DNA of 64,000 nt. Origin: Chitinophaga cymbidii (lineage in GTDB: Bacteria; Bacteroidota; Bacteroidia; Chitinophagales; Chitinophagaceae). The DNA lies in contig NZ_BKAU01000001.1 in the NCBI RefSeq assembly GCF_007992715.1, positions 1,240,001-1,304,000 of the forward strand, in the 5' to 3' direction. Position 1 is the first letter of the stretch. Each line of letters begins with the position of its first letter. Positions 1 to 64,000 of the stretch are shown piece after piece. Under the pieces are notes generated by a model. That model had not been told where the DNA came from and ran no database searches. It saw only the letters and a list, made by a program, of their open reading frames with translations. Position numbers and translations under genes: made by a program.

Positions 1-1529
1 CCAGTTTCAAAACAGGCGGCCCCGGCGCTGTGGTGCTCATAGCAAAAGACACCCAGGTGCTTTACCGGAAAGCATTCGGCAAAGCCAACCTGGAACTGGA
101 TGTTGACATGCAACCGGATCACGTATTCAGGCTGGGGTCCGTCACCAAGCAGTTCACGGCCTGCGCCATCCTGCGGCTGGCCGAAGAAGGCAAGCTGTCA
201 TTACAGGACGATATCAGGCGGTTCATTCCGGATTTCCCGCACCCGGACAAAAAGATCACCATCGAAAGCCTCCTGACGCATACTTCAGGCGTAAAAAACT
301 ACACCGGCCTCCCCCGGTTTTCCGAAGTAAAACGCCGGGACCTTTCTCCCAAAGAGCTGGTGGACATTTTCAGGAACGAGCCGCTGGATTTTGAACCCGG
401 CGCCCGCTTCAGCTACAGCAATTCGGGATATGTGCTGCTGGGGTATATCATTGAACAGGTCACCGGTAAATCCTATGCGGCCTATATCAACGAAACCTTT
501 TTTCAGCCGCTGGGCATGAATAGTGCCTACTACGATAATGCTTCCATGTTGATCCCGCGCAGAGCCTCCGGGTACAAGCCGGTGAACGGCGGATATGCGA
601 ATGCGGATTTCCTGAGCATGACGCTGCCGTATGCGGCGGGCTCCCTCGCATCCGGGGTGGACGATCTGTTCAAATGGTACCGGGCGTTATCGGATGGACA
701 AGTGATCAGCAAGGCCAATCTTGAAAAAGCGCAGAGTTCCTACCGGTTGAAAAACGGACGGCTGACCGGTTATGGCTATGGATGGGCCACCGGCAATGTG
801 CAGGGCAGTCCGGTTATCAAACATGTGGGCATCATCAACGGCTTTGTCACCGCCGTGGCGTACCAGCCAGCGGAAAAGCTGTTCGTAGCGGTCCTCGCCA
901 ACTATGAGAACGCGCCTGACGCTGATATGCTCACATCCAGGGTACTGGCCATCCTGATGCACAAGCCCTATAACTACCATGAGATGCCCATGCCGCCAGC
1001 TGAACTCAAATCTTTTCAGGGCGTTTACACGCTGGATGACGGTGCAAAAAAGATCATCTGCTATCAGGATGGCCGGCTGATGTATTATAGCGCGGGCGCG
1101 CTGAAGGAACGGCTCATACCTTTTGGAAAGAACAGCTTCTACATCGAAAACAGCCTGAACAGCCTGATCTTTGAAGAGAACAGGAAAGGCTTTGTGTTGA
1201 ACAGTACCGGATTTCCGGTAAAAGGTGCCTCCACCGGCGAAAAGGTCACTGCTTTGGAAAATGTTCCTGTACCGGAAAGGCTGCTGTTACGCTATGCCGG
1301 GAAATACCAGTTCAATCCCGGGCCTGTTTTTGAAGTAAAGCTGGAAAACGGGAAGTTGTACGGACAGGTGGGCAACGATAAAAAAGAACTTGTTCCGTAT
1401 GAAAAGAATAAATTCTTTGCCCGTGACCTGGATGCTGCGATCATCTTCAATATGGACAAGCAAAACAACGTCACTGGCCTAACCAAGCTGCAAAACGGGG
1501 AAATGCAGGCCGGCAGGATAAAGCAGTAA
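1..1529 (+). CDS. Serine hydrolase, class C beta-lactamase-like (5' end outside window)
   Basis: The reading frame is open from the first bases of the window, so the N-terminus, including any signal peptide, is missing; the GTG at 30 is internal. Counting from that GTG, the beta-lactamase/penicillin-binding-protein-like core shows SVTK at 37-40 (SxxK nucleophile motif), YSN at 129-131 (YxN) and an HVG triplet near 260 in the position of KTG. The C-terminal third (about 325-499) is the beta-rich extension often attached to such hydrolases in Bacteroidota. The family contains D-aminopeptidases, esterases and peptide hydrolases as well as beta-lactamases, so the substrate cannot be assigned. An envelope location is inferred from the family. 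No operon partner is visible downstream. Confidence 0.85.
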   Translation, partial: SFKTGGPGAVVLIAKDTQVLYRKAFGKANLELDVDMQPDHVFRLGSVTKQFTACAILRLAEEGKLSLQDDIRRFIPDFPHPDKKITIESLLTHTSGVKNYTGLPRFSEVKRRDLSPKELVDIFRNEPLDFEPGARFSYSNSGYVLLGYIIEQVTGKSYAAYINETFFQPLGMNSAYYDNASMLIPRRASGYKPVNGGYANADFLSMTLPYAAGSLASGVDDLFKWYRALSDGQVISKANLEKAQSSYRLKNGRLTGYGYGWATGNVQGSPVIKHVGIINGFVTAVAYQPAEKLFVAVLANYENAPDADMLTSRVLAILMHKPYNYHEMPMPPAELKSFQGVYTLDDGAKKIICYQDGRLMYYSAGALKERLIPFGKNSFYIENSLNSLIFEENRKGFVLNSTGFPVKGASTGEKVTALENVPVPERLLLRYAGKYQFNPGPVFEVKLENGKLYGQVGNDKKELVPYEKNKFFARDLDAAIIFNMDKQNNVTGLTKLQNGEMQAGRIKQ

Positions 1530-1587
1530 TGAAAGCGTTCAACGATTGGCCCTGATGGCGGAAGAAAGCATCACACCCTCGGAATCG

Positions 1588-1695
1588 ATTCATTCTTTAG
1601 CCGGGCCCATTCCGCTGATCCGGTTTATTCTTCCGCCGGACGACCGATCCCATTGAACCGATTCATTCTTCTGCCGGGCCGATCCCGCTGATCCG
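1588..1695. repeat. Three-unit degenerate tandem repeat of 35-38 bp
   Basis: Read on the minus strand, three adjacent units at 1695-1661, 1660-1623 and 1622-1588 share the pattern cggatcagcgg, ggatcgg, ccggc and aagaat. Each ends in an in-frame-like GAA-TGA or GAA-TAA stop. The first unit forms the last codons of the YdeI-family gene; the other two lie in the 3' untranslated region. The outer units agree at most positions, and the middle one carries a few extra bases. Origin is unknown; slipped-strand duplication of the gene end is one explanation. Confidence 0.75.
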
Positions 1696-2214
1696 CTTTA
1701 GCCTTGTTTCCGGCCGCTTCGCCAGTACCAATGATTGCAGGATGAGCTTCTTTTCAGAACGGCTCAGGCCGGAGAACCAGGCTTTTGCAGCGGGCCGGCG
1801 GCGGAACTCCTTTTGCAGGTCTTCGGGAATAACGAGCGCGTCCACTTCGTCCATAATAGACCAGTAGCCGTTGTTCTTCGCTATCTCAATGCTTTCAAGC
1901 CCCGCGGGGGTCATCTGCCCTTCGCTGATGAGCTTTGCCACCCGCTCTTTGTTGCTCTTACTCCAGATGCTTTGGGGTTTCCGCTTCGTAAAAGATTGCA
2001 GGAACCGGTCTTCGTCCAGCGACAGCGTTTGCGCATCAATCCAGCCAAAACAAAGCGCTTCCTCCACTGCATCCGTATAAGCCAGCGCGGGCTTGGCCGC
2101 ATTCTTTTTCGAGCAGGCCACCCATATGGTCAGTTTACGATGGTGGTTTTTCTCCAGCCATTCTCTCCATTTTTTCCTGCTCTTCGGAGCGATCGTTTTG
2201 GGTGTGGTTGTCAT
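1663..2214 (-). CDS. YdeI/OmpD-associated family protein
   Basis: The 183-residue product has the family signature: an N-terminal segment with KKWREWLEKNH, the block EEALCFGWIDAQ, then KPQSIWSKSN and a C-terminal KAWFSGLSRSEKK region. Proteins of this family are small cytosolic proteins of uncertain role, sometimes linked to envelope stress or bacteriocin protection. The ATG at 2214 is chosen over the longer start at 2247 because a -7-like box (2230-2237) lies between them. The C-terminus looks clipped: family members usually carry a further basic helix after the ETRLKRI segment, whereas this one ends in SGIGPAEE encoded by a tandem repeat. It stands alone, separated from PUL 1 by a terminator. 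Confidence 0.8.
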   Translation of the reverse strand: MTTTPKTIAPKSRKKWREWLEKNHHRKLTIWVACSKKNAAKPALAYTDAVEEALCFGWIDAQTLSLDEDRFLQSFTKRKPQSIWSKSNKERVAKLISEGQMTPAGLESIEIAKNNGYWSIMDEVDALVIPEDLQKEFRRRPAAKAWFSGLSRSEKKLILQSLVLAKRPETRLKRISGIGPAEE

Positions 2215-2229
2215 CTTGTTTCTTTTCCC

Positions 2230-2237
2230 CAAAGCTA
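2230..2237 (-). promoter_or_regulatory. Bacteroidota -7 box (TAGCTTTG) upstream of YdeI-family gene
   Basis: On the minus strand TAGCTTTG matches TAnnTTTG exactly and sits 15 bases before the ATG at 2214, implying a leader of about 10 nt. No convincing -33 TTTG was found at the right distance. It supports the shorter start. Confidence 0.4.
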
Positions 2238-2282
2238 AAACGATCATTTGACAGCCTTATGTCAGCAGTCATTTTCCGGATA

Positions 2283-2317
2283 AAAAAGGCAGCCTTTTTA
2301 CCATCAGCTGCCTTTTT
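2283..2317 (-). terminator. Intrinsic terminator closing PUL 1
   Basis: Perfect 11-bp arms (AAAAAGGCAGC at 2283-2293 and its complement at 2307-2317) around a 13-base loop, with T-runs on both strands, so it can act in both directions. It lies 11 bases past the stop of the SGNH hydrolase, the last gene of PUL 1, and separates it from the YdeI-family gene. Confidence 0.85.
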
Positions 2318-2327
2318 ACCTTAGCTA

Positions 2328-3611
2328 TTATTCCTGTACCTGCCCCCGCAGCAGCAAGTACCCGATGTAACAGGAATACGTTCCATACCTGCTGGTATCG
2401 CCCACCTCATTATTCCCCTGCGCCAGGATCGCCATCTTGTCAAACGGTTCGGACGACACCCGGAATTCAATTGTATGGCTTCCCTGCGCGATGTCTTTAT
2501 AATAAAAGTACTGCGGGCGGTAGTAGGTGCTGTATTTGTCAAACCTTTTTTTCTTGGCGAGCAGCGTACCGTCCACATAAATTTCCAGCTGCCCGCATCC
2601 GGGCCCCACAACATCATAAAGCCCCGCCAGCGAGCCCTGGTATTGAATGGTAGCTGCCGGCGCCTGCGTACTGTCGCCCCGCATCAGGTTCGGAAATTTG
2701 TTCAGCAGATGCCCGGGAATGATGGTGTCGCCGGTGGTAATGGCCGTCCAGGTACCGTTGTAAGTCAGTTCATTGGCCGGTATCATTTTGGCGTCCTCCC
2801 AGTTATCGGCATCCAGCGCCGCCACCAGCCGGCTGGTGGGCAGCGTGGTGATCTGCGCGAATGAATCCAGCGCCTGCGCCAGCGTTGCGGCGTACAGCCG
2901 GTGACCGGTTTCCGGGTAAGGATGCGTACCGTCCTTCGAGAAAACGATCTTGTCCGGATGATCGGCGGGCACTCCTTTAAAGATCAATGATCCCGCTTTG
3001 TACAGCTGGATGACGCTATCGCACATCTGCACGGAAGGGATGCCGTAATGCGCGGCAACATCTTCCATCGCCTGCATCGCGCCGGTGAGCTGGCCGTTTA
3101 CGAGGGTGGGTGCTGTACCTTCCGTTACCGTGTATACAAAGCAGATGTCCGTCTGCTCGTCCGCCGTCCATATCTGGCGGACGATGCCCTCCATTGTTTT
3201 GTGAATGACCTGCGCGGGAAGCGCGTTATCGTTGACGGCGAACTCCACGAACACGAGGTCCGGGTTTTTCGACAGCACATCTTTCTGCAAACGGAAAACA
3301 CCCAGGTCCGATCCCGTACCGCCGATGCCGGCGTTGACCTGTGAAAGGGTCACGGCGGGATATTTCGACTGCAGCCAGTTGAATGACTGGTCGCGCCATC
3401 CGTTTCCCGCTTCGGTGATGCTGCCGCCGAAGTAAGCGATCTTCACATTGCCGCCGGCATTCATCTTTGTAAAGAAATTGGCAAGGCCCGATCTGCCGGG
3501 ATGCTCCATGGCCATTATTTCCTGCGTTACCTTCAGTTTTTCTTCCGGCGCCGGTGTAACAGCAGCCCGGCAGCTGGTGAAGAGCAGCAGGCACAATAAG
3601 ATATTTTTCAT
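2328..3611 (-). CDS. SGNH/GDSL-family hydrolase lipoprotein
   Basis: This 427-residue protein starts with a lipoprotein signal peptide (MKNILLCLLLFTSC), which is why the ATG at 3611 is preferred to the longer frame. SGNH blocks are clear: GGSIT (block I Ser), GIGGTGSDLG (block II Gly), EFAVND (block III Asn) and KDGTHPYPETGH (block V Asp/His). A C-terminal beta-sandwich of about 150 residues may bind carbohydrate. Such enzymes remove acetyl or other ester groups from polysaccharides. It is the last gene of PUL 1, ten bases after the beta-helix lipoprotein, so deacylation of the PUL 1 glycan is the inferred job. Confidence 0.88.
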   Translation of the reverse strand: MKNILLCLLLFTSCRAAVTPAPEEKLKVTQEIMAMEHPGRSGLANFFTKMNAGGNVKIAYFGGSITEAGNGWRDQSFNWLQSKYPAVTLSQVNAGIGGTGSDLGVFRLQKDVLSKNPDLVFVEFAVNDNALPAQVIHKTMEGIVRQIWTADEQTDICFVYTVTEGTAPTLVNGQLTGAMQAMEDVAAHYGIPSVQMCDSVIQLYKAGSLIFKGVPADHPDKIVFSKDGTHPYPETGHRLYAATLAQALDSFAQITTLPTSRLVAALDADNWEDAKMIPANELTYNGTWTAITTGDTIIPGHLLNKFPNLMRGDSTQAPAATIQYQGSLAGLYDVVGPGCGQLEIYVDGTLLAKKKRFDKYSTYYRPQYFYYKDIAQGSHTIEFRVSSEPFDKMAILAQGNNEVGDTSRYGTYSCYIGYLLLRGQVQE

Positions 3612-3621
3612 GTTTACGCTT

Positions 3622-5382
3622 TTAGTGGATCTTGAAATAATCGACGTTCGCAATGCCCGAGCCGCCGCTGAATACGAAATAAACATCGTGCACGCCGGTG
3701 CCGCCTGTAACGGCGGTGGTTTGTTCTTCCAGCTTGTCGTACCCGCCGGTTGAAGCAGTGGTCAGCTCGGCGATGAGCGTACCGGTGGGACTGCCCAGGC
3801 GCACCTGTATCTTCTTCCCGGCATTGGCCGCGGTAACGCCGAACCGCGCGGTGAACTGCGTGTAACCGGTCTTCAGGTCTACCTGGTTGAATTTCACCCA
3901 ATCGTTATGATCGCAGGAACCGATGTACATGCCCTTATGCTGAATGCCCAGCATGTCATCAAAGCTTTCGGCATGCCGGTAAATAGCGTCAGAGCCCGGC
4001 AGCAGGCAGGAGGGCGAAGTGCCGGTGTTCGGGATGGTATAACCCGGAGGGCCCCAGTTGCGGAGCAGGTCCGGGAAACTCACAGGCGATTGAAAAGCGA
4101 AGCTGGTGGGGGAGAATGTGTATGTCCAGCCGGAGAGACCAGGATCGCCCTGCACGGGGAAGCTGTCTTTCATTTCGTAGTGATACCCGCCGGTGTTCAC
4201 GATGCCGGTGGAATAATTGTAGTAGAGGTTGTGCTGGATCACCGGCTTCACCACGGCACCGGTCTTCAGGTAAGCGCCGCCGGCACTGTCGATCGCATAG
4301 CTGGATATGATGATGTTCTTTTCAAAGCGGTTGCCGGTCATGGTGGCGGTGCCGCGGATGGCGTAATTCAGCACGGCCAGTTTGCCGGTATTGCCGATAT
4401 CCAGGATATTGCCGGTGATGATGTTGTTGTACCCGCCATGCACGAGGATGGGCTGACGGCCCGTACCGGCCATAACGTTGCCGCGCACCGTGGTGTTGGA
4501 CGTATGATCGTCCAGGTACACCGCGCGCACATAGTTATCAAACTGTCCGTAGTCGCGTATGAAATTATTCTCGATGAAGATGCTGTCTGACAGCAACGTT
4601 CTTTCATTGGTATAAATGGCGGCGCCGTCCCTCGCGGTGATGCAGGTGTTCAGCAGTACGTTGTTCCTGACTTCCGTTCCGGAAATATCATCGCCTGTTT
4701 GCAGCGACCATACGCCGATGCCATAGCCGGTGGTGTTCCTGATCACGTTGTTCAATATACGTGTATGCGGCACCGTGCCTTCGGTGTTGATGCCTGCTCT
4801 GTCCCATCCCGGCGAGGGAACATTGCCGTCTTCCACGATGTTGTTGCGGATGGTATTGTGCGTAGCGGGACCGTAGGTCACGTTAAAGTAGGGAGCCGCA
4901 TTGCTCCATCCGCGGCCGCCGTGCACACCGATGCCGCGGCTGGTGAAATCTCGCACCAGCAAGCCTTCGATCAGGATGTGCGAGCCACCGAGAATGTCAA
5001 TCACATCCTGGATGCCGTTGCCGTCGATGATGGCGGAATTCACGGGATCGCCGGGAAAGGTTTTCCAGGTCTGCCCGTTATCGCTGGAATCCAGGATGAA
5101 GGTTGCGCTGCGGGCATATTCGCCGGCGCGCAGGTAGGTGGTCTTTACGGAAGACGCCCGCATGGCGGTCCGGGCGCGTTCCAGCGTGAGGAAAGGCGCT
5201 TCAATGGTGCCGTCGTTCGCGTCGTTTCCTTCCGGGGATACGTAAAAGGCGGCGGAATCTATTTCCGACCAGCAGGCGGTGCTGCTTGCATGCGAGAGTT
5301 TATCTTTCAGGCCGATAAAGATGGTGCGGTCTGAACAGGACATGCAGCAGTAGCATACGAACATCAGGTTAAGCAATTTCAT
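3622..5382 (-). CDS. Right-handed beta-helix lipoprotein with C-terminal CBM6-like domain
   Basis: The 586-residue product begins at the ATG at 5382 with a short lipoprotein signal (MKLLNLMFVCYCCMSC); the frame upstream of it is antisense to nothing useful and only extends into the neighbouring gene. A DUF1565-like entry segment (AFYVSPEGNDANDGT) leads into repeated coils rich in N-x-I/V-x-x-N turns, typical of parallel beta-helix polysaccharide lyases, epimerases and hydrolases. The last 120 residues (DWVKFNQVDLKTG, GSPTGTLI, YFKIH) resemble CBM6. It is closely paralogous to the upstream gene, but here the cysteine predicts membrane anchoring. The substrate and reaction type cannot be read from the sequence. 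Confidence 0.85.
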   Translation of the reverse strand: MKLLNLMFVCYCCMSCSDRTIFIGLKDKLSHASSTACWSEIDSAAFYVSPEGNDANDGTIEAPFLTLERARTAMRASSVKTTYLRAGEYARSATFILDSSDNGQTWKTFPGDPVNSAIIDGNGIQDVIDILGGSHILIEGLLVRDFTSRGIGVHGGRGWSNAAPYFNVTYGPATHNTIRNNIVEDGNVPSPGWDRAGINTEGTVPHTRILNNVIRNTTGYGIGVWSLQTGDDISGTEVRNNVLLNTCITARDGAAIYTNERTLLSDSIFIENNFIRDYGQFDNYVRAVYLDDHTSNTTVRGNVMAGTGRQPILVHGGYNNIITGNILDIGNTGKLAVLNYAIRGTATMTGNRFEKNIIISSYAIDSAGGAYLKTGAVVKPVIQHNLYYNYSTGIVNTGGYHYEMKDSFPVQGDPGLSGWTYTFSPTSFAFQSPVSFPDLLRNWGPPGYTIPNTGTSPSCLLPGSDAIYRHAESFDDMLGIQHKGMYIGSCDHNDWVKFNQVDLKTGYTQFTARFGVTAANAGKKIQVRLGSPTGTLIAELTTASTGGYDKLEEQTTAVTGGTGVHDVYFVFSGGSGIANVDYFKIH

Positions 5383-5416
5383 GTTGTAGCAGTTTATGGA
5401 TAAACAAATGGAATTG

Positions 5417-7261
5417 TCAGTAGAATGAAAAATAGTCGAAGTAGCCAATGCTGGCGGCTCCTTTGAACACGATGTACAGCCGGTGCTTTCCTGTTTCCAG
5501 GTCCAGCGCGGCCGTTTGTTCGCGGAAACGGGCATACCCCCCGGTATTTTCAAGATGCAGCAGCGCCACACGCCTCCCCGTCGGAGATCCGACCCGCACT
5601 TCCACCTGCCCCGAGGCGGCAGTCACCGCGGCCCTGGCGGCGAATGTTTTAAAGCCGCTTTTAATATTCACGTTGTTAAAGCACAACCAATCACCGTCAT
5701 CGCAGGAGCTGACGGCCATGGCGGGGATATGGTCGAAGCCGTTTCCGAGGTGGATATTGTCCAGCAGGCCGCTGGTAGCGGAGTCGCCGCCGCCGAGCGC
5801 CGCGATGCCGTTCTTACTGATGCCGCGCAGGCTGTCGCAGCTCTCGGCATGTACATATACGGCGTTGGTACCGGGGGATAAACAGGACGGCGGTGTTCCT
5901 TCCCGCGGGATGCGGTAGCCCGGAGGGCCCCAGTTGCGCTGAAGCGGGCGGAAGGAAACAGGAGGATCATAAATGATGCTGTTGCCTTCTACTTTATATT
6001 CCCATCCGGATATGCGCGGATTGCCGGTGAGCGGGAACCTGTCTTTCAGCATGTAAAAAAGCCCGCCGGTGTTCACGATGCCGGTGGAATAGTTATAGTA
6101 AAGATTGTGGATGATCTCCGGTTCGGAAACATCGCCGAATTTGCGGAAAGCGCCGCCGGCAATATCTTCGGGGTAGCCGGATAAAATGATGTTACCGGAA
6201 AAGCTGTTTTGCAGCATGGGTTTTCCCCGGTGGGCGGCGTAATTGAGCACGCAGGGTTTTCCCGAGCTGCCGAGATCGATGATATTGCCGGTCACGGCAT
6301 TGTTGCTGCCCCCATGTATTAGCAGCGACTGCGTGCCTTTGCCGGTGATGATGTTGGCGCGTACAGTGATGTTCGATGCCCAGTCATCCAGGTAAATGCC
6401 GCGCAGTTCGTTCTCATATTCGCCATAATCCCTGATGAAATTTTCTTCCACGAGAATGCCTCGGGAAGCCGCCGTTCTGTCGCATATATAAACCGCCGCG
6501 CCGTCTTTGGCGCCTGTGCAGGTATTCAATACCACGTTATTCTTCACCAGTGTGCCGGATATGTTATCGGTTTCCTGCAAGGCCCATACGCCGATGCCGT
6601 AGCCGGTGGTGTTCCTGATAACATTGTGCAGGATGTGCGTATTGGGCGTGGCGCCCTGGGTGTTGATGCCCGCGCGGTCCCAACCCGGCGCCGTGATCTC
6701 TCCGTTCTCTACAATGTTGTTGCGGATCGTATTACCCCTTGCAATACCTGTCCGTTCATTAAAATGAGGCGCCGCATTTTTCCATCCCAGCCCGCCATGC
6801 ACGCCAATGCCGCGGCTGGTGTAATTTCTAACGGTGAGGCCGTCTATCGTGATGTTGCTGCCACCCATGATCAGCAGCACATCGTTCACGCCGGCGCCGT
6901 CTATGACTGCGCTGTTGGGCGCATCGCCGGGATAGCCGCACCAGCTGCTGCCGCTGTCTTCATCCGTGAGTATAAAACTGCTGATTTGTTTGTATGTTCC
7001 GGTGCGGATGTAGACCTTCTTCACCGGCGACTGCCGGATGGCCGAACGCGCCCTCTCCAATGTGAGGAACGGTTTTTTAAACGATCCCTCGGATTGATCG
7101 TTTCCTTTGACTGAAACAAAAAAAGCGGTGTCTGTGCCATTTGCCGTCACTTCCAGGCGAACGGCAAGGAATGCCAGGATGAGCAGGCAGCTACGACCTA
7201 TCCGGCGCAATGTCAGTACACGGTGAACAGCATAATAATTTTTCATCTTCCTGTTGATCAT
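5417..7261 (-). CDS. Right-handed beta-helix protein with C-terminal CBM6-like domain (secreted paralogue)
   Basis: The 614-residue paralogue of the downstream gene shares long near-identical blocks with it (NTTGYGIGVW, NFIRDYG, NWGPPGY). It has an ordinary signal peptide with no lipobox cysteine (RSCLLILAFLAVRLEVTANG), so it should be free in the periplasm or exported. ATGs at 7261 and 7246 are both possible; the first leaves three bases after the GH2 stop. It carries the same N-terminal AFFVSVKGNDQSEGS entry, beta-helix core and CBM6-like end (WLCFNNVNIKSG, YFDYFSFY), plus an insertion of about 25 residues before the CBM. It is predicted to act on the PUL 1 glycan as lyase or hydrolase; the family is unassigned. 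Confidence 0.85.
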   Translation of the reverse strand: MINRKMKNYYAVHRVLTLRRIGRSCLLILAFLAVRLEVTANGTDTAFFVSVKGNDQSEGSFKKPFLTLERARSAIRQSPVKKVYIRTGTYKQISSFILTDEDSGSSWCGYPGDAPNSAVIDGAGVNDVLLIMGGSNITIDGLTVRNYTSRGIGVHGGLGWKNAAPHFNERTGIARGNTIRNNIVENGEITAPGWDRAGINTQGATPNTHILHNVIRNTTGYGIGVWALQETDNISGTLVKNNVVLNTCTGAKDGAAVYICDRTAASRGILVEENFIRDYGEYENELRGIYLDDWASNITVRANIITGKGTQSLLIHGGSNNAVTGNIIDLGSSGKPCVLNYAAHRGKPMLQNSFSGNIILSGYPEDIAGGAFRKFGDVSEPEIIHNLYYNYSTGIVNTGGLFYMLKDRFPLTGNPRISGWEYKVEGNSIIYDPPVSFRPLQRNWGPPGYRIPREGTPPSCLSPGTNAVYVHAESCDSLRGISKNGIAALGGGDSATSGLLDNIHLGNGFDHIPAMAVSSCDDGDWLCFNNVNIKSGFKTFAARAAVTAASGQVEVRVGSPTGRRVALLHLENTGGYARFREQTAALDLETGKHRLYIVFKGAASIGYFDYFSFY

Positions 7262-7264
7262 TGA

Positions 7265-10200
7265 TTAAATAACGAGTTTGGAAGCCAGGCGCCAGGCTTC
7301 CGGATTATACAACACCCTGTTCTGCAACAGCAGCTGGCAGATCCTGATCCTGCCTTTTCCGTATTGCGCTTCGGCCACTGCCATGCTTTTGCCGCTGGTG
7401 GCCGATTTGCCCCAGGAAATATTATCCGTGCTGATGATCTCCGTGAGGTCGGCGGATTTGATCATATTTTCCATCAGGGGGCGGATGAGCTGTTTACCGC
7501 CATCATACCAGAACCGGAAGCCCAGCGGGGCGCATCCTTTCATCATCGGATGCCCGGTGAGCGGTGACACGAAGTAGTAACTCCCCATGCTGCATTTGTT
7601 GACGGCAAATGATTTACCGGCGATGTTGTATTCGCCCGGCGATGCCTGCAAGAGCAGCATCGTTTTGCCGGCTGCTACCAATGCATCATATTTTGAATTA
7701 TAATCGCTGATATCATCTACCAGCAACGCATCCGCACGGGCCGCATCTTCCACCACTTCCCATTTCATCTCTTCTGCCAACACCGCTGCGGGGCCTGTTT
7801 TGCGGGCCAGCCATACTTTGCGGCGCTCCGCCGCGGGACGGGGATATACTTTGATCACTACCGATGATTCGTGCAGCGGTTTTCCTACGGGATCGCAGAG
7901 CGCTATCCGGAGCGTAACATCTTGCGGCGATGTCACCCGCGGCAGGCGCAGGGGAATAAAGCCCTGGAAGGTGCTGCGATTCGCTTCGATGCGGGCATCC
8001 GCCATATTGGAGAACAGTGTGCGGCCATTCATTTCCAGCTGGTACCTGATCACATGGCCGGCGGGGCTTTGATTCAGATCGTTCACGATCCATGCTTCAA
8101 CGGGAACGGTATCCCGGCTGAACGCCTGGAAACGGTCCGTGCGCAGCTGCACGGCCAAAGGCGACAAAGCATCCCGGTAGGCGTACCATGCCTTTTTCGG
8201 TTTGCGGTCCACGTCCATGATCGCTTTCATCCAGCCGGCGGGGAACGCATCAATGAACAGGTGAATGGCAAAGCTCACCATGCGGTCATTGCGGCGGAAG
8301 GCTTCGGTGGTCAGCTGCGTGATCGTGGCCTGGTGCTGCTGGCTGGCCTGCGCCCAGTCTTCCAGGCTGTGCTGTGTATTATACCACATGTAGTGAAACC
8401 GGCCGGTCTGCGCGGCGGGGATCTTTGAAGGGCTCCAGTTCCGTTCTTCTTCCCTGTTCCGCGGCAGCCAGGCGGCGGGATAATATTTGCGCATAATCTC
8501 AACAGATTCAAGCCCTTCCGAGCCGAACTCCCCGCAAGCATAATTCCAGCCGGGCTTCACCGGTATCCAGTATCCTTTGAACATCTCGCCGAGGCCCAGG
8601 CCGTGACCGTTATACCAGCCGTTGTAGCAATGGTTGTCCGGCAGCCCCGGAGAAGGCGGGTCGTAATCGCCATCGCCCGCTTTGATGACACGGTCGGGAT
8701 TGGACATCAGCACCGCCTGGTCCGCGGCGGTGAAGAACCGTTCAAACTCTTCGTAGGTATTGAGATGCCGTTGCGGATTGCCTTCGGCGTTGGGGAATCT
8801 TTCGTTGATATAGGTAACGATCACATTGCAGGGATGGCTGCGCACCAGCCGTTCCATTTCTTCCGCCTGCCGCACGGCTTCAATCCATCTGTTTCTCCGC
8901 AATACGCCGAACAGCGGCAGGTCTGTCTGCGTCATCAGCCCCAACCGGTCGCAATGATCATAGATCTCCTCCTGCACCGGCATCTGCGTCATCCGGATAA
9001 AATTCATGTTCGTCAGCTTCGCCAGTAAAATATCATCGATGAGCTGATCCTCTTTTCCGTTCATTACGCTTTGCTGAAAAGCGCCCATCGTGTTCGCGCC
9101 CCGCAGGCGGATGGGAGCTTCGTTCAGGTAGATGCTTCCTTTCGGCGCATGCAAAGTATCCATGCGAAAGGAGCGCATGCCGAAGCTTTGCTTCCGGGCA
9201 TCGAGCGCATTGCCTTTTTCATCCAGCAGGGTCAGCTGCAGCTGGTACAACCAGGGCGTTTCGTTGTTCCAGCGCCGCGCGCCGGGAATGTGTATCCTGA
9301 ACCGCAGGAAGTTCACGCCGCTGCCCATCTGCAATTCCTTGTGCACATTGTCCGTGGTTTTTGCCAGGTCGCCCACGCCCGGCACCTGCACGGTAGATGG
9401 TTTGTACAGGCTGTGCTCATACACAACGGCGTTGAAATTCTGTCCGTACAGCGCGTGTTGTACGGCTATTGTTTTCCGGGAGGTGGAGGTGTTGTTCACT
9501 TCCAGCCAGACTTCCGCGGTGTCGCTGTTCCGTATGGGCCGCACAAATACGTCGTGGATATGCAAGCTGCTGCGGGCTTCCACATATACCTGCTGGTAGA
9601 TGCCCATACCCGGCGGACAATGATGCCACCCGCGCTGCGGCTCGTCGTAACCCGGACCTGTGGCGGCATACAGTTTGTCGCCGTTGCGCTGCATCGGCTC
9701 ATCGTTCTCCACTCTTACGAGTATTTCATTTTTCCCGGCAGCTACCACGCGGGTAATATCAAATTCAAAAGGCGCGAAAACGCCTTCGTGCGAACCTACG
9801 TACTGCTGGTTGACGAATACCCGGGCTTTGTAATCCACGCCCTTGAAATGAATGAACACCGCGCCTTTGGCGAGCATCTCCGGCGTTACGTCAAAGCCCG
9901 TCCTGTAAAACGTGATGGCTTTGCCGAGGGGTTCTCCGTAATGCGGGATGCGCACCTGTTGCCAGTCGGCCTTTCCTTTCTCCTGTTTCCAGGCGAAGGA
10001 ATCCAGGTTTACTTTGATGCGTGTTTGCGGGATGGCCGGCGCAAGATCGCGCATGAAGGGCATGAATTTTTTTCTCATGCTGTCCAGCGCGGCGCGCAGC
10101 TCTTCTTCCGTATCGAGTTTTTCCATCGGCCGGAACGCGGCGGAGGGTCTGTTCTCCGTGGGCAGCTCAATGAACGGCAGCGGCGCCGGCACCGGCTGTT

Positions 10201-10345
10201 CAAGCAAATGCGTTCTTACCGCGGGCACTTTGTTGCCGATGGCGGCAAACTTGTCTGTTTCCTGCGCTTTCAATGGTTTCGCGCACAGGATTCCCGCTAC
10301 CGTTATGCACACGGGTAGCCTGTGACGCCATAAAACTGGTATCAT
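7265..10345 (-). CDS. Glycoside hydrolase family 2 enzyme (beta-galactosidase/beta-glucuronidase-like)
   Basis: The 1026-residue protein has a signal peptide ending near residue 28 (KPLKAQ). A GH2 sugar-binding jelly roll spans about 105-260 (TFYRTGFDV, FKGVDYKARVFVN, GIYQQVYVE), followed by an immunoglobulin-like domain and a TIM barrel. Candidate catalytic residues are E515 in TYINER (acid/base, NE pair) and E606 in ACGEFGSEG (nucleophile). The C-terminal 250 residues form additional beta-rich and Rossmann-like segments not typical of a minimal GH2. It lies between SusD and the beta-helix pair in PUL 1. The sugar specificity is not determinable; retaining exo-beta-glycosidase action in the periplasm is the family expectation. 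Confidence 0.88.
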   Translation of the reverse strand: MIPVLWRHRLPVCITVAGILCAKPLKAQETDKFAAIGNKVPAVRTHLLEQPVPAPLPFIELPTENRPSAAFRPMEKLDTEEELRAALDSMRKKFMPFMRDLAPAIPQTRIKVNLDSFAWKQEKGKADWQQVRIPHYGEPLGKAITFYRTGFDVTPEMLAKGAVFIHFKGVDYKARVFVNQQYVGSHEGVFAPFEFDITRVVAAGKNEILVRVENDEPMQRNGDKLYAATGPGYDEPQRGWHHCPPGMGIYQQVYVEARSSLHIHDVFVRPIRNSDTAEVWLEVNNTSTSRKTIAVQHALYGQNFNAVVYEHSLYKPSTVQVPGVGDLAKTTDNVHKELQMGSGVNFLRFRIHIPGARRWNNETPWLYQLQLTLLDEKGNALDARKQSFGMRSFRMDTLHAPKGSIYLNEAPIRLRGANTMGAFQQSVMNGKEDQLIDDILLAKLTNMNFIRMTQMPVQEEIYDHCDRLGLMTQTDLPLFGVLRRNRWIEAVRQAEEMERLVRSHPCNVIVTYINERFPNAEGNPQRHLNTYEEFERFFTAADQAVLMSNPDRVIKAGDGDYDPPSPGLPDNHCYNGWYNGHGLGLGEMFKGYWIPVKPGWNYACGEFGSEGLESVEIMRKYYPAAWLPRNREEERNWSPSKIPAAQTGRFHYMWYNTQHSLEDWAQASQQHQATITQLTTEAFRRNDRMVSFAIHLFIDAFPAGWMKAIMDVDRKPKKAWYAYRDALSPLAVQLRTDRFQAFSRDTVPVEAWIVNDLNQSPAGHVIRYQLEMNGRTLFSNMADARIEANRSTFQGFIPLRLPRVTSPQDVTLRIALCDPVGKPLHESSVVIKVYPRPAAERRKVWLARKTGPAAVLAEEMKWEVVEDAARADALLVDDISDYNSKYDALVAAGKTMLLLQASPGEYNIAGKSFAVNKCSMGSYYFVSPLTGHPMMKGCAPLGFRFWYDGGKQLIRPLMENMIKSADLTEIISTDNISWGKSATSGKSMAVAEAQYGKGRIRICQLLLQNRVLYNPEAWRLASKLVI

Positions 10346-10381
10346 ACTAAAGTTGCTCTTGTGATTTACGATCCGGTGCGG

Positions 10382-11947
10382 TTACCAGCCCGGGTTCTGA
10401 TGGCCTTTCAGCGCGCTGTTAACGGACATTTCTCTTAAAGGTATGGGGAACAACAGGTGTTTCTCTTCCAGGTTCTGCGCGGCGATCGCTGATTTTAGCA
10501 GCTTCTCGGGCGCATTGCTCATGATATATTCCGCAAATTCTTTCATGGTGCTGAGGTAAATGCCCCAGCGTATCAGGTCGTAGCGGCGCACTGCTTCCAC
10601 ACATAGTTCGCGGGAGCGCTCGTCCTGTATGAACTTCAGAAAACCGGCCTGGCCCATGCCTGCCGGTGCATCGCAGGCATCCGGAACGTCCAGCGGTTTG
10701 CCATACGCTCTCCTGCGCACCTGGTTGAGGGCGTCATAAGCCACGGCCGTAGGGCCTCCATGCACATGATTTTCCGCTTCGGCCAGCATCAGGAGCACAT
10801 CGGAATAGCGGATGATGGCGAAGTTCTGGGGCGTGTTGTTGCCATGCTTCGGCGTCAGCGTTTCATATTCCCTTCTCCATTTGCCGATGTTCTTCGTCCA
10901 GTTATCCGTTACCGGCGTTTTCACGGCGTTCGTGCGGCCGGTGAACACAAAAGGCGCACAGTTCCAGTCGCGGCGGTGATCGCCTTCTTCATACAGGTTG
11001 TACAGCTTGATGGTAGCGTTCACGGAAGCAAAGCATTGCCCAAGCTCAACATCCTGGCACAACACGCCGATGTTATTCCCGATACGGCCGGTTTCGCGGT
11101 AGGTATCCAGCGAATTGCCGAAAAACTCTATCTCCCACAGGCTTTCCTTCACATCGTACTTGTCCTGCGCATAGTTGATGAACACCTGTTCATAGCTCGG
11201 GTTAAGCATGTGTTCACCGGATTCCACCACCTTCTTCGCCCAGTTCAGCGCATCTTCGTATTTCGACTCATCCTTCAGCGGGTACCCTGCCATGTAGAGG
11301 TTCACTCTCGCCAGGACCGCCTGTATGGCGGTTTTGCTGATCCTTCCCGAAAACCCGAGCTTCGTGATCGTTTGTTCCTGCAGCAATGATTCCGCAGTGG
11401 TCATGTCTTCAATGATCTTTGCATATACTTCGGCGGAAGGAGTGCGCGGAAATTGCATGGGTGCGGAAGCCTCGGTAGGCTCGAGCTTCATGGGCACATC
11501 CCCGAAATTGGACACGAGGATAAAATAATAGTAAGCCCGCAGGAAAAGCGCTTCACCACGGATAACGTCCCTGTTCTTTTCCGGCATCACCGGCCGGTCG
11601 ATATTCGCCAGCAGCACATTTGCCCGTTCGATGCCTTCATAACATACGCGCCAGAAATTATTGATATCGGAACTGGATGCTTCGTAGCTGTTGACGGTGA
11701 CGCCAACGGAAGGCATGGAGCGCTGATACGATTCATCCGTGCTGGAATTGTACGTCCAGGATATTTTATCGCCGTACAGCTCGGAAGCGCCCAGGCGGTC
11801 GTACACGCCATGCAGCGCGTAGTTCAGCTGTTCTTCTGTTTTATAGTAATTCTCTGTTGTTAAAAAATCAGTAGGCGTTGTTTCCAGCAGCTTGCCGCAG
11901 GAAGCCATCAGTAAAGAACACGGTATCAGCAAATAAATGATCTTCAT
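10382..11947 (-). CDS. SusD/RagB family nutrient-binding outer membrane lipoprotein (PUL 1)
   Basis: The 521-residue product has a lipoprotein signal peptide (LLIPCSLLMASCGK), then the SusD signature TTPTDFLTTENYYKTEEQLNYALHG cut across two helices and the TPR scaffold (GEALFLRAYYYFILVSNFGDVP). Late in the protein LCVEAVRRYDLIRWG and the closing LFPIPLREMSVN-NPGW block complete the family fingerprint. SusD proteins sit as a lid on the partner SusC at the cell surface and hand glycan to it. It follows SusC by 18 bases, so the two are co-transcribed. Confidence 0.97.
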   Translation of the reverse strand: MKIIYLLIPCSLLMASCGKLLETTPTDFLTTENYYKTEEQLNYALHGVYDRLGASELYGDKISWTYNSSTDESYQRSMPSVGVTVNSYEASSSDINNFWRVCYEGIERANVLLANIDRPVMPEKNRDVIRGEALFLRAYYYFILVSNFGDVPMKLEPTEASAPMQFPRTPSAEVYAKIIEDMTTAESLLQEQTITKLGFSGRISKTAIQAVLARVNLYMAGYPLKDESKYEDALNWAKKVVESGEHMLNPSYEQVFINYAQDKYDVKESLWEIEFFGNSLDTYRETGRIGNNIGVLCQDVELGQCFASVNATIKLYNLYEEGDHRRDWNCAPFVFTGRTNAVKTPVTDNWTKNIGKWRREYETLTPKHGNNTPQNFAIIRYSDVLLMLAEAENHVHGGPTAVAYDALNQVRRRAYGKPLDVPDACDAPAGMGQAGFLKFIQDERSRELCVEAVRRYDLIRWGIYLSTMKEFAEYIMSNAPEKLLKSAIAAQNLEEKHLLFPIPLREMSVNSALKGHQNPGW

Positions 11948-11965
11948 AACTAGGTTTTTACTGTT

Positions 11966-14900
11966 TTAAAAGGATGCGTTGATACCAACGGTTACGGTCA
12001 ACGCGCGTGGATAGGCCGAGTAATCGAAGCCGGGAGTCAGGTTGGAATTCCGCGTGGAAACTTCCGGGTCGGGACCGGAGTAGTTGGTCCAGGTAAGAAG
12101 GTTTTGCGCGGCGGCATATACCTTCAGCCCTTTCATTTTTATCTGCCGGAGCAGGGCGTTGGAAAAGCTGTAGCCGAGGTATACGGTCTTCAGCCGCAGG
12201 TAGGAACCGTCTTCCAGCACGCGGGTGGAATAGTACATCGGCCCCTGGCCACCGGCGCGGAACAGCGTATTGCTCGGATTCTCCGGCGTCCAGCGGTCCT
12301 TGTAGTGATCGTACTGATTGAGTTGCTTCGTAGAGGTGCCGTTGCCTTCAAAGATCAGGCGGTTGGCGTTAAACAGCTTGTTGCCGTACGACCATTGAAA
12401 GAACAGGTTCAGATCAAAGTTCCTGTAAGTAAAATTGTTGCTGAAACCGCCCACGTGTTTGGGGATGGCCCGGCCGATGGTCGTGAAATCGTCCGAGTTC
12501 ACCACCAGGTCGCCATTGAGATCCTTGTATTTGATATCGCCGGGCTGGATGCTGTTCCTGGCGACACCATTGGTGGTCACTTCGTCTTTCAGCACATATT
12601 TCCCGGAGGAATTTTTATTGAAATCTTCGTACTGATACACGCCGTCCCATACAAGACCGTAGAACTGGGCGAGCGGCTGGCCTACGCGCGCAACATAGAG
12701 CGCCACATTGGAATAGCTGCCGGCGAAGGATACGCGGGATTGCAGCTCGGTCTGATCATGCGCCAGCGCCAGTATCTTATTCTGATTGAAGGCGATGTTG
12801 AAATTACTGCTCCATGTAAATGCTTTGCCCTGTATGTTGATCGTATTCAGCGTAAGCTCCAGCCCTTTGTTTTCGGTTTTACCCACATTCTTGAAAGCAT
12901 TCATATAGCCGGTAACGTAAGGAACTTCCGCCCGGAGCAGCAGGTTGTCGGTAATTTTCCGGTATACGTCCGCTGTTAGGGAGATCCTGTCTTTGAACAG
13001 GGACAGGTCGTAGCCGATATTCGTCTGCACCGATGTTTCCCATTGCAGCGCGCTGGAGCCCAGCGCTCCGAGTGCCGTGCCCAGGGACGGCGTGGCATTG
13101 TTAAAGCTGTAGCCGCTTACCACCGGCATGGAGAGGGTGGACAAGTAGGAGAAATCACCAACGCGGTTGTTGCCGGACTGGCCGATGGTCACACGTAGCT
13201 TGGCGTCTGAGATGAATGCCATGTTTTTCATGAACTTCTCACGGCTCATGCGCCAGGCGAACGCCCCGGAGGGGAAATATCCCCATTTGCTGCCGGGCGC
13301 GAATTTGGAGGAGCCGTCCACCCGAAAATTAGCGGTGAACAGATAGCGGGAGTCAAATTCATAGTTCATCCTTCCCAGGTAGGAAATGAGGCCCCAGCGC
13401 GAACTGCTTTTGCTGATCGTTACAACGGGCGCTTCATCCAGCCCGTCAATACCCAGCGACTCGTTGGGCACCTGCTGCGCGGATATGCCCATGCTCTGTG
13501 TGGACCGGCCCTGCATGGTAAATCCGCCCATCACATTGAACTTATGCTTTTTATTAAAAGTTCTGTCGTACGTGAGCGTGTTGGAGTTCACCCAGTCGTT
13601 GTAGCTGCCCTCTGACGCTCTGCCGTTCACGCCAATGGAGCGGTATTTATTTCCCTGGCTGGTGTTCGAATTATAGAAATTCTCTCCTACTGAATTTGAT
13701 CGCTGGATGCCGCCGGAGATATTCAGGCTAAGGTGCGGGATGATATCGTATTTGATAAATCCGTTGGCAACAAGGTTGTTGTTCTGGCTGAGCCGGTGTT
13801 CGTTGCGCATGGAGATGATCGGGTTGATCAGTATCTGGTTGGCGGCCTGGTCTTCATCCACCACATCAAAAAGCTCGTCCAGCACGTCGCGCTTCCGGAC
13901 GCCGGAGGTGGGGCGGTACCCAAGTACATTGTAGATGTAGCTGTACGTGTGGCCGGCGGGATTTTCCGCAAACACTGAGCCGGTGGCTTTGGTGGTGCTG
14001 TAATTGACATTGATGCCCACCTTCAGGTTATCCCTGACCTGCTGGTTGATGTTCACCCGGCCCTGGTAGCGCTGAAAGCCGGAGTTGATCACGATGCCGT
14101 CCTGGTTCAGCGCATTGGCGGAAATAGCGTAGGTGCTTTTATCCGAGCCGCCGCGTACGGATACTTCATGGTTCTGCATCACGCCTGTGCGGTATAGCTG
14201 CCGTTGCAGGTCGTCCGACTGCACATGCTGGTAATAATCCGCGGCCCGTGTGCTGTCGAAATAAATTTCCTTCCTCGCCGGATCAATTTGCAGCTGATAC
14301 TCCACAAAATCCGCGGCGTTCATCATCTTCGTGTACTGGATATTTTTCATAATGCCGAGCGAAGGATTGTAGGAAATCACCGGCTGGCCTTTCTTTCCTG
14401 ATTTTGTGGTGATGATGACCACGCCGTTGGCCCCGCGTGCGCCGTAAATGGCGGTAGCGGATGCATCTTTCAGTACGTCGATGGATTCGATGTCTGACGG
14501 GTTGATGGTATTGTTATCGGGATTCTCGATGGGGAAACCGTCCACCACGAAAAGCGGTGAATTGTCCTGCGTAACAGACCCCGCGCCCCTGATCACGATG
14601 TTGCTCAGAGAGCCGGGCTGGCCGTCTGTTGTAGATACCGTAACACCGGCTACACGGCCGGCCAGGGCGCCTTCCAGCGTGGGCACCGGCGCTTTGGAAA
14701 AATCGTCCATGTTCACTTTGCCCACGGCGCCGGTAAGATCACCGCGTTTTACGGCGCCATAACCAATGACCACCACTTCATCCAGGCCGCTGTTCGCCGG
14801 TTCGAGATGTAGGTTCAGCGATTGCCTGCCGGAAAGCGGTACTTCCGTTGTTTTATATCCAATGAAAGAAAACACAAGCACGCCCTGCGGCGGCAATGTC

Positions 14901-15355
14901 AGCCTGAACCGGCCATCAGCATCCGTTACCATACCCCCGGAGCCGCCTTTTACTTTTACAGATACACCGGGCAGCGCGATGTTGTTTTCCCCTTTCACTA
15001 CGCCGGTGACAACGATGGCAGTATCCGCCCGGTCTTTGCCTGGCAGCGTGTTTCCGGCCTTTTCCTTTCGCCGGATCATGATCATTTTCTCTTCAATGTC
15101 ATAGGTCAGTTCCTGGTTTTTCAGGCATTCGTCCAGCACCTGACGGAGAGAAGCATTCTTTACATGGATGCTTACCGGCGTGGAGCCATCAAACAGCTGC
15201 TTGCTGCAAATAATGGAAAAACCGGTCTGCTTCGATATCTCGCTGAAAACATCTCTCAGTGGCATATCTTTCACAGACAGGTCAATGCCCTGCGCCATAC
15301 CTTTGGCGCCCGTGTAAAAAAAAACAATGCATAGCAAGCCGGCAACAATCTTCAT
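11966..15355 (-). CDS. SusC/RagA TonB-linked outer membrane transporter with STN domain (PUL 1)
   Basis: The 1129-residue protein has, in order, a signal peptide, an STN secretin/TonB short N-terminal domain (about 24-95, LSVKDMPLRDVFSEISKQTG), a carboxypeptidase-D-like regulatory domain (about 115-190), a TonB-box region (DEVVVIGYG), the plug with the SusC signature (VDGFPIENPDNNTINPSDIE) and a 22-strand-type barrel ending in aromatic F. It imports glycan fragments with SusD. The STN domain is the part that contacts a FecR anti-sigma factor in FecA-type signalling, and a FecR/ECF pair lies directly upstream in the same direction, so substrate-dependent induction of this locus is inferred. 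Confidence 0.97.
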   Translation of the reverse strand: MKIVAGLLCIVFFYTGAKGMAQGIDLSVKDMPLRDVFSEISKQTGFSIICSKQLFDGSTPVSIHVKNASLRQVLDECLKNQELTYDIEEKMIMIRRKEKAGNTLPGKDRADTAIVVTGVVKGENNIALPGVSVKVKGGSGGMVTDADGRFRLTLPPQGVLVFSFIGYKTTEVPLSGRQSLNLHLEPANSGLDEVVVIGYGAVKRGDLTGAVGKVNMDDFSKAPVPTLEGALAGRVAGVTVSTTDGQPGSLSNIVIRGAGSVTQDNSPLFVVDGFPIENPDNNTINPSDIESIDVLKDASATAIYGARGANGVVIITTKSGKKGQPVISYNPSLGIMKNIQYTKMMNAADFVEYQLQIDPARKEIYFDSTRAADYYQHVQSDDLQRQLYRTGVMQNHEVSVRGGSDKSTYAISANALNQDGIVINSGFQRYQGRVNINQQVRDNLKVGINVNYSTTKATGSVFAENPAGHTYSYIYNVLGYRPTSGVRKRDVLDELFDVVDEDQAANQILINPIISMRNEHRLSQNNNLVANGFIKYDIIPHLSLNISGGIQRSNSVGENFYNSNTSQGNKYRSIGVNGRASEGSYNDWVNSNTLTYDRTFNKKHKFNVMGGFTMQGRSTQSMGISAQQVPNESLGIDGLDEAPVVTISKSSSRWGLISYLGRMNYEFDSRYLFTANFRVDGSSKFAPGSKWGYFPSGAFAWRMSREKFMKNMAFISDAKLRVTIGQSGNNRVGDFSYLSTLSMPVVSGYSFNNATPSLGTALGALGSSALQWETSVQTNIGYDLSLFKDRISLTADVYRKITDNLLLRAEVPYVTGYMNAFKNVGKTENKGLELTLNTINIQGKAFTWSSNFNIAFNQNKILALAHDQTELQSRVSFAGSYSNVALYVARVGQPLAQFYGLVWDGVYQYEDFNKNSSGKYVLKDEVTTNGVARNSIQPGDIKYKDLNGDLVVNSDDFTTIGRAIPKHVGGFSNNFTYRNFDLNLFFQWSYGNKLFNANRLIFEGNGTSTKQLNQYDHYKDRWTPENPSNTLFRAGGQGPMYYSTRVLEDGSYLRLKTVYLGYSFSNALLRQIKMKGLKVYAAAQNLLTWTNYSGPDPEVSTRNSNLTPGFDYSAYPRALTVTVGINASF

Positions 15356-15430
15356 AACGTGGTAATTTGTGTGAAAAAGAAGTCCTCCCGGGATTTTTCC
15401 CCGGTAAAATTCAAGTCTATCCGTGTTGGT

Positions 15431-16606
15431 TTATTTTTCTCCCTGGAAGAGGGTCACTTTTCTGCCTTCGATCCTGAACTGAACGCCGTTGGATGCGAGC
15501 AGCTTCAGCACGCTGGACAGTGGCAGGTTTTTACTGATACGCCCCCAGAACAATCCTGTTTTCCCGTTTGTTTCATCAACGATCTCTACATCGTACCACC
15601 TGGAAAGCTGCCGCACAATAGCCGGCAGGCCGGCATCATCAAATTCAAAGAATCCGCTTTTCCATGCTGTTGCCTTTTCTATATCTGCCTTCCGCACCGA
15701 CAATTTCCCGGTAGCATTATCCCTCACCGCCTGCTGGCCGGGCCGCAGCAGCTGCGTTGCCTGTCCCTGTTTTACCTGCAGCGCACCTTCCACCAATGTT
15801 GTGTTGATGGTATGCTCGTCATCATAGGCCATGATATCGAAATGCGTACCCAGTACCAGCGCCTCCATATCTCCCACCTTCACCCTGAAAGGCTGGCCGG
15901 GGTGTTGTGCAATTTCAAAGTATGCCTGCCCCTGCAGTTCCACGACCCTTTCCTTTCCGCTGAACGCCACGGGATACCGCAGGCTGCTGACGGAATTGAG
16001 CCAGACCTTTGTGCCGTCCGGCAAAGTAAGCTGGAACTGTCCGCCGCGGGGGATGGTCAATGTGTTATACTGTAATACGCTCCCTTGCGCGCTTATGCCC
16101 TGGTAGGCCAGCTGCCCGCTGTCCAGCTTCATTACATGGATACCGCTCTGCTGCGCCAGCGCGCCGGTCCGGGCGCTGTCCAGCGTGATCTGCGTGCCAT
16201 CCGCCAGTGTCAGGACAGCTTTATCACCGCCCGGCGCTACATTCATTTCATATGGGCTATCCGCAATCAGCGTCGTGGCCTGCTGTTTAAAGTACCAGTA
16301 CGCACCGCCGGCGAACATCAATAATAATATGGCGGCAGCCGCGGCGTAAGACCTCCACGGGATACGTACGGGCCGTACATCTTCCTCTATAACAGCAATG
16401 CGGTCCCTGATCCTTTCATATAACAAGGCGTCCGGCTCGCCGGGTACGCCGTGCTGCAAAACGATTCCCTCATATTGCTCCGTCAACGACCTGAAAGACG
16501 GCTCGTCCGCATCCCGCAATCCATCTGCCAGCACACGTTGCTCTGCATCGGTGATACTGCCGGTAGCGGCCCTGTTCAGTAACGATATTATCTCTTGCTG
16601 ATCCAT
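15431..16606 (-). CDS. FecR-family anti-sigma factor (PUL 1)
   Basis: The 391-residue product has a cytoplasmic N-terminal segment (1-83) expected to bind the sigma factor, one transmembrane helix (about 86-106, SYAAAAAILLLMFAGGAYWY), a periplasmic FecR domain (VLTLADGTQITLDSA, GTKVWLNSVSSLRYP, RVVELQGQAYFEIA) and a C-terminal DUF4974-like domain (FEFDDAGLPAIVRQLSRWYDVEI). In this family the periplasmic part senses the STN domain of the loaded transporter and releases the ECF factor. It lies 73 bases after the sigma gene and 75 before SusC. Confidence 0.95.
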   Translation of the reverse strand: MDQQEIISLLNRAATGSITDAEQRVLADGLRDADEPSFRSLTEQYEGIVLQHGVPGEPDALLYERIRDRIAVIEEDVRPVRIPWRSYAAAAAILLLMFAGGAYWYFKQQATTLIADSPYEMNVAPGGDKAVLTLADGTQITLDSARTGALAQQSGIHVMKLDSGQLAYQGISAQGSVLQYNTLTIPRGGQFQLTLPDGTKVWLNSVSSLRYPVAFSGKERVVELQGQAYFEIAQHPGQPFRVKVGDMEALVLGTHFDIMAYDDEHTINTTLVEGALQVKQGQATQLLRPGQQAVRDNATGKLSVRKADIEKATAWKSGFFEFDDAGLPAIVRQLSRWYDVEIVDETNGKTGLFWGRISKNLPLSSVLKLLASNGVQFRIEGRKVTLFQGEK

Positions 16607-16679
16607 CCCTGGTTGTTAATAAGACTGATGAGAAATTCAAAAGAACACCTTTGCCGGAATATTTTTTTTACGGATGCGG

Positions 16680-17285
16680 TTAGAAACGGTTCAAACAACT
16701 GTAAATCAATATAATAATGGGGATGTCAACACCCGCGTGCTGCTTCAGGTAATCCTTCACGGACTTGACGGCTTCATACAGCTGCTTCTTTACAGCGAAC
16801 TTGGTAATGTTCAATTGTGCGGCGATCTCGTCCAGGGAAAGGCCCTGCTCGTTCCGGAGCAGGAAGATCCTGCGCTTCTGCTGCGGCAGGCGGGAGATGG
16901 CGAGACGGGCTATTTCGTGGTATTCATCCAGTTGTATTTTCTCCTGTACTTCCATGTGCCCTTCGGCTTGCTGCAGTTGCAGCACATGGCCGGCCTTCGT
17001 CAGCTGCGCCTGCTGTGTTCTCATGTCGTACAGGCGGTTTTTGGCCATGGTAAAGAGGTAGGACTGTGCAGATCTGATCCCCGCCAGTGTTTCCCGGCGC
17101 AACCATACTTTGATAAATATGTCCTGCATCACCTCATCGGCATCCTGCCGGGAGAAGCCTGTTAATGGCAGGATAAAAAGATGCAACCTGGGTTGGTAAT
17201 ATTTATACAGGCGGGAAAAAGCATCTTCGTCACCGGCTGCAATACGCTGCAGTAGTTCATTCTCGTTATGTAAAGCCTCGCTCAT
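16680..17285 (-). CDS. ECF RNA polymerase sigma factor (PUL 1)
   Basis: The 201-residue protein contains region 2 (DAFSRLYKYYQPRLHLFI, DADEVMQDIFIKVWLRRE, YLFTMAKNRLYD) and region 4 (LPQQKRRIFLLRNEQGLSLDEIAAQLNIT, then a helix-turn-helix). It should direct transcription of PUL 1 when freed from FecR. It ends in a hydrophobic tail (IPIIILIYSCL), a feature also of the second ECF factor in this window, which might hold it near the membrane or FecR. It is divergent from the hybrid two-component gene over a 99-base gap. Confidence 0.95.
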   Translation of the reverse strand: MSEALHNENELLQRIAAGDEDAFSRLYKYYQPRLHLFILPLTGFSRQDADEVMQDIFIKVWLRRETLAGIRSAQSYLFTMAKNRLYDMRTQQAQLTKAGHVLQLQQAEGHMEVQEKIQLDEYHEIARLAISRLPQQKRRIFLLRNEQGLSLDEIAAQLNITKFAVKKQLYEAVKSVKDYLKQHAGVDIPIIILIYSCLNRF

Positions 17286-17384
17286 TGCCGGAGTTGGTTG
17301 ATATCGAATGAATAAAAATAGTAAAAAGCGTTAAATTGTAGAGGCATAAGTACCTTGTTAACAGACATCAACCAGGATTTTTTT

Positions 17385-20300
17385 GTGATCAGAAAATGTT
17401 TCCAGATTCCACTGTTATTATGCATACTGCTGAATGCATATGCACAGCGCCCTTCTTACCGGTTTACGTCGCTGAATATCAACAACGGGCTCTCCAATAA
17501 CCAGGTGAACTGCATCTACAAGGATGCTGCCGGCTTCATGTGGTTCGGAACGATGAGCGGTCTGAACCGTTATGACGGCTATACATTCCGGGTTTTCCGG
17601 CATAATATGGCGGATACTTTTTCCATCAACGAAGATTATATCTCCGGCATATTTCCTGTGCCCGGCAACAAGATGTACGTTAAAACAAGGAACGGCGATA
17701 ATATATATGATCCTTCCACCGAAAAATTCTCCGAAGCGCCGGACTGGCTCAAAAGCAAAGGATTGCCGGACATCGCCGTGATCTGCATTCACCGCGCCGG
17801 CAACAGCTTCTGGCTGGCCGCGGAAAGCGGGCTGTACAAGATCGACAGCAGCGGCAAGGCATTCAAATTGCTTGCGCGGACTGCCGGCCAGCCCGTCATT
17901 GCGGATATCAAAACGGATTCGAAAGGCAACGCCGTCATATTATATAACAACGGGCATATCGAAATGCGCGATGCGCGTTCCCACCAGGTTATCTACCGCG
18001 ATACCGCTGTGGCGGCCATGCTGGGAAAGCAACGCATGGCGCTGATGCTCTTCATCGATGCGCAGGATGACATCTGGACCTATGCGCCCGGCAATGACTT
18101 CGGCGTGGTGTACCTCAATCCCCGTGAAAAAAATATCCGGCAGCTGTCCAGCAAAAACGGCATCCTGAACAATGACATCGTTTACAGCATCATCCAGGAT
18201 GAGCAAGGGTTGATATGGGTAGGCACGGACCACGGCGGGATCAATGTGATCGACAAACAGGGGTTTCGCAGCAGTTTTATGCTGAATAAGGAAGATGATG
18301 AAAAAAGCATTGCGGAGAACGCCATCTATTCCCTGTATAAAGACGATCTCGGCATCATCTGGTGCGGCACCTACAAAAGAGGGATCAGCTATTTTGCTGA
18401 AAGCATGGGCAAGTTCAGCCTGTATACGGATAAATCTTCCGGCGGTTCCGGCCTCGGTTATAAAGATGTAAACTGTTTTGCGGAAGATAAAAACGGTAAT
18501 ATCTGGATCGGCACCAACGGCGGCGGCCTGATCTATTTTGACCGCGCGGCCGGCCGCTTTTCACGCTACCGGCACAATCCTTCCGATGACAACAGCATCA
18601 GCAACGATGTAATAGTGAGCCTGTACATGGACCGGCGGGACAACCTGTGGATCGGGTATTATTTCGGCGGCATGGACCATTACGCCAACGGAAAGTTCAC
18701 GCACTTCCGGCATAAGCACACAGACCCTAACAGCCTGGCGGGCAAAAGCGTGTGGCGGATGTACGAAGATCAGCGGAATAATTTCTGGGTGGGCACATTG
18801 GGCGGGGGGCTGGACAGGTTTGACCGCAGCAACGGGATATTTTATCACAATAATGCTGACCTGCCCAATTCCGTTCATTCGAATTTTATCACCTCTTTCG
18901 CGGAGGATAAAAATGGCGATCTGTGGATCGGGACTTCATACGGCATTGATGTGCTGGACAAAGCCAAAGGGATTTTTTTGCATTACCTGAGCGCCACCCA
19001 TCAGCTGAGCAACGACAACGTAAACATCCTGCTCTGCGACCGGAACAACAACATGTGGGCCGGCACCCGGGCGGGGCTGAACGTATTCGATCCAACCACC
19101 CGCACGTTCAAATCCTTCCGGGTGGAAGACGGCCTGCCGGACAATAATATCATCAGCATGCTGGAAGATAACGAAGGGCATATCTGGGTAAGCACCTCCA
19201 ACGGTCTTGGCAAGATCACCGTGTTGCAGGATGCGGACGGGATCGGCATCCGCTGCCGGAGTTATGATGACGCGGATGGCTTGCAGGGGCGGGCGTTCAA
19301 TGTAAATGCCGCGTTGAAGCTGCGCTCCGGGGAACTGGTGTTCGGCGGCACAGAGGGCTTCAATATCTTCGATCCTTCCACTATCCCCCAAAATCATCAC
19401 AAACCTTCCATCGTTTTTACAGACCTGCAGATATTCAACAGGAAGGTAGCCGTGCATGAAGAGTTGCATCATCGGGTGATACTACCCCAATCGCTTTCAA
19501 CGATCAAAGAAATTGTACTGCGGCATAATGAAAATGATTTCTCGATAGATTTCGCGGCGCTGAACTACGTCAATACCGACAAGAACCGGTATGCCTACAT
19601 GCTCGAAGGTTTTAACAAGGAATGGTCCACCATAGACGGCAAAACACGGCGGCTCACCTATACCAATATTAACCCCGGCGACTATACGCTGCACGTCAAA
19701 GCCGCGAATGAGGACGGCATCTGGAACGATGAAGGCATTTCCCTCAACATCCGGATACTGCCCCCTTTCTGGAAAACACCTTTGGCCTACGCGACATATG
19801 TACTGCTGGCGGCGCTCATCCTGTTCCTCGCGAGAAAGGCGGTCATCCGCCGTGCACGCCGGCGTTTTGCACTGGAGCATGAACGCGCGGAAGCGCATCG
19901 CCTGCATGAGCTGGACATGATGAAGATCCGGCTCTTCACCAATGTGAGCCATGAGCTGAGAACGCCGGTGTCGCTGATACTCACCTCGGCGAACGAGCTG
20001 ATCAGGAACGGGAAACCGGCGGACGAGAAGCACAAGTTCCAGCTGATCCACCGCAATGCAAGAAGACTGCTGAACCTTGTGAACCAGCTGATGGATTTCA
20101 GGAAGATGGAAATGCGGGAGCTGAAAAGCACGCCCACACCGGGAGATGTAGCCGGCTTTGTAAAGGAAGTGGTGCAATCATTCACAGACCTGGCGGAAAG
20201 AAAAAGCATTTCCTTTTCTTATCATACCACCCGCGAACATCTGTACACGATGTTCGATCATGGCAAAATGGAACGTATCTTATTCAACCTGCTGTCCAAT

Positions 20301-21458
20301 GCCTTTAAGTTCACGCCGGAAGGCGGTTCGGTGGATGTGAGCGTGGACATTTCGGAACAGGAAGACCAGACCTGGCTGGAGATCAGGGTAAAAGACAGTG
20401 GCATTGGCATACCGGAGGAACGGCAGGCGAAGATCTTTGAGCGGTTCTTCCAGAACGAGGTGCCGGGGGCGCTGGTGAGCCAGGGCAGCGGCATCGGGCT
20501 GGCCATTACACGGGAATTCGTGAAGCTGGCCAATGGCACTATTTCGGTAACGAGCGAAGTGGATAAAGGCAGCTGCTTTACCCTGCGGTTGCCCTGTGAA
20601 TTGCTGGAAGGCATCGTACCCCGGAAGGATAACCCTCCCGGCCAAAAGGCAGACCCGCCATCCCGGCCCGCGGACACCAAAGGAAAAAAGAAACAAACCG
20701 TGCTGCTGGTGGAAGACAATGAAGACTTCCTGTTTTACCTGAAAGACAACCTCAAGGCTTTTTATAATATTATAGAAGCAACGGACGGCGGGGCCGGATG
20801 GCAGAAAACCCTGTCCGCCCACCCAGACCTGGTGGTCAGCGATGTGAACATGCCGGTCATGGACGGCATGGAGCTTTGCCGGAAGATCAAAGGCGATCCC
20901 CGCACCCGCCAGATACCGGTCATCCTGCTGACGGCCATGGTGGAGGAAGAGGAGCAGCTGAAAGGGCTGGAGATGGGCGCGGTGGATTATATGATCAAAC
21001 CGGTGAACTTCGAGATCATGCTGTCCAGGCTCCGTAATATCCTCGCGCAGCAGACCGCGGTAAAGCACGTGATCGTCAGTTCCCTGAAAACAGACAACGA
21101 AGCCCCCGCGCCTTCCCCGGACGAGACCTTCATGCGGAAAGTGCTGCAGATAGTGGAAGAGAACATGTCCAACGCCGAGTTCTCCGTAACGGAGCTAAGC
21201 CGTGCGCTGTGCATGAACCGGGTGTCTGTATACAAACGTATTTTTTCCCTGACCGGCCAGCCGCCCACTGAGCTGATCCGTTCACTGCGGCTCCGCCGTG
21301 CGGCCGAGCTGCTGTCCACTACCGAAATGAACATCACGGAGGTGGCTTATGAAGTAGGCTTCAATAATCCCAAATACTTCGCGCGGTACTTCAAGATAGC
21401 GTTCGACATGCTGCCGTCCGCCTACGTGGCGGAGCAGCGCCGGAAATTAAGTTCCTGA
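17385..21458 (+). CDS. Hybrid two-component system regulator (HTCS) of PUL 2
   Basis: One polypeptide of about 1357 residues combines sensor and regulator. A signal peptide (FQIPLLLCILLNAYAQ) follows the GTG at 17385, preferred to the TTG at 17355. Then come about 14 Reg_prop propeller repeats (recurring W-x-G-T/S), a Y_Y_Y domain, one transmembrane helix (TYVLLAALILFLA), HisKA with FTNVSHELRTP, an HATPase with GSGIGLAI, a receiver with SDVNMPVMDG, and an AraC-type HTH. Such proteins bind an oligosaccharide directly in the periplasm and activate the linked PUL. SusC/SusD of PUL 2 follow 220 bases downstream. Confidence 0.96.
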   Translation: MIRKCFQIPLLLCILLNAYAQRPSYRFTSLNINNGLSNNQVNCIYKDAAGFMWFGTMSGLNRYDGYTFRVFRHNMADTFSINEDYISGIFPVPGNKMYVKTRNGDNIYDPSTEKFSEAPDWLKSKGLPDIAVICIHRAGNSFWLAAESGLYKIDSSGKAFKLLARTAGQPVIADIKTDSKGNAVILYNNGHIEMRDARSHQVIYRDTAVAAMLGKQRMALMLFIDAQDDIWTYAPGNDFGVVYLNPREKNIRQLSSKNGILNNDIVYSIIQDEQGLIWVGTDHGGINVIDKQGFRSSFMLNKEDDEKSIAENAIYSLYKDDLGIIWCGTYKRGISYFAESMGKFSLYTDKSSGGSGLGYKDVNCFAEDKNGNIWIGTNGGGLIYFDRAAGRFSRYRHNPSDDNSISNDVIVSLYMDRRDNLWIGYYFGGMDHYANGKFTHFRHKHTDPNSLAGKSVWRMYEDQRNNFWVGTLGGGLDRFDRSNGIFYHNNADLPNSVHSNFITSFAEDKNGDLWIGTSYGIDVLDKAKGIFLHYLSATHQLSNDNVNILLCDRNNNMWAGTRAGLNVFDPTTRTFKSFRVEDGLPDNNIISMLEDNEGHIWVSTSNGLGKITVLQDADGIGIRCRSYDDADGLQGRAFNVNAALKLRSGELVFGGTEGFNIFDPSTIPQNHHKPSIVFTDLQIFNRKVAVHEELHHRVILPQSLSTIKEIVLRHNENDFSIDFAALNYVNTDKNRYAYMLEGFNKEWSTIDGKTRRLTYTNINPGDYTLHVKAANEDGIWNDEGISLNIRILPPFWKTPLAYATYVLLAALILFLARKAVIRRARRRFALEHERAEAHRLHELDMMKIRLFTNVSHELRTPVSLILTSANELIRNGKPADEKHKFQLIHRNARRLLNLVNQLMDFRKMEMRELKSTPTPGDVAGFVKEVVQSFTDLAERKSISFSYHTTREHLYTMFDHGKMERILFNLLSNAFKFTPEGGSVDVSVDISEQEDQTWLEIRVKDSGIGIPEERQAKIFERFFQNEVPGALVSQGSGIGLAITREFVKLANGTISVTSEVDKGSCFTLRLPCELLEGIVPRKDNPPGQKADPPSRPADTKGKKKQTVLLVEDNEDFLFYLKDNLKAFYNIIEATDGGAGWQKTLSAHPDLVVSDVNMPVMDGMELCRKIKGDPRTRQIPVILLTAMVEEEEQLKGLEMGAVDYMIKPVNFEIMLSRLRNILAQQTAVKHVIVSSLKTDNEAPAPSPDETFMRKVLQIVEENMSNAEFSVTELSRALCMNRVSVYKRIFSLTGQPPTELIRSLRLRRAAELLSTTEMNITEVAYEVGFNNPKYFARYFKIAFDMLPSAYVAEQRRKLSS

Positions 21459-21553
21459 CCGCAGGCAACCGGAGATACCCCCCAAATTAACATCCGGTAC
21501 CCCTCCCGCAACATATCGTCCCGGATAATAAACATCCTGCTCACCTCCTTCCC

Positions 21554-21580
21554 GTCCGATACCGGTAATTTTATCCGGAC
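21554..21580. promoter_or_regulatory. Inverted repeat in the PUL 2 susC upstream region
   Basis: The arms at 21554-21561 and 21572-21580 are complementary apart from one bulged base and enclose a -7-like TAATTTTA (21566-21573, seven of eight bases of TAnnTTTG). It is the only clear structure in the 220-base gap between the HTCS gene and susC. It could be the target of the HTCS or part of the promoter; the evidence is position and symmetry only. Confidence 0.3.
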
Positions 21581-21678
21581 GTTATGAACATGCCTTGTAC
21601 CCATTCATCTATGTATTGAAAAGGTCAACCAGGATCGGTGAACAATGAACATTCCGAGTAAATTTTAATCTTCTACGT

Positions 21679-24600
21679 ATGAAAAAAAACACTATTGCAG
21701 GGCACTCATCCCTTGTGGTATGGGTCATGATCGCTGCCCTGTCATGGACGATGCCTGTTCTTGCACAAAGCCCCGGCAGCAGCGGGCGCAAAGTTTCCGG
21801 CACCATTACCGCCCAGGCCACGGGCGGCCCCATTCCCGGCGCCTCCATCCTGATCAAAGGGACTACTACGGCTACCGCCAGTGACGCGCAGGGCCGGTTT
21901 TCCATCGCCGCCGAACCGGGACAGGTGATCAGGATCTCTTCCCTTGGATTTGCCCCCAAAGAGCTGAAAGTTGGCACATCCGTCGTGATCAATGTTAGTC
22001 TTGATGACGACTACCGCACCCTCAACGACCTCGTAGTGGTCGGTTACGGTAAAATGAAAAAGACAGACCAGAGCAGCGCCCAGGTTTCCATCAGCTCCGC
22101 GGACATCAACAGAACTATCAACACCACCATAGACCAGGCCATACAGGGCCGCGCGGCCGGTGTGTACGTTACGCAGAACTCCGGCCAGCCGGGCGGAGGC
22201 ATCTCCGTGAACATCCGGGGCATTAATTCTTTAAGCGGAACGAACGAGCCGCTGTATGTTATTGACGGTGTGCAAATGCAACCGGCAACGGTTTCCTACG
22301 GCAACACCAGCTCCGTGAACCCGCTGGCGGGCATCAACCCCTCAGACATCGAATCCATCGACATCCTGCAAGGCCCCTCCGCCACAGCGGTCTACGGATC
22401 ACGCGCTACCAACGGCGTAGTGCTCGTTACCACCAAACGCGGCAAAGCCGGGAAAATGAAGATCAGCTACAGCTTCCTGCAATCCCTGCAGGACAAGCCC
22501 GATGTGCTGCCCACCATGACCCTGCCGCAGTTCGCGCAGATGAAAAACGAGATAGACGCATTATTGGGCCGCACGCCCACACCGGAATTCCAGGACCCCT
22601 CCCTGCTCAGTGACGGCACCAACTGGCAGGACGCCCTGTTCAAAACAGCGCCCCTGCAAAAACACCAGCTTACGGTAAGCGGCGGCGCGGGCAATACCTC
22701 GTATTATATGTCCGGCGAATACCTCAGCCAGGAAGGCGTAGCCATCGGATCTGACTTCAACCGCTATTCCTTCCGCCTGAACCTGGACAACCAGGCATTC
22801 AACTGGCTGAAGCTGAGCGCTTCCCTGAACTTCTACCAGACAAAAGAAAAGCTGGCATCCACCAGTGAAGACGTGATCAGAAACGCCGTCAACCTCGCGC
22901 CCAACGTCGCCGTAAAAAACCCTGACGGCACCTGGGGCGGCGCCACGGAAAACGAATTCGGCAGCAACGCGAAGTTCTCCCCGCTGAACCCCGTTGCCAT
23001 CGCCCATCTTGTCAGCAACGACTATAAAAAGACCGGCGGGCTGGGCGGGCTCTCCGCGGACATCAACATCCTCAAAGGACTAACATTCCGCACCAGCTTC
23101 AACGGCAACTTTGAATATGCGGACGGCAGCAAGTTCACCCCCACCTACCGGCTCGGCTACAACTCCAATGAAAAAGCCAGCCTGAGCGTGAACAACAGCC
23201 GCAACTTCTACTGGAACCTGAATGAGCTGCTGCAATACAATACGAACATCGGCAAACACAGCATCGGCGTGATGCTGAGCCATGAAGCGCAGGCGTGGAA
23301 CTACCAGAGCTTCTCCGCCCAGAGAACAGGCTTCGCCAGCAACGACATTCCCTCCCTGAACCTCGGCGACGCGCTGGGACAAACACTGGGCAGCGGTAAG
23401 GGATCGGGCGCGCTGGAATCTTACCTCGGCCGCGTGAACTATACTTACGACAACAAATACATCCTGCAACTGGCCGGCAGGGCGGACGGCTCCTCCAACT
23501 TCGGGCCGGAAAACAAATGGGGTTACTTCCCTTCCGTATCCGTGGCGTGGCGGGTATCTGAAGAACCGTTCATGAAAGGGGTCAGCTTCATCAGCGACCT
23601 GAAGGTCCGCGGGGAATTCGGCACCACGGGCAACAACGGCAGCGGCGGCGCGCAATATTCCGCGCTGAACTCCGTGACCACGCCCTGGGGCGCCGGCTTC
23701 CGCACCGGGCAATACGGGAACGCGGGGCTCAAATGGGAATCCACCGAAACAAAGAACATCGGCATGAACATCAGCCTGTTCCGCGACCGCATACAGATAG
23801 AAGCCGATTACTACATAAAGAAAACGGATAACCTCCTGATGCCGAACCCACTGCCTGCTTACATGGGCACACAGGGAGAAGGGGGCATCAATCCACCCAT
23901 CGTGAATATCGGCGCGCTGCAGAACAAAGGGTTCGGCATCACCGTCAACACCGTGAACATCGATAACGAAAGCGGCTTCACCTGGCGGACCAATTTCAAC
24001 ATCTCCTCCTTCAAAACAAAGATCACCCGCTTTTACTCCGATGCCGCTTTCCTCGCAAGGACAGCCTGGTACATGAACAACTTCGCCGCCCGCTCCGTGG
24101 TGGGGCAGGCGCCCTGGCTGTTTTACGGGTATGTGGCGGAAGGGGTCTTTGCTTCCGTTGAAGAGATCAACAACAGCGCCATCCCCACGCAGTCAGACGG
24201 CAGCCGGTTGCCGGTACAGGAGAACGGTGGCGTATGGGTGGGCGATATAAAGTATAAAGACCTGAATGGTGACTCCCTCATCGATTCGCGGGACCAGACC
24301 TTTATCGGCAATCCCTGGCCCAAGCTGACGTTCGGCCTTACCAATACTTTTTCGTTCCGGGGGTTTGACCTGAGCATACTGGTAACCGCCGCGCAGGGGA
24401 ATGATATCTATAACTATCTCCGTTACGATAATACGAACCCCAACAACATCACGCTCGGCAGGAACCTGTTCAGGGAAACATTCGACTACGCCCGCGTGTC
24501 AACGGATGCCGGCAAGGCCACCCTGCTCAATCCCGGCACTACCGTTCCCCGGATCGTTGCTACGGACGTGAACGGCAATGGCAACCGCTTTACCAATTTC

Positions 24601-24876
24601 TTTGTGGAAGATGGTTCCTATATCCGGATCAAGAACGTGCAGCTGGGTTACAACATCCCGGCTTCGTGGATCAGGCAGCAGAACGTGATCAAAAGCATCC
24701 GGCTTTCCGCCAGCGTGCAGAACCTCGCCACTTTTACAAAGTATAAAGGATACGATCCGGAAGTGGGCGCTTACCTCGGAAAGGAAGTGCAGCTGAACAG
24801 CCAGTTCATCGGCGTGGACGCCGGCCGCTACCCGCTTACAAGGCTTTACTCCGCCGGCATCACGGTTGATTTCTAA
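21679..24876 (+). CDS. SusC/RagA TonB-linked outer membrane transporter without STN domain (PUL 2)
   Basis: The 1065-residue protein has a signal peptide (SWTMPVLAQS) and goes straight to a carboxypeptidase-D-like domain (KVSGTITAQATGGPIPGASI), then TonB-box region (DLVVVGYGKMKK), plug (INSLSGTNEPLYVIDGVQ, GINPSDIESIDILQGPSA) and barrel. It lacks the STN domain present in the SusC proteins of PULs 1 and 3, which fits control by an HTCS rather than by a FecR/ECF pair. Together with the SusD 18 bases downstream it forms the importer of PUL 2. Confidence 0.97.
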   Translation: MKKNTIAGHSSLVVWVMIAALSWTMPVLAQSPGSSGRKVSGTITAQATGGPIPGASILIKGTTTATASDAQGRFSIAAEPGQVIRISSLGFAPKELKVGTSVVINVSLDDDYRTLNDLVVVGYGKMKKTDQSSAQVSISSADINRTINTTIDQAIQGRAAGVYVTQNSGQPGGGISVNIRGINSLSGTNEPLYVIDGVQMQPATVSYGNTSSVNPLAGINPSDIESIDILQGPSATAVYGSRATNGVVLVTTKRGKAGKMKISYSFLQSLQDKPDVLPTMTLPQFAQMKNEIDALLGRTPTPEFQDPSLLSDGTNWQDALFKTAPLQKHQLTVSGGAGNTSYYMSGEYLSQEGVAIGSDFNRYSFRLNLDNQAFNWLKLSASLNFYQTKEKLASTSEDVIRNAVNLAPNVAVKNPDGTWGGATENEFGSNAKFSPLNPVAIAHLVSNDYKKTGGLGGLSADINILKGLTFRTSFNGNFEYADGSKFTPTYRLGYNSNEKASLSVNNSRNFYWNLNELLQYNTNIGKHSIGVMLSHEAQAWNYQSFSAQRTGFASNDIPSLNLGDALGQTLGSGKGSGALESYLGRVNYTYDNKYILQLAGRADGSSNFGPENKWGYFPSVSVAWRVSEEPFMKGVSFISDLKVRGEFGTTGNNGSGGAQYSALNSVTTPWGAGFRTGQYGNAGLKWESTETKNIGMNISLFRDRIQIEADYYIKKTDNLLMPNPLPAYMGTQGEGGINPPIVNIGALQNKGFGITVNTVNIDNESGFTWRTNFNISSFKTKITRFYSDAAFLARTAWYMNNFAARSVVGQAPWLFYGYVAEGVFASVEEINNSAIPTQSDGSRLPVQENGGVWVGDIKYKDLNGDSLIDSRDQTFIGNPWPKLTFGLTNTFSFRGFDLSILVTAAQGNDIYNYLRYDNTNPNNITLGRNLFRETFDYARVSTDAGKATLLNPGTTVPRIVATDVNGNGNRFTNFFVEDGSYIRIKNVQLGYNIPASWIRQQNVIKSIRLSASVQNLATFTKYKGYDPEVGAYLGKEVQLNSQFIGVDAGRYPLTRLYSAGITVDF

Positions 24877-24894
24877 CAACAAAATCCCATCAAA

Positions 24895-26535
24895 ATGAAA
24901 AAAAATATCCATATAGCTGCCTTGATGTTTGTGCTTACGGCAACAGGCTGCAGCAAAGATTTCCTGAACAGGCCGCCGGAAGACGCCATCGTGGATGTGA
25001 ACTTTTACAGCACCTCCGAACAGGTGCTGGCCGCTACCGCGCCTTTGTATAACATCGTCTGGTTTGCGTATAACGACAAAGCATCGCACGGCATCGGCGA
25101 CGCGAGAGGAGGCAATCTGATGTCCAACTCCTACCAGCTGGAAAACATCAAAATGCAAACCACAGACGTTACCGGTGAAGTGTACAGTTCATGGACATCG
25201 TTCTTCAATGTGGTGGCGCAATCGAACATGGCCATTGGCAATCTCACGAAGTACACCTCGCCGGAAGTGCCGGATAACGTGAAGATGGCGGGCATCGCCG
25301 AAGGGCGGTTCATGCGCGGGCTGGCATATGCTTACCTCGTGCAGAACTGGGGACCTGTGCCGGTGATCGTGGATAATAATGTACTGCTGACAGATACCTC
25401 CATTACCCGGAACACCGTGGAATCTGTATGGGAATTCATCATCCGCGATTTCCGTTTTGCCGCGCAAAACCTGCCTGCTACCCCCATGCAAAAGGGACGG
25501 TTGACGAAATGGGCGGCGGAAGGCATGCTCGCTAAAATGTTCCTCACCCGCGCGGGCGTTGGCGTCACCGGCACCCGTAAGCAGCAGGACCTGGACAGCG
25601 CCGCATGGTACGCGAAAGACGCGATAGCAAAAAGCGGGGCGGTGTTGATGAGCAATTATGAAGACCTCTTCCTGACAAAGAATAACAATAATTCCGAAAG
25701 CCTCTTTGCCCTGCAATGGAAGTATGACGGCGACTGGGGAACACAAAACAGCGTGCAGGCGTTCCTGGCGTATGGCAGCGAGATTACAGGCTTTGATGAC
25801 GGATGGGGCGGCGACCTCGGCGCTTCGCTCGATATACTGAAGCTGTACGCAGCGGCCGATAAACGGCGGAAAGCCACTTTCATGTTCCCGGGAGAACATT
25901 ATTCATACATACATCAGTCCGTGGACGATCCCGACAATCCCGGCAGAAAGATCATACAGGAACTGCAGGTGCCCTGGAACTGGGTGGGACAGGAACGATA
26001 TAACACCCGCGCATGGGTAAAAAAATATGTAGTAGGCCGTCCGGAAGACAATGATGGCAAAGTCACGAAACAGCATACAGAAATAAATACCTATATGTTG
26101 CGCCTGGCGGAATTATACCTCATCTATGCGGAGGCCGTGCTCGGCAATGCCGCTACCACTTCCGACGCACTGGCGCTGCAATGCTATAACGCGGTGCGGA
26201 CAAGAGCCGGCCTGCCCGCAAAGAACGCCATCACCTGGGATGATATTTTTGTTGAACGGCGGCTGGAACTGGCGATGGAAGGACAGGCATGGTATGATAT
26301 CGTACGCCTGCATTATTATAATCCGGCGAAAGCGCTTGACATGCTGAACGACCAGGACCGCGGCACTTACAGGATCGTTCCCAATGCAGCTACGAACGCT
26401 ACGTCATGGACGGTTACTTCTGAAGAGGAGATCTACTACCCGGTAACGGAAAGTAATTTCCATCTGCCTTATCCGGCCGCGGAAATGTCCGCCGCGCCCA
26501 ATCTCCGCAAACCACCGGTACCATACGAATTCTAA
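24895..26535 (+). CDS. SusD/RagB family nutrient-binding outer membrane lipoprotein (PUL 2)
   Basis: The 546-residue product starts with a lipoprotein signal (LMFVLTATGCSKD) and shows the SusD opening FLNRPPEDAIVDVNFYSTSEQVLAA, TPR-like helices (GRFMRGLAYAYLVQNWGPVPV), the late block FVERRLELAMEGQAWYDIVRL and the family ending YYPVTESNFHLPYP. It forms a surface lid for the preceding SusC. The gene is followed after 36 bases by the IPT glycan-binding lipoprotein. Confidence 0.97.
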   Translation: MKKNIHIAALMFVLTATGCSKDFLNRPPEDAIVDVNFYSTSEQVLAATAPLYNIVWFAYNDKASHGIGDARGGNLMSNSYQLENIKMQTTDVTGEVYSSWTSFFNVVAQSNMAIGNLTKYTSPEVPDNVKMAGIAEGRFMRGLAYAYLVQNWGPVPVIVDNNVLLTDTSITRNTVESVWEFIIRDFRFAAQNLPATPMQKGRLTKWAAEGMLAKMFLTRAGVGVTGTRKQQDLDSAAWYAKDAIAKSGAVLMSNYEDLFLTKNNNNSESLFALQWKYDGDWGTQNSVQAFLAYGSEITGFDDGWGGDLGASLDILKLYAAADKRRKATFMFPGEHYSYIHQSVDDPDNPGRKIIQELQVPWNWVGQERYNTRAWVKKYVVGRPEDNDGKVTKQHTEINTYMLRLAELYLIYAEAVLGNAATTSDALALQCYNAVRTRAGLPAKNAITWDDIFVERRLELAMEGQAWYDIVRLHYYNPAKALDMLNDQDRGTYRIVPNAATNATSWTVTSEEEIYYPVTESNFHLPYPAAEMSAAPNLRKPPVPYEF

Positions 26536-26571
26536 AGAAGCAGTATTACTCAACATATAATCATCAACGTT

Positions 26572-27828
26572 ATGACACGATATCATTTCACTGCTGCCAA
26601 AAGATCAAGGCTACTGCTCCTATGCCTTATAGCCTGCGGCCTGTTCCTCATCAACGCCTGCAAAAAAGATAACGGCGTGGGCGGTCCTCCCATGATCACG
26701 GCCGTGAGCCTGCTGGATGCCGAAAGCCGCGACAGCACCTTCGTAAAAGCCTTGCCGGGCACGCTGGTACTGATACGCGGAGAGAATCTGGGAGGGATCG
26801 TAAAAGTATATTTCAACGATATGGAATCATACTTCAACCAGACCTACAATACAACCACCAGCCTCATCATGACCATACCGGACAATGCTCCGACGGAAGC
26901 CACTAATCCGGATGTGCCCAACAAGATTCGCATCGTGACCAGCCATGGCGAGGCTACGTACGATTTTGTAGTGGACATACCGCCGCCTTCCATCTTGGCC
27001 ATTTCCAATGAAAATGCTTTGCCGGGCGATACGCTTTTTATTTTCGGTTCCAGCTTGTGGTTGATAGAAAAAGTAATCTTCCCCGGCGGAAGGGAAATAA
27101 CGGAGCTGATGGGAGATGCCGATGGCAGCTGGCTTGGCATGGTGATGCCCGACCTCGGAACTGATACGGGAAGGATCGTGATCATCGCGGGATATGGCAC
27201 CACCATGTCTGACGGCCCGCTGAACGATCACCAGAGCGGAGACGTTATCAGCAATCTCACGGACAACGGCGAGCCCGGCGAAAACCCTGTATTCAACTGG
27301 GCGTGGTGGGGCGCGAACCGCACCAGCGATCCGGCCCTGTTCCCGGGTACCAGGGGTGCTTACCTGCAGAACGTCTTCGGTGGTGTGGGCGCGAACGACG
27401 GTGGCTGGTGGATCGGCAACCGCTCCGGCAACTTCAATGATGTGCCCATGTTCACCGCCGCGATCATGACGCAGCAGGCTTCCAACTATGCGCTGAAGTT
27501 CGAGATCAACACCAAGGAACCCTGGACCGCCGGCGTAAACGTATTGCGGTTTGGCGAAAGCTACGCCTACCGCTTCAAGCCCTGGGAAACCGCCCCCAAC
27601 CAGGAATTCCACACGGAAAACAGATGGCGGACGGTTACCATCCCGTTGTCGGAATTCAAAACCATGGCGGACAACGTGGAAGGTACAGGCGCGGGCGCGA
27701 TGGTGATGGGCGACCTGCTGAAACCGGGCGGCGTAGTGGCCTTTGGCTACCGCTTTGTGACGGAAGACGCACCAGTGGAGGTGTTCAACGCCGCCTTCGA
27801 TAATTTCCGGATCATTAAAATACGATAG
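26572..27828 (+). CDS. Surface glycan-binding lipoprotein with IPT/TIG domains (SGBP-B type)
   Basis: The 418-residue protein has a lipoprotein signal (LLLCLIACGLFLINACKK). Two IPT/TIG immunoglobulin-like domains occupy about 40-215 (GTLVLIRGENLGGIVKVYFND; NALPGDTLFIFGSSLWLIEKVIFPGG). The C-terminal 190 residues, rich in Trp (FNWAWWGAN, GGWWIGNRSGNF, AYRFKPWETA, NRWRTVTIPLSEF), resemble the xyloglucan-binding domain of Bacteroides SGBP-B. Such proteins hold the polysaccharide at the surface next to SusCD. The exact glycan is not known. Confidence 0.85.
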   Translation: MTRYHFTAAKRSRLLLLCLIACGLFLINACKKDNGVGGPPMITAVSLLDAESRDSTFVKALPGTLVLIRGENLGGIVKVYFNDMESYFNQTYNTTTSLIMTIPDNAPTEATNPDVPNKIRIVTSHGEATYDFVVDIPPPSILAISNENALPGDTLFIFGSSLWLIEKVIFPGGREITELMGDADGSWLGMVMPDLGTDTGRIVIIAGYGTTMSDGPLNDHQSGDVISNLTDNGEPGENPVFNWAWWGANRTSDPALFPGTRGAYLQNVFGGVGANDGGWWIGNRSGNFNDVPMFTAAIMTQQASNYALKFEINTKEPWTAGVNVLRFGESYAYRFKPWETAPNQEFHTENRWRTVTIPLSEFKTMADNVEGTGAGAMVMGDLLKPGGVVAFGYRFVTEDAPVEVFNAAFDNFRIIKIR

Positions 27829-27833
27829 CAATA

Positions 27834-29588
27834 ATGAGGAGCGCACTGATTGGAAAGTTGCCGGGGATGTGGCTGTTCGGCCTCGCAATAGTTGTCCTGG
27901 CCTGTAAGAAAAATGGTTCCGGTAATGGGACGGGAAATAACAACGGTGAGGATACCACAAAAACGGTCTTAACGCCGGAAGACCCACCCCTGGCAGCTTC
28001 CATCGGTTTTTTCATGGATGCCTGGGAGCCGAAAAGTTTCACGGCTCCCGCATTCGTGGAAGCTGCGGTGCCCTCAGCCGTGACAGATACCATCATCGTG
28101 GATGCGTCAACGGTGATCTCGAAAATATCTCCCTGCCTCTTTGGTGATAACAGCAACCTGTACCAGACGCAAATGGTCACGGAACCGGTACTGCTCTCGC
28201 ATATCAGCGCACTGCATCCCCGGATCATCCGTTATCCCGGCGGCAACCTCAGCAGCGTTTTTTTCTGGAACGCGCTGCCGGACCAGCCTCCAGCGGATGC
28301 GCCGCCCATGCTCACCGATGCCGCGGGTAATACAACATCCGCCGGTTACTGGTATGGCGGCAATACCGCTGCCTGGACGCTCTCGCTGGACAACTATTAC
28401 AAGATGCTGCAGCAAACCGGCAACGAAGGCATGATCACTGTGAACTACGGCTATGCGCGCTATGGCACCGGAAAAGATCCTGTAGCGGCGGCGGCTCACC
28501 TGGCGGCCGACTGGGTGCGGTATGACAAAGGACGCACTCGCTACTGGGAAATAGGCAATGAAAGCAACGGCACCTGGCAGGCAGGCTACCGGATAGACAT
28601 GGCCAATAATAAGGACGGCCAGCCGCAGATCATCACCGGCGACCTCTACGGCAGGCATTTTTCGGTATTTGCGGATTCCATGCGCAAGGCCGCCGCTGAA
28701 AACGGAAAAACGATCTACATCGGAGCACAGCTGCTGGAGCACGAACCCGTTTACTGGGCCACCGCAACAGACAAAGGATGGAATAGCGGTGTGCTGAAAC
28801 AAACAGGGGAAACCGCCGATTTTTTTATTGTGCACAGCTATTACACACCGTTCAACACCAATTCCAATCCACCGGAAATACTCGCGTCGGCAAAAACGGT
28901 GACCAAAGCCATGCGGGATCACCTCGTGGCGTCCATGACAGCCGCGGGAACGGATATGAAACCCCTGGCGCTGACCGAATGGAATATCTTCGCAACCGGC
29001 GCCCAGCAAATGGTTTCGCAGGTGGCCGGCATGCATGCGGTAATGGTATCCGGCGAACTGATAAAGAACGGCTTTGGCATGGCCAGCCGCTGGGACCTTG
29101 CCAATGCATGGGACAACGGCAACGATCACGGCCTCTTCAGCCAGGGCGAAACTGCTTCCGGTGAAACGAAATGGTCGCCAAGACCCGCCTTCTACTATCG
29201 CTACTTCTTCGGGAAATTCCTGGGCGACAGGGCAATTCCCGCATCCGCTACGGGCAGCAATGCCAACATTCATGCCTATGCGTCTACATTCAGTTCCGGT
29301 GAGGTGTCGCTTACATTGGTGAACGGCACCGTTACCGCAAAACATATCCGTGTCGATTTTAAAAATTTCCTCCCCGGCTCCCGCTTTTACTGGTATACCA
29401 TAACAGGCGGAGAAGGCAATACGGGATTCTCAAGAAAGGCGTACGTGAACGGAGCGGGCCCTTCCGGCATTGCCGGCGGGCCTGATAACTACGCGACCCT
29501 GAAGGCATATGGCGCTGGCACCAAAAACGGTGTGAAGGTTACGTTGCCTGCGATGTCTGTTGTATATCTGGTGGTGGAGAAAAAATGA
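27834..29588 (+). CDS. GH51-like clan A glycoside hydrolase lipoprotein
   Basis: The 584-residue product carries a lipoprotein signal (LFGLAIVVLACKK) and begins only five bases after the SGBP stop. The TIM barrel shows RYPGGNLSSVFFW, a GH51-type strand motif, E243 in WEIGNESNGTW (acid/base, NE pair) and E382 in LTEWN (nucleophile), followed by a C-terminal beta-sandwich. These features place it near alpha-L-arabinofuranosidases of GH51 or allied clan A families. It is predicted to be a surface or periplasmic enzyme cutting the PUL 2 glycan; it is the only glycoside hydrolase visible in that locus. GH39, GH44 or an unclassified family remain possible. Confidence 0.75.
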   Translation: MRSALIGKLPGMWLFGLAIVVLACKKNGSGNGTGNNNGEDTTKTVLTPEDPPLAASIGFFMDAWEPKSFTAPAFVEAAVPSAVTDTIIVDASTVISKISPCLFGDNSNLYQTQMVTEPVLLSHISALHPRIIRYPGGNLSSVFFWNALPDQPPADAPPMLTDAAGNTTSAGYWYGGNTAAWTLSLDNYYKMLQQTGNEGMITVNYGYARYGTGKDPVAAAAHLAADWVRYDKGRTRYWEIGNESNGTWQAGYRIDMANNKDGQPQIITGDLYGRHFSVFADSMRKAAAENGKTIYIGAQLLEHEPVYWATATDKGWNSGVLKQTGETADFFIVHSYYTPFNTNSNPPEILASAKTVTKAMRDHLVASMTAAGTDMKPLALTEWNIFATGAQQMVSQVAGMHAVMVSGELIKNGFGMASRWDLANAWDNGNDHGLFSQGETASGETKWSPRPAFYYRYFFGKFLGDRAIPASATGSNANIHAYASTFSSGEVSLTLVNGTVTAKHIRVDFKNFLPGSRFYWYTITGGEGNTGFSRKAYVNGAGPSGIAGGPDNYATLKAYGAGTKNGVKVTLPAMSVVYLVVEKK

Positions 29589-29607
29589 TCATTTGAAGGG
29601 CATTGAT

Positions 29608-29721
29608 CTATTCTTCCACCTGCAAAATTGATTTCTTCTCATCGATCACATAAGTATTGGACCACTTCGCGGCCATTTCGAGATTCACTTCATTGGATAG
29701 AAGATGTTCATTTGATTCCAT
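29608..29721 (-). CDS. Possible 37-residue small protein
   Basis: An ATG-started frame of 37 codons, polar and acidic (starts MESNEHLLSNEV, ends SILQVEE), sits in the 261-base gap between PUL 2 and the coiled-coil gene, on the opposite strand. No family is recognised, no strong promoter was seen, and such a frame can arise by chance. It is listed because it is the only coding candidate in this gap; it could equally be the remnant of a longer gene. Confidence 0.25.
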   Translation of the reverse strand: MESNEHLLSNEVNLEMAAKWSNTYVIDEKKSILQVEE

Positions 29722-29796
29722 AGGTAAAGATTTAGGTAAACTAATGTACTATTTTATTTCGATGGATTTATTGACGTGCGCATTTCGTCATTTTGT

Positions 29797-29828
29797 TTTG
29801 GTGGCGTTTAGCGGAAAAAATACCTTCG
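29797..29828 (+). promoter_or_regulatory. Promoter of the coiled-coil gene (-33 TTTG, -7 TACCTTCG)
   Basis: TTTG at 29797-29800 and TACCTTCG at 29821-29828 are separated by 20 bases, the spacing expected for the Bacteroidota housekeeping sigma factor. TACCTTCG differs from TAnnTTTG at one position. Transcription would start near 29835, about 15 nt before the ATG at 29850. Confidence 0.5.
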
Positions 29829-29849
29829 TGAAATTTTAAACTTTTTTTT

Positions 29850-30296
29850 ATGGTAGAAGCACAAATTTTACAGGAGATACTTGGTTATACAAGATCTCTG
29901 GACTCGCGGATGACTTCTTTAGAATCGAGAATGACATCTTTGGAATCAAATATGACGTCCTTAAATGCGACGGTGATTGCTTTAGATGTAAAGGTGACGG
30001 CTTTGGATGCGAAGGTGAACGATCTGGATGCAAAGGTGATGGCTTTGGATACAAAGGTGATCGCGCTGGATGCAAAAGTGACAGCATTGGATGCGAAGGT
30101 GAACGATCTGGATGCAAGAGTGAGTTCCCTGGAAACAAAGGTCTTTTCTCTCGACCAGCGGCTTTCAATACTCGAAACAACGGTCGACAACAGATTCAAC
30201 ATTGTTGACAGCAAACTCGACGTAATTGAAAAAAAGATGGACCAGGTAAACAAGTGGATTCCCCTGGAAAACACTGAACTACTCGCCGCCAGATAG
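29850..30296 (+). CDS. Heptad-repeat coiled-coil protein of unknown function
   Basis: The 148-residue product is almost entirely one coiled coil. From about residue 15 to 125 it repeats a seven-residue unit of the type VxxLDxK, with V/M at heptad position a, L at d, D at e and K at g, so a parallel dimer or trimer held by e-g salt bridges is expected. There is no signal peptide. At the DNA level the units are 21 bp, and a block recurs 84 bp apart (30003 and 30087). The C-terminal 30 residues (VEKKMDQVNKWIPLENT-like) depart from the pattern. Promoter and terminator flank it as a single-gene unit. The function is not inferable; oligomerization or a molecular ruler is possible. Confidence 0.7.
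   Translation: MVEAQILQEILGYTRSLDSRMTSLESRMTSLESNMTSLNATVIALDVKVTALDAKVNDLDAKVMALDTKVIALDAKVTALDAKVNDLDARVSSLETKVFSLDQRLSILETTVDNRFNIVDSKLDVIEKKMDQVNKWIPLENTELLAAR
30003..30117 (+). repeat. 21-bp heptad-encoding repeats with an 84-bp duplication
   Basis: Within the coiled-coil gene a stretch of about 30 bases beginning ttggatgcgaaggtgaacg occurs at 30003 and again at 30087, exactly four 21-bp units apart. Intervening units are variants. This indicates expansion by unequal exchange in whole heptads, which keeps the frame and the coiled-coil register. Confidence 0.7.
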
Positions 30297-30324
30297 ACCC
30301 ATGAATACAACCCCACAAAATATT

Positions 30325-30353
30325 AACCTTACCAGCAACGGTAAGGTTTTTTG
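30325..30353 (+). terminator. Intrinsic terminator of the coiled-coil gene
   Basis: Perfect 9-bp arms (AACCTTACC at 30325-30333 and GGTAAGGTT at 30340-30348) around a 6-base loop, followed by a T-run. It lies 28 bases after the coiled-coil stop. It also argues against the long frame that would start the AraC gene at 30301, because the hairpin would lie inside it. Confidence 0.9.
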
Positions 30354-30396
30354 TTACCCCGGCGCCTCAATAATTTCGTTAATTTTAACAGCCATC

Positions 30397-31164
30397 ATGA
30401 AAATTGAAAAATTCACGCCGTCCGCTGCATTGACGCCCTTCGTCAGGGAGTACATGATCATTGAAAGTGACCATGAAACCTCCAGCAAAACAATCCCTGA
30501 CACTTCCCTCGTCATGTCTTTCCGCTACAAGGGCGGCATACAGCCGGGGGAAAGCAGCGGCATGCTGCCGGCCGGCGTTGTATCCGGTTTAAGAAGGTCC
30601 GGCCGTGCGTTCCACTACGACGGAGACACGGCCAACCTGCTGGTGATCCTGCGCGAAGGAGGGATCAGCGCTTTTACCAGGATGCCGGCGCATGAATTAT
30701 TCGAACAAAGCATCACTTCCGAAAACCTGTTCCCGGCATCTGACGTGGCTGAAATACTGGAGCGCCTGGCGGAAGCCCCCGGCCATCCGCAAAGAATCCG
30801 GATCATCGAATCGTTCCTGTTTAAAAAAAGCATCGCCCGCAGGGAAGATCTGCTGATCGACACCGCCGTTCAGCGCATCCGCCAGCACAGCGGGCTCCTG
30901 CGGATCAGGGACCTGAGCGCTTCCCTGTACATCAGCCAGGACGCTTTTGAAAAACGCTTCCGGGCGCGTGTAGGTGCCACGCCCAAGCAATACGCCTCCA
31001 TCGTTCGTTTGAGAAACCTCATCCGCAAACATACTTCGTATCCCTCCCTGACGGAAGCATCCTATGAAGCAGGATATTTCGATCAGTCCCATTTTATCCG
31101 TGACTTCCGGCTGTTCACCGGGCAAACGCCGGGGGATTTCTTCCGGGAACAGCGGTTCTGGTAA
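30397..31164 (+). CDS. AraC-family transcriptional regulator
   Basis: The 255-residue protein starts at the ATG at 30397 (MKIEKFTPSAALTPFV), downstream of a terminator. The N-terminal domain (VREYMIIESD, PDTSLVMSFRYKGG) is the DUF6597-like ligand or oligomer domain common in Bacteroidota; the C-terminal 100 residues hold two HTH motifs (RIRDLSASLYISQDAFEKRFRARVGATPKQYAS; SLTEASYEAGYFDQSHFIRDFR). It is followed by the SnoaL-ABM gene in the same direction, which has its own promoter-like box, and is a plausible regulator of it. Confidence 0.9.
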   Translation: MKIEKFTPSAALTPFVREYMIIESDHETSSKTIPDTSLVMSFRYKGGIQPGESSGMLPAGVVSGLRRSGRAFHYDGDTANLLVILREGGISAFTRMPAHELFEQSITSENLFPASDVAEILERLAEAPGHPQRIRIIESFLFKKSIARREDLLIDTAVQRIRQHSGLLRIRDLSASLYISQDAFEKRFRARVGATPKQYASIVRLRNLIRKHTSYPSLTEASYEAGYFDQSHFIRDFRLFTGQTPGDFFREQRFW

Positions 31165-31231
31165 ATTGATCCGTTCAGGCATGATCCCCGGGATCAATGA
31201 TTTTTTACAATTCTCCGCCCCCCAACGCCGG

Positions 31232-31239
31232 TAATTTTG
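31232..31239 (+). promoter_or_regulatory. -7 box (TAATTTTG) upstream of the SnoaL-ABM gene
   Basis: Exact TAnnTTTG match 12 bases before the ATG at 31252, giving a leader of only a few nucleotides. No convincing -33 element was found. Confidence 0.4.
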
Positions 31240-31251
31240 TAAAAAAAACAC

Positions 31252-32034
31252 ATGAAACCACTGATCATGGCAATGCTCCTCATGCCCGGCGTAACAGCGG
31301 CACAGACCGGCGATAACAGGGAAACCGTACGCAGGCTCTACGAAGAAGCCCTCAACAAAAGGAACTTCATCTTACTCTCCCAATTCATATCGGAAGATTA
31401 CACCGGCCCCAAGGGACTAAAAGGCCCCGCCGGCTTTGAAGCGCCCGTTGCCGAGCTGATAAAAGCCCTCCCGGACGCGCAATGGAAAATTGAAGAACTG
31501 ATCGGCGAAGGCGACAAAGTAGTTGTTAAATGGACGATACAGGGCACGCAAACCGGGCAGTTCCGGGATATCCGCCCCACCGGGAAAACCGTCTCCAACA
31601 CCGGCATCGGCATTTACGCATTCAGGAACGGCAGGATCACCGCCACGGAGGTGCACACCGACCGCCTGGGGTTCCTGCAGCAACTGGGCGTGCTCCCCCA
31701 GCCCGGCAACCCGCCGGCCAACAAGGTGAGCTTCATCGACAAGTTCATTGTACCCGCCGGCGCCCGGAAAGAATTTTATGAAAGAATGCGCATCAACCGC
31801 GGTTTCATCCGCACCCTGCCGGGTTTTATGGAAGATGCCGCCTATGAGCAGGCGGACGGCCAGGGAAACACGGTCATCGTTACCGTAGCGCACTGGATCA
31901 GCGCCGAAGCGGTAGACAGCGCGAAAAAAGCGGTGCAGGACTTTTACCGGGAGCAGGGATTCGACATGCCCGCCATGCTGAAAAGGCTCAACATCACGCT
32001 GGAACGCGGGCTTTACAAAGATTTGAAGGACTGA
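31252..32034 (+). CDS. Secreted SnoaL-like ester cyclase fused to an antibiotic-biosynthesis-monooxygenase-like domain
   Basis: The 260-residue product has a signal peptide (LIMAMLLMPGVTAAQT), a SnoaL-like alpha+beta barrel (about 24-145: VRRLYEEALNKRNFILLSQFISEDYTG, GDKVVVKWTIQGTQTG, GRITATEVHTDRLGFLQQLGV) and a second domain (about 155-250: KVSFIDKFIVPAGARKEFYERM, VTVAHWISAEAVDSAKKAV) with the ABM ferredoxin-like pattern. Both families bind small aromatic or polyketide-like molecules in many organisms, but SnoaL-fold proteins are functionally diverse. The combination is uncommon and a periplasmic small-molecule role is inferred. It overlaps the convergent VOC gene by 22 bases. Confidence 0.75.
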   Translation: MKPLIMAMLLMPGVTAAQTGDNRETVRRLYEEALNKRNFILLSQFISEDYTGPKGLKGPAGFEAPVAELIKALPDAQWKIEELIGEGDKVVVKWTIQGTQTGQFRDIRPTGKTVSNTGIGIYAFRNGRITATEVHTDRLGFLQQLGVLPQPGNPPANKVSFIDKFIVPAGARKEFYERMRINRGFIRTLPGFMEDAAYEQADGQGNTVIVTVAHWISAEAVDSAKKAVQDFYREQGFDMPAMLKRLNITLERGLYKDLKD

Positions 32035-32435
32035 TAGTTCAGCACCCAGTGATTCCCGAACCTGTCCGTCAGGTAGCCGAACAGCGCCCCCCAGAAATTG
32101 AGCTGCAGCGGCTGCACCTGCCGCCCGCCCCGCGACAGCTTCACATAGCGGTCGCGGGCTTCCCTTTCGCTGGCGCAATGCAGCATCAGCGACACCGCAT
32201 TTCCCTTGACCAGCCCCTCTTCGCCCACGATGTCGGTCGCCATGATCGTGAAATTATCCTTCTTCAACGTTGCATGCAGCACGATATTCTTCATCGTCAC
32301 CGGCATATCATCTTCAAATAAAAACGATTCCCCGATCGTCTGAAAGCTCAGCTCACCGCCCAGGCAGTCCCGGTAAAAATGCATCGCTTCGCGGCAATTT
32401 CCATTAAAGGTCAGGTATACACAGATTTGCTTCAT
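32013..32435 (-). CDS. VOC-family (PhnB/glyoxalase-like) protein
   Basis: The 140-residue product starts at the ATG at 32435 (MKQICVYLTFNGNCREAMHFY). Typical features are CREAMHFYRDCLGGELSFQTIGE, the middle strand pair (NIVLHATLKKDNFTIMATD) and the ending FGYLTDRFGNHWVLNY of the PhnB/3-demethylubiquinone methyltransferase-like branch. Such proteins bind a metal or a small ligand in a paired beta-alpha-beta fold, and many have no known substrate. It is convergent with and overlaps the SnoaL-ABM gene at the stop codons, and divergent from the GlxA-type regulator. Confidence 0.88.
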   Translation of the reverse strand: MKQICVYLTFNGNCREAMHFYRDCLGGELSFQTIGESFLFEDDMPVTMKNIVLHATLKKDNFTIMATDIVGEEGLVKGNAVSLMLHCASEREARDRYVKLSRGGRQVQPLQLNFWGALFGYLTDRFGNHWVLNYQSFKSL

Positions 32436-32494
32436 GTTCAGGTACTTAAAAAGAACGATGCCGGCAAAAGCGTTCGCAGCGACATTTGATACTG

Positions 32495-32502
32495 CAAACT
32501 TA
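32495..32502 (-). promoter_or_regulatory. -7 box (TAAGTTTG) upstream of the VOC gene
   Basis: Exact TAnnTTTG match on the minus strand, 59 bases before the ATG at 32435, giving a leader of about 50 nt. A -33 element is not evident. Confidence 0.3.
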
Positions 32503-32605
32503 CCCCTGATACGGCTTCCCGCTGCTGTGCAGATACGACATTTACAGGGTGTTTTACGACAGCCCTTTTTATTATATTTACAGTATGAAGCCGGCATCAA
32601 CGGCT

Positions 32606-32676
32606 CCATCAGACCCGTAGAAAATAAACATGGGCCTGATGAAATAACATTCCATCAGGCCCATAGAAAATAAATA
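32606..32676. repeat. Paired direct and inverted repeats upstream of the GlxA-type regulator
   Basis: A 25-base segment at 32606-32630 recurs with three mismatches at 32652-32676. Between them ATGGGCCTGATG (32630-32641) is the exact complement of CATCAGGCCCAT (32653-32664), forming a 12-bp perfect stem with an 11-base loop. The element ends 8 bases before the ATG at 32684. It may be a self-binding operator of the regulator or a translation-affecting hairpin. Confidence 0.7.
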
Positions 32677-32683
32677 TGAACTA

Positions 32684-33655
32684 ATGAAGAACGTATCCAT
32701 TCTTGTTCCGGAAAGCGCGGCAATGTCCGTTATATCCTGCTCGCGCCACATGCTTACGGTTGTTAACAAATTCCTGGAAGATGAGGGCAAGGACCCGCTG
32801 TTCGATGTGCAGCTGGTAGGAGAAAAAGAAAAAATGCAGCTGAAGGACGGCATGTTCTTCGTGCAGACGGACAAACTCCTGAAGGATGTCGAAAAAACAG
32901 ACCTTATCATTATCCCGCCACTATATGGCGATCTTGCGGAAGGTATCGCCGAAAATAAAAATATCTTCCCCTGGATCGTGGATCAGTATAACAAAGGAGC
33001 GGAAATCGCTTCCTGCTGCCTGGGCGCGTTTTTGCTGGCGCCAACGGGACTGGTGAACGATAAAAAGTGCTCCACGCACTGGGGGTTCATCAATGAATTC
33101 AGGGAAATGTTCCCGGAAGTGAATGTGGTGGACGGCAGCATCGTGACCGAAGAGAACGGCATCTATTCCAGCGGGGGCGCCAACTCCTTCTGGAACCTGC
33201 TGCTGCACCTGATCGAGAAGTATTCGGACAGAGGCACGGCCATCCTGGCCGCCAAATATTTTGCGGTGGACATCGACCGCAGCACGCAGGCGCCTTTCGC
33301 GATCTTCAAAGGCCAGAAATCCCATAAGGACGATGTGGTCATCAAAGCGCAGCACCTGATCGAGAATAACATCGATGAAAGATTTACCATCGACATGCTG
33401 GCGGATAAATTCAACGTAGGCCGCAGAAGCTTTGAGCGGCGGTTCAAAACAGCCACCAACAACTCCGTCATGGAGTACATCCACCGCGTAAAAGTGGAAG
33501 TAGCGAAGCGCAGCTTTGAAAGCAGCCGGAAAAATATCAATGAAGTGATGTACGACGTGGGTTATACGGATACAAAATCATTCCGCATCGCATTCAAAAA
33601 AGTAACCGGCCTCACGCCGATCGAATACCGGAACAAGTATAACAAGCTGGCATAG
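32684..33655 (+). CDS. GlxA-type transcriptional regulator (DJ-1/PfpI domain plus AraC HTH)
   Basis: The 323-residue protein has an N-terminal DJ-1/PfpI-like amidotransferase fold (about 1-190) with the elbow EIASCCLGAFLLAPTGL and a GIYSSGGANSFWN block, followed by an AraC-type double HTH (FTIDMLADKFNVGRRSFERRFK; INEVMYDVGYTDTKSFRIAFKKVTGLTP). The cysteine at the elbow is present, but in this family the domain acts as a sensor rather than an enzyme. The upstream repeats at 32606-32676 are candidate self-operators. The divergent VOC gene is a possible target. Confidence 0.93.
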   Translation: MKNVSILVPESAAMSVISCSRHMLTVVNKFLEDEGKDPLFDVQLVGEKEKMQLKDGMFFVQTDKLLKDVEKTDLIIIPPLYGDLAEGIAENKNIFPWIVDQYNKGAEIASCCLGAFLLAPTGLVNDKKCSTHWGFINEFREMFPEVNVVDGSIVTEENGIYSSGGANSFWNLLLHLIEKYSDRGTAILAAKYFAVDIDRSTQAPFAIFKGQKSHKDDVVIKAQHLIENNIDERFTIDMLADKFNVGRRSFERRFKTATNNSVMEYIHRVKVEVAKRSFESSRKNINEVMYDVGYTDTKSFRIAFKKVTGLTPIEYRNKYNKLA

Positions 33656-33660
33656 CCGCA

Positions 33661-34338
33661 TCAGGCATCGATCCTTGCCAGCTCAATGATCCCCTTTCCA
33701 TCCACCACCTTTTTATCGTATGGATTGAACACCACCGAGATCATGGCCTGGCCCAGTTCTTCCAGCGTACAGAAGCCGTTGGGATATAAAGCCCTTCCCG
33801 CGGGAAACAGCCAGGTAATGTAGTTGTAAAATTTGTGGGTGTTGGACAAACCTTTGATAGGCTTGATGAATCCGGGCCTGAAGGCGTATACGTCCCGGAA
33901 CGGCAGCTTCATCAGGTCATTTTCTGTTTTCCCTTTCACCCTGGCCCACATGCTTCTTCCTTTCTCGCTGCTGTCCGTTCCCGCCCCGGAAATATAACAG
34001 AAGGTCATATCCGGGTTCAGCCGGCTTAAAGTACTGGCTACGTGCATCGTCAGCGTATAAGTCACCTTGAAATAATCCGCTTCTTTCATACCTACAGAAG
34101 AAACCCCCAAACAGAAAAAGCACGCATTATAACCGGCGAGCTGCGGTGCTATGGCGGAGATATCGTAAAAATCGGGGTGAATGATCTCTTTTAATTTGGG
34201 ATGGGTGATGCCGAGCGGTTTCCGGTTGATGATCAGCACGGCTTCCACCTGTGGATGCCGCAGGCATTCATGCAGTACGCCTTCGCCCACCATGCCTGTA
34301 GTACCGGTGATAATGGCTCTTATTGCTGGGTTGCTCAT
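33661..34338 (-). CDS. NAD(P)-binding epimerase/oxidoreductase (HTATIP2/NmrA-like short-chain fold)
   Basis: The 225-residue product opens with a Rossmann glycine motif (AIITGTTGMVGEGVL) and has NAFFxLG-like FFCLGVSSVGM, FCYISGAGTD and FRPGFI segments of the atypical SDR class that includes Oxidoreductase HTATIP2 homologues. The YxxxK catalytic pair is not obvious (WARVKGKTE occupies that region), so binding or regulation rather than catalysis is possible. It is convergent with the GlxA-type gene, five bases between the stops. Confidence 0.82.
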   Translation of the reverse strand: MSNPAIRAIITGTTGMVGEGVLHECLRHPQVEAVLIINRKPLGITHPKLKEIIHPDFYDISAIAPQLAGYNACFFCLGVSSVGMKEADYFKVTYTLTMHVASTLSRLNPDMTFCYISGAGTDSSEKGRSMWARVKGKTENDLMKLPFRDVYAFRPGFIKPIKGLSNTHKFYNYITWLFPAGRALYPNGFCTLEELGQAMISVVFNPYDKKVVDGKGIIELARIDA

Positions 34339-34389
34339 CTGGATATTTTCCTGAAATTTACGCTGGTTTTTCTGAAAAATAACCTGGTG

Positions 34390-34614
34390 CTAATGGCTGA
34401 CCCCGGACGCAAACCGCAATCCCCGCTCCGCCAGCGCTTCCCGCAGCTGTATGATCGTACCGGGACCAATGCCGTGCAGTACGGCTATTTCCGCCTCGGT
34501 CACTTTCGTCAGCTGGTCAAGCCGTTTGTATCCGGCATGATGCAATGCCCGCACAGCCGGATTGGGCAAGCGCGGCGGGAGGATCGTTGTAGCTGGATAA
34601 ACACTGTTTTTCAT
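34390..34614 (-). CDS. Small helix-hairpin-helix DNA-binding-type protein
   Basis: The 74-residue product contains the pattern LPNPAVRALHHAGYKRLDQLTKV followed by IAVLHGIGPGTIIQLREAL, an HhH motif (GIGP) like that of the RNA polymerase alpha C-terminal domain. Stand-alone proteins of this type are common in Bacteroidota and presumed to bind nucleic acid. A -7 box lies five bases before the ATG, suggesting an almost leaderless mRNA. Confidence 0.82.
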   Translation of the reverse strand: MKNSVYPATTILPPRLPNPAVRALHHAGYKRLDQLTKVTEAEIAVLHGIGPGTIIQLREALAERGLRFASGVSH

Positions 34615-34618
34615 GATC

Positions 34619-34626
34619 CAAACTTA
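34619..34626 (-). promoter_or_regulatory. -7 box (TAAGTTTG) of the HhH gene
   Basis: Exact TAnnTTTG match on the minus strand ending five bases upstream of the ATG at 34614. A TTTTG lies 16 bases further upstream, closer than the usual 19-21. Transcription would start at or within a few bases of the start codon. Confidence 0.4.
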
Positions 34627-34726
34627 CCCCCATCTGTTAAAACAAAAGCGGCGTAAAAATGACAATCTCAGGGTACTTTGCGCCATCAGTGCGCATCTCC
34701 CGGGAAAATGAACGATATTTAAGGAG

Positions 34727-35305
34727 ATGAGTACGGCACAATTATCCTTGTTCGGAACGGATGCCATACCGGCTGCGCGCAGCCGGTGCGACTACTTCAT
34801 ACTCATATCCCCGCCGCAAAAGATCATTGCAAAAGTCGCCGCAAAGAAAAGATCGCTGAACAAAACGGTGCCGGCCGGCGATGAGAACCTCCGTTCCATT
34901 GCGCACATCTCGCTGTACAGAATGCTCGTACCGGAAAACGACGACCTGGTCCTTCTCAAACTCCGCCGCGCGCTGGCGCATTTATACCGGTTCACCGTGC
35001 GGCTGAACGGCGCGGAGCTGTTTATGCACGGGCGCAGCAAGGTATCCCTCGTGCTGAAAATAGAAAATCCCGAACCCGTACGTATGATACATGCGTTCAT
35101 AGCGCGTGAGTTCAGGACTTCCAAAAGTATAACGCCCCATCTGACCATTGCCCGGAATATTCCTTCACGGTATGCTGAAAAGATCCGTTTGCAGGATTTT
35201 CAGCTGTATGATGAATTTCTGTGCGAAAAGATCACGGTACTAAAAAAGACCGACGGGCAGGAATATTTTTCCGTGCTCCTTGACATTCCCCTCCGTCAAT
35301 ACTGA
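34727..35305 (+). CDS. 2'-5' RNA ligase-family protein (2H phosphoesterase superfamily)
   Basis: The 192-residue product carries the two H-x-T/S-x motifs that define the superfamily: HISL at 60-63 and HLTI at 138-141, each followed by an aromatic or basic residue. The core is preceded by a 20-residue polar leader (QLSLFGTDAIPAARS). Members are RNA ligases or cyclic phosphodiesterases; the substrate is unknown. A purine-rich AAGGAG abuts the ATG. Its 3' end overlaps the convergent PUL 3 gene by ten bases. Confidence 0.85.
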   Translation: MSTAQLSLFGTDAIPAARSRCDYFILISPPQKIIAKVAAKKRSLNKTVPAGDENLRSIAHISLYRMLVPENDDLVLLKLRRALAHLYRFTVRLNGAELFMHGRSKVSLVLKIENPEPVRMIHAFIAREFRTSKSITPHLTIARNIPSRYAEKIRLQDFQLYDEFLCEKITVLKKTDGQEYFSVLLDIPLRQY

Positions 35306-36663
35306 TCATCCAGACCGAACACCGGTTTCCTGTTCAGCCAGCGCCCCCGTGTGAAGTCGGGGATATACTGCACCGCGCCGCCTTCGGCAACCGACTGTTC
35401 GCTCAGCGGTGTGATGGCGTACCAGGTAGCCAGGTCGTATACGTCCAGCGCGTAGGGCGCGCCGCGTTTTACGCTTTCTACGAAAGAGTTGATCACGTAC
35501 CAGTCCATTCCGCCATGCCCTGCTCCGGCAGCGTCTTTGGAATAGCGCTTCCAGAGGGGATGATCGTATTTGTCCAGGTAGCTGTCCGCTTTCTCCCAGG
35601 TATGCGGCTTGCTTTTGCCTTCCACGTAAATGGATTGCTGATCGTCCATCCACAGGCCGTTCGTGCCCTGCACCCGGAAGTTCAGGGAATAGGGGCGCGG
35701 GGAATTGGTATCGTGGGAGAGGATGATCGTTTCGCCGTTGCTGGTCTGGATAAGGGTGCTGACGATATCGCCGAGCTTGAAGCCGACCTTCGCATTCGGA
35801 TGATCTTCGCCGCCGTGGTCCACAATGTATTTGTGCAGGCCGCGGGATTTGGTGGCCATCGATGTAAGCGTCATCAGGCGGTTGCCGCGGTTCAGGTTGA
35901 TGAGGTTCCCCACCGGCCCGAGGCCGTGCGTGGGATAAAGATCGCCGTTGCGGTGCACCGAGTGATTGGTACGCCAGCGGGCTTCTGACAGCGCTTTCTC
36001 GCCAAATTCCACGCCACCGCCGTAATACTGTTTGCCATTGTTGAATTTCACTTCGCGGAGGTCATGCTGGTAGCCGCCCTGCAGGTGGATCAGCTCACCG
36101 AACAGCCCCTGCCGCGCCATATGCAGCACCGCCATCACATCACGGCGGTAACAAACGTTTTCCATACCGAACAGCGGAACGCCGGTGGCTTCGCTGGTGT
36201 TCACCAGCTCCCAGCATTCCTGCACGTCCGCCGCGCCACATACTTCCACCGCGGGCGTTTTGCCGGCTTTCATGGCGGCTACGGCCTGGATGGTATGCCA
36301 TTCCCAGGGCGTGGCGATGATCACGGCATCCACATCATCGCGCTTCAGGAGATTGTGAAAATCTTCGGGGCCGTTGGTGTATTCCGCTACTTTCTTTGTT
36401 GCGCCGTATGCCTTGGCAATGTATTCCCGTGCAATAGGAAGCGTGTACGCCGTATCCGGGTCCGCGATGGCTACTACCTCAACATCGTCGCGGCGCAGGC
36501 AGAGATCGAGGTGCCCGAGGCCCCGCGCACCCACGCCGATCAGTCCGATCCTTACTTTCGCCTTCTTTTCAGCGGCAAACATTTTCGCCGGCGTTTGCAG
36601 CAACGAAAGCCCGAGGCCCGCCGCTGCCGTGTCCCTGATAAATTTCCTTCGTTTCATCATCAA
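35296..36663 (-). CDS. Tat-exported Gfo/Idh/MocA-fold protein, GH109-like
   Basis: The 455-residue protein starts with a twin-arginine signal (MKRRKFIRDTAAAGLGLSLLQTPAKMFA). A Rossmann domain (VRIGLIGVGARGLGHLDL) follows, with IIATPWEWHTIQAVAAMKAGK and VEVCGAADVQECWEL in the usual places. The later blocks HGGMDWYVINSFVESVKRG and DVYDLATWYAITPLSEQSV match the GH109 subgroup, where NAD-dependent alpha-N-acetylgalactosaminidases occur. It is the last gene of PUL 3, three bases after the acetyltransferase-like gene. Its signal suggests export already folded with the nucleotide. Oxidation of another sugar remains possible. Confidence 0.85.
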   Translation of the reverse strand: MMMKRRKFIRDTAAAGLGLSLLQTPAKMFAAEKKAKVRIGLIGVGARGLGHLDLCLRRDDVEVVAIADPDTAYTLPIAREYIAKAYGATKKVAEYTNGPEDFHNLLKRDDVDAVIIATPWEWHTIQAVAAMKAGKTPAVEVCGAADVQECWELVNTSEATGVPLFGMENVCYRRDVMAVLHMARQGLFGELIHLQGGYQHDLREVKFNNGKQYYGGGVEFGEKALSEARWRTNHSVHRNGDLYPTHGLGPVGNLINLNRGNRLMTLTSMATKSRGLHKYIVDHGGEDHPNAKVGFKLGDIVSTLIQTSNGETIILSHDTNSPRPYSLNFRVQGTNGLWMDDQQSIYVEGKSKPHTWEKADSYLDKYDHPLWKRYSKDAAGAGHGGMDWYVINSFVESVKRGAPYALDVYDLATWYAITPLSEQSVAEGGAVQYIPDFTRGRWLNRKPVFGLDDQY

Positions 36664-36666
36664 CGA

Positions 36667-37773
36667 TTATAATTTAAAAAAGATGTTTTTCCGGTACAAC
36701 CAGTAACAAATATACCATTCCAGCACGAGTACCGCGAATGCGGATACAATAGCCTGCAGGGAACCCGGCGCATGCAGCAGGCCCAGCAATCCGTTCACAA
36801 ATATGCCCACAACGCCGTTCAGCCATTGTATGCCAACTGTTTCGAAGAACATATAAATGAAGATAGAGTTCATGCCTACCACCACCGCGATCCAGGTGTA
36901 CCGCTGATGGTCCTTCACATCGATCCACCAGTACAGCGCGGCGAGGATAAGGCTCACCCATCCCAGGGAAGCGAGCACAAAACCGCCGGTACTGATCCTT
37001 TTGATGATGGGCGACAGGCCCGTAAGATCTACACCGTATCCCAGCAACAACGCGACCAATCCCGCAATTATCAATGCTTTTATTTTGAAAGCATTTGTGC
37101 GGGCGCTCATCAGCAGCTTGCCGGCGGTAACGCCGAGGATCGTGTGCGCCGCAGTGGGAACGCAATTGAACGCCACCCATCCGTCTGAATTGATCTTGCC
37201 CATCAGCAGCGTATCCACATAAGCGCCGAAATTCGCGCCCTGCGTAAACGGCTGGTCAAATCCCGGAACGTTCACCGTGCGGTACAGCACATCATTCAGT
37301 ACGATCATCCCGATGGCTACACCGATCTGCGCCCGGTAGGATCTGTTGATCAGGAAATAAGCTACGAGCGTGGTGAAAGACAATTGCGTAAGTACATTCC
37401 AAAGCTCCCATACCAGCCGGCCCGCATACACGCAGTGCAGTCCGGTGCCGAGCAGGAACAGCTTCAAGCTGCGCACAGCGATGTGCCGGAAGTTGTCGCG
37501 CTCCGGTACGCCTTTGCTCCGCTTGCGTTGCACCGCGATGCACATGGCAGTGCCGGCCATGAACATGAACGCGGGCTGCACGAGGTCCCAGAACCGGAGG
37601 CCGTGCCAGGGATGATGGAAAAACTGTGTAACGAAGCCGTTGAATAATCCGCCCCATTGCAGGCCGTGCAATGCTTCATACACGCGGCAGCTTTCACCGG
37701 CGAGCAAGAGCATAATAATTCCCCGCATTACATCGAGCGATAGTAATCTTCCGTTGGGTTTTAATTCGGTCAT
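36667..37773 (-). CDS. HGSNAT/DUF5009-like membrane acyltransferase
   Basis: The 368-residue product has about ten transmembrane helices. It opens with RLLSLDVMRGIIMLLL, the start typical of DUF1624/DUF5009 and heparan-alpha-glucosaminide N-acetyltransferase relatives, and has PAFMFMAGTAM in helix 2 and ALYWWIDVKDHQRYTW near helix 8. The eukaryotic relative transfers acetyl from cytosolic acetyl-CoA to terminal glucosamine across a membrane; bacterial members are thought to do similar sugar acetylation. In PUL 3 it sits between the PKD lipoprotein and the GH109-like enzyme, so acetylation of a periplasmic amino sugar is inferred. Confidence 0.8.
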   Translation of the reverse strand: MTELKPNGRLLSLDVMRGIIMLLLAGESCRVYEALHGLQWGGLFNGFVTQFFHHPWHGLRFWDLVQPAFMFMAGTAMCIAVQRKRSKGVPERDNFRHIAVRSLKLFLLGTGLHCVYAGRLVWELWNVLTQLSFTTLVAYFLINRSYRAQIGVAIGMIVLNDVLYRTVNVPGFDQPFTQGANFGAYVDTLLMGKINSDGWVAFNCVPTAAHTILGVTAGKLLMSARTNAFKIKALIIAGLVALLLGYGVDLTGLSPIIKRISTGGFVLASLGWVSLILAALYWWIDVKDHQRYTWIAVVVGMNSIFIYMFFETVGIQWLNGVVGIFVNGLLGLLHAPGSLQAIVSAFAVLVLEWYICYWLYRKNIFFKL

Positions 37774-37803
37774 TATAGTAGTGAAACAGGTGCGCCCTAT
37801 ATT

Positions 37804-38661
37804 TTATTCAAAATTGATCTGTATCGGGGTCTGCCCCGCATCCGGCATGCGGCCGAGGGTAGCGGACCAGTCGCTCTTCGTGGCGATGATGCCCAGCTTG
37901 AGCGCCAGCGTGCTCGCCATGTTCTTCAACTTGCTGCGTGACAGGCGCATCTCGAATTTGAGCACACCGCCGCTTTGTTCCTGGTGGCCGACGGTGTAAA
38001 ATTCCGTAGCACCGGTGGGCGTGAAGGCAAATGCATTCTGCGCGCCGCTGTGGTTGAATGCGTCCAGCCAGCTGTCCATCACCGTGCCTTCGAGCAGTAC
38101 GTCAAAACCGCCGCCGGGAAAATCTCCCGTCATGTAGCCGGTGGCATCGCTGTTATCCGTGTCGAGGTAAAAATCATAGATCGCTCCGGCGGATTGCGCG
38201 GCATTTACTTCAAAGTAAACGTACACATACTGTGCGTCATAATCAAATTTGGCTTTTTTGAAGAAGGTTTCGCCCGCGCCGGAAGTCACTTCATACTGGG
38301 TCACACCGTCCCAGTCCGCCAGCGTATTGTCATTCAGCTTCACCGGCGATGTCTTGGCGATATAGATCACCGTGGAGCCTTCGGACACGCGGCCGTCTTT
38401 CGTGGTGGCGTAAAGGGTAGGAACGTATTTTCCTTTATCGGGATAGGTGTGTACGGGGCTTTCTTCCGTGGAGGTTTCCCCATCCCCGAAATCCCATTTG
38501 TAAGACACGGCGCCGCTGGTTTCATTGCTGAAGGTGACGGTTTTGTCTTCGATGCTGACCGTGTAAAAGATATCGGCCCCGGGCGTTTCTTCATCCTTTT
38601 TGCAGCCTGCCATAGCAGCAGTCAGCAGAAGGAACGGCAATATATTTTTAATGATCTTCAT
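37804..38661 (-). CDS. PKD-domain lipoprotein, probable surface glycan-binding protein (PUL 3)
   Basis: The 285-residue protein has a lipoprotein signal (LPFLLLTAAMAGCKK), a PKD domain (about 32-105, SYKWDFGDGETSTEESPVHTYPDKGKY) and a C-terminal jelly-roll-like domain (VYVYFEVNAA, YDFYLDTDNSDATGY, KFEMRLSRSKL) resembling CBM9-type folds. It follows susD by 19 bases, the position where SusE/F or SGBP proteins are encoded, so surface glycan capture is inferred. Confidence 0.82.
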   Translation of the reverse strand: MKIIKNILPFLLLTAAMAGCKKDEETPGADIFYTVSIEDKTVTFSNETSGAVSYKWDFGDGETSTEESPVHTYPDKGKYVPTLYATTKDGRVSEGSTVIYIAKTSPVKLNDNTLADWDGVTQYEVTSGAGETFFKKAKFDYDAQYVYVYFEVNAAQSAGAIYDFYLDTDNSDATGYMTGDFPGGGFDVLLEGTVMDSWLDAFNHSGAQNAFAFTPTGATEFYTVGHQEQSGGVLKFEMRLSRSKLKNMASTLALKLGIIATKSDWSATLGRMPDAGQTPIQINFE

Positions 38662-38680
38662 GATAATACAGCGTTAATGA

Positions 38681-40195
38681 TTAAGGATTTTGTTCACAGA
38701 GCCTGTTCGTCTGCACTTCATCGATCGGTATGTAATAGATGATCCTGGGCGCATCCCATTTCACGGTCATGTTGGGATAGCCCGTGGGCCGGGCGGCCAG
38801 GTTGATATCCGATTCCTTGAGGCCGGGCAGGTGATATCCCCAGTAAGCCCGGTTCATGTCGCGCTTGTTGCGGTATACATCGTAGTTACGATGGCCTTCA
38901 AATGCCAGCTCTATCCTTCTTTCCTTCAGCACAACGTCCAGCGCGGTTTTCCCGGCGGGCACCTGGCGGTTGTACAGGGAGCTTTGCAGCCCGCGGTTCT
39001 GCCGGATCATGTCCACATTATCCAGCGCGGTGGCTGCGTCGCCGGACTTCGCAGCCGCTTCGGCCTTGTTCAGGTACATTTCCGCGAGGCGGAACATAAT
39101 GGGCGAGCTGAGCGTGGGACTGCCGCCCTGGAAAGAAAATTTGCTGATGTAATATATTTCGATGCCGTTCTTTTTCTGAAGATTGCCGCCACCGTCTTTT
39201 AATGGTACGATGTAAGACCAGCGTACGTCTTCCGGGTGTTCGGACATGGTGTCGCGGAGGGATTGGGAAGCATATTCCTCGCCCCATCCAGAGTTGCCGT
39301 CGGAATACAACATGGAAGCGATAGAGCCGGCTTTGCCGTAATCATCCGCCGCGGTAAACGCAATGCAGAAGATGGTTTCTTTGCCCGCCATCGCGTTGGC
39401 GAAAAGCTGCGGGAAGGTTGCTGCTGTTTCCAGCGTGAAACGGTTGGAGCCGATCACTTTATCGGCATAAAAAATGGCGCTGTCGTTCTTCTCTTCATAC
39501 AAATAAGCCCTGGACAACAATGCCCAGGCGGCTTCCTTCGATCCGAACTGCACGCCACGCGGCTGGTTCATCAGCTCTGCTCCTTTCAGCGCATCCGATA
39601 CAACAGAAGTGTAGACTTCCTGCACGCTGGAACGTGATTTCTGCGCGGGGTCGCTGCTGGAAGTGCGCAGCACAACGCCCTCCGCCGCAGGGTCCTGCGA
39701 ATAGGGCCGGGCGAACAGCCGCACCAGGTTGAAGTGGCAGAAAGCCCGTAGAAAGTAACATTCACCGATCAGCTGACGGATGCTTTCATCGGGATTGGCG
39801 ATCTGTTCCGCGGATTCTATCACGGTGTTCACGTCGTTGATGATCTTGTAAGAGATGTACCAGAAGTAGCGGCTATTGGTCTGTGTGGCCGTATGGTCCA
39901 GCGAGAAGCTGTAGTACAAAGGATCAGTGGTGGTCTGCGCGCATACGATATCGTCCGCCGCGAAATCACTCAGCTGGAAATACTGGCGCAGGTACATGTT
40001 GTTGCCGTCCACCGTTCCGTTGAACGACACATGGTCTTTGAACAGGGCATACGCGCCGTTCAGCGCCTGCTGCAGGCCCTGTTCCGAACCCGTCAGCGTG
40101 CCGGTGCTCAGCGAGTCGCTGGGATTGATGTCCTTCAGGCAGCCCGCCATCAGCAGTGGTAAAACAAGTATGATGAATATGGATCTTGTACGCAT
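38681..40195 (-). CDS. SusD/RagB family nutrient-binding outer membrane lipoprotein (PUL 3)
   Basis: The 504-residue protein has a lipoprotein signal (FIILVLPLLMAGCLKD), the family opening INPSDSLSTGTLTGSEQGLQQALNGAYALFKD, TPR-like helices (GECYFLRAFCHFNLVRLFARPY), the block LKERRIELAFEGHRNYDVYRNKRDMNR split over two helices and the closing IIYYIPIDEVQTN. It partners the SusC 18 bases upstream. Confidence 0.97.
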   Translation of the reverse strand: MRTRSIFIILVLPLLMAGCLKDINPSDSLSTGTLTGSEQGLQQALNGAYALFKDHVSFNGTVDGNNMYLRQYFQLSDFAADDIVCAQTTTDPLYYSFSLDHTATQTNSRYFWYISYKIINDVNTVIESAEQIANPDESIRQLIGECYFLRAFCHFNLVRLFARPYSQDPAAEGVVLRTSSSDPAQKSRSSVQEVYTSVVSDALKGAELMNQPRGVQFGSKEAAWALLSRAYLYEEKNDSAIFYADKVIGSNRFTLETAATFPQLFANAMAGKETIFCIAFTAADDYGKAGSIASMLYSDGNSGWGEEYASQSLRDTMSEHPEDVRWSYIVPLKDGGGNLQKKNGIEIYYISKFSFQGGSPTLSSPIMFRLAEMYLNKAEAAAKSGDAATALDNVDMIRQNRGLQSSLYNRQVPAGKTALDVVLKERRIELAFEGHRNYDVYRNKRDMNRAYWGYHLPGLKESDINLAARPTGYPNMTVKWDAPRIIYYIPIDEVQTNRLCEQNP

Positions 40196-40213
40196 GATTG
40201 AAAAATTTTTCTC

Positions 40214-43200
40214 CTAAAACCGGATGTTAACATTGAACAGGTACTGGCGATTGTTGGGATACTTGAAGTCGGACACGCCGGGCATCACATAACTGCCTGT
40301 GGCAATCGTGGTGGCGGGGTCCTGGCCCAGGAAGCGCGTAAAGGTGTAAACGTTGTCCGCCGTCAGCGACAGGGTCACGTCATCCAGCTTCAATACACTG
40401 ATCCATGTTTTGGGCAGGCTGTATGACAATGCGATGTTGCGGATCGCAAAGAAGCTGCCGTCTTTCAGGTAGCGTGTAGACGTTTCCGTAGCATTGGCGG
40501 CGTTCTGCGGACTGGGCTCTGTGGCATTGTCACCCGGCTTCGTCCATGTGCTGTACCCCTTCGGCAGTACGATCTGGTTATAATACGGTTCCATGCCGTC
40601 GTTCATCACGAACCGCAGGGAGTTGCTGAATACCTTGTTGCCGGAGAGGAAATAGGCGTTCACGCTAAGCCCGAAGTTCCGGTATCTCCACTGCGAAGTA
40701 AGGCCGCCCTGTAATTTGGGCAGGGCCGATCCTACTTCCTGGTACGTGGCGCTGGCGTAATCGGAGGTCGCTTCGCGGCCGGTGATCTTGCCGTCCGCAT
40801 CCCGCGTGATCACCTCCCATTGCGGCGCGCCGGTTTCTTTGTCCACCCCCAGCCATTTGGGCATGTAAAACTCATACAGGTTGCCGCCGTTGCGGTAGAT
40901 CTGCGAAATGCTCCAGGTAGGCTGCGTGCGCGTGATATCACTGGGCAGCTTTTGCAGCTTGTTGGTGTTGAAGTTGATGTTGAAATCCGTGCTCCACTCA
41001 AAATCCCTTGTTTTGATATTCACAGAGCTGAGGCTGATCTCCACGCCGTTGTTGATGATCTCGCCGGCATTTTCCCAACGCTGCTCAAAACCGATGGAAA
41101 GCGGCTGGGATACCTGCAGCAGCAGGTTTTTCGTCACGTTATTATATACGTCCACGGTGAGGTTGATCCTTTCAAACAGGCCGATATCTATACCCGCATT
41201 CAGCTGGTGTTTGCTTTCCCAGGTAAGGTCAGGGCTTGGCAGCTGCGAAGGCGTTGCGGCGGTGGCGCCGTTGTAGTGGCTGCTCAGCGCGTAGAGGCCC
41301 AGGTAGCGGGAAGAGCCGATGTCCTGCGTGCCGGTCACGCCATAGCTGGCGCGGAGCTTCAGGTTATCGATGAACGTATGTTCCTGCAGGAAGGGTTCGT
41401 TGCTCATCAGCCATGCCGCCGAAATAGCCGGGAATGATCCGTAGCGGTTGCTTGCCGGGAAATTGGTGGAGCCGTCCACACGATAAGAACCTGTCAGAAA
41501 ATATTTATCGTGGTAACCGTAGCTGACCTGTGAGATGAAAGACTGCAGGATAGCCTGATCGTTATAACCATTCACCAGCTGGCTGTTGGATACGACATTC
41601 AGCACCGTCAGGCCGATGGGCAGCCCTTTGCCGGAAGCGCCGACCACTTCCGTTTTGCTGTTCTCGATGGCGATGCCGGCGAGGCCGTTGATGGAGTGAT
41701 CGCCTTTCCTGAAGTTGAATTTCAGCATGTCGTTGGAGATCACGCCGTATGACAGCGTGCCCAGCTCGTTCAGGAAGCCGGTGTTATGGTACAGTCCGGC
41801 TACCAGCGGAGAATAGTAGTCGGTGCCTTTGTTATAGTTCACCGCTCCGCGGTTGGCGCTGGAGAAGGAAAGCCAGTCTGTGATTTTGACATCGAGGTTC
41901 AGGTCGTAGTTGGCGGAGAAGCTTTTGTACGGATGGTTGGAATTGCGGATGGTGTGGATGGGATTGGTCTTGTCCCTCGACCACCATTTGGCGGTGGAGT
42001 TACCGTCCACATACACGGGTTGCCCGCTGGCGTCATATGGATTATCCCAGGGCATGTTCAGGTACGCATAAAATACATCTTCATAGTTGAAGCTCTTGCC
42101 GGTGGCGGCGCTGAGGTTGATGTTGTTGGTGACGCTGACATTTTTGGAGAAGTGATGTGTGGAATTTCCGCGTATGTTGATGCGCTGGAAATTGGTGTTG
42201 AGGAAAGTCCCTTTCTCGTTGTAATAGGTTATGCTGGTGTAGTATTCATTCTTTTCATTGCTGCCGCTGGCGGAGAGGTGCACGTTCTGCATGGGCGCGG
42301 TGCGGAACATGCTGGTGAGCCAGTTGTAATCCTGGTTGCGCAGTTCCCTAGGGCGCTCGCTGTAGAATTTGAGGAGGTCTATTTTGTAGGAGTTGTCCGC
42401 TACGCCGGGAATATAATCGCGGTACAGCTCTTTATGCCGCTCATACAGCTGGGCGCCGTTCATCATGTCTATCTTTCCGAAATCCGGCGTGCGGAAACCG
42501 GTGGTGACCCTGGCTTCAAAGCGCGTTTTACCGCCGCGGCCCCTTTTTGTGGTAACGATGATAACGCCGGCATTGGCCTGTGAGCCGTACATGGCGGTGG
42601 CGCCGGCATCTTTCAGCACGCTGATGCTTTCCACATCATTCGGATCGAAGCTGCCGCCGATAATGCCATCTACCACATACAACGGCGTCTGGGAGGCGTT
42701 CACGGAGGAAACGCCTCTCAATCTTATTTCCGCCGCGCTGCCCGGCACACCGGAGCTGTTGATCACCTGCAGACCGGCCACCTTGCCCTGCAGCATGGAG
42801 CCTACGTCGTTGGTGGTCACGTCTTTCAACTTCTCGGCGGACACTACGCTGACCGCGCTGGTCAATTCGCTTTTCTTTTTGTTGCTGTAACCCACGACGA
42901 CTATTTCGTTCACGCTTTTGGTGTCTTCCTGCAACGTGATGTTGATGGCGCCGCCGCTGCGGGAAACGCTCACTTCCTGGCTGGCAAAGCCGATGTTGCT
43001 GATCACGAGCACGGCGCCGGGGGGCACGTCTTTCAGCTGGAACATGCCCTGCTCATTGGTCTGCGTGCCGCGGGAAGTGCCTTTGATTACGACCGTGGCG
43101 CCGGGCAGCGGGGAATTGTCCGCCGTCACGATTTTCCCCGATACGGTGACGAGGCTGTCTTCCTGCGCAATGGGTACAGGCGTTTCATTCACCGAAGCTT

Positions 43201-43492
43201 TTTTGATCACAACGCGGTTGCCTTCCAGCCTGTAGATCAGCGGCTGATTTTTCAGGCAGAGCTCCAGCACCTGCTGAATGGATACATCCCTCACGTTAAT
43301 GGAAACGGGGCGGGTATCGGAAAGCGTCTTTTCAGAATACACGATGGACACGCCTGTTTGCGTGATGACCTCTGTAAAGACCTTTTGCAGGGGCATGTTC
43401 TTCACAGACAGGGTCACCTTCTGGGAATATCCCGCCGCGCTTACATGCAGGCACGTGATCATAAGGAGGAATGCGGTCACTTTGATCTGCAT
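40214..43492 (-). CDS. SusC/RagA TonB-linked outer membrane transporter with STN domain (PUL 3)
   Basis: The 1092-residue product starts at the ATG at 43492, giving a proper signal peptide (MQIKVTAFLLMITCLHVSAA); the longer frame to 43564 would read through a leader hairpin. Next are an STN domain (VTLSVKNMPLQKVFTEVITQTG), a carboxypeptidase-D-like domain (VSGKIVTADNSPLPGATV), TonB-box region (NEIVVVGYSNKKK), plug (GVSSVNASQTPLYVVDG, FDPNDVESISVLKDAGA) and barrel. It imports the PUL 3 glycan with SusD and, by its STN domain, should signal to the FecR/ECF pair upstream. A candidate antisense RNA covers its leader. Confidence 0.97.
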   Translation of the reverse strand: MQIKVTAFLLMITCLHVSAAGYSQKVTLSVKNMPLQKVFTEVITQTGVSIVYSEKTLSDTRPVSINVRDVSIQQVLELCLKNQPLIYRLEGNRVVIKKASVNETPVPIAQEDSLVTVSGKIVTADNSPLPGATVVIKGTSRGTQTNEQGMFQLKDVPPGAVLVISNIGFASQEVSVSRSGGAINITLQEDTKSVNEIVVVGYSNKKKSELTSAVSVVSAEKLKDVTTNDVGSMLQGKVAGLQVINSSGVPGSAAEIRLRGVSSVNASQTPLYVVDGIIGGSFDPNDVESISVLKDAGATAMYGSQANAGVIIVTTKRGRGGKTRFEARVTTGFRTPDFGKIDMMNGAQLYERHKELYRDYIPGVADNSYKIDLLKFYSERPRELRNQDYNWLTSMFRTAPMQNVHLSASGSNEKNEYYTSITYYNEKGTFLNTNFQRINIRGNSTHHFSKNVSVTNNINLSAATGKSFNYEDVFYAYLNMPWDNPYDASGQPVYVDGNSTAKWWSRDKTNPIHTIRNSNHPYKSFSANYDLNLDVKITDWLSFSSANRGAVNYNKGTDYYSPLVAGLYHNTGFLNELGTLSYGVISNDMLKFNFRKGDHSINGLAGIAIENSKTEVVGASGKGLPIGLTVLNVVSNSQLVNGYNDQAILQSFISQVSYGYHDKYFLTGSYRVDGSTNFPASNRYGSFPAISAAWLMSNEPFLQEHTFIDNLKLRASYGVTGTQDIGSSRYLGLYALSSHYNGATAATPSQLPSPDLTWESKHQLNAGIDIGLFERINLTVDVYNNVTKNLLLQVSQPLSIGFEQRWENAGEIINNGVEISLSSVNIKTRDFEWSTDFNINFNTNKLQKLPSDITRTQPTWSISQIYRNGGNLYEFYMPKWLGVDKETGAPQWEVITRDADGKITGREATSDYASATYQEVGSALPKLQGGLTSQWRYRNFGLSVNAYFLSGNKVFSNSLRFVMNDGMEPYYNQIVLPKGYSTWTKPGDNATEPSPQNAANATETSTRYLKDGSFFAIRNIALSYSLPKTWISVLKLDDVTLSLTADNVYTFTRFLGQDPATTIATGSYVMPGVSDFKYPNNRQYLFNVNIRF

Positions 43493-43519
43493 AATGATAC
43501 GTCTTGGAATTTTGGTTGA

Positions 43520-43542
43520 CAGCCCGCGCCGGATGCGGGCTG
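43520..43542 (-). promoter_or_regulatory. Hairpin in the PUL 3 susC leader
   Basis: Perfect 8-bp GC-rich arms (CAGCCCGC at 43520-43527 and its complement at 43535-43542) around a 7-base loop, 28 bases upstream of the susC ATG on the minus strand. No T-run follows on that strand, so it looks like a leader structure affecting RNA stability or translation rather than a terminator. Confidence 0.6.
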
Positions 43543-43563
43543 GTGCATTACAACTGAATTGCA

Positions 43564-43674
43564 TACTTTTGTGGTGTTTGGTAATACTTTGATTGATCTT
43601 ACAGTGATTATTCAGGATACCAGATGTTTTACCGGGTTCCGATGGCCGTCGGGATCCGGTTTTCTGTTTTTGGT
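43564..43674 (+). ncRNA. Candidate antisense RNA to the PUL 3 susC leader
   Basis: On the plus strand an exact -7 box TACTTTTG (43564-43571) is followed about 60 bases later by a long stem (arms 43631-43642 and 43649-43660) and a T-rich tail (43660-43672). Together they would give an RNA of about 95 nt starting near 43577, antisense to the gap between fecR and susC. No good -33 element was found. Cis-antisense RNAs at this position, such as DonS in Bacteroides fragilis, repress ECF-controlled PULs. The RNA itself is a prediction. Confidence 0.4.
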
Positions 43675-43686
43675 TGTTGACGATCT

Positions 43687-44895
43687 TTAAGGCGTTACAA
43701 TTATCTTTCTTCCTTCTATTATAAAATGATTATGCCCGGCGCCTTCCAGCAGCTCCATGACGGCGGAGAGGTTCAGGTTCCGGGAAATGCCGCCGCCGTA
43801 CAGCTCCGTGCCGGGCGTTGTGTTATACACGATCTCCACATCATACCAGCGGGCTACTTCGCGCAAAATGGCGGTCAGCGTCATGTTATTGAATACGAAC
43901 AGGCCGTTCTTCCAGGCGATGATCTTGTTCACATCCGCTTCCTGCACGGTGATGGCATGGTTTTGATGATGCATCAGGGCTTGCTGGCCGGGTTTCAGCA
44001 ACTGCAGCGCCTGTCCTTCCTTCACCTGCACCGATCCTTTCACGAGGGTGGTGTTCACGGTGGCTTCATCTTTATAAGCCATTATATCAAAATGCGTCCC
44101 CAGCACCCGCACTTCCATGGTGTTTACCATCACTTTAAACGGCTGGCTGGCATTCTCCGCTACTTCAAAATAGCCCTGCCCTTCCAGTTCCACCACCCTT
44201 TGTTTGCCGGTAAAGGCAGTGGGGTACCGGAGGGAGGATGCCGAATTCAGCCACACCCGGGTGCCGTCCGGCAAAGTGAGTTTGAATTGTCCGCCGCGGG
44301 GAGTGGACAGCTTATGATATTGCATGGCGGCATCCGTTCCCTGGTCGCCGTATACGAGTTGCCCGTGCTGCTGCGTAATGCTTGTATTGCCGCGGGTGAT
44401 CACCTGGTTGCCCAGGCTGTCCAGCGTAACGGTGGAGCCGTCCGCCAGCGTCAGCACGGCTTTGTTGCCGCCGGGGGCTACGTCGTTAGCGGCCAGCTGC
44501 GGTGGCTGGATGACGGTTGGATGTTGATTTTTGGGCCAGAAGAAAAGGAGGCCGGCCAGTATGAGGAGCACTGCGGCGGCAGCGGCGTAGCGGAAAGGGA
44601 ACAGGCGGCGCGGGCTCCTGTCAGGAGCGGGGTCGTAGCCGGCGGCGTTATCGCCGGTGCCGCTGGTTGAAGGAGTTTGCCCTACGATGCCGCTGTATAC
44701 GGCCTCATAATCGATCTCCGGCAATTCCTCTCCCGGCCGGATCTCGTGGTAAGCATCTTCCATGAAGCGGTGGAGCGTTTCGTCTGAACCGGCTTCTGCG
44801 ATGCAGGTGAATAGCTCTTCCAGCTCCTCACGGGTACAGGTTTTACTGGTGTAGCGCTGCAACAGGTACGTTATTCTGGAAGGATCATACGGCAT
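43687..44895 (-). CDS. FecR-family anti-sigma factor (PUL 3)
   Basis: The 402-residue protein has a cytoplasmic N-terminal sigma-binding segment (ITYLLQRYTSKTCTREELEEL), a transmembrane helix (about 100-120, FRYAAAAAVLLILAGLLFFW), a FecR domain (VLTLADGSTVTLDSLGN, GTRVWLNSASSLRYP, VVELEGQGYFEVA) and a DUF4974-like end (FNNMTLTAILREVARWYDVEI). It is organised like the FecR of PUL 1. It should keep the preceding ECF factor inactive until SusC signals. Confidence 0.95.
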   Translation of the reverse strand: MPYDPSRITYLLQRYTSKTCTREELEELFTCIAEAGSDETLHRFMEDAYHEIRPGEELPEIDYEAVYSGIVGQTPSTSGTGDNAAGYDPAPDRSPRRLFPFRYAAAAAVLLILAGLLFFWPKNQHPTVIQPPQLAANDVAPGGNKAVLTLADGSTVTLDSLGNQVITRGNTSITQQHGQLVYGDQGTDAAMQYHKLSTPRGGQFKLTLPDGTRVWLNSASSLRYPTAFTGKQRVVELEGQGYFEVAENASQPFKVMVNTMEVRVLGTHFDIMAYKDEATVNTTLVKGSVQVKEGQALQLLKPGQQALMHHQNHAITVQEADVNKIIAWKNGLFVFNNMTLTAILREVARWYDVEIVYNTTPGTELYGGGISRNLNLSAVMELLEGAGHNHFIIEGRKIIVTP

Positions 44896-44952
44896 AATGG
44901 AAAGGCTTGTAATAATAAAGACGTACGGGGGGAAGGGAAGGACCGGGATTTT

Positions 44953-45543
44953 TCAGGAAAATTTTACGCAGGCCAGTTGAAACAGCACGGCGAGCAGCAG
45001 GGAATGCTGTGCGAGGTACAGCCGGATGTGTTTCAGGGTTTCCACCAGCAGGTTTTTCACCCGGCTTTTGGACAAGCTCAGCTGCTGCCCGATCTCTTCG
45101 TGGCTGAGGCCCTGTTGCCGGCTGAGGTGGAAGATGGTTTGTTTCTGGGGGGATAGCCGGGCGAGGGCTTCGCTGATGAGGGCTTTGCTTTCGCGGGCGT
45201 CCAGCTGCAGCTCCAGGTCATCGGAAATATCCGAGATGTTCGCCCACACCTGGTCTATCAGTTTTCGCTGCAGGGAAACTTTGCGCAGATGGTCCAGCGT
45301 TTTGTTCCGCGCGATGGTAAAGATGTAATTGCCGAAATGATTGATCTCCGGCAGGTGGTCCCGGTTCGTCCATAACCTTAGAAAAGTTTCCTGCAGGATG
45401 TCTTCCGCGTCGATGGCGGAATGTGTGAGATGGTAGGCGAATACCAGTACCTGCTTGCTGTGCCGGGCATACAGTTCCCGGAAGGCCGGTTCATCGCCTT
45501 CTTTCAGCTTTTTTAGCAAGTCATGGTCAGTCATCAAAGGCAT
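44953..45543 (-). CDS. ECF RNA polymerase sigma factor (PUL 3)
   Basis: The 196-residue product shows region 2 (PAFRELYARHSKQVLVFAYHLT, AEDILQETFLRLWTNRD, NYIFTIARNKTLDHLRK) and region 4 (LSPQKQTIFHLSRQQGLSHEEIGQQLSLSKSRVKN). Starts at 45543 or 45534 are possible. The C-terminus is a hydrophobic tail (HSLLLAVLFQLACV), as in the ECF factor of PUL 1. FecR follows after 57 bases. Confidence 0.95.
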   Translation of the reverse strand: MPLMTDHDLLKKLKEGDEPAFRELYARHSKQVLVFAYHLTHSAIDAEDILQETFLRLWTNRDHLPEINHFGNYIFTIARNKTLDHLRKVSLQRKLIDQVWANISDISDDLELQLDARESKALISEALARLSPQKQTIFHLSRQQGLSHEEIGQQLSLSKSRVKNLLVETLKHIRLYLAQHSLLLAVLFQLACVKFS

Positions 45544-45629
45544 GCCCGTAAACCGGGATTTAGTCCACCGTCAATTTTAATTAATTTATTGTGCTAAAAA
45601 AAGCGGAAACTGAAAAATCAACAAAATAC

Positions 45630-46931
45630 CTAGATTTCCACCAGCCGCCGGTACGCATAAGAGCGCATGGCCAGGAGGGTCACCATCAACCCGATCAATC
45701 CCGTAGCAATGAACACCAGTGCAATACCCCGGTCGATACCTGTACCGAACCAGCTGCCCAAAAGCTCCACGCCTTTGCCGGTGGTCATGAAAGGAATAAA
45801 GAAGAACTGCGCGATGGGGCCGATCATGAAAGCTGTCAGCGGCGAGGCGGCCTGCTCAATGCTTTGCGCAAAACCGAATACGCGGCCCTGCCGCTCGGGA
45901 GGGATCACTTTCTGGATGATGGTCTGCTCCGCGGCTTCCACCACAGGTATCAGGCACAAATAAATGAACAGGCCGACGCCCAGCAATACAACGGAGGATT
46001 TCATGGTGAAGAAGATGCAGATCGTCCACATGACAATATTACACAGGAACAGGGTACGCACGGGCTTTTTGCCGAGTCCTTTCCGGGAAACGACCAGTCC
46101 GCCTACGATGAACCCCAGGCTCAATATCCCCCATAATATTCCCCATGCCTGCACCGACACGAGGGACAAGCCATACGGGTCCATCAGCGCCATAAAAACG
46201 CCGCCCAGAAAGTTATTGAACGTATTGAAAAAGATCAGCGCAAAGAGGCCGGGAATGAGGTTGATCACCTTGATCGTGCCGCGGATATCGATGCTTTTGG
46301 GCTGCTGCTCTGTATGCACGATCTCGTCTTCGGGCACAGACACCATCGCCAGGTGAATGATGGTGAGCAAGGTCATGCCGATGGACAGCAGGAACATCCA
46401 TGAAATACCCAGGAAGCCCACGGCCATGCCGCTCAATATGGATGCGATCAGGAATGCCGTGCCGTTGGTGCTGCCGATCAGTCCGTTCGCTTTATCCCGG
46501 TCCGGTTCCGGTATCAGGAAAGTCACCAGCGTGGGCAATGCGATCATGCGGATGTTGCCGGCAAGCGCGCCGAACAGGGAAAGTATGATGAACGCCCAGA
46601 GCGTAAAGCTGGAAGGGTCTTTAAACCGCTGCTCCGGCGAGGTGCTGTAAATGAACAATGCAATGCTGTACAGCACGAGGGAGCAGATGCTGGAGATGAG
46701 CATGGCCTTTTTCTTCCGGTGATGATCTACCAGCGATCCGAAGAAAACGCCTGACAGGGCTACGGTACCAATGTAAATACCGGCCATGAAAGAGGTGGCC
46801 AGCACGGACTTGGTTTCGAGGTAAACCCAGAAAGTGACCGCGAACCAAACGAAGGTGTTGGTAACCGAAGCTGCCAGTGAATTTGCGAGAACGGAATAAA
46901 ATACTTTCATACCGGATAGATGATTTGACAT
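45630..46931 (-). CDS. MFS transporter, drug-efflux type (MFS_3-like)
   Basis: The 433-residue product has 12 predicted transmembrane helices. It shows the loop 2-3 motif SLVDHHRKKKAMLIS, a variant of the family G-x-x-x-D-R/K-x-G-R motif, and LIPEPDRDKANGLIGSTNGTAFLIAS of the enterobactin-exporter/macrolide-efflux branch. It is likely to export a small molecule from cytoplasm to periplasm; the substrate is not known. It lies upstream of the PUL 3 sigma gene in the same direction but 86 bases away. A start at the internal ATG at 46910 is possible. Confidence 0.88.
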   Translation of the reverse strand: MSNHLSGMKVFYSVLANSLAASVTNTFVWFAVTFWVYLETKSVLATSFMAGIYIGTVALSGVFFGSLVDHHRKKKAMLISSICSLVLYSIALFIYSTSPEQRFKDPSSFTLWAFIILSLFGALAGNIRMIALPTLVTFLIPEPDRDKANGLIGSTNGTAFLIASILSGMAVGFLGISWMFLLSIGMTLLTIIHLAMVSVPEDEIVHTEQQPKSIDIRGTIKVINLIPGLFALIFFNTFNNFLGGVFMALMDPYGLSLVSVQAWGILWGILSLGFIVGGLVVSRKGLGKKPVRTLFLCNIVMWTICIFFTMKSSVVLLGVGLFIYLCLIPVVEAAEQTIIQKVIPPERQGRVFGFAQSIEQAASPLTAFMIGPIAQFFFIPFMTTGKGVELLGSWFGTGIDRGIALVFIATGLIGLMVTLLAMRSYAYRRLVEI

Positions 46932-47067
46932 TGCAATCTTACGCCCAATCCGTCATTTGCCCGATGGCTAAACACGACAATGTAAGGGGTTGATTGCGAC
47001 ACCATCGAATATCCAGATTTTTTTCGAGGCCGGCGAAAAAAGATTCCGGGCGGAGAACAATTTTTCC

Positions 47068-47093
47068 CTGTAACTTTATTGATAAACTTACAG
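47068..47093. promoter_or_regulatory. 26-bp near-perfect palindrome upstream of rarD-like gene
   Basis: The arms CTGTAACTTTAT (47068-47079) and ATAAACTTACAG (47082-47093) match at 11 of 12 positions around a two-base centre. It lies in the 246-base divergent gap between the MFS gene and the rarD-like gene, 85 bases before the ATG of the latter. Size and symmetry suggest a binding site for a dimeric regulator controlling one or both transporters. Confidence 0.55.
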
Positions 47094-47177
47094 GATGTAC
47101 GAAAGAAAAATATGCCATGCACACCGGCCACTCCCTGCCGGAAACAAACCGCCATTGCTGACCCCGGGATACATTCC

Positions 47178-48077
47178 ATGAAACCAGCGAAGTACTACCT
47201 GGCTGCCATCACCGCCTTTGCCATCTGGGGCTTTTTCAGCTTTGTGCTGAAACCCCTGCAGCACTATCCGTCGCTCGACATCCTGTTCTTCCGCGTTTTT
47301 TCCTGCAGCGCGCTGATGCTCGTGATCAGCTTCCTGTTCCGCAGAAAGACCCTCCGGCACAACAACTCCACCTTCCGCGCCATGCCCCCGGCACAACGGA
47401 AAAAGATCATCCTCTCCATTGTAGCCGGCGGCATTTTCCTCACCGGCAACTGGTTCTTCTTCATATTTGTGCTGAACCACATCAGCATCCAGGCGTCCTC
47501 ACTGGCTTACCTCGTTTGCCCGGTGCTCACAACCGTGCTGGCCTTTTTCTTCCTGCACGAAAAGCTCAGCCGGTGGCAATGGCTCGCCGTAGGCATCAGC
47601 GCGTTCAGCTGCCTGCTGCTGTCGTTCGGCCACTTGATGGACCTAGTGTACAGCCTGCTCATCGCTTTAAGCTATGCGCTGTACCTCGTGATACAGCCGA
47701 AGAACAGCGGGCTGGACAAATTCCTGCTGCTCACCCTGCAGATCACCTGCTCCGCGCTATTGCTATTGCCTTTCTATCCCTTTTATCACGGCCCCGTTCC
47801 CACAGAGATCATCTTCTACCTGCTGATCGCCGTGATCAGCATTTTGTTCACCATCGTTCCGCTTTTCCTGAACCTCTTTGCCCTGCAGGGCCTCAATTCG
47901 TCCACGGTCGGCATCCTGCTTTACATCAATCCGCTTATCAGCTTTGCCGTTGCGCTGGCCTGGTTCCATGAAAAGGTGACGGCGGTGCAATGGATCGCCT
48001 ACTCGCTGATACTCCTGTCCGTCATCATTTTTAACGAACGCTCCATTTTCAGCCGTAAAACAGCCGCAGGAAAGTGA
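47178..48077 (+). CDS. rarD: EamA-family transporter, RarD-like
   Basis: The 299-residue protein starts at the ATG at 47178 (MKPAKYYLAAITAFAIWGFFSF). Ten predicted transmembrane helices form two EamA halves. RarD-type features are FRVFSCSALMLVISFLFRR in the first half, the NWFFFIFVLNHISIQASSLAY block and the late segment SSTVGILLYINPLISFAVALAWFHEKV. RarD homologues are inner membrane permeases of uncertain substrate. It is preceded by a long palindrome and is divergent from an MFS transporter. Confidence 0.85.
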   Translation: MKPAKYYLAAITAFAIWGFFSFVLKPLQHYPSLDILFFRVFSCSALMLVISFLFRRKTLRHNNSTFRAMPPAQRKKIILSIVAGGIFLTGNWFFFIFVLNHISIQASSLAYLVCPVLTTVLAFFFLHEKLSRWQWLAVGISAFSCLLLSFGHLMDLVYSLLIALSYALYLVIQPKNSGLDKFLLLTLQITCSALLLLPFYPFYHGPVPTEIIFYLLIAVISILFTIVPLFLNLFALQGLNSSTVGILLYINPLISFAVALAWFHEKVTAVQWIAYSLILLSVIIFNERSIFSRKTAAGK

Positions 48078-48201
48078 GCCCACAGATACCCATCCTGAAC
48101 AAATGCCGCTACAGATTGTGTAAACAACCGTGGCTTTCTCCCTGTATTCCGGCTGGCATGTTTTATGGCGTTTCAATCGTAAACACCAAAAACATTCAAT
48201 C

Positions 48202-48660
48202 ATGGAAAAGACAACAACTGAAACCATTGAGGTCCTGAACGACCTGGTAGCGATCAATAACGACCGTATTGCCGGATATGAAAGAGCGCTGAAAGAATTA
48301 TCCGGTGAAGATGCCGATCTCCGTTCTTTGTTTACGGACATGATCCGCGAAAGCCAGGAGATCAGGAATGCGCTGGCAACAGAAGTGCAGGTTTCCGGTG
48401 GCGATGTGGAAACCGGTACTACCAACAGCGGCAAGATCTACCGCGCGTGGATGGACATAAAAGCGGCATTTACGGGGCACGACCGCCATGCCGTGCTGGC
48501 AAATTGTGAAATGGGTGAAGACGCCGCTCAACGCGCTTATGATTCCGCGATGACGGTGGAGGAACTGCCTGATTACATCCGTCAGATTTTGATGGAACAG
48601 CAGCAGACTTTAAGAGCATCGCATAACAAGATCAAAATGTTGCGCGATGCGGCTGAATAG
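48202..48660 (+). CDS. DUF2383/PA2169-family four-helix-bundle protein
   Basis: The 152-residue cytosolic protein starts at the ATG at 48202 (MEKTTTETIEVLNDLVAINNDRIAGYERA). Paired ferritin-like helices include RIAGYERALKEL, SLFTDMIRESQEIRNAL, NCEMGEDAAQRAYDSAM and ILMEQQQTLRASHNKIKMLRD, with a glycine-rich hinge between the pairs. Homologues are stress-associated and of unknown activity. Its stop codon directly abuts the stop of the convergent ion channel gene with no base between. Confidence 0.85.
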   Translation: MEKTTTETIEVLNDLVAINNDRIAGYERALKELSGEDADLRSLFTDMIRESQEIRNALATEVQVSGGDVETGTTNSGKIYRAWMDIKAAFTGHDRHAVLANCEMGEDAAQRAYDSAMTVEELPDYIRQILMEQQQTLRASHNKIKMLRDAAE

Positions 48661-49500
48661 TTACAGCTTACCTCCGCAATATTTACAAAAATCAGCATCA
48701 TGGTCATGCCCTTCCCGGCCACAGGAAGGGCATGCATTGTTGCCCTGCCGCCGGTGCCGCACAGCCAGCGCCATTTCTGTGGTCACGATGCCCGTAGGCA
48801 CGGCGATAATGCCGTACCCCAACAGCATGATAAAACTGGCGATCAGCTTGCCTGCCGTGGTCACGGGCGCCACATCGCCGTACCCCACCGTGGTGATGGT
48901 CACAATGGCCCAGTACACCGATTGCGGAATACTGGTGAACCCGCTGCTGTCATCTTCCACCAGGTAGATGACCGAACCAAGTATCACCACGCAGCTCAAT
49001 ACAAATAATATAAAGATGCTGATCTTGCGCAGGCTGTTGAGAATGGCCACGGAGAGAAAACGCATCTCCGAAAGGAAATGCACCAGCCGGAAGATCCTGA
49101 AAATACGGAGCAGCCGCAGCGCGCGCAGCACGAGTAACGATTGCGCCCCTACGAAAATAACGCTCAGGTAACTCGGGATGATGGCAAGCAGGTCGATAAT
49201 ACCGAAAGCGCTGAATACGTATTTGTGCGGGTGGCGGATGCAGATGAGCCGGAGGGTATATTCGATGGTGAAGAGGATGGTGAAGGTCCATTCGAGCACC
49301 AGGAACACGTTGCCGTACTTTGCATGCAGGGGCTTTACGCTGTCCAGCATCACCACCACAATGCTGATGAGGATGCAGGCGAGCAATGCAATGTCGAAGG
49401 CTTTGCCGGCGAGGGTTTCCGATTCATAGATCAGCGCATGCAGCTTGTGCTGCCAGGAGCGCAGTCCGCTGGTTTCAGCATTATCCTTTTTCATCTGCAT
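48661..49500 (-). CDS. Voltage-gated-like potassium channel with C-terminal zinc ribbon
   Basis: The 279-residue protein has six transmembrane helices. S4 is LLVLRALRLLRIFRIFRLV with arginines every third residue, and the pore helix and filter read YWAIVTITTVGYGDVAPVTTAGK, with the TVGYGD of potassium channels. Beyond S6 there is a cytosolic zinc ribbon: C-x2-C, 13 residues, C-x2-C (CPSCGREGHDHDADFCKYCGG). The channel core is a known bacterial type; the metal-binding tail could tune gating or assembly. It is divergent from cydA over 135 bases. Confidence 0.92.
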   Translation of the reverse strand: MQMKKDNAETSGLRSWQHKLHALIYESETLAGKAFDIALLACILISIVVVMLDSVKPLHAKYGNVFLVLEWTFTILFTIEYTLRLICIRHPHKYVFSAFGIIDLLAIIPSYLSVIFVGAQSLLVLRALRLLRIFRIFRLVHFLSEMRFLSVAILNSLRKISIFILFVLSCVVILGSVIYLVEDDSSGFTSIPQSVYWAIVTITTVGYGDVAPVTTAGKLIASFIMLLGYGIIAVPTGIVTTEMALAVRHRRQGNNACPSCGREGHDHDADFCKYCGGKL

Positions 49501-49635
49501 AAGTTAAGCATAATAATTGACGCCGCTCATTTTCGGTTGACATCAAAACTGATGTTACTCATATCTTCTTCCCACTTTTCTTCCTACTTTTACGGCGTTC
49601 CGGGGTTACCGGATTTCCTCAAAAACTGTTCCGGC

Positions 49636-50967
49636 ATGGATGATTTTTTTGCTGCACGATCACAGATGGCTTTGTCCCTCGGATTCCACATCATCTTTGC
49701 CTGCATTGGCATGGTGATGCCTTTCTTCATGGCGGTAGCGCATTACAAATGGCTCAGAACGGGCAACGAAGTATACCGGAATCTTACAAAAGCATGGAGC
49801 AAGGGCGTGGCGATCTTCTTTGCCACGGGCGCTGTTTCCGGCACTGTTTTATCTTTCGAGCTGGGTTTGCTCTGGCCGGTTTTCATGGAACATGCGGGGC
49901 CTATTTTCGGGATGCCTTTTTCGCTGGAGGGCACGGCGTTTTTCATTGAGGCCATTGCGCTGGGGTTCTTTTTATATGGATGGAACCGCTTCAATGCCTG
50001 GTTCCACTGGTTCACCGGCGTAGTGGTGGGCATCAGCGGCCTGGTGTCAGGCATCCTGGTGGTGGCCGCCAATGCCTGGATGAACAGTCCCGCCGGCTTT
50101 GATTACGTGAACGGCGAATACCTGAACATAGATCCCATCAAAGCGATGTTCAACGACGCCTGGTTCTCGCAGGCGCTGCATATGTCAATCGCCGCGTTTG
50201 TGGCTACCGGTTTTGCGGTGGCGGGCATTCATGCACTGATGATGCTGAAAGGAAAGAACGTGGCATTCCATGCCAAAGCCTTCCGCATTGCGGCCGCGTT
50301 CGGCGCCGTGGCGGCCATTCTGCAACCCATCAGCGGAGATATTTCCGCGAAAGACGTTGCCAGACGCCAGCCTGCAAAGCTCGCCGCCATGGAAGCGCAT
50401 TTCCATACGGAAGAAAAAGCGCCGCTTATCATCGGCGGCATACCGGACATGCAGGAGAAAAAAGTAAACTACGCGATCAAAATTCCCGGCGGCCTTAGCT
50501 TCCTCGCGCATGGCGATTTCAATGCCGAAGTAACCGGCCTCGATAAAATACCGGAAGAAAACCAGCCGCCGGTGGCCGTCACGCACTACGCCTTCCAGAT
50601 CATGGTGGGCCTGGGAGTGGTGATGATGATCATTGCGCTGCTTTACTTCCTGGCGTTGTGGAAGAAAAAGCAATGGCTGCAAAAGCGATGGCTGCTCAGA
50701 TTATTCGTGATCGCCACGCCGATGGGGTTCATTGCGATAGAAGCGGGATGGACGGTCACGGAAGTGGGGCGGCAGCCGTGGATCATCAACGGCATTATGC
50801 GTACAGCCGACGCCGTTACCCCCATGCCGGGGATCGTTTATTCCTTCTACATCTTCACCGCCGTGTATTTATCGCTTTCCTTCATCGTGGCATTCCTGCT
50901 GTACCGGCAGATACGCATGGTAGGCAAGCTCTACGATCATTCTTCTGAACCATCCAAAGCCATCTGA
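49636..50967 (+). CDS. cydA: Cytochrome bd ubiquinol oxidase subunit I
   Basis: The 443-residue product begins at the ATG at 49636 (MDDFFAARSQMALSLGFHIIFACIGMVMPFFMA); the longer frame upstream is antisense to the channel gene. Nine transmembrane helices carry the heme-ligand histidine in LGFHIIF and the GRQPWIINGIMRTADAV block at the quinol side. The quinol-binding loop is short compared with the Escherichia coli enzyme, as in the CIO-like group. The complex reduces oxygen to water using quinol with high affinity. It is followed by cydB after two bases. Confidence 0.95.
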   Translation: MDDFFAARSQMALSLGFHIIFACIGMVMPFFMAVAHYKWLRTGNEVYRNLTKAWSKGVAIFFATGAVSGTVLSFELGLLWPVFMEHAGPIFGMPFSLEGTAFFIEAIALGFFLYGWNRFNAWFHWFTGVVVGISGLVSGILVVAANAWMNSPAGFDYVNGEYLNIDPIKAMFNDAWFSQALHMSIAAFVATGFAVAGIHALMMLKGKNVAFHAKAFRIAAAFGAVAAILQPISGDISAKDVARRQPAKLAAMEAHFHTEEKAPLIIGGIPDMQEKKVNYAIKIPGGLSFLAHGDFNAEVTGLDKIPEENQPPVAVTHYAFQIMVGLGVVMMIIALLYFLALWKKKQWLQKRWLLRLFVIATPMGFIAIEAGWTVTEVGRQPWIINGIMRTADAVTPMPGIVYSFYIFTAVYLSLSFIVAFLLYRQIRMVGKLYDHSSEPSKAI

Positions 50968-50969
50968 TC

Positions 50970-51983
50970 ATGCTGTATGTTGTCATCGTATTTCTGTGGA
51001 CGGCCATCCTGCTATACCTGCTCCTTGGCGGGGCGGACTTCGGGGCGGGCATCATCGAGTTTTTCACTTCCCGGAAAAACCGCGGCAGAACGCGCCGGAC
51101 GATGTACCAGGCGATCGGGCCGGTATGGGAGGCCAACCATATGTGGCTGATCATCACCATCGTGATCCTGTTCGTGGGGTTCCCTTCGATATACGCCACC
51201 ATGTCCGTGTACCTCCACATCCCGCTGACGGCCATGCTGCTGGGGATCATCGCGCGGGGCACCGCTTTTGTGTTCCGGCATTATGACGCCGTGAAAGACG
51301 ACATGCAGAAGCTCTACAACCGCATATTCATCTACTCCAGCGTGATCACGCCCCTGTTCCTGGGCATCATCGCGGCCAGCACCGTGTCCCGGCAGATAGA
51401 CCTGCAGGCGCAGGATTTTTTATCGGCGTACGTTTTCAGCTGGCTGAACGGGTTTTCCGTGGCGGTGGGCCTGTTCACCGTTTGCATCTGCGGGTTCCTC
51501 GCCGCGGTGTTCATCATCGGGGAAACGGATAGTGAGGCGGACCGGCAATTCTTTACCCGGAAGGCAAAATGGATGATCATTTCCGCCGTGCTGTGCGGCG
51601 TGCTGGTATTCACCGCTTCCTATATCGAAAACATCCCGCTGGTAGACTGGGTGTTCGGCAAACCCGCCGGTATCCTCGCCATCACCGCTGCCAGCCTGTC
51701 GCTGCCCTTCCTCTGGTACGGATTAACGCATGGAAAAGCCATCATTATCCGCCTGCTGGCAGGCTTCCAGGTATGTATGATCCTTTTCGCCGCCACCTAC
51801 CGTCACTTTCCGAACATCGTGCTGCTGAAGCACGGCGGCTACCTTTCCCTCATAGAGCACCAGGGCCAGGAAAAAACCATCGAAGCCCTCGCGTGGGCGC
51901 TGCTGATCGGGAGCATCTTCATCCTTCCGGCTTTATTCTACCTCCTCTACAGTTTTGAAAAGAAGAAACCCGGCGAAGCATAA
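50970..51983 (+). CDS. cydB: Cytochrome bd ubiquinol oxidase subunit II
   Basis: The 337-residue protein has eight to nine transmembrane helices and the subunit II opening LLGGADFGAGIIEFF, with the family segment GPVWEANHMWLIITIVILFVGFP broken over two helices. It packs against subunit I and is needed for heme insertion and stability. No CydX-like small subunit is obvious in the 400 bases downstream, though two small genes of unknown function follow. Confidence 0.95.
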   Translation: MLYVVIVFLWTAILLYLLLGGADFGAGIIEFFTSRKNRGRTRRTMYQAIGPVWEANHMWLIITIVILFVGFPSIYATMSVYLHIPLTAMLLGIIARGTAFVFRHYDAVKDDMQKLYNRIFIYSSVITPLFLGIIAASTVSRQIDLQAQDFLSAYVFSWLNGFSVAVGLFTVCICGFLAAVFIIGETDSEADRQFFTRKAKWMIISAVLCGVLVFTASYIENIPLVDWVFGKPAGILAITAASLSLPFLWYGLTHGKAIIIRLLAGFQVCMILFAATYRHFPNIVLLKHGGYLSLIEHQGQEKTIEALAWALLIGSIFILPALFYLLYSFEKKKPGEA

Positions 51984-52091
51984 AATGCTCATTTTGAATG
52001 ATATTTTAAGCTTTTGTTAAAAAGTATCAACTATAACACAAAAGTGTTACCTTGGTTGTCCCGTTTCTTTTCACCCGAAAACCTTGTGACC

Positions 52092-52349
52092 ATGGAATCA
52101 AGACTGCTTTTTTTCACGCCCAAAGGTCCGTTATGCTTCGTTGATTACAACTCGATCATGGAAGGCAGGACCATATTGAACCGGATCAGGCAAATAGCCG
52201 GGTCAGGCAGGCAAGGCCATGAATACCAGTTCACATTGTTCAGGAAGATCAAAGACAGGCTTGTTAGCATAGATGAATATTTCATGCCCCGGTTCGATCT
52301 GCCGAGCCTGGAATTTTTTGTGGAGACGGCATTCTCCAAACGGTCCTGA
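52092..52349 (+). CDS. Hypothetical protein of 85 residues
   Basis: The start at the ATG at 52092 (MESRLLFFTPKGPLCFVDY) is preferred to a frame from 52014. It is a soluble basic protein with an aromatic-rich opening, a KIKDRLVSIDEYFMP block and a C-terminal helix. No family is recognised. It may be a small regulatory protein; the codon pattern resembles the surrounding genes, which is the only support that it is real. Confidence 0.45.
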   Translation: MESRLLFFTPKGPLCFVDYNSIMEGRTILNRIRQIAGSGRQGHEYQFTLFRKIKDRLVSIDEYFMPRFDLPSLEFFVETAFSKRS

Positions 52350-52365
52350 TACCGCCTTCCCTGCG

Positions 52366-52382
52366 GCATGCAAATTGCATGC
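52366..52382. promoter_or_regulatory. 17-bp perfect palindrome between small genes
   Basis: GCATGCAAATTGCATGC is perfectly symmetric around its central A and lies 25 bases upstream of the 39-residue membrane protein gene. It may be an operator or RNA hairpin (8-bp stem would need a larger loop, so a protein-binding site is more likely). A weaker CCGC/GCGG hairpin lies just before it. Confidence 0.45.
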
Positions 52383-52406
52383 GTTTGTACCTAAAAATCT
52401 GCATAC

Positions 52407-52526
52407 ATGAATAAATTCCTCAGAGCACTGATCGCCGGTTACGGCGCAAAAAAACTAGGTGGCGGATGTTTGGGTACGATATTGGTCTTTATCCTGATCT
52501 ATCTCGCCCTGGGGTATTGTAATTAA
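52407..52526 (+). CDS. Small single-pass membrane protein, 39 residues
   Basis: The ATG at 52407 opens a frame beginning MNKFLRALIAGYGAKKLGGG and followed by a transmembrane helix (GTILVFILIYLALGY). The arrangement (basic, glycine-rich N-terminal stretch, one helix and a very short tail) recalls small conserved membrane proteins of Bacteroidota. No function can be given. The location after cydAB makes a CydX-like role conceivable, but the sequence has no recognisable similarity to CydX. Confidence 0.55.
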   Translation: MNKFLRALIAGYGAKKLGGGCLGTILVFILIYLALGYCN

Positions 52527-52622
52527 AGCCTGCACAGTAACCGGGAAGCCAACTGCGGATCATGCATAACAGATATAATGATCGGAAATTGTTATTTTTA
52601 AACGTTTCCATCATTCCATGTT

Positions 52623-54056
52623 ATGAAAAGATCCATCTACTTATTACTCATCGTATTATCTTCTTTGCAATCGTTTGCCCAACAAAAGCGCGATGACGGC
52701 TACCGCGGTATCTGGTACAGCAACGGAAGCAACCGGGAATATTCCTATAAATACGGCGGCGGGCTGGGCACCTATCCATCCAATCATTATCCTTTCGCGG
52801 TGTATGCGCCGAAAGTGCGCAAAACGTTCTTCTGCTATGGCGGCACGGACACTGCAGGCAAAACGCTGTATCATGAGGTCGGTTATTTCGATCACGCCAC
52901 CGGCATGGTATCCCGCCCCACGCTGGTGCTGGATAAACAGACGGACGATGCGCATGATAACCCGGTGATGCAGGTGGATAAAGACGGCTATATCTGGCTG
53001 TTCTCCACTTCCCATGGCACCGCCCGGCCTTCGTTCATCCATAAAAGCACTAAACCTTACGATATCAGCGCTTTCACCCGCATTGCAGCTACCAAAATGG
53101 AAAACGGGAAGCGCGTGCCGCTGGATAACTTTTCGTACCTCCAGGTGTACTACGACGCGGAGGAAGGGTTCCTCGCGCTGTTCACGCATTATGAAATAAA
53201 GGAATTGCGCTACGGTAAAAAGAGCTGCCGGGTGATCGCCTATATGAAAAGTGCGGACGGCGTGCACTGGTCCGAATGGAAAGACATCGCCAACATGGAA
53301 GAAGGCCATTACCAGACCAGCGGCCAGTCCGGCAAACGCATCGGCACCGCATTCAATCATCATCCGAATATGAAGTCCGGCCCGGGGCTGGACCACAGAA
53401 CGAATCTTTACTATCTCTATACGGACGATTTCGGGGAAAGCTGGAAAACGGCGGACGGGCAAGCGGTGCAGCTGCCGTTGCTCGAAGCCGGGAAAACGGC
53501 GCTGGTGAAAGACTATGCCACCGCAAAGCTGAACGTCTACATCAACGACCTGAATTTCGACGCCGGCGGCGGCCCGGTGATCCTGTATCAAACCAGCAAA
53601 GGCGCCGCACCCGGACCGTACAACGGCCCATATGAATGGCACACGGCGCGGTGGACGGGCAAAAGCTGGGACATGCTGCCGTTCACAACCTCTGATCACA
53701 ACTATGATATGGGATCTTTGATGATCGAAGCCAATGGCGTATGGCGGGTAGTGGCGCCTACTGAAACAGGACCGCAGGCTTTTAATACGGGTGGTGAAGT
53801 GGTGATGTGGGCCAGCAGGGACCAGGGCAGGCACTGGAGCAGGGAAAAACAGCTGACGCAGCACAGCCGGAAGAACCATTCTTATCCACGGCGGCCGGTG
53901 AACGGGCATCCCGGGTTCTACGCCTTCTGGGCGGACGGGAACGGACGGCAGCCTTCCTCATCAGCATTATACTTTTCGGACCTGGCGGGCAACGTGTTCA
54001 GGCTGCCCCTGAAAATGAACCGCCCGATGATGAAACCGGAAAAGATCGGGGAATAG
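52623..54056 (+). CDS. Secreted BNR-4 repeat beta-propeller protein
   Basis: The 477-residue product has a signal peptide (LLLIVLSSLQSFAQ) and the BNR-4 pattern: GYRGIWYSNG, KYGGGLGTYPSNHYPFAVYAPKV split over two strands, DNPVMQVDKDGYIWLFSTSHG and GGPVILYQTSKG. Seven-bladed propellers of this type include ulvan lyases (PL24/PL25-like) and glycosidases. Conserved His in SNHYP and NHHPNM may contribute to the active site. It is not part of a PUL here; a polysaccharide lyase or hydrolase role is inferred. Confidence 0.82.
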   Translation: MKRSIYLLLIVLSSLQSFAQQKRDDGYRGIWYSNGSNREYSYKYGGGLGTYPSNHYPFAVYAPKVRKTFFCYGGTDTAGKTLYHEVGYFDHATGMVSRPTLVLDKQTDDAHDNPVMQVDKDGYIWLFSTSHGTARPSFIHKSTKPYDISAFTRIAATKMENGKRVPLDNFSYLQVYYDAEEGFLALFTHYEIKELRYGKKSCRVIAYMKSADGVHWSEWKDIANMEEGHYQTSGQSGKRIGTAFNHHPNMKSGPGLDHRTNLYYLYTDDFGESWKTADGQAVQLPLLEAGKTALVKDYATAKLNVYINDLNFDAGGGPVILYQTSKGAAPGPYNGPYEWHTARWTGKSWDMLPFTTSDHNYDMGSLMIEANGVWRVVAPTETGPQAFNTGGEVVMWASRDQGRHWSREKQLTQHSRKNHSYPRRPVNGHPGFYAFWADGNGRQPSSSALYFSDLAGNVFRLPLKMNRPMMKPEKIGE

Positions 54057-54071
54057 CGCTGCTGCTATTCC
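54050..54071. terminator. Hairpin spanning two convergent stop codons
   Basis: GGAATAGC (54050-54057) and GCTATTCC (54064-54071) are exact complements with a six-base loop. The hairpin contains the TAG of the BNR-4 gene on the plus strand and the stop of the acidic protein on the minus strand. No T-run follows, so it may protect 3' ends or slow polymerase rather than act as a strong terminator. Confidence 0.5.
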
Positions 54072-54337
54072 TCGTCGTCATCATCATCCTCTTCCAGCCA
54101 CTCCATGTACGCATAGTACCATTCTTCCAGCTCGTCCAGCAGCTCCTGTTTCTTTTCAGGCTCTCCGTGAAAGTATTCCTCCACATTATCAATTTCCTCC
54201 ACAATATCAATGTAAGCTACTTCTTCATCTTCTTCTACACGTTTGGCAAAGAAGCGCGGCCGCTCGGTATGAAAGATATATTCATTATCCGGATCGGTAA
54301 CAGGATCATCTGCAATCATGAATTTTGGTAACGCCAT
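54065..54337 (-). CDS. Acidic small protein of unknown function
   Basis: The 90-residue product starts MALPKFMIADDPVTDPDNEYIFHTE, contains an extended acidic helix (VEEIDNVEEYFHGEPEKKQELLDELEEW) and ends in a run of Asp/Glu. It is cytosolic with a very low expected pI. Proteins of this pattern recur in Bacteroidota genomes without known function; acidic tails often bind basic partners. A -7 box on the minus strand sits 36 bases upstream. Confidence 0.65.
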   Translation of the reverse strand: MALPKFMIADDPVTDPDNEYIFHTERPRFFAKRVEEDEEVAYIDIVEEIDNVEEYFHGEPEKKQELLDELEEWYYAYMEWLEEDDDDDEE

Positions 54338-54372
54338 TGGATAATATTTTTAAAATTGACAACTAAGGACTA

Positions 54373-54380
54373 CAAAAGTA
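54373..54380 (-). promoter_or_regulatory. -7 box (TACTTTTG) of the acidic protein gene
   Basis: Exact TAnnTTTG match on the minus strand, 36 bases upstream of the ATG at 54337, giving a leader of about 30 nt. No good -33 element at the usual spacing. Confidence 0.4.
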
Positions 54381-54416
54381 TAAATAATGTCCTAAAGATG
54401 CCTGCCCGGATATTGT

Positions 54417-54448
54417 ATTGATGTTACAGATATTTTGTACTAGTTTTG
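54417..54448 (+). promoter_or_regulatory. Promoter of the GntR/FadR-type regulator gene
   Basis: ATTG at 54417-54420 (three of four bases of TTTG) and TAGTTTTG at 54441-54448 (exact -7 box) are 20 bases apart. Transcription would begin near 54455, inside the operator at 54455-54467 and only about nine nt before the ATG at 54464. Confidence 0.5.
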
Positions 54449-54454
54449 CAAACA

Positions 54455-54467
54455 TCAGATGATATGA
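54455..54467 (+). promoter_or_regulatory. Operator of the GntR/FadR-type regulator (self-control site)
   Basis: TCAGATGATATGA overlaps the predicted transcription start and the start codon. It equals the perfect palindrome TCAGATGATCTGA found before the downstream MFS gene except at one base. Occurrence at both promoters identifies it as the likely binding site of the regulator encoded here. Confidence 0.6.
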
Positions 54468-55138
54468 TGAATACACAGATACATCCTTTAAAGCGCAGGA
54501 ACCTGGCGGATGAAGTGGCCGGACGGCTACAGCAGGTCATTTGCTCCAGCCAGTATAGCGTGGGCCAGCAACTGCCCACAGAGCCGGAGCTGATGCAGCA
54601 ATTCGGCGTTGGGCGGTCTACCATCCGCGAAGCGGTACGGTTGCTGGTGAATGCGGGACTGGTGCGCGTGCAGCAGGGACTCGGGACTTTCATCATGTCG
54701 CAGCACGCCATGGCGGAGCCGCTGGCGCAACGGCTGCACCGCGCGCATTACCAGGACCTGAACGAGGTACGGCTGTTGCTCGAGGTGAAGATCGCGGAAA
54801 AGGCCGCGCAGAACAGAACGAAAGAAGACCTCGCAAAAATGAGGGCCTTCCTGAAACAGCGCTACGAACATGCCAAAGCGAATAACATCGACGCCTGCAT
54901 GCAGGCGGACATCAATTTCCACAGCAGCGTGGCGGAAGCATCGGGGAACGAGATCATGGTGGACCTTTACAAGACCATCGCCACACATTTGAAGCAATCG
55001 TTCTCCGAACGTTTTGCGGACACTTCGAGTTTCCTGGAAACACAGCACCTGCACAAGTCGCTGCTGCAAAGCATTGCAGACAAAGATCCCGCCCAGGCGC
55101 TGCTATGGTCTACCCGCATCAGCACACATACGAAATAA
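54464..55138 (+). CDS. GntR-family (FadR subfamily) transcriptional regulator
   Basis: The product of about 224 residues starts at one of two adjacent ATGs (54464/54467). The winged HTH is NLADEVAGRLQQVI, QLPTEPELMQQFGVGRSTIREAVRLLVNAGLVRVQQGLGTF in pieces; the C-terminal FCD helical domain (about 80-224) contains DINFHSSVAEASGNEIM and metal-type histidines. The ligand is probably a small organic acid or sugar acid. It is followed 36 bases later by an MFS transporter that shares its operator sequence, so it should control that transporter and itself. Confidence 0.92.
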   Translation: MMNTQIHPLKRRNLADEVAGRLQQVICSSQYSVGQQLPTEPELMQQFGVGRSTIREAVRLLVNAGLVRVQQGLGTFIMSQHAMAEPLAQRLHRAHYQDLNEVRLLLEVKIAEKAAQNRTKEDLAKMRAFLKQRYEHAKANNIDACMQADINFHSSVAEASGNEIMVDLYKTIATHLKQSFSERFADTSSFLETQHLHKSLLQSIADKDPAQALLWSTRISTHTK

Positions 55139-55156
55139 TTTTTTTGCATACAATCA

Positions 55157-55169
55157 TCAGATGATCTGA
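55157..55169 (+). promoter_or_regulatory. GntR operator upstream of the MFS transporter
   Basis: TCAGATGATCTGA is a perfect 13-base palindrome (odd centre G) located six bases before the ATG at 55175. Occupation here would block initiation. See the sister site at 54455-54467. Confidence 0.65.
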
Positions 55170-55174
55170 CAACA

Positions 55175-56413
55175 ATGGAAACTATTGCTTTAGAAGAAGA
55201 ACAAAAAACAGCGGCCCAGCAGCTCGCTGAAAAAACCGTTTTCTCTGTGTTGCTGGCGCTCAGCTTCACGCATCTGCTCAATGACACGATACAGTCCCTC
55301 ATCCCCGCGATCTACCCGCTGGTAAAGGACTCCCTGCAGCTGAGCTTCTCCCAGGTGGGACTGATCACCCTTACCTTCCAGCTTTCCGCCTCCATTCTGC
55401 AGCCGCTGGTAGGGCTGTATACGGATAAACGGCCGCAGCCCTACTCGCTCGCTATCGGCATGGGATTCACGCTGGCCGGGCTGATCTGTCTTTCCCTCGC
55501 GCATCACTTTGCCATTGTGCTGGTATCTGTGGCGCTGGTGGGCGTGGGTTCCGCCGTATTCCATCCCGAAGCGTCCCGGCTGGCCTATATGGCTTCCGGC
55601 GGCAGGCATGGCATGGCGCAATCGCTCTTCCAGGTAGGCGGTAACACCGGCAGCTCGCTGGGGCCCCTGCTCGCAGCCGCCATCATCGTGCCGCTCGGGC
55701 AGTTTCACATCATCTGGTTTTCGGTGATCGCGCTCATCGCCATCGTGGTGATGCTGCGGATCTGCAAGTGGTACCTGCGGAACACCCACCGCATCAAACC
55801 GAAAAAGAAAGCGGTCGCCCAGGTGGAGCGCGTGCAGCTCTCCCGCGGCAAGGTGATCTTTGCGCTGGTGATACTGATGCTGCTGATCTTCTCGAAATAC
55901 TTTTACATGGCCAGCCTCACCAGCTATTATACTTTCTACCTGATGGACAAATTTCATGTATCCGTGCAGAGCGCGCAGGTATACCTGTTCGTGTTCCTCT
56001 TTGCGATCGCGGCGGGCACCTTCATCGGCGGGCCGGTAGGCGACCGCATCGGCAGGAAATATGTGATCTGGATCTCCATCCTGGGCGTGGCCCCGTTCGC
56101 CCTGCTGATGCCGCATGTGAATTTATTCTGGACGGCCATATTGAGCGTGTTCATCGGCGTGATATTGTCATCGGCCTTCTCCGCCATTCTCGTATATGCG
56201 CAGGAGTTAGTGCCGGGGAAAGTGGGGATGATCGCGGGATTGTTCTTTGGATTTGCTTTCGGGATGGCGGGCATCGGATCTGCGCTGCTCGGAGAGCTGG
56301 CGGACAGAACGAGCATTTATTATGTCTACGAGGTTTGTGCTTACCTGCCGCTGATCGGGTTACTGACGGGTTTTCTGCCGAATATTGAAGGGAAGCGGAA
56401 AGCGGCGCGATAG
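55175..56413 (+). CDS. MFS transporter, fosmidomycin-resistance (Fsr) family
   Basis: The 412-residue product has 12 predicted transmembrane helices. Fsr-type features are FTHLLNDTIQSLIPAIYPLVKD split over helix 1, GIGSAVFHPEASRLAY-like VGVGSAVFHPEASRLAYMASG, and QSLFQVGGNTGSSLGPLLAA. The loop between helices 6 and 7 is basic (HRIKPKKKAVAQVE). The physiological substrate is unknown; the adjacent FadR-type regulator suggests a small organic acid or related compound. A strong terminator follows. Confidence 0.9.
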   Translation: METIALEEEQKTAAQQLAEKTVFSVLLALSFTHLLNDTIQSLIPAIYPLVKDSLQLSFSQVGLITLTFQLSASILQPLVGLYTDKRPQPYSLAIGMGFTLAGLICLSLAHHFAIVLVSVALVGVGSAVFHPEASRLAYMASGGRHGMAQSLFQVGGNTGSSLGPLLAAAIIVPLGQFHIIWFSVIALIAIVVMLRICKWYLRNTHRIKPKKKAVAQVERVQLSRGKVIFALVILMLLIFSKYFYMASLTSYYTFYLMDKFHVSVQSAQVYLFVFLFAIAAGTFIGGPVGDRIGRKYVIWISILGVAPFALLMPHVNLFWTAILSVFIGVILSSAFSAILVYAQELVPGKVGMIAGLFFGFAFGMAGIGSALLGELADRTSIYYVYEVCAYLPLIGLLTGFLPNIEGKRKAAR

Positions 56414-56431
56414 AACAAAACACTTATACTG

Positions 56432-56470
56432 AAAAGGCGGCGGTTCGCATCTTACGGACCGCCGCCTTTT
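56432..56470 (+). terminator. Intrinsic terminator after the MFS gene
   Basis: Perfect 13-bp arms at 56432-56444 and 56458-56470 (AAAAGGCGGCGGT and its complement) around a 13-base loop, with T-runs on both strands. It serves the MFS gene and the convergent DUF2490 gene. Confidence 0.92.
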
Positions 56471-56480
56471 TGCGTATGCA

Positions 56481-57206
56481 TCATAACCTTACATATCCGG
56501 CCAGCTGCAACACGTGAATTTTCGTATAGGCATTATTGATGCCGGAAATATAGTTATAGAGATACCCCATTTCCAGGTCGAACTGCCGGCTGAAACGATA
56601 GCCCACGGCCAGGTAAGCCCGGTTCTGATCAAATGCTTTCCCGTTCACCACATCCGTATTCGCGAAATTCAGGAACACTTCATTCTGCAAGGCGCCAAAA
56701 GGCCCTTTTGTAAAGGATTTCTCGCCGCTGAAGGGAATAACGCCGCGGAGGAAATACCGGAAACGGTGCGTCAGCTCATGGCCGTCCTTTTCCAGCTCAT
56801 TGTTGTTCACCACCGGGTTGCCGATAAAGCGCTGCTCCACGCGGAAGCGGTGCTGGATGGGGATGAAGTCGAGATGATGATTAACGATGAACTGCTCCCA
56901 GATGCGGTGTTCGGAAAGATACGCGGTCAGGTCCTGCAAGGTGCGCCGGCTGCCCACCCAGCCATAACCCACGGTAGCGACCATGTTCTTGCGGAAATGA
57001 TAGTTCAGGCCGGGGCGCACCAGGAACGTCTGGAATTCCCGCCATTCGTCCGTGCTGCGTGCCTGCACGTCCAGGTGAACGGAGAGCTTTGTATTTTTGA
57101 TGGAAAACGTATTGAAAGATGCGATCCAGCTGGAAAACTGCGTGGATTGCGCCTTTGCTGCCGTTGTGCCGATGATGAAAATGCTGATGAATAGCATGCG
57201 CCTCAT
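56481..57206 (-). CDS. DUF2490 outer-membrane-type beta protein
   Basis: The 241-residue product has a signal peptide (LFISIFIIGTTAAKAQ) and alternating beta strands (LSVHLDVQARSTDEW, QTFLVRPGLNYHFRKN, HRFRVEQRFIG, RFRYFLRGVIPF) ending in a hydrophobic strand, as in small outer membrane barrels. The DUF2490 family is widespread in Bacteroidota with unknown function. No operon partner. Confidence 0.82.
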   Translation of the reverse strand: MRRMLFISIFIIGTTAAKAQSTQFSSWIASFNTFSIKNTKLSVHLDVQARSTDEWREFQTFLVRPGLNYHFRKNMVATVGYGWVGSRRTLQDLTAYLSEHRIWEQFIVNHHLDFIPIQHRFRVEQRFIGNPVVNNNELEKDGHELTHRFRYFLRGVIPFSGEKSFTKGPFGALQNEVFLNFANTDVVNGKAFDQNRAYLAVGYRFSRQFDLEMGYLYNYISGINNAYTKIHVLQLAGYVRL

Positions 57207-57314
57207 AACGAAATCATTTTGCTTGCGGCCAAAAATAAGGCCCGATGCCCACTAATTCAAACAATATATACCCTCAACAGGCCGCTCATCATTTAAAATT
57301 GCCGCACTTCTTCC

Positions 57315-57322
57315 TACCTTTG
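57315..57322 (+). promoter_or_regulatory. -7 box (TACCTTTG) of the YheT-like gene
   Basis: Exact TAnnTTTG match ending four bases before the ATG at 57327, so the mRNA would be leaderless or nearly so. A TTG at 57299-57301 is closer than a standard -33. Confidence 0.4.
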
Positions 57323-57326
57323 CAGT

Positions 57327-58292
57327 ATGCCCGTCCTGCCAACATCGGACTACAAAGCGCCGGTACTGCTCCGGAACCGCCATCTGCTTACCATTTTCCC
57401 GACACTGTTCCGGAGGATAAAAGCGGCAAAATATACGCGCACCCGCATTACCACGAAAGACAATGATTTTCTCGACCTCGATTTCAGCCGCGTTAACAGC
57501 GACAGGCTGGTGGTGATCCTGCACGGGCTGGAAGGCAATACGGACCGGCAGTACATGCGCGGCATGGTAGATATTTTCAACAAAGGAGGATACGATACCG
57601 TATGCATGAACTTCCGGGGTTGCAGCGGCGAGATGAACAACGCACTGCGGTTTTACCACAGCGGCGAAACGGGCGATCTGCAAACGGTGATCGGTTATAT
57701 AGAAGGATCGGGGCAATACCGGAGCGTGCATCTGCTGGGGTTTTCGCTTGGCGGGAATGTGACGCTGAAATATATCGGCGAGCAGGGCGCGGCCATTCCG
57801 GGCATCATCCGTTCCGCTGTGGCCATCTCCGTGCCCTGCGATCTGAAAGACAGCTCCGTGGAGCTGGAAAAGCGGCACAACTTCATCTACATGCGGCGCT
57901 TTATTCAGTCGCTCGGTGCAAAGCTGGAGATCAAGGCGCAAAAGTTCCCCGACCTCATATCGCTTGAAAACTATGCGGAGATCCGCAACTTCCGGCAGTT
58001 CGACGACCGCTATACCGCGCCCATGCATGGTTTCAAAAACGCGGAAGAATACTGGGCGGCCTGCAGCTCCAAAAAATTCCTGCCGGGCATCCGCATTCCC
58101 ACCCTGCTCATCAATGCGCTGGACGATCCTTTCCTGGGCAAGGGCAGCTTTCCCTATGAAGAAGCGGAGCAAAACCCGTTCTTTCACCTGGAAACACCGC
58201 GGACAGGCGGGCATGTAGGCTTCGTATCATTCCCCGGAAAACATTACTGGTCCGAGCGGCGCGCCTTCCGGTTCATTCACGGACATCCCTGA
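57327..58292 (+). CDS. YheT-family alpha/beta hydrolase
   Basis: The 321-residue protein starts MPVLPTSDYKAPVLLRNRHLLTIFPTLFR, the family opening. Core motifs are LVVILHGLEGNTD (oxyanion HG), MNFRGCSGEMN, the nucleophile elbow LLGFSLGGNV (Ser), a later acid in NALDDPFLG, and His in TGGHVGF. YheT hydrolases are cytosolic or membrane-associated esterases of unclear substrate. A -7 box directly before the ATG suggests leaderless expression. Confidence 0.92.
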   Translation: MPVLPTSDYKAPVLLRNRHLLTIFPTLFRRIKAAKYTRTRITTKDNDFLDLDFSRVNSDRLVVILHGLEGNTDRQYMRGMVDIFNKGGYDTVCMNFRGCSGEMNNALRFYHSGETGDLQTVIGYIEGSGQYRSVHLLGFSLGGNVTLKYIGEQGAAIPGIIRSAVAISVPCDLKDSSVELEKRHNFIYMRRFIQSLGAKLEIKAQKFPDLISLENYAEIRNFRQFDDRYTAPMHGFKNAEEYWAACSSKKFLPGIRIPTLLINALDDPFLGKGSFPYEEAEQNPFFHLETPRTGGHVGFVSFPGKHYWSERRAFRFIHGHP

Positions 58293-58315
58293 TCAAGCTT
58301 TTATTTAAAAATCCG

Positions 58316-58323
58316 TATCTTTG
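58316..58323 (+). promoter_or_regulatory. -7 box (TATCTTTG) of the DEAD-box helicase gene
   Basis: Exact TAnnTTTG match. Transcription from here would give a leader of about 130 nt before the TTG start at 58462, containing the inverted repeat at 58371-58443. Confidence 0.4.
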
Positions 58324-58370
58324 CGGAGTTATTTTATATCCCCTTTTGCCTTTTTGGTACTCAGGTTCAC

Positions 58371-58443
58371 TTAAAATGATGTGTGGATATACAATCTAGC
58401 CATCCTTCTCTTAACAAGCTTTGGATTGTTAGCATCATTTTAA
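58371..58443 (+). promoter_or_regulatory. Structured 5' leader of the DEAD-box helicase mRNA
   Basis: TTAAAATGATG (58371-58381) and CATCATTTTAA (58433-58443) are perfect 11-bp complements and can close a long stem-loop; a smaller AACAA/TTGTT stem lies inside. The stem ends 18 bases before the start codon. Leaders of helicase genes are often thermosensing or self-regulated, which is the inferred role. Confidence 0.6.
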
Positions 58444-58461
58444 AACTAAACTATAAACATC

Positions 58462-59739
58462 TTGTCATTCGAGAAATTAAGTCTCATTGCACCCATTTTG
58501 CGTGCACTTGAAACACAGGGCTATACTACGCCCACACCGATCCAGTCGCAGGCTATTCCTATCGTACTGGCAAAAAGAGATCTGCTGGCCTGTTCACAAA
58601 CCGGCACGGGCAAAACCGCCGCATTTGCGATCCCCATCCTGCAATTGCTTTACAAGGAAAAGCAGGCGGAGCAATCCGGCGCAAGGCATATCAAAACGCT
58701 GATCCTCACGCCCACCCGTGAGCTGGCGATACAGATCGCCGAGAACTTCCGGGATTACGGCGCGCATACCGGCCTCCGGCACCTGGTGATCTTTGGCGGC
58801 GTGTCCGCGCACACGCAGATACAGACATTGAAGCAGGGAACGGACATCCTGATCGCCACGCCCGGCAGGCTGCTGGACCTCTGGCAGCAGGGGCACATCA
58901 ACCTCCGCTACATTCACCAGTTCGTGCTGGATGAAGCGGACCGCATGCTGGACATGGGTTTCATTCATGATGTAAAAAGAGTGATCACCAAGCTGCCTGA
59001 AAAAAGGCAGACCCTGTTCTTCTCCGCTACCATGCCTCCCGAGATCGCGCAGCTGGCTAACTCCATCCTCACCAATCCGGAGAAAGTAGCCGTTACACCG
59101 GTTTCTTCCACGGCGGAGAAAGTGGAGCAGCGCCTGTATTATACCGATAAAACCACGAAGCGCGCATTGCTGATCCATGTGCTGAAAGATGCCTCCATCA
59201 CCAGTGCGCTTGTGTTTACCCGCACCAAGCACGGTGCGGACCGCGTGGCGAAGGAGCTGAACAAAGCGCAGATCTCCGCCAGCGCCATTCACGGCGACAA
59301 ATCGCAGAACTCCCGCCAGCGCGCGCTCACCGATTTCAAGGGCGGGCGCATCCGTGTGCTGGTAGCGACGGATATTGCGGCCAGGGGTATTGACGTGGAT
59401 AACCTTTCCCATGTGATCAACTACGAGATCCCGAACGTGCCGGAAACTTACGTGCACCGCATTGGCCGTACCGGCCGCGGTGGCGCGAGCGGCATTGCCC
59501 TGTCATTCTGTGATGAAGAAGAAAGGGCATATGTGAAGGATATCACTAAGCTGATCGCGCAGCAAATTCCTGTGGTGGATGGCCATCCCTTCCCCGCCAG
59601 CCTGACCGCCCCGGTGAAACCGGCGCCGGCCGTGCAAATGCGGCAGTCCTCTTCGCAGCAGATGGCTGGAAAGAAGAAGAACCCGCATCACGGAAAACGG
59701 AAGTGGCATGGAAGGCCGCAGGGAAAGCAGGCGCAATAA
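58462..59739 (+). CDS. DEAD-box ATP-dependent RNA helicase
   Basis: The 425-residue product uses the TTG at 58462 (MSFEKLSLIAPILRALETQGY); no ATG is near. Motifs in order: Q motif (TPIQSQAIP), I (ACSQTGTGKT), Ia (TPTRELA), II (DEAD), III (SAT), IV region (ALVFTRTKHG), V (ATDIAARGID) and VI (YVHRIGRTGR). The basic C-terminal tail (GKKKNPHHGKRKWHGRPQGKQ) binds RNA non-specifically. It unwinds short RNA duplexes in ribosome assembly or mRNA turnover, probably at low temperature. Its leader is structured. Confidence 0.96.
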   Translation: MSFEKLSLIAPILRALETQGYTTPTPIQSQAIPIVLAKRDLLACSQTGTGKTAAFAIPILQLLYKEKQAEQSGARHIKTLILTPTRELAIQIAENFRDYGAHTGLRHLVIFGGVSAHTQIQTLKQGTDILIATPGRLLDLWQQGHINLRYIHQFVLDEADRMLDMGFIHDVKRVITKLPEKRQTLFFSATMPPEIAQLANSILTNPEKVAVTPVSSTAEKVEQRLYYTDKTTKRALLIHVLKDASITSALVFTRTKHGADRVAKELNKAQISASAIHGDKSQNSRQRALTDFKGGRIRVLVATDIAARGIDVDNLSHVINYEIPNVPETYVHRIGRTGRGGASGIALSFCDEEERAYVKDITKLIAQQIPVVDGHPFPASLTAPVKPAPAVQMRQSSSQQMAGKKKNPHHGKRKWHGRPQGKQAQ

Positions 59740-59768
59740 ACAGGTTGGAAAAGCTTTCAAAATATCGC

Positions 59769-59800
59769 AAGGCTGACATTCATTTGTCAGCCTTCTTTTT
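59769..59800 (+). terminator. Intrinsic terminator of the DEAD-box helicase gene
   Basis: AAGGCTGACA (59769-59778) and TGTCAGCCTT (59785-59794) form perfect 10-bp arms with a six-base loop, followed by CTTTTTTT. The hairpin also includes the stop codon of the convergent minus-strand gene, so both genes end in the same structure. Confidence 0.88.
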
Positions 59801-61199
59801 TATACACCGTGGTATCCGTTGCCAGCACCGGCATCGTGTAGCCCCCGGTATCGATCCTCGTTTCCGGCAACGCTTGCTGCAGCTGGCTGATCGCTGTGGC
59901 AGGCACAGCGGTTTTATAGATGAACAACTCTCTCAGTGCTTTGTTCCGCTGCAACGCGAGCACGCCTTTGTCACTGACCTTTGTACCCACGAGGCTCAAA
60001 TACCGCAGCTGTTTACAATCCGCCAATACCGGCAAACCCGCATCCGTAACGGCGGTATACTCAAGGTGCAAACGGGTGAGCTGCGGAAGCTTCGCCAGTA
60101 CCTGCAAAGCGGAATCACCCACCTGCGTGCCGGTGAGCTTCAACCACACGATCTGCGATTTCAGCGGCAGCAGCAAATCCGCATCCTTATTGGAAAACCC
60201 GGAAGCGTTCACGCAATTGATCATCACATAATTGCTGCCGGCAGCCACCGGCATCACTTTCACACCGATCGCTTCCAGCGCTTCGCGGGCCTGATCATCC
60301 ACGGGGCCGGGCGTGGTTTCCGGTATGAACGGGTGATCGCCTGTGCCGGAGGGCTGCATGGCTTCCAGCACCAGCTGTATGCGCGGGGATTTCTGCAGTT
60401 CTTTTACTTTGGCCGTAGTGGAAGCGCCCTGCTCGATCCACCAGTAAAGTATTTCCACCTGCTGCGGCGTCAGTTGCGGTTTGCCTTTGGGCGGCATCCG
60501 GTTGTCGTCGTTCTCCGGGAGGATCAGGCGCTTGTACAGTTCGCTGGCTTCAGGCAGGCTGTCTTTCAGCACGGGGCCATTCTCGCCGCCTTTCCTGATA
60601 TGTTCCATTCCATCCAGCCGCAAACCGCCTTTCAGCTTTTGTGCATTGTGGCAGCCGTAACATTTCTGCTCCAGGATGGGCTGCACCATATCATCATATA
60701 CTTTTGCATCGGGGATGCTGGTGATGGATGCGGTCTTTGGGAGTTGACGGCCGGGCAGGGCGGCGGTGAGGTAATCATCGCCATGCGTGAGCGAACCGCC
60801 ATAGTGGCCGGCGGCGGACAATAATACGATCATCACTCCCGACAAGGGAAACCATAACTTTTTCAGAACGGCCATGCGGTGCAGCACACACAGCAGCACG
60901 GCAATAACGGCAACGCCTATACCGAGCCACTGATGCAGGGCCAGCGCATCGTCCTCATATCCGCCGGAGAGCGAAAGCAAATATCCCGCAATGCAGGAGA
61001 GCACGGCGGACAGGGCGCCGAATATCATTACGGGCAGTACGGCGGCGGACAGGAAAGCAAGGCGCTTTACTTTACTCAGCCCTTCGAGGATGAAGGCGAT
61101 CATCAGCATGCCGATGGGCAGATGCACCAGTAACGGATGAAATCTTCCAAAAAACAAGCCCCAGCTTCCCTGGCCGGCTATCTGCAATAAATTCATCAT
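59787..61199 (-). CDS. Membrane protein with DUF2231-like helices, planctomycete-type cytochrome c and LRR-like repeats
   Basis: The 470-residue protein has four to five transmembrane helices (HPLLVHLPIGMLMIAF, VLPVMIFGALSAVLSCIAGYLL, WLGIGVAVIAVLLCVL, FPLSGVMIVLLSA). These lead to a periplasmic cytochrome c domain with the heme motif CYGCH at 180-184 and a likely axial Met in MPPKG (235). From about 330 to 440 it has four LRR-like units (LTRLHLEYTAVTDAGL, LRYLSLVGTKVSDKGVL). The start overlaps the stop of the TIM-barrel gene by four bases, indicating coupling. It is inferred to pass electrons from a secreted sugar oxidation step to the respiratory chain. Confidence 0.85.
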   Translation of the reverse strand: MMNLLQIAGQGSWGLFFGRFHPLLVHLPIGMLMIAFILEGLSKVKRLAFLSAAVLPVMIFGALSAVLSCIAGYLLSLSGGYEDDALALHQWLGIGVAVIAVLLCVLHRMAVLKKLWFPLSGVMIVLLSAAGHYGGSLTHGDDYLTAALPGRQLPKTASITSIPDAKVYDDMVQPILEQKCYGCHNAQKLKGGLRLDGMEHIRKGGENGPVLKDSLPEASELYKRLILPENDDNRMPPKGKPQLTPQQVEILYWWIEQGASTTAKVKELQKSPRIQLVLEAMQPSGTGDHPFIPETTPGPVDDQAREALEAIGVKVMPVAAGSNYVMINCVNASGFSNKDADLLLPLKSQIVWLKLTGTQVGDSALQVLAKLPQLTRLHLEYTAVTDAGLPVLADCKQLRYLSLVGTKVSDKGVLALQRNKALRELFIYKTAVPATAISQLQQALPETRIDTGGYTMPVLATDTTVYKKEG

Positions 61200-62095
61200 C
61201 CTTTACCGTATCGCGATTTAAAAAGTTTCATCATGTGCACATTGATATCCCATTGATTGGCGAGCGGCTGCCGGGTATAAGGCACGGTGGGCATGTAATC
61301 CGGCGGGCCGAATTCCGTGAGCACCGTCAACGTTTCGCCTTTGGTCTGTTTCTGTTTCACGATCTCATCCCACCAGGCGAAATGCGCTTTCAGGGCGGGC
61401 TCCCATTCCGGCGCACGCGGATCGCTGACCTGCGGGCCTTCCGGATGGCCTACACGCGCGTGTATGTGCCCCGCGCGGGCAAGCGCCATCGCCACGGTTT
61501 CCGGCTGGTCCTGCAGCAGGGATTCGTGCACGTTGCACCAGTGTGAAATGTCCAGCGTCAGGCGGAGGTCCGGTTTTGCTTCGATGAACTGGCGTGTGAT
61601 GTGCGCGGCGAACAGCATGCGCGAGCGGTGGGTTTCGTGGTAGATGGGGATGTTGGTTTGTTTGGAAATGCGGGTGGTGATATCGATCAATTTGCAATTC
61701 TGTTCGAACGAAAAATAATCTTTCCCCGAATGGCAGTTGATGTACACCGGGCGCTTGCGTTTTTGGGAAGTGGCGGCTGTGAGCGCCGCTTCGAAGGATT
61801 CCGCATGCTTCGTGTATTCATTGCTGTTACCACTGCACAGGAATCCCACTTCCAGCCCATATTTGTCCAGCGCCGCAAAAAGCGCATCGTCATTCTTCCA
61901 CCACACTTCAATACCGTCGTATCCCGCTTCTTTGGCGCGTTTACAATATTCGTCCATCGAATAGGGGAAGCCCCAGTTGGTGGCCATCACGAGCAGCCGG
62001 AAGCCGGGCGCCGCGCTGTGCGCGAAAGATGGTAATAAGGAGGTGGCGCCCAGCAGGGCGGATTGTCTGAGGAAATTCCTTCTGTCTATTTGCAT
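61196..62095 (-). CDS. Tat-exported sugar phosphate isomerase/epimerase-like TIM barrel
   Basis: The 299-residue product starts with a twin-arginine signal (MQIDRRNFLRQSALLGATS). It is followed by an AP-endonuclease-2-type barrel: AKEAGYDGIEVWW, INCHSGKDYFSFEQ, PIYHETHRSRML, LRLTLDISHWCNV, HIHARVGHPEGPQ and LTEFGPPDY. His/Glu/Asp residues in these strands are the expected metal ligands. Such secreted proteins act on free sugars or keto-sugars. It lies between DUF1501 (two bases) and the cytochrome gene. Confidence 0.88.
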   Translation of the reverse strand: MQIDRRNFLRQSALLGATSLLPSFAHSAAPGFRLLVMATNWGFPYSMDEYCKRAKEAGYDGIEVWWKNDDALFAALDKYGLEVGFLCSGNSNEYTKHAESFEAALTAATSQKRKRPVYINCHSGKDYFSFEQNCKLIDITTRISKQTNIPIYHETHRSRMLFAAHITRQFIEAKPDLRLTLDISHWCNVHESLLQDQPETVAMALARAGHIHARVGHPEGPQVSDPRAPEWEPALKAHFAWWDEIVKQKQTKGETLTVLTEFGPPDYMPTVPYTRQPLANQWDINVHMMKLFKSRYGKG

Positions 62096-62097
62096 GT

Positions 62098-63591
62098 TCA
62101 GCCTAATATTTCATTGATGACACGTCCTTCCACGTCCGTTAACCGGAATGGACGGCCCTGGAACTGGTAGGTAAATTTTTCGTGGTCGAAGCCCAATTGC
62201 TGCAGGATGGTGGCGTGGATATCGTGCACGGAGGTTTTTCCTTTTACAGCGCTGAAGCCGATCTCGTCGGTTTCGCCCCAGCTGCCGCCCCTGCGTACGC
62301 CGGCGCCGGCCATCCACATGGTGAACGCTTCCGCGTGATGATCGCGGCCCATGTAGGGCATCTCCTTGCCGTCGCGGTTCTCCTGCATCGGGGTGCGGCC
62401 AAATTCGCCGCCCCATACCACCAGCGTTTCATCCAGCAGGCCCCGTTGCTTGAGATCCATCAGCAGCGCGGTCATCGCTTTATCGATCTCGCGGCATTTG
62501 TTGCGCAGGCCGTATTCGATAGAGGTATCTTCATTGGTCCCGTGCGCATCCCACCCCCAGTCGAACAGCTGCACGAACCGGACGCCTTTCTCCACCAGCT
62601 TGCGCGCCAGCAGGCAATTGTTGGCAAAGGATTCCTGGCCGGGCTGTGTGCCGTACAGCTCATGGATGTAAGCGGGCTCGTTGCTGATGTCCATTACGCC
62701 GGGCACGGAGATCTGCATTTTGTAAGCCAGCTCGTATTGTGAGATGCGGGATAATATTTCGGGATCTTTAAAAGTTTCGTATTCCTGTTTGTTGACTTCA
62801 TTGATCGCCTGGATGGACTGGTAGCGCATATCGCGGTCCATTCCCTCCGGGTCGGTGATATACAGCACGGGATCGCCTTTGGAGCGGCATTGCACGCCCT
62901 GGTATACGGAGGGCAGGAAACCGCTGCCCCACACGCTTTTACCGGCATCGGGCGTTTTGCCGCCGGAGGTGAGCACTACGAATCCCGGGAGGTTGCTGTT
63001 CTCGGAGCCTAACCCGTAGGTGACCCATGATCCGATACTGGGCCTGCCGAGCCGGGCGCTGCCGGTGTGCATGAACAATTGTGCGGGGCCGTGGTTGAAC
63101 TGGTCCGTATGCACGGCTTTCAGAAAGCTCACATCATCCGCCACCTTCGCAAAATGCGGCAGGTGATCGCTCACCCATGCGCGGGATTCTCCATGTTGTG
63201 CAAACACCGCCTGCGGGCCGAGCATCTTCGGTACGCCGCGGATGAATGCAAAACGTTTGCCTTCGAGGATGGAGGGCGGGCAGAGCTGGTTGTGCAGCTT
63301 TTGCAGGTCCGGCTTGTAGTCGAACAGTTCCAGCTGCGAGGGGGCGCCGGCCATGTGCAGGTAGATCACGCTGCGGGCGCGTGCCGGGAAATGCGGGGCG
63401 CGCGGCTCCAGGGGGTTCAGGCTCTGCGGCATGCCTTCTTCCCCGGATTCTCCGGAGAACAGGTTGCAGCCGCCCAGCAGGGAGCCCAGCGCGGTAGCGC
63501 CGAGGCCGGTCATGCAGTTGTGCAGGAAATGGCGGCGGGAAAAATATTTCGCGGCCCGCTCATTAGCCTCTTGTATGATTTTTTCAGACAT
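62098..63591 (-). CDS. DUF1501-family secreted protein
   Basis: The 497-residue protein has a Tat-like signal with SRRHFLHNCMTGLGATALGSLLGGC, where the cysteine may also be a lipidation site. Family blocks include FPARARSVIYLHMAGAPSQLELFDYKPDL in two parts, WVTYGLGSENSNLPGFVVL, VRFVQLFDWGWDAHG, LVVWGGEFGRTP and GRDHHAEAFTMWMAGAGVRRG. The fold is alkaline-phosphatase/sulfatase-like, but the role is undefined. DUF1501 genes almost always accompany DUF1553/PSCyt genes, as here. Confidence 0.9.
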   Translation of the reverse strand: MSEKIIQEANERAAKYFSRRHFLHNCMTGLGATALGSLLGGCNLFSGESGEEGMPQSLNPLEPRAPHFPARARSVIYLHMAGAPSQLELFDYKPDLQKLHNQLCPPSILEGKRFAFIRGVPKMLGPQAVFAQHGESRAWVSDHLPHFAKVADDVSFLKAVHTDQFNHGPAQLFMHTGSARLGRPSIGSWVTYGLGSENSNLPGFVVLTSGGKTPDAGKSVWGSGFLPSVYQGVQCRSKGDPVLYITDPEGMDRDMRYQSIQAINEVNKQEYETFKDPEILSRISQYELAYKMQISVPGVMDISNEPAYIHELYGTQPGQESFANNCLLARKLVEKGVRFVQLFDWGWDAHGTNEDTSIEYGLRNKCREIDKAMTALLMDLKQRGLLDETLVVWGGEFGRTPMQENRDGKEMPYMGRDHHAEAFTMWMAGAGVRRGGSWGETDEIGFSAVKGKTSVHDIHATILQQLGFDHEKFTYQFQGRPFRLTDVEGRVINEILG

Positions 63592-63596
63592 GTTCG

Positions 63597-64000
63597 TTAC
63601 GATTTGGATAAGAACTCGTCCAGGTTCATGATCGCATTGGCCACTACCGTGAGTGCCGCCAGATGCGCCAGGTCCGGCCGTTTTTCCTCCTGCAGGAAAG
63701 CTGTGGCGGCCTCCGGATCTTCCCGGAACTTCGCCAGCGCCTGCGTATACAATTTTTCCAGCACGGCCAGCTTTGCCAGCGTGATGTCTTTATACATCGC
63801 CGCCTTATAACCTGAACGAATACACGCTTTTTGATCGGCGGCGCCTGCTTTGTTCATATTAACAGCGAGGTGCCGCGCTGCTTCCACGTACACGGGATCA
63901 TTCAGGGTGACCAGCGCCTGCAAAGGCGTGTTGGTGCGTATCCTGCGCTGCAGGCATACCTCGCGGCTGGAGCCGTCGAAGGTGACGGCGGAGGGATACG
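63597..64000 (-). CDS. DUF1553-family protein, C-terminal part (start beyond window)
   Basis: The frame is open to the window end, so only the last 134 residues are seen. The motif TNTPLQALVTLNDPVYVEAAR is the signature of DUF1553, normally preceded by PSCyt1/DUF1549 domains with a heme-binding site. The closing ANAIMNLDEFLSKS is also typical. It is first gene of the visible minus-strand operon, five bases before DUF1501. Such proteins are large secreted cytochromes linked to sugar oxidation in Planctomycetes and Bacteroidota; the role is inferred. Confidence 0.85.
   Translation of the reverse strand, partial: YPSAVTFDGSSREVCLQRRIRTNTPLQALVTLNDPVYVEAARHLAVNMNKAGAADQKACIRSGYKAAMYKDITLAKLAVLEKLYTQALAKFREDPEAATAFLQEEKRPDLAHLAALTVVANAIMNLDEFLSKS

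Follow-up and report, generated by a model that had tools for sequence, protein, structure and literature searches.

Relationship to previously described systems

The closest described relatives of the genes analyzed here are the planctomycete-specific cytochrome (PSCyt) genes of Planctomycetes and Verrucomicrobia, for whose proteins a carbohydrate role was already suggested in 2017 (He et al., PMC5615132). The parts of that report that deal with these proteins describe single proteins that combine PSCyt with PSD domains, note carbohydrate-binding modules (CBM_6 included) in some members as well as conserved neighbors, and propose that the proteins act inside the cell on mono- or oligosaccharides; PSCyt and GH gene densities are inversely correlated (r = -0.62), and PSCyt genes tended to be more common in epilimnion genomes (PMC5615132). 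In the relevant portions of other reports, DUF1501 gene clusters are described as occurring preferentially in those PVC bacteria that have intracellular membranes (PMC4960237, PMC4452313), and a Rhodopirellula baltica PSD1-PSC2 gene is connected with an ECF factor induced by stress (PMC2754498). A second relevant system is a 3-keto pathway in the periplasm, proposed for Caulobacter, that involves LacABC and DUF1080; a lactose dehydrogenase gene is described as important in Pedobacter (PMC9007349, in the sections on this pathway).

The DNA analyzed here (the window) is a 64,000 bp stretch of the Chitinophaga cymbidii genome. Like the PSCyt genes of the 2017 report, its locus encodes PSCyt1, DUF1549 and DUF1553 in one protein, with a DUF1501 gene adjacent. 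It differs from the set described in those parts of the report in being a Bacteroidota cassette of four genes with a DUF2231-cytochrome-LRR partner and a Tat-type TIM barrel, in adjoining SusC/SusD genes, and in having a modular third slot and a fused form among its relatives. With the 3-keto-glycoside pathway, as far as the sections cited above describe it, the locus would share periplasmic oxidation by a membrane-bound system and nearby sugar epimerase-type genes, but it has no LacABC-type or DUF1080 genes and instead encodes a DUF1549/1553 protein with two CxxCH motifs. SusC/SusD polysaccharide utilization loci come with ECF sigma and FecR genes; here too sigma factor, anti-sigma factor and an adjacent SusC/SusD pair lie upstream on the same strand, but there is no glycoside hydrolase gene and the cassette probably forms its own transcript.

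Organization and conservation of the cassette

The operon consists of four minus-strand genes separated by 5, 2 and -4 bases (Table 1). It runs past the window end, and its DUF1553 gene reaches window-equivalent position 66338 (L001:7598-10339, minus strand). The tight packing given in a preliminary description of the window is confirmed, and the gene contents given there (DUF1553, DUF1501, a Tat-type TIM barrel and a DUF2231-cytochrome-LRR protein) are borne out by Pfam, PDB matches and a structural model.

Table 1. Features of the cassette within the window
Feature	Position	Strand	Basis
DUF2231-PSCyt1-LRR membrane protein, 470 aa	59787..61199	-	Pfam; AlphaFold2 model; conservation in 58 proteins
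DUF2231 four-helix membrane part	60786..61142	-	Model helices, conservation, hydropathy
CYGCH heme c motif, residues 180-184	60648..60662	-	Translation; relatives
Predicted Tat-exported xylose-isomerase-like TIM barrel, 299 aa	61196..62095	-	PF01261 below cut-off; invariant columns; motifs
DUF1501 protein, 497 aa	62098..63591	-	PF07394 6e-151; hhalign; alignments
DUF1553 lipoprotein, C-terminal 133 residues and stop (of 913 aa)	63597..64000	-	Continues beyond the window
Perfect 10-bp stem, operon end (L001 3770-3795)	59769..59794	.	Terminator-like on both strands (scan)

Beyond position 64000 the only genes on the operon's strand are those for SusD, SusC, FecR and an ECF sigma factor, and a small convergent ORF with no Pfam match at E 0.001 separates SusD from the DUF1553 gene; the cassette is probably transcribed separately from SusC/SusD. 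Single terminator-like sites, such as the one at the operon end, are weak evidence because the scan gave 16 of them against 10.1 (sd 3.3) in shuffled sequences. A promoter scan found 5 sites where 5.3 were expected, and Rfam at gathering scores gave no match across the locus.

All four genes co-occur in 74 of 80 named loci of relatives, so the gene set is not a chance association. The third slot holds a TIM barrel or an NHL propeller or is empty, and at four loci a single DUF2231-PSCyt1-DUF1549-DUF1553 polypeptide is encoded beside DUF1501 (L146, L148 and L149 by domain scan, L147 by layout). A further set of 20 family loci overlaps the 80 in at least four genomes. After short proteins were dropped, 79 of 80 TIM, 76 of 79 DUF1501, 77 of 86 DUF1553 and 74 of 80 DUF2231 proteins were kept; the motif counts below use these TIM and DUF1501 sets.

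The PSCyt1-DUF1549-DUF1553 lipoprotein

The 133-aa fragment in the window matches DUF1553/PSD1 in Pfam (E 2e-15), and the whole 913-aa protein matches DUF1553/PSD1 (7.5e-95), DUF1549/PSCyt2 (1e-87) and PSCyt1 (1.7e-14). The domain order in this one lipoprotein is PSCyt1-DUF1549-insert-DUF1553, the insert having a CBM6-type fold (profile match to 2v4v, E 2.2e-4). In the modeled L054 relative the insert matches CBM6 with E 1.0e-5 to 2.3e-5 and TM 0.73-0.77 by target length (Foldseek, best eight isolated CBM6 chains), and the NHL-type cassette has Laminin_G_3 at the equivalent position. Two CxxCH motifs, putative heme sites, are present in 50/50 aligned DUF1553 proteins. The insert and both motifs lie outside the window and were invisible to the preliminary description.

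Comparison of the L054 model with known structures recognized no known fold for the DUF1549/1553 core, and catalysis by this core is therefore a guess; we know of no catalytic residue set for it. PDB searches with single sequences (DUF1553, DUF1501 and TIM proteins) yielded no useful match, and profile searches outdid them. One profile (A2) also pulled in a single unrelated WD40 chain, and the best match of another (A1), 8z1i (Art22; E 8e-4), was uninformative.

The DUF1501 protein and the TIM barrel

The DUF1501 protein has a Tat motif and a lipobox-like Cys42. Its C-terminal part appears to be alkaline-phosphatase-superfamily-like: hhalign aligns 93 columns of it with nine of this genome's sulfatases (E 2.6e-5, probability 74.7), and the stretch also has weak matches in the PDB. 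The protein lacks the C/S-x-P-S-R site of formylglycine sulfatases and has in its stead an invariant N166-H167-x-P169-A170, a correspondence made by eye outside the reach of the hhalign alignment. Because the DUF1501 protein has no such site and no sulfatase gene was seen in the operon, sulfatase maturation, which the preliminary description had named as an unrelated pathway that would refute it, is rejected.

The TIM barrel matches PF01261 with E 3.4e-5 and 24.1 bits, under the gathering score of 31.1. Invariant columns mark E154, D182, H210/H212 and E261 as putative metal ligands, and the motifs HE[TS]HR and DxSHW (79/79 each) and HxHxRxG and [TP]EFGP (78/79 each) are conserved in its relatives. 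At the level of sequence pattern, this E-D-H-E arrangement with a DxxH motif agrees with that of xylose-isomerase-like isomerases and epimerases of PF01261. RRxF lies inside the first 80 residues of 72/79 TIM and 76/76 DUF1501 relatives, in agreement with the earlier view that these proteins are exported.

Outside the cassette, the genome's own TIM paralogue sits between SusD and GH106 alpha-L-rhamnosidase genes, and RhaT is one neighbor in the TIM clade. Among 41 chosen neighbors at 11 loci of such TIM relatives, seven are PhyH dioxygenase-like genes, which hints that the TIM step can draw on oxygen chemistry. This bears on an explanation that we consider quite unlikely, in which the chain runs the other way and quinol electrons drive a reductive, peroxidase-like or oxygen-activating DUF1549/1553 reaction such as oxidative glycan cleavage. 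The 71 scanned operon neighbors, two of which match CCP_MauG di-heme peroxidase, and the epilimnion tendency noted above (in the cited parts of that report) point in the same direction, but there are few such MauG and PhyH links and, as said, no catalytic set is known to us for the core. Two further TIM-only loci (L103 and L106) adjoin ClpB and tRNA-synthetase genes, which give no hint of role.

The DUF2231-PSCyt1-LRR membrane protein

PSCyt1 (E 1.6e-12) and DUF2231 (1e-7) both exceed the Pfam cut-offs, and with the CYGCH motif they uphold the earlier identification of a membrane cytochrome. The LRR Pfam models score below cut-off; the LRR assignment is backed by PDB sequence matches and by the fold of the AlphaFold2 model (pLDDT 88.5), for which the 50 Foldseek matches listed of 772 look LRR-type by title. 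These matches speak neither for nor against a heme b fold in the membrane helices, where the invariant His described below would be candidate bis-His ligands. DUF2231 spans residues 20-138 and the LRR part about 300-450; the model places helices at 21-41, 45-76, 83-109 and 113-139, and Met235 is the candidate axial ligand of the cytochrome c. One CxxCH occurs in 58/58 aligned relatives, and H21, H26, H89, H132, H139, C180, C183, H184 and M235 are invariant across these 58 proteins. Within residues 1-145, five of six His are invariant, compared with 16 of 145 columns overall (P 5e-5, uncorrected for relatedness of the sequences). The five lie near one face of the DUF2231 part, predicted from loop charges to be periplasmic.

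The genome encodes another DUF2231 protein, a paralogue joined to a Rieske domain (E 4.3e-18). By eye, DUF2231 proteins with the same His pattern adjoin heavy-metal-transport-like genes at L215 and L219, as would suit binding of copper or another metal by DUF2231; the cassette would then serve metal-linked respiration or the handling of heme, and the sugar genes would be chance neighbors. We think this very improbable, given the CBM6 or Laminin_G domain in the DUF1553 protein, the conserved putative ligands of the TIM barrel, and the SusC/SusD and glycosidase neighbors.

Neighboring genes

The SusC/SusD genes directly upstream, the CBM6 fold and glycosidase-type genes beside some relatives (GH95, GH29, GH2, GH109, GH88 and Glyco_hydro_cc) all speak for the sugar context proposed in the preliminary description. 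By gene cluster, SusC/SusD lie upstream in 11 of the 80 named loci. In Dyadobacter, 7 of 10 loci have an L-rhamnose mutarotase (RhaM) family gene, and one of the other three is cut by a contig end; two RhaM proteins examined have no visible signal peptide, unlike the exported TIM barrel. The C. cymbidii locus itself has no carbohydrate-active enzyme gene; the TIM barrel and the CBM6-type insert are all that it offers. A paralogous cassette (L003) has two genes; one was scanned and gave a GH99 match under the cut-off.

Co-directional runs were drawn for 75 of the 80 loci, and 23 of these contain no further gene. Of 128 neighbor genes 71 were scanned, the remainder being mostly in clusters with one member scanned or in loci already scanned under another name; a subset of 30 neighbor genes was scanned for the 20 family loci. 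Many scanned neighbors have no sugar link: ion channel, efflux/MMPL transporters, EamA, amino-acid permease, PKD proteins, peptidases, beta-lactamase-like and Barstar.

Possible function of the cassette

We tentatively favor an exported, membrane-wired redox cassette that couples periplasmic sugar oxidation to respiration, a possible rather than a probable reading. Oligosaccharides would enter the periplasm through the TonB-type importer, the CBM6-type insert of the two-heme lipoprotein would bind carbohydrate, and the lipoprotein would oxidize the sugar or accept electrons from a nearby sugar dehydrogenase. From the lipoprotein's hemes, electrons may then move on to the PSCyt1 heme in the DUF2231 protein; the membrane part of this protein, which bears the His-rich site near its periplasmic face, would exchange electrons with the quinone pool. 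The Tat-exported TIM barrel might isomerize, epimerize or cleave the oxidized sugar, and in some versions the substrate could be a 6-deoxy hexose, for example L-rhamnose or L-fucose; DUF1501 would be an alkaline-phosphatase-superfamily-like partner of unspecified chemistry.

The redox-cassette reading draws support from the joint occurrence and tight spacing of the four genes, the fused polypeptide, the CBM6 and Laminin_G_3 domains, the invariant His, the Rieske fusion of the DUF2231 paralogue and the sugar context. Against it count the absence of a dehydrogenase gene from the operon, the lone or sugar-unrelated neighbors, the RhaM proteins without signal peptide, probable separate transcription from SusC/SusD, the PF01261 match below cut-off and the unrecognized core fold, and also, in the parts of the reports cited above, the inverse PSCyt/GH correlation and the PVC links to membranes and stress, not sugars. 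A role in membrane organization or stress, as suggested for the Planctomycetes relatives, with incidental sugar parts, would build on those PVC and R. baltica links, the DUF1501 association reportedly going back to Kamneva 2012; we consider it extremely improbable, as carbohydrate-binding folds are built into the protein. We know of no intracellular membranes in Chitinophaga and its relatives.

A bolder, rather doubtful extension of the redox-cassette reading is that DUF1549/DUF1553 constitute a class of carbohydrate oxidoreductase that is new, depends on heme, has a fold of its own and carries a built-in, swappable CBM. With DUF2231 as a new quinone-linked membrane redox module and with DUF1501, it would make up a respiratory chassis, fitted to the sugar by the third slot (TIM, NHL or nothing). 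If the redox-cassette reading is true, protein families so far without a job would gain a testable one, and if DUF1549/1553 oxidizes sugars, glycan breakdown would have, beside hydrolases, lyases and lytic monooxygenases, an oxidative route that has gone uncounted. The cassette is compact, is found in cultured Bacteroidota genera, and offers a membrane partner, a protein that resembles sugar enzymes, and candidate substrates; the question is thus reducible to knock-out and spectroscopy.

Search for keto-sugar pathway genes

The preliminary description had gone further and suggested a complete periplasmic keto-sugar pathway coupled to respiration. Its exported proteins, membrane cytochrome and sugar context stand, but a complete pathway is not supported: the operon contains no dehydrogenase gene and no gene for DUF1080 (PF06439), a 3-keto-disaccharide hydrolase, and extension past the window end yielded only the genes named above. 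The next 20 kb (L002) were also searched with DUF1080 and GFO/IDH/MocA profiles, to which each own-genome match contributed one ORF, picked by position. In scans with these home-made profiles DUF1080 lies by the cassette in 1/20 family and 0/80 named loci, and GFO/IDH/MocA in 3/20 and 2/80, the latter two on the opposite strand.

The missing steps might be supplied in trans, the cassette being only the electron outlet and downstream enzymes of a 3-keto pathway whose exported sugar 3-dehydrogenase (LacABC-like or GFO/IDH/MocA-like) and DUF1080 protein are encoded elsewhere. The Caulobacter and Pedobacter precedents (as given in the cited sections) fit this idea, as does the relative L051, in which Tat-type GFO/IDH/MocA and lipoprotein-like DUF1080 genes lie between the DUF1553 and DUF1501 genes. 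The scarcity of both families beside other cassettes lowered our estimate, and we regard the idea as unlikely; the closest DUF1080 and GFO/IDH/MocA genes in C. cymbidii are about 75 kb and about 23 kb distant, the latter at window positions 36172-36555. In favor of the idea, the genome as a whole has 15 DUF1080, 25 GFO/IDH/MocA, 5 GMC and 4 Gluconate_2-dh3 matches, all of them outside the operon; GMC and Gluconate_2-dh3 genes are sometimes adjacent (C1 at 1.82 Mb, C5 at 0.92 Mb and C6 at 0.30 Mb).

The operon and its surroundings

The window spans bases 1240001–1304000 of contig 1 of the 6.6 Mb Chitinophaga cymbidii genome. The four genes at its right end lie in series on the minus strand, with gaps of 5, 2 and −4 bases. 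Their arrangement in the preliminary description holds and can now be enlarged: with the sequence extended past the window, the first gene, truncated at the window edge, encodes a protein of 913 amino acids that begins with a lipobox-like segment and carries PSCyt1, DUF1549 and DUF1553 domains and two CxxCH motifs (CISCH and CVQCH). The third product, a TIM barrel, is 78–79% identical to its closest relatives, proteins of Chitinophaga sp. SYP-B3965 and C. niabensis. Beyond base 64000, where dehydrogenase or DUF1080 genes had been sought, the same strand upstream of the cassette instead carries SusD, SusC, FecR and ECF sigma factor genes. The SusD-DUF1553 interval (∼1 kb) holds a convergent 116-amino-acid ORF and a terminator-like hairpin; since these separate SusD from DUF1553, the four genes are probably transcribed as a unit of their own, apart from SusC/SusD. 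The hairpin scan returned 16 sites vs 10.1 expected (sd 3.3), only moderately above chance. ORFs at the position of the convergent ORF form one or more clusters across several Chitinophaga loci. Elsewhere in the window, a GntR/FadR-like regulator gene (identified by eye) and then an MFS transporter gene occupy 54446–56413, followed by DUF2490, hydrolase and DEAD-box helicase genes.

There are four PSCyt1 matches genome-wide, and a second cassette, of the NHL type (L003), lies ∼254 kb away; one of two genes beside it was scanned and gave a GH99 match below the cut-off.

Coordinates of features discussed in the text (L numbers are fetched loci; L001 is the operon's own locus)
Feature	Location	Strand	Context
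Hairpin, then T-rich stretch; attenuator-like leader	L001 10473-10450 (window-equivalent 66472-66449)		∼110 bases ahead of DUF1553 start
Convergent 116-aa ORF, HTH-like by eye	L001:10891-11241	+	Between SusD and cassette; no Pfam match
Paralogous NHL-type cassette	L003:3549-19999		Beside SusC/SusD-like pair, PhyH gene and two GYQGWF-bearing genes
Single-polypeptide DUF2231-PSCyt1-DUF1549-DUF1553, compact cassette form	L146:4450-6981, L148:5881-8319, L149:5902-8325		Next to DUF1501
DUF2231-Rieske [2Fe-2S] fusion	L232:5623-6519 (own genome C4), L201:65-916		Gives a module that has been little studied a second redox fusion
DUF2231 proteins with full His set	L215:1249-1947, L219:1459-2070		Beside apparent heavy-metal transport genes (by eye)
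Non-cassette TIM relatives	L231:6992-7813, L233-L243		Own genome: glycan locus with GH106/GH28; others: neighbours are PhyH dioxygenase-like and MFS/RhaT genes

Spread and conservation of the cassette

The four genes form a conserved cassette. Of 147 family genomes, 73 have a match to the DUF2231-cytochrome-LRR protein at E 1e-3 and 50 at 1e-50 (the latter a hand count), and at the order level the TIM profile matches 48 of 298 genomes at 1e-40. All four genes occur in order in 16 of 20 Chitinophagaceae loci with flanks (family loci), with extra genes interposed in some; in the exceptions the gene calls lack TIM (L044, L047), DUF1553 (L036) or both DUF1553 and DUF1501 (L041). The TIM profile found 508 relatives in named genomes, of which the best 80, chosen by TIM similarity and so biased to close relatives, were analysed (named loci): 74 have the complete set, 2 run into a contig end, and in 4 TIM is the only one of the four genes present. 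TIM lies ahead of DUF2231 in 65 of the 74 (56 plain, 4 that have an additional DUF1553, 3 double cassettes and 2 with broken frames) and is last in 9, from Dyadobacter. DUF1553 and DUF1501 are split into several frames in Chitinophaga sp. E66 (L105), whose cassette appears decayed.

Within the PMC literature searched, outside which most subscription papers lie, DUF1501 and DUF1553 were not found named together and no description of the four-gene cassette was recognised. Two papers mention an earlier link between DUF1501 clusters and those PVC bacteria that have intracellular membranes (PMC4960237; PMC4452313), and a third connects a PSD1-PSC2 gene with stress and with an ECF factor, suggesting a redox role (PMC2754498). 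DUF2231 is named in one of the PMC papers listed.

Modular build and the DUF1549/DUF1553 protein

The cassette is modular. Its third slot is filled by a TIM barrel or by an NHL propeller, or is left empty (L003, L146-L165). TIM cassettes carry a CBM6-type insert between DUF1549 and DUF1553 (sequence profile E 2.2e-4), and the AlphaFold2 model of the relative from locus L054 (pLDDT 81.7, pTM 0.83) matches CBM6 chains in Foldseek at E about 1e-5 to 2e-5. The insert is absent from L003 by alignment, and Laminin_G_3 takes its place in L153, an NHL-type cassette. No fold was recognised for the DUF1549/DUF1553 core in the 50 PDB matches listed out of 1404; the 19 of these with E ≤ 0.001 are either CBM6-type chains or enzymes presumed to carry CBM6-type modules. 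The N-terminal cytochrome resembles FoxE in sequence (5mab, E 4.7e-9). DUF2231, PSCyt1, DUF1549 and DUF1553 are fused in three scanned proteins of 807–843 amino acids that adjoin DUF1501, and this fusion provides the strongest argument that the membrane cytochrome of the window works with the DUF1549/DUF1553 protein.

The DUF1501 protein

Compared by profile with nine sulfatases from its own genome, DUF1501 gave E 2.6e-5 (probability 75) for the C-terminal part only, and its PDB profile matches, weak (E 0.2–2.3) and along one common stretch, are phosphate/sulfate-transfer enzymes and one unrelated chain. DUF1501 is not regarded as a formylglycine sulfatase, because the family has an invariant Asn-His, not Cys/Ser, where the sulfatase site aligns by eye.

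The DUF2231 membrane part

Across 58 aligned proteins, DUF2231 residues H21, H26, H89, H132 and H139, the CxxCH motif and Met235 are invariant; five of the six histidines in residues 1–145 are invariant vs 16 of 145 columns overall (P 5e-5, a value that ignores relatedness). In the AlphaFold2 model (pLDDT 88.5, pTM 0.59) these histidines are found where helices 1 and 3 begin and where helix 4 ends, and they are thus predicted to share one face, on the cytochrome side; loop charges suggest that this face is periplasmic. DUF2231 recurs with redox domains: the genome encodes a paralogue in which it is joined to a Rieske domain, and a relative has another such protein. Judged by eye, these forms retain the His set only in part. 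The His set may be read as a heme b site. Copper is another reading, since two full-set DUF2231 proteins adjoin apparent metal transporter genes, hinting at metal instead of heme for some members.

Sugar context and the proposed oxidation pathway

The analysis adds support to the redox-sugar idea of the preliminary description, which is plausible. The locus does not, however, contain the complete keto-sugar pathway that was proposed. DUF1080 adjoins the cassette in one of 20 family loci and none of 80 named loci, and GFO/IDH/MocA in three and two, respectively. Given this rarity, L051, a family locus with DUF1080 and a Tat-type GFO/IDH/MocA protein encoded inside the cassette, is an exception. 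Caulobacter-type sugar 3-dehydrogenases have GMC and Gluconate_2-dh3 subunits, and genes for both are present elsewhere in the genome, side by side in places, so a keto-sugar pathway might be assembled in trans; we consider this main rival rather unlikely. The most likely reading, held tentatively, is that the cassette is a periplasmic sugar-oxidation set wired to respiration. A carbohydrate link of PSCyt proteins was already suggested by He et al. (2017; PMC5615132), and hence is not new.

Genes beside the cassette in some relatives encode GH95, GH29, GH2, GH109, GH88, Glyco_hydro_cc and Glycoamylase, with fucosidase-type genes co-directional in at least 4 of the 20 family loci (L038, L042, L046, L051). 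An L-rhamnose mutarotase family gene lies inside 7 of 10 Dyadobacter loci; no signal peptide was visible in the two such proteins inspected. The genome's own TIM paralogue lacks an export signal; its gene is flanked immediately by SusD on one side and by a GH106 alpha-L-rhamnosidase gene, then GH28, on the other. Neighbours of non-cassette TIM relatives include PhyH (7 of 41 scanned), MFS transporters (6) and RhaT (once). This gene context points weakly to 6-deoxy-L-hexoses as possible substrates. Against this, many scanned neighbours are non-sugar genes (ion channel, efflux, permease, PKD, peptidase and others), and 23 of 75 loci have no further gene in the co-directional run. AraC-type genes that fall into one cluster (one member scanned) precede the cassette in 17 loci. 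In one Dyadobacter cassette a Barstar-family gene follows the TIM gene (L132:11001-11447), and similar genes occur there in other Dyadobacter loci.
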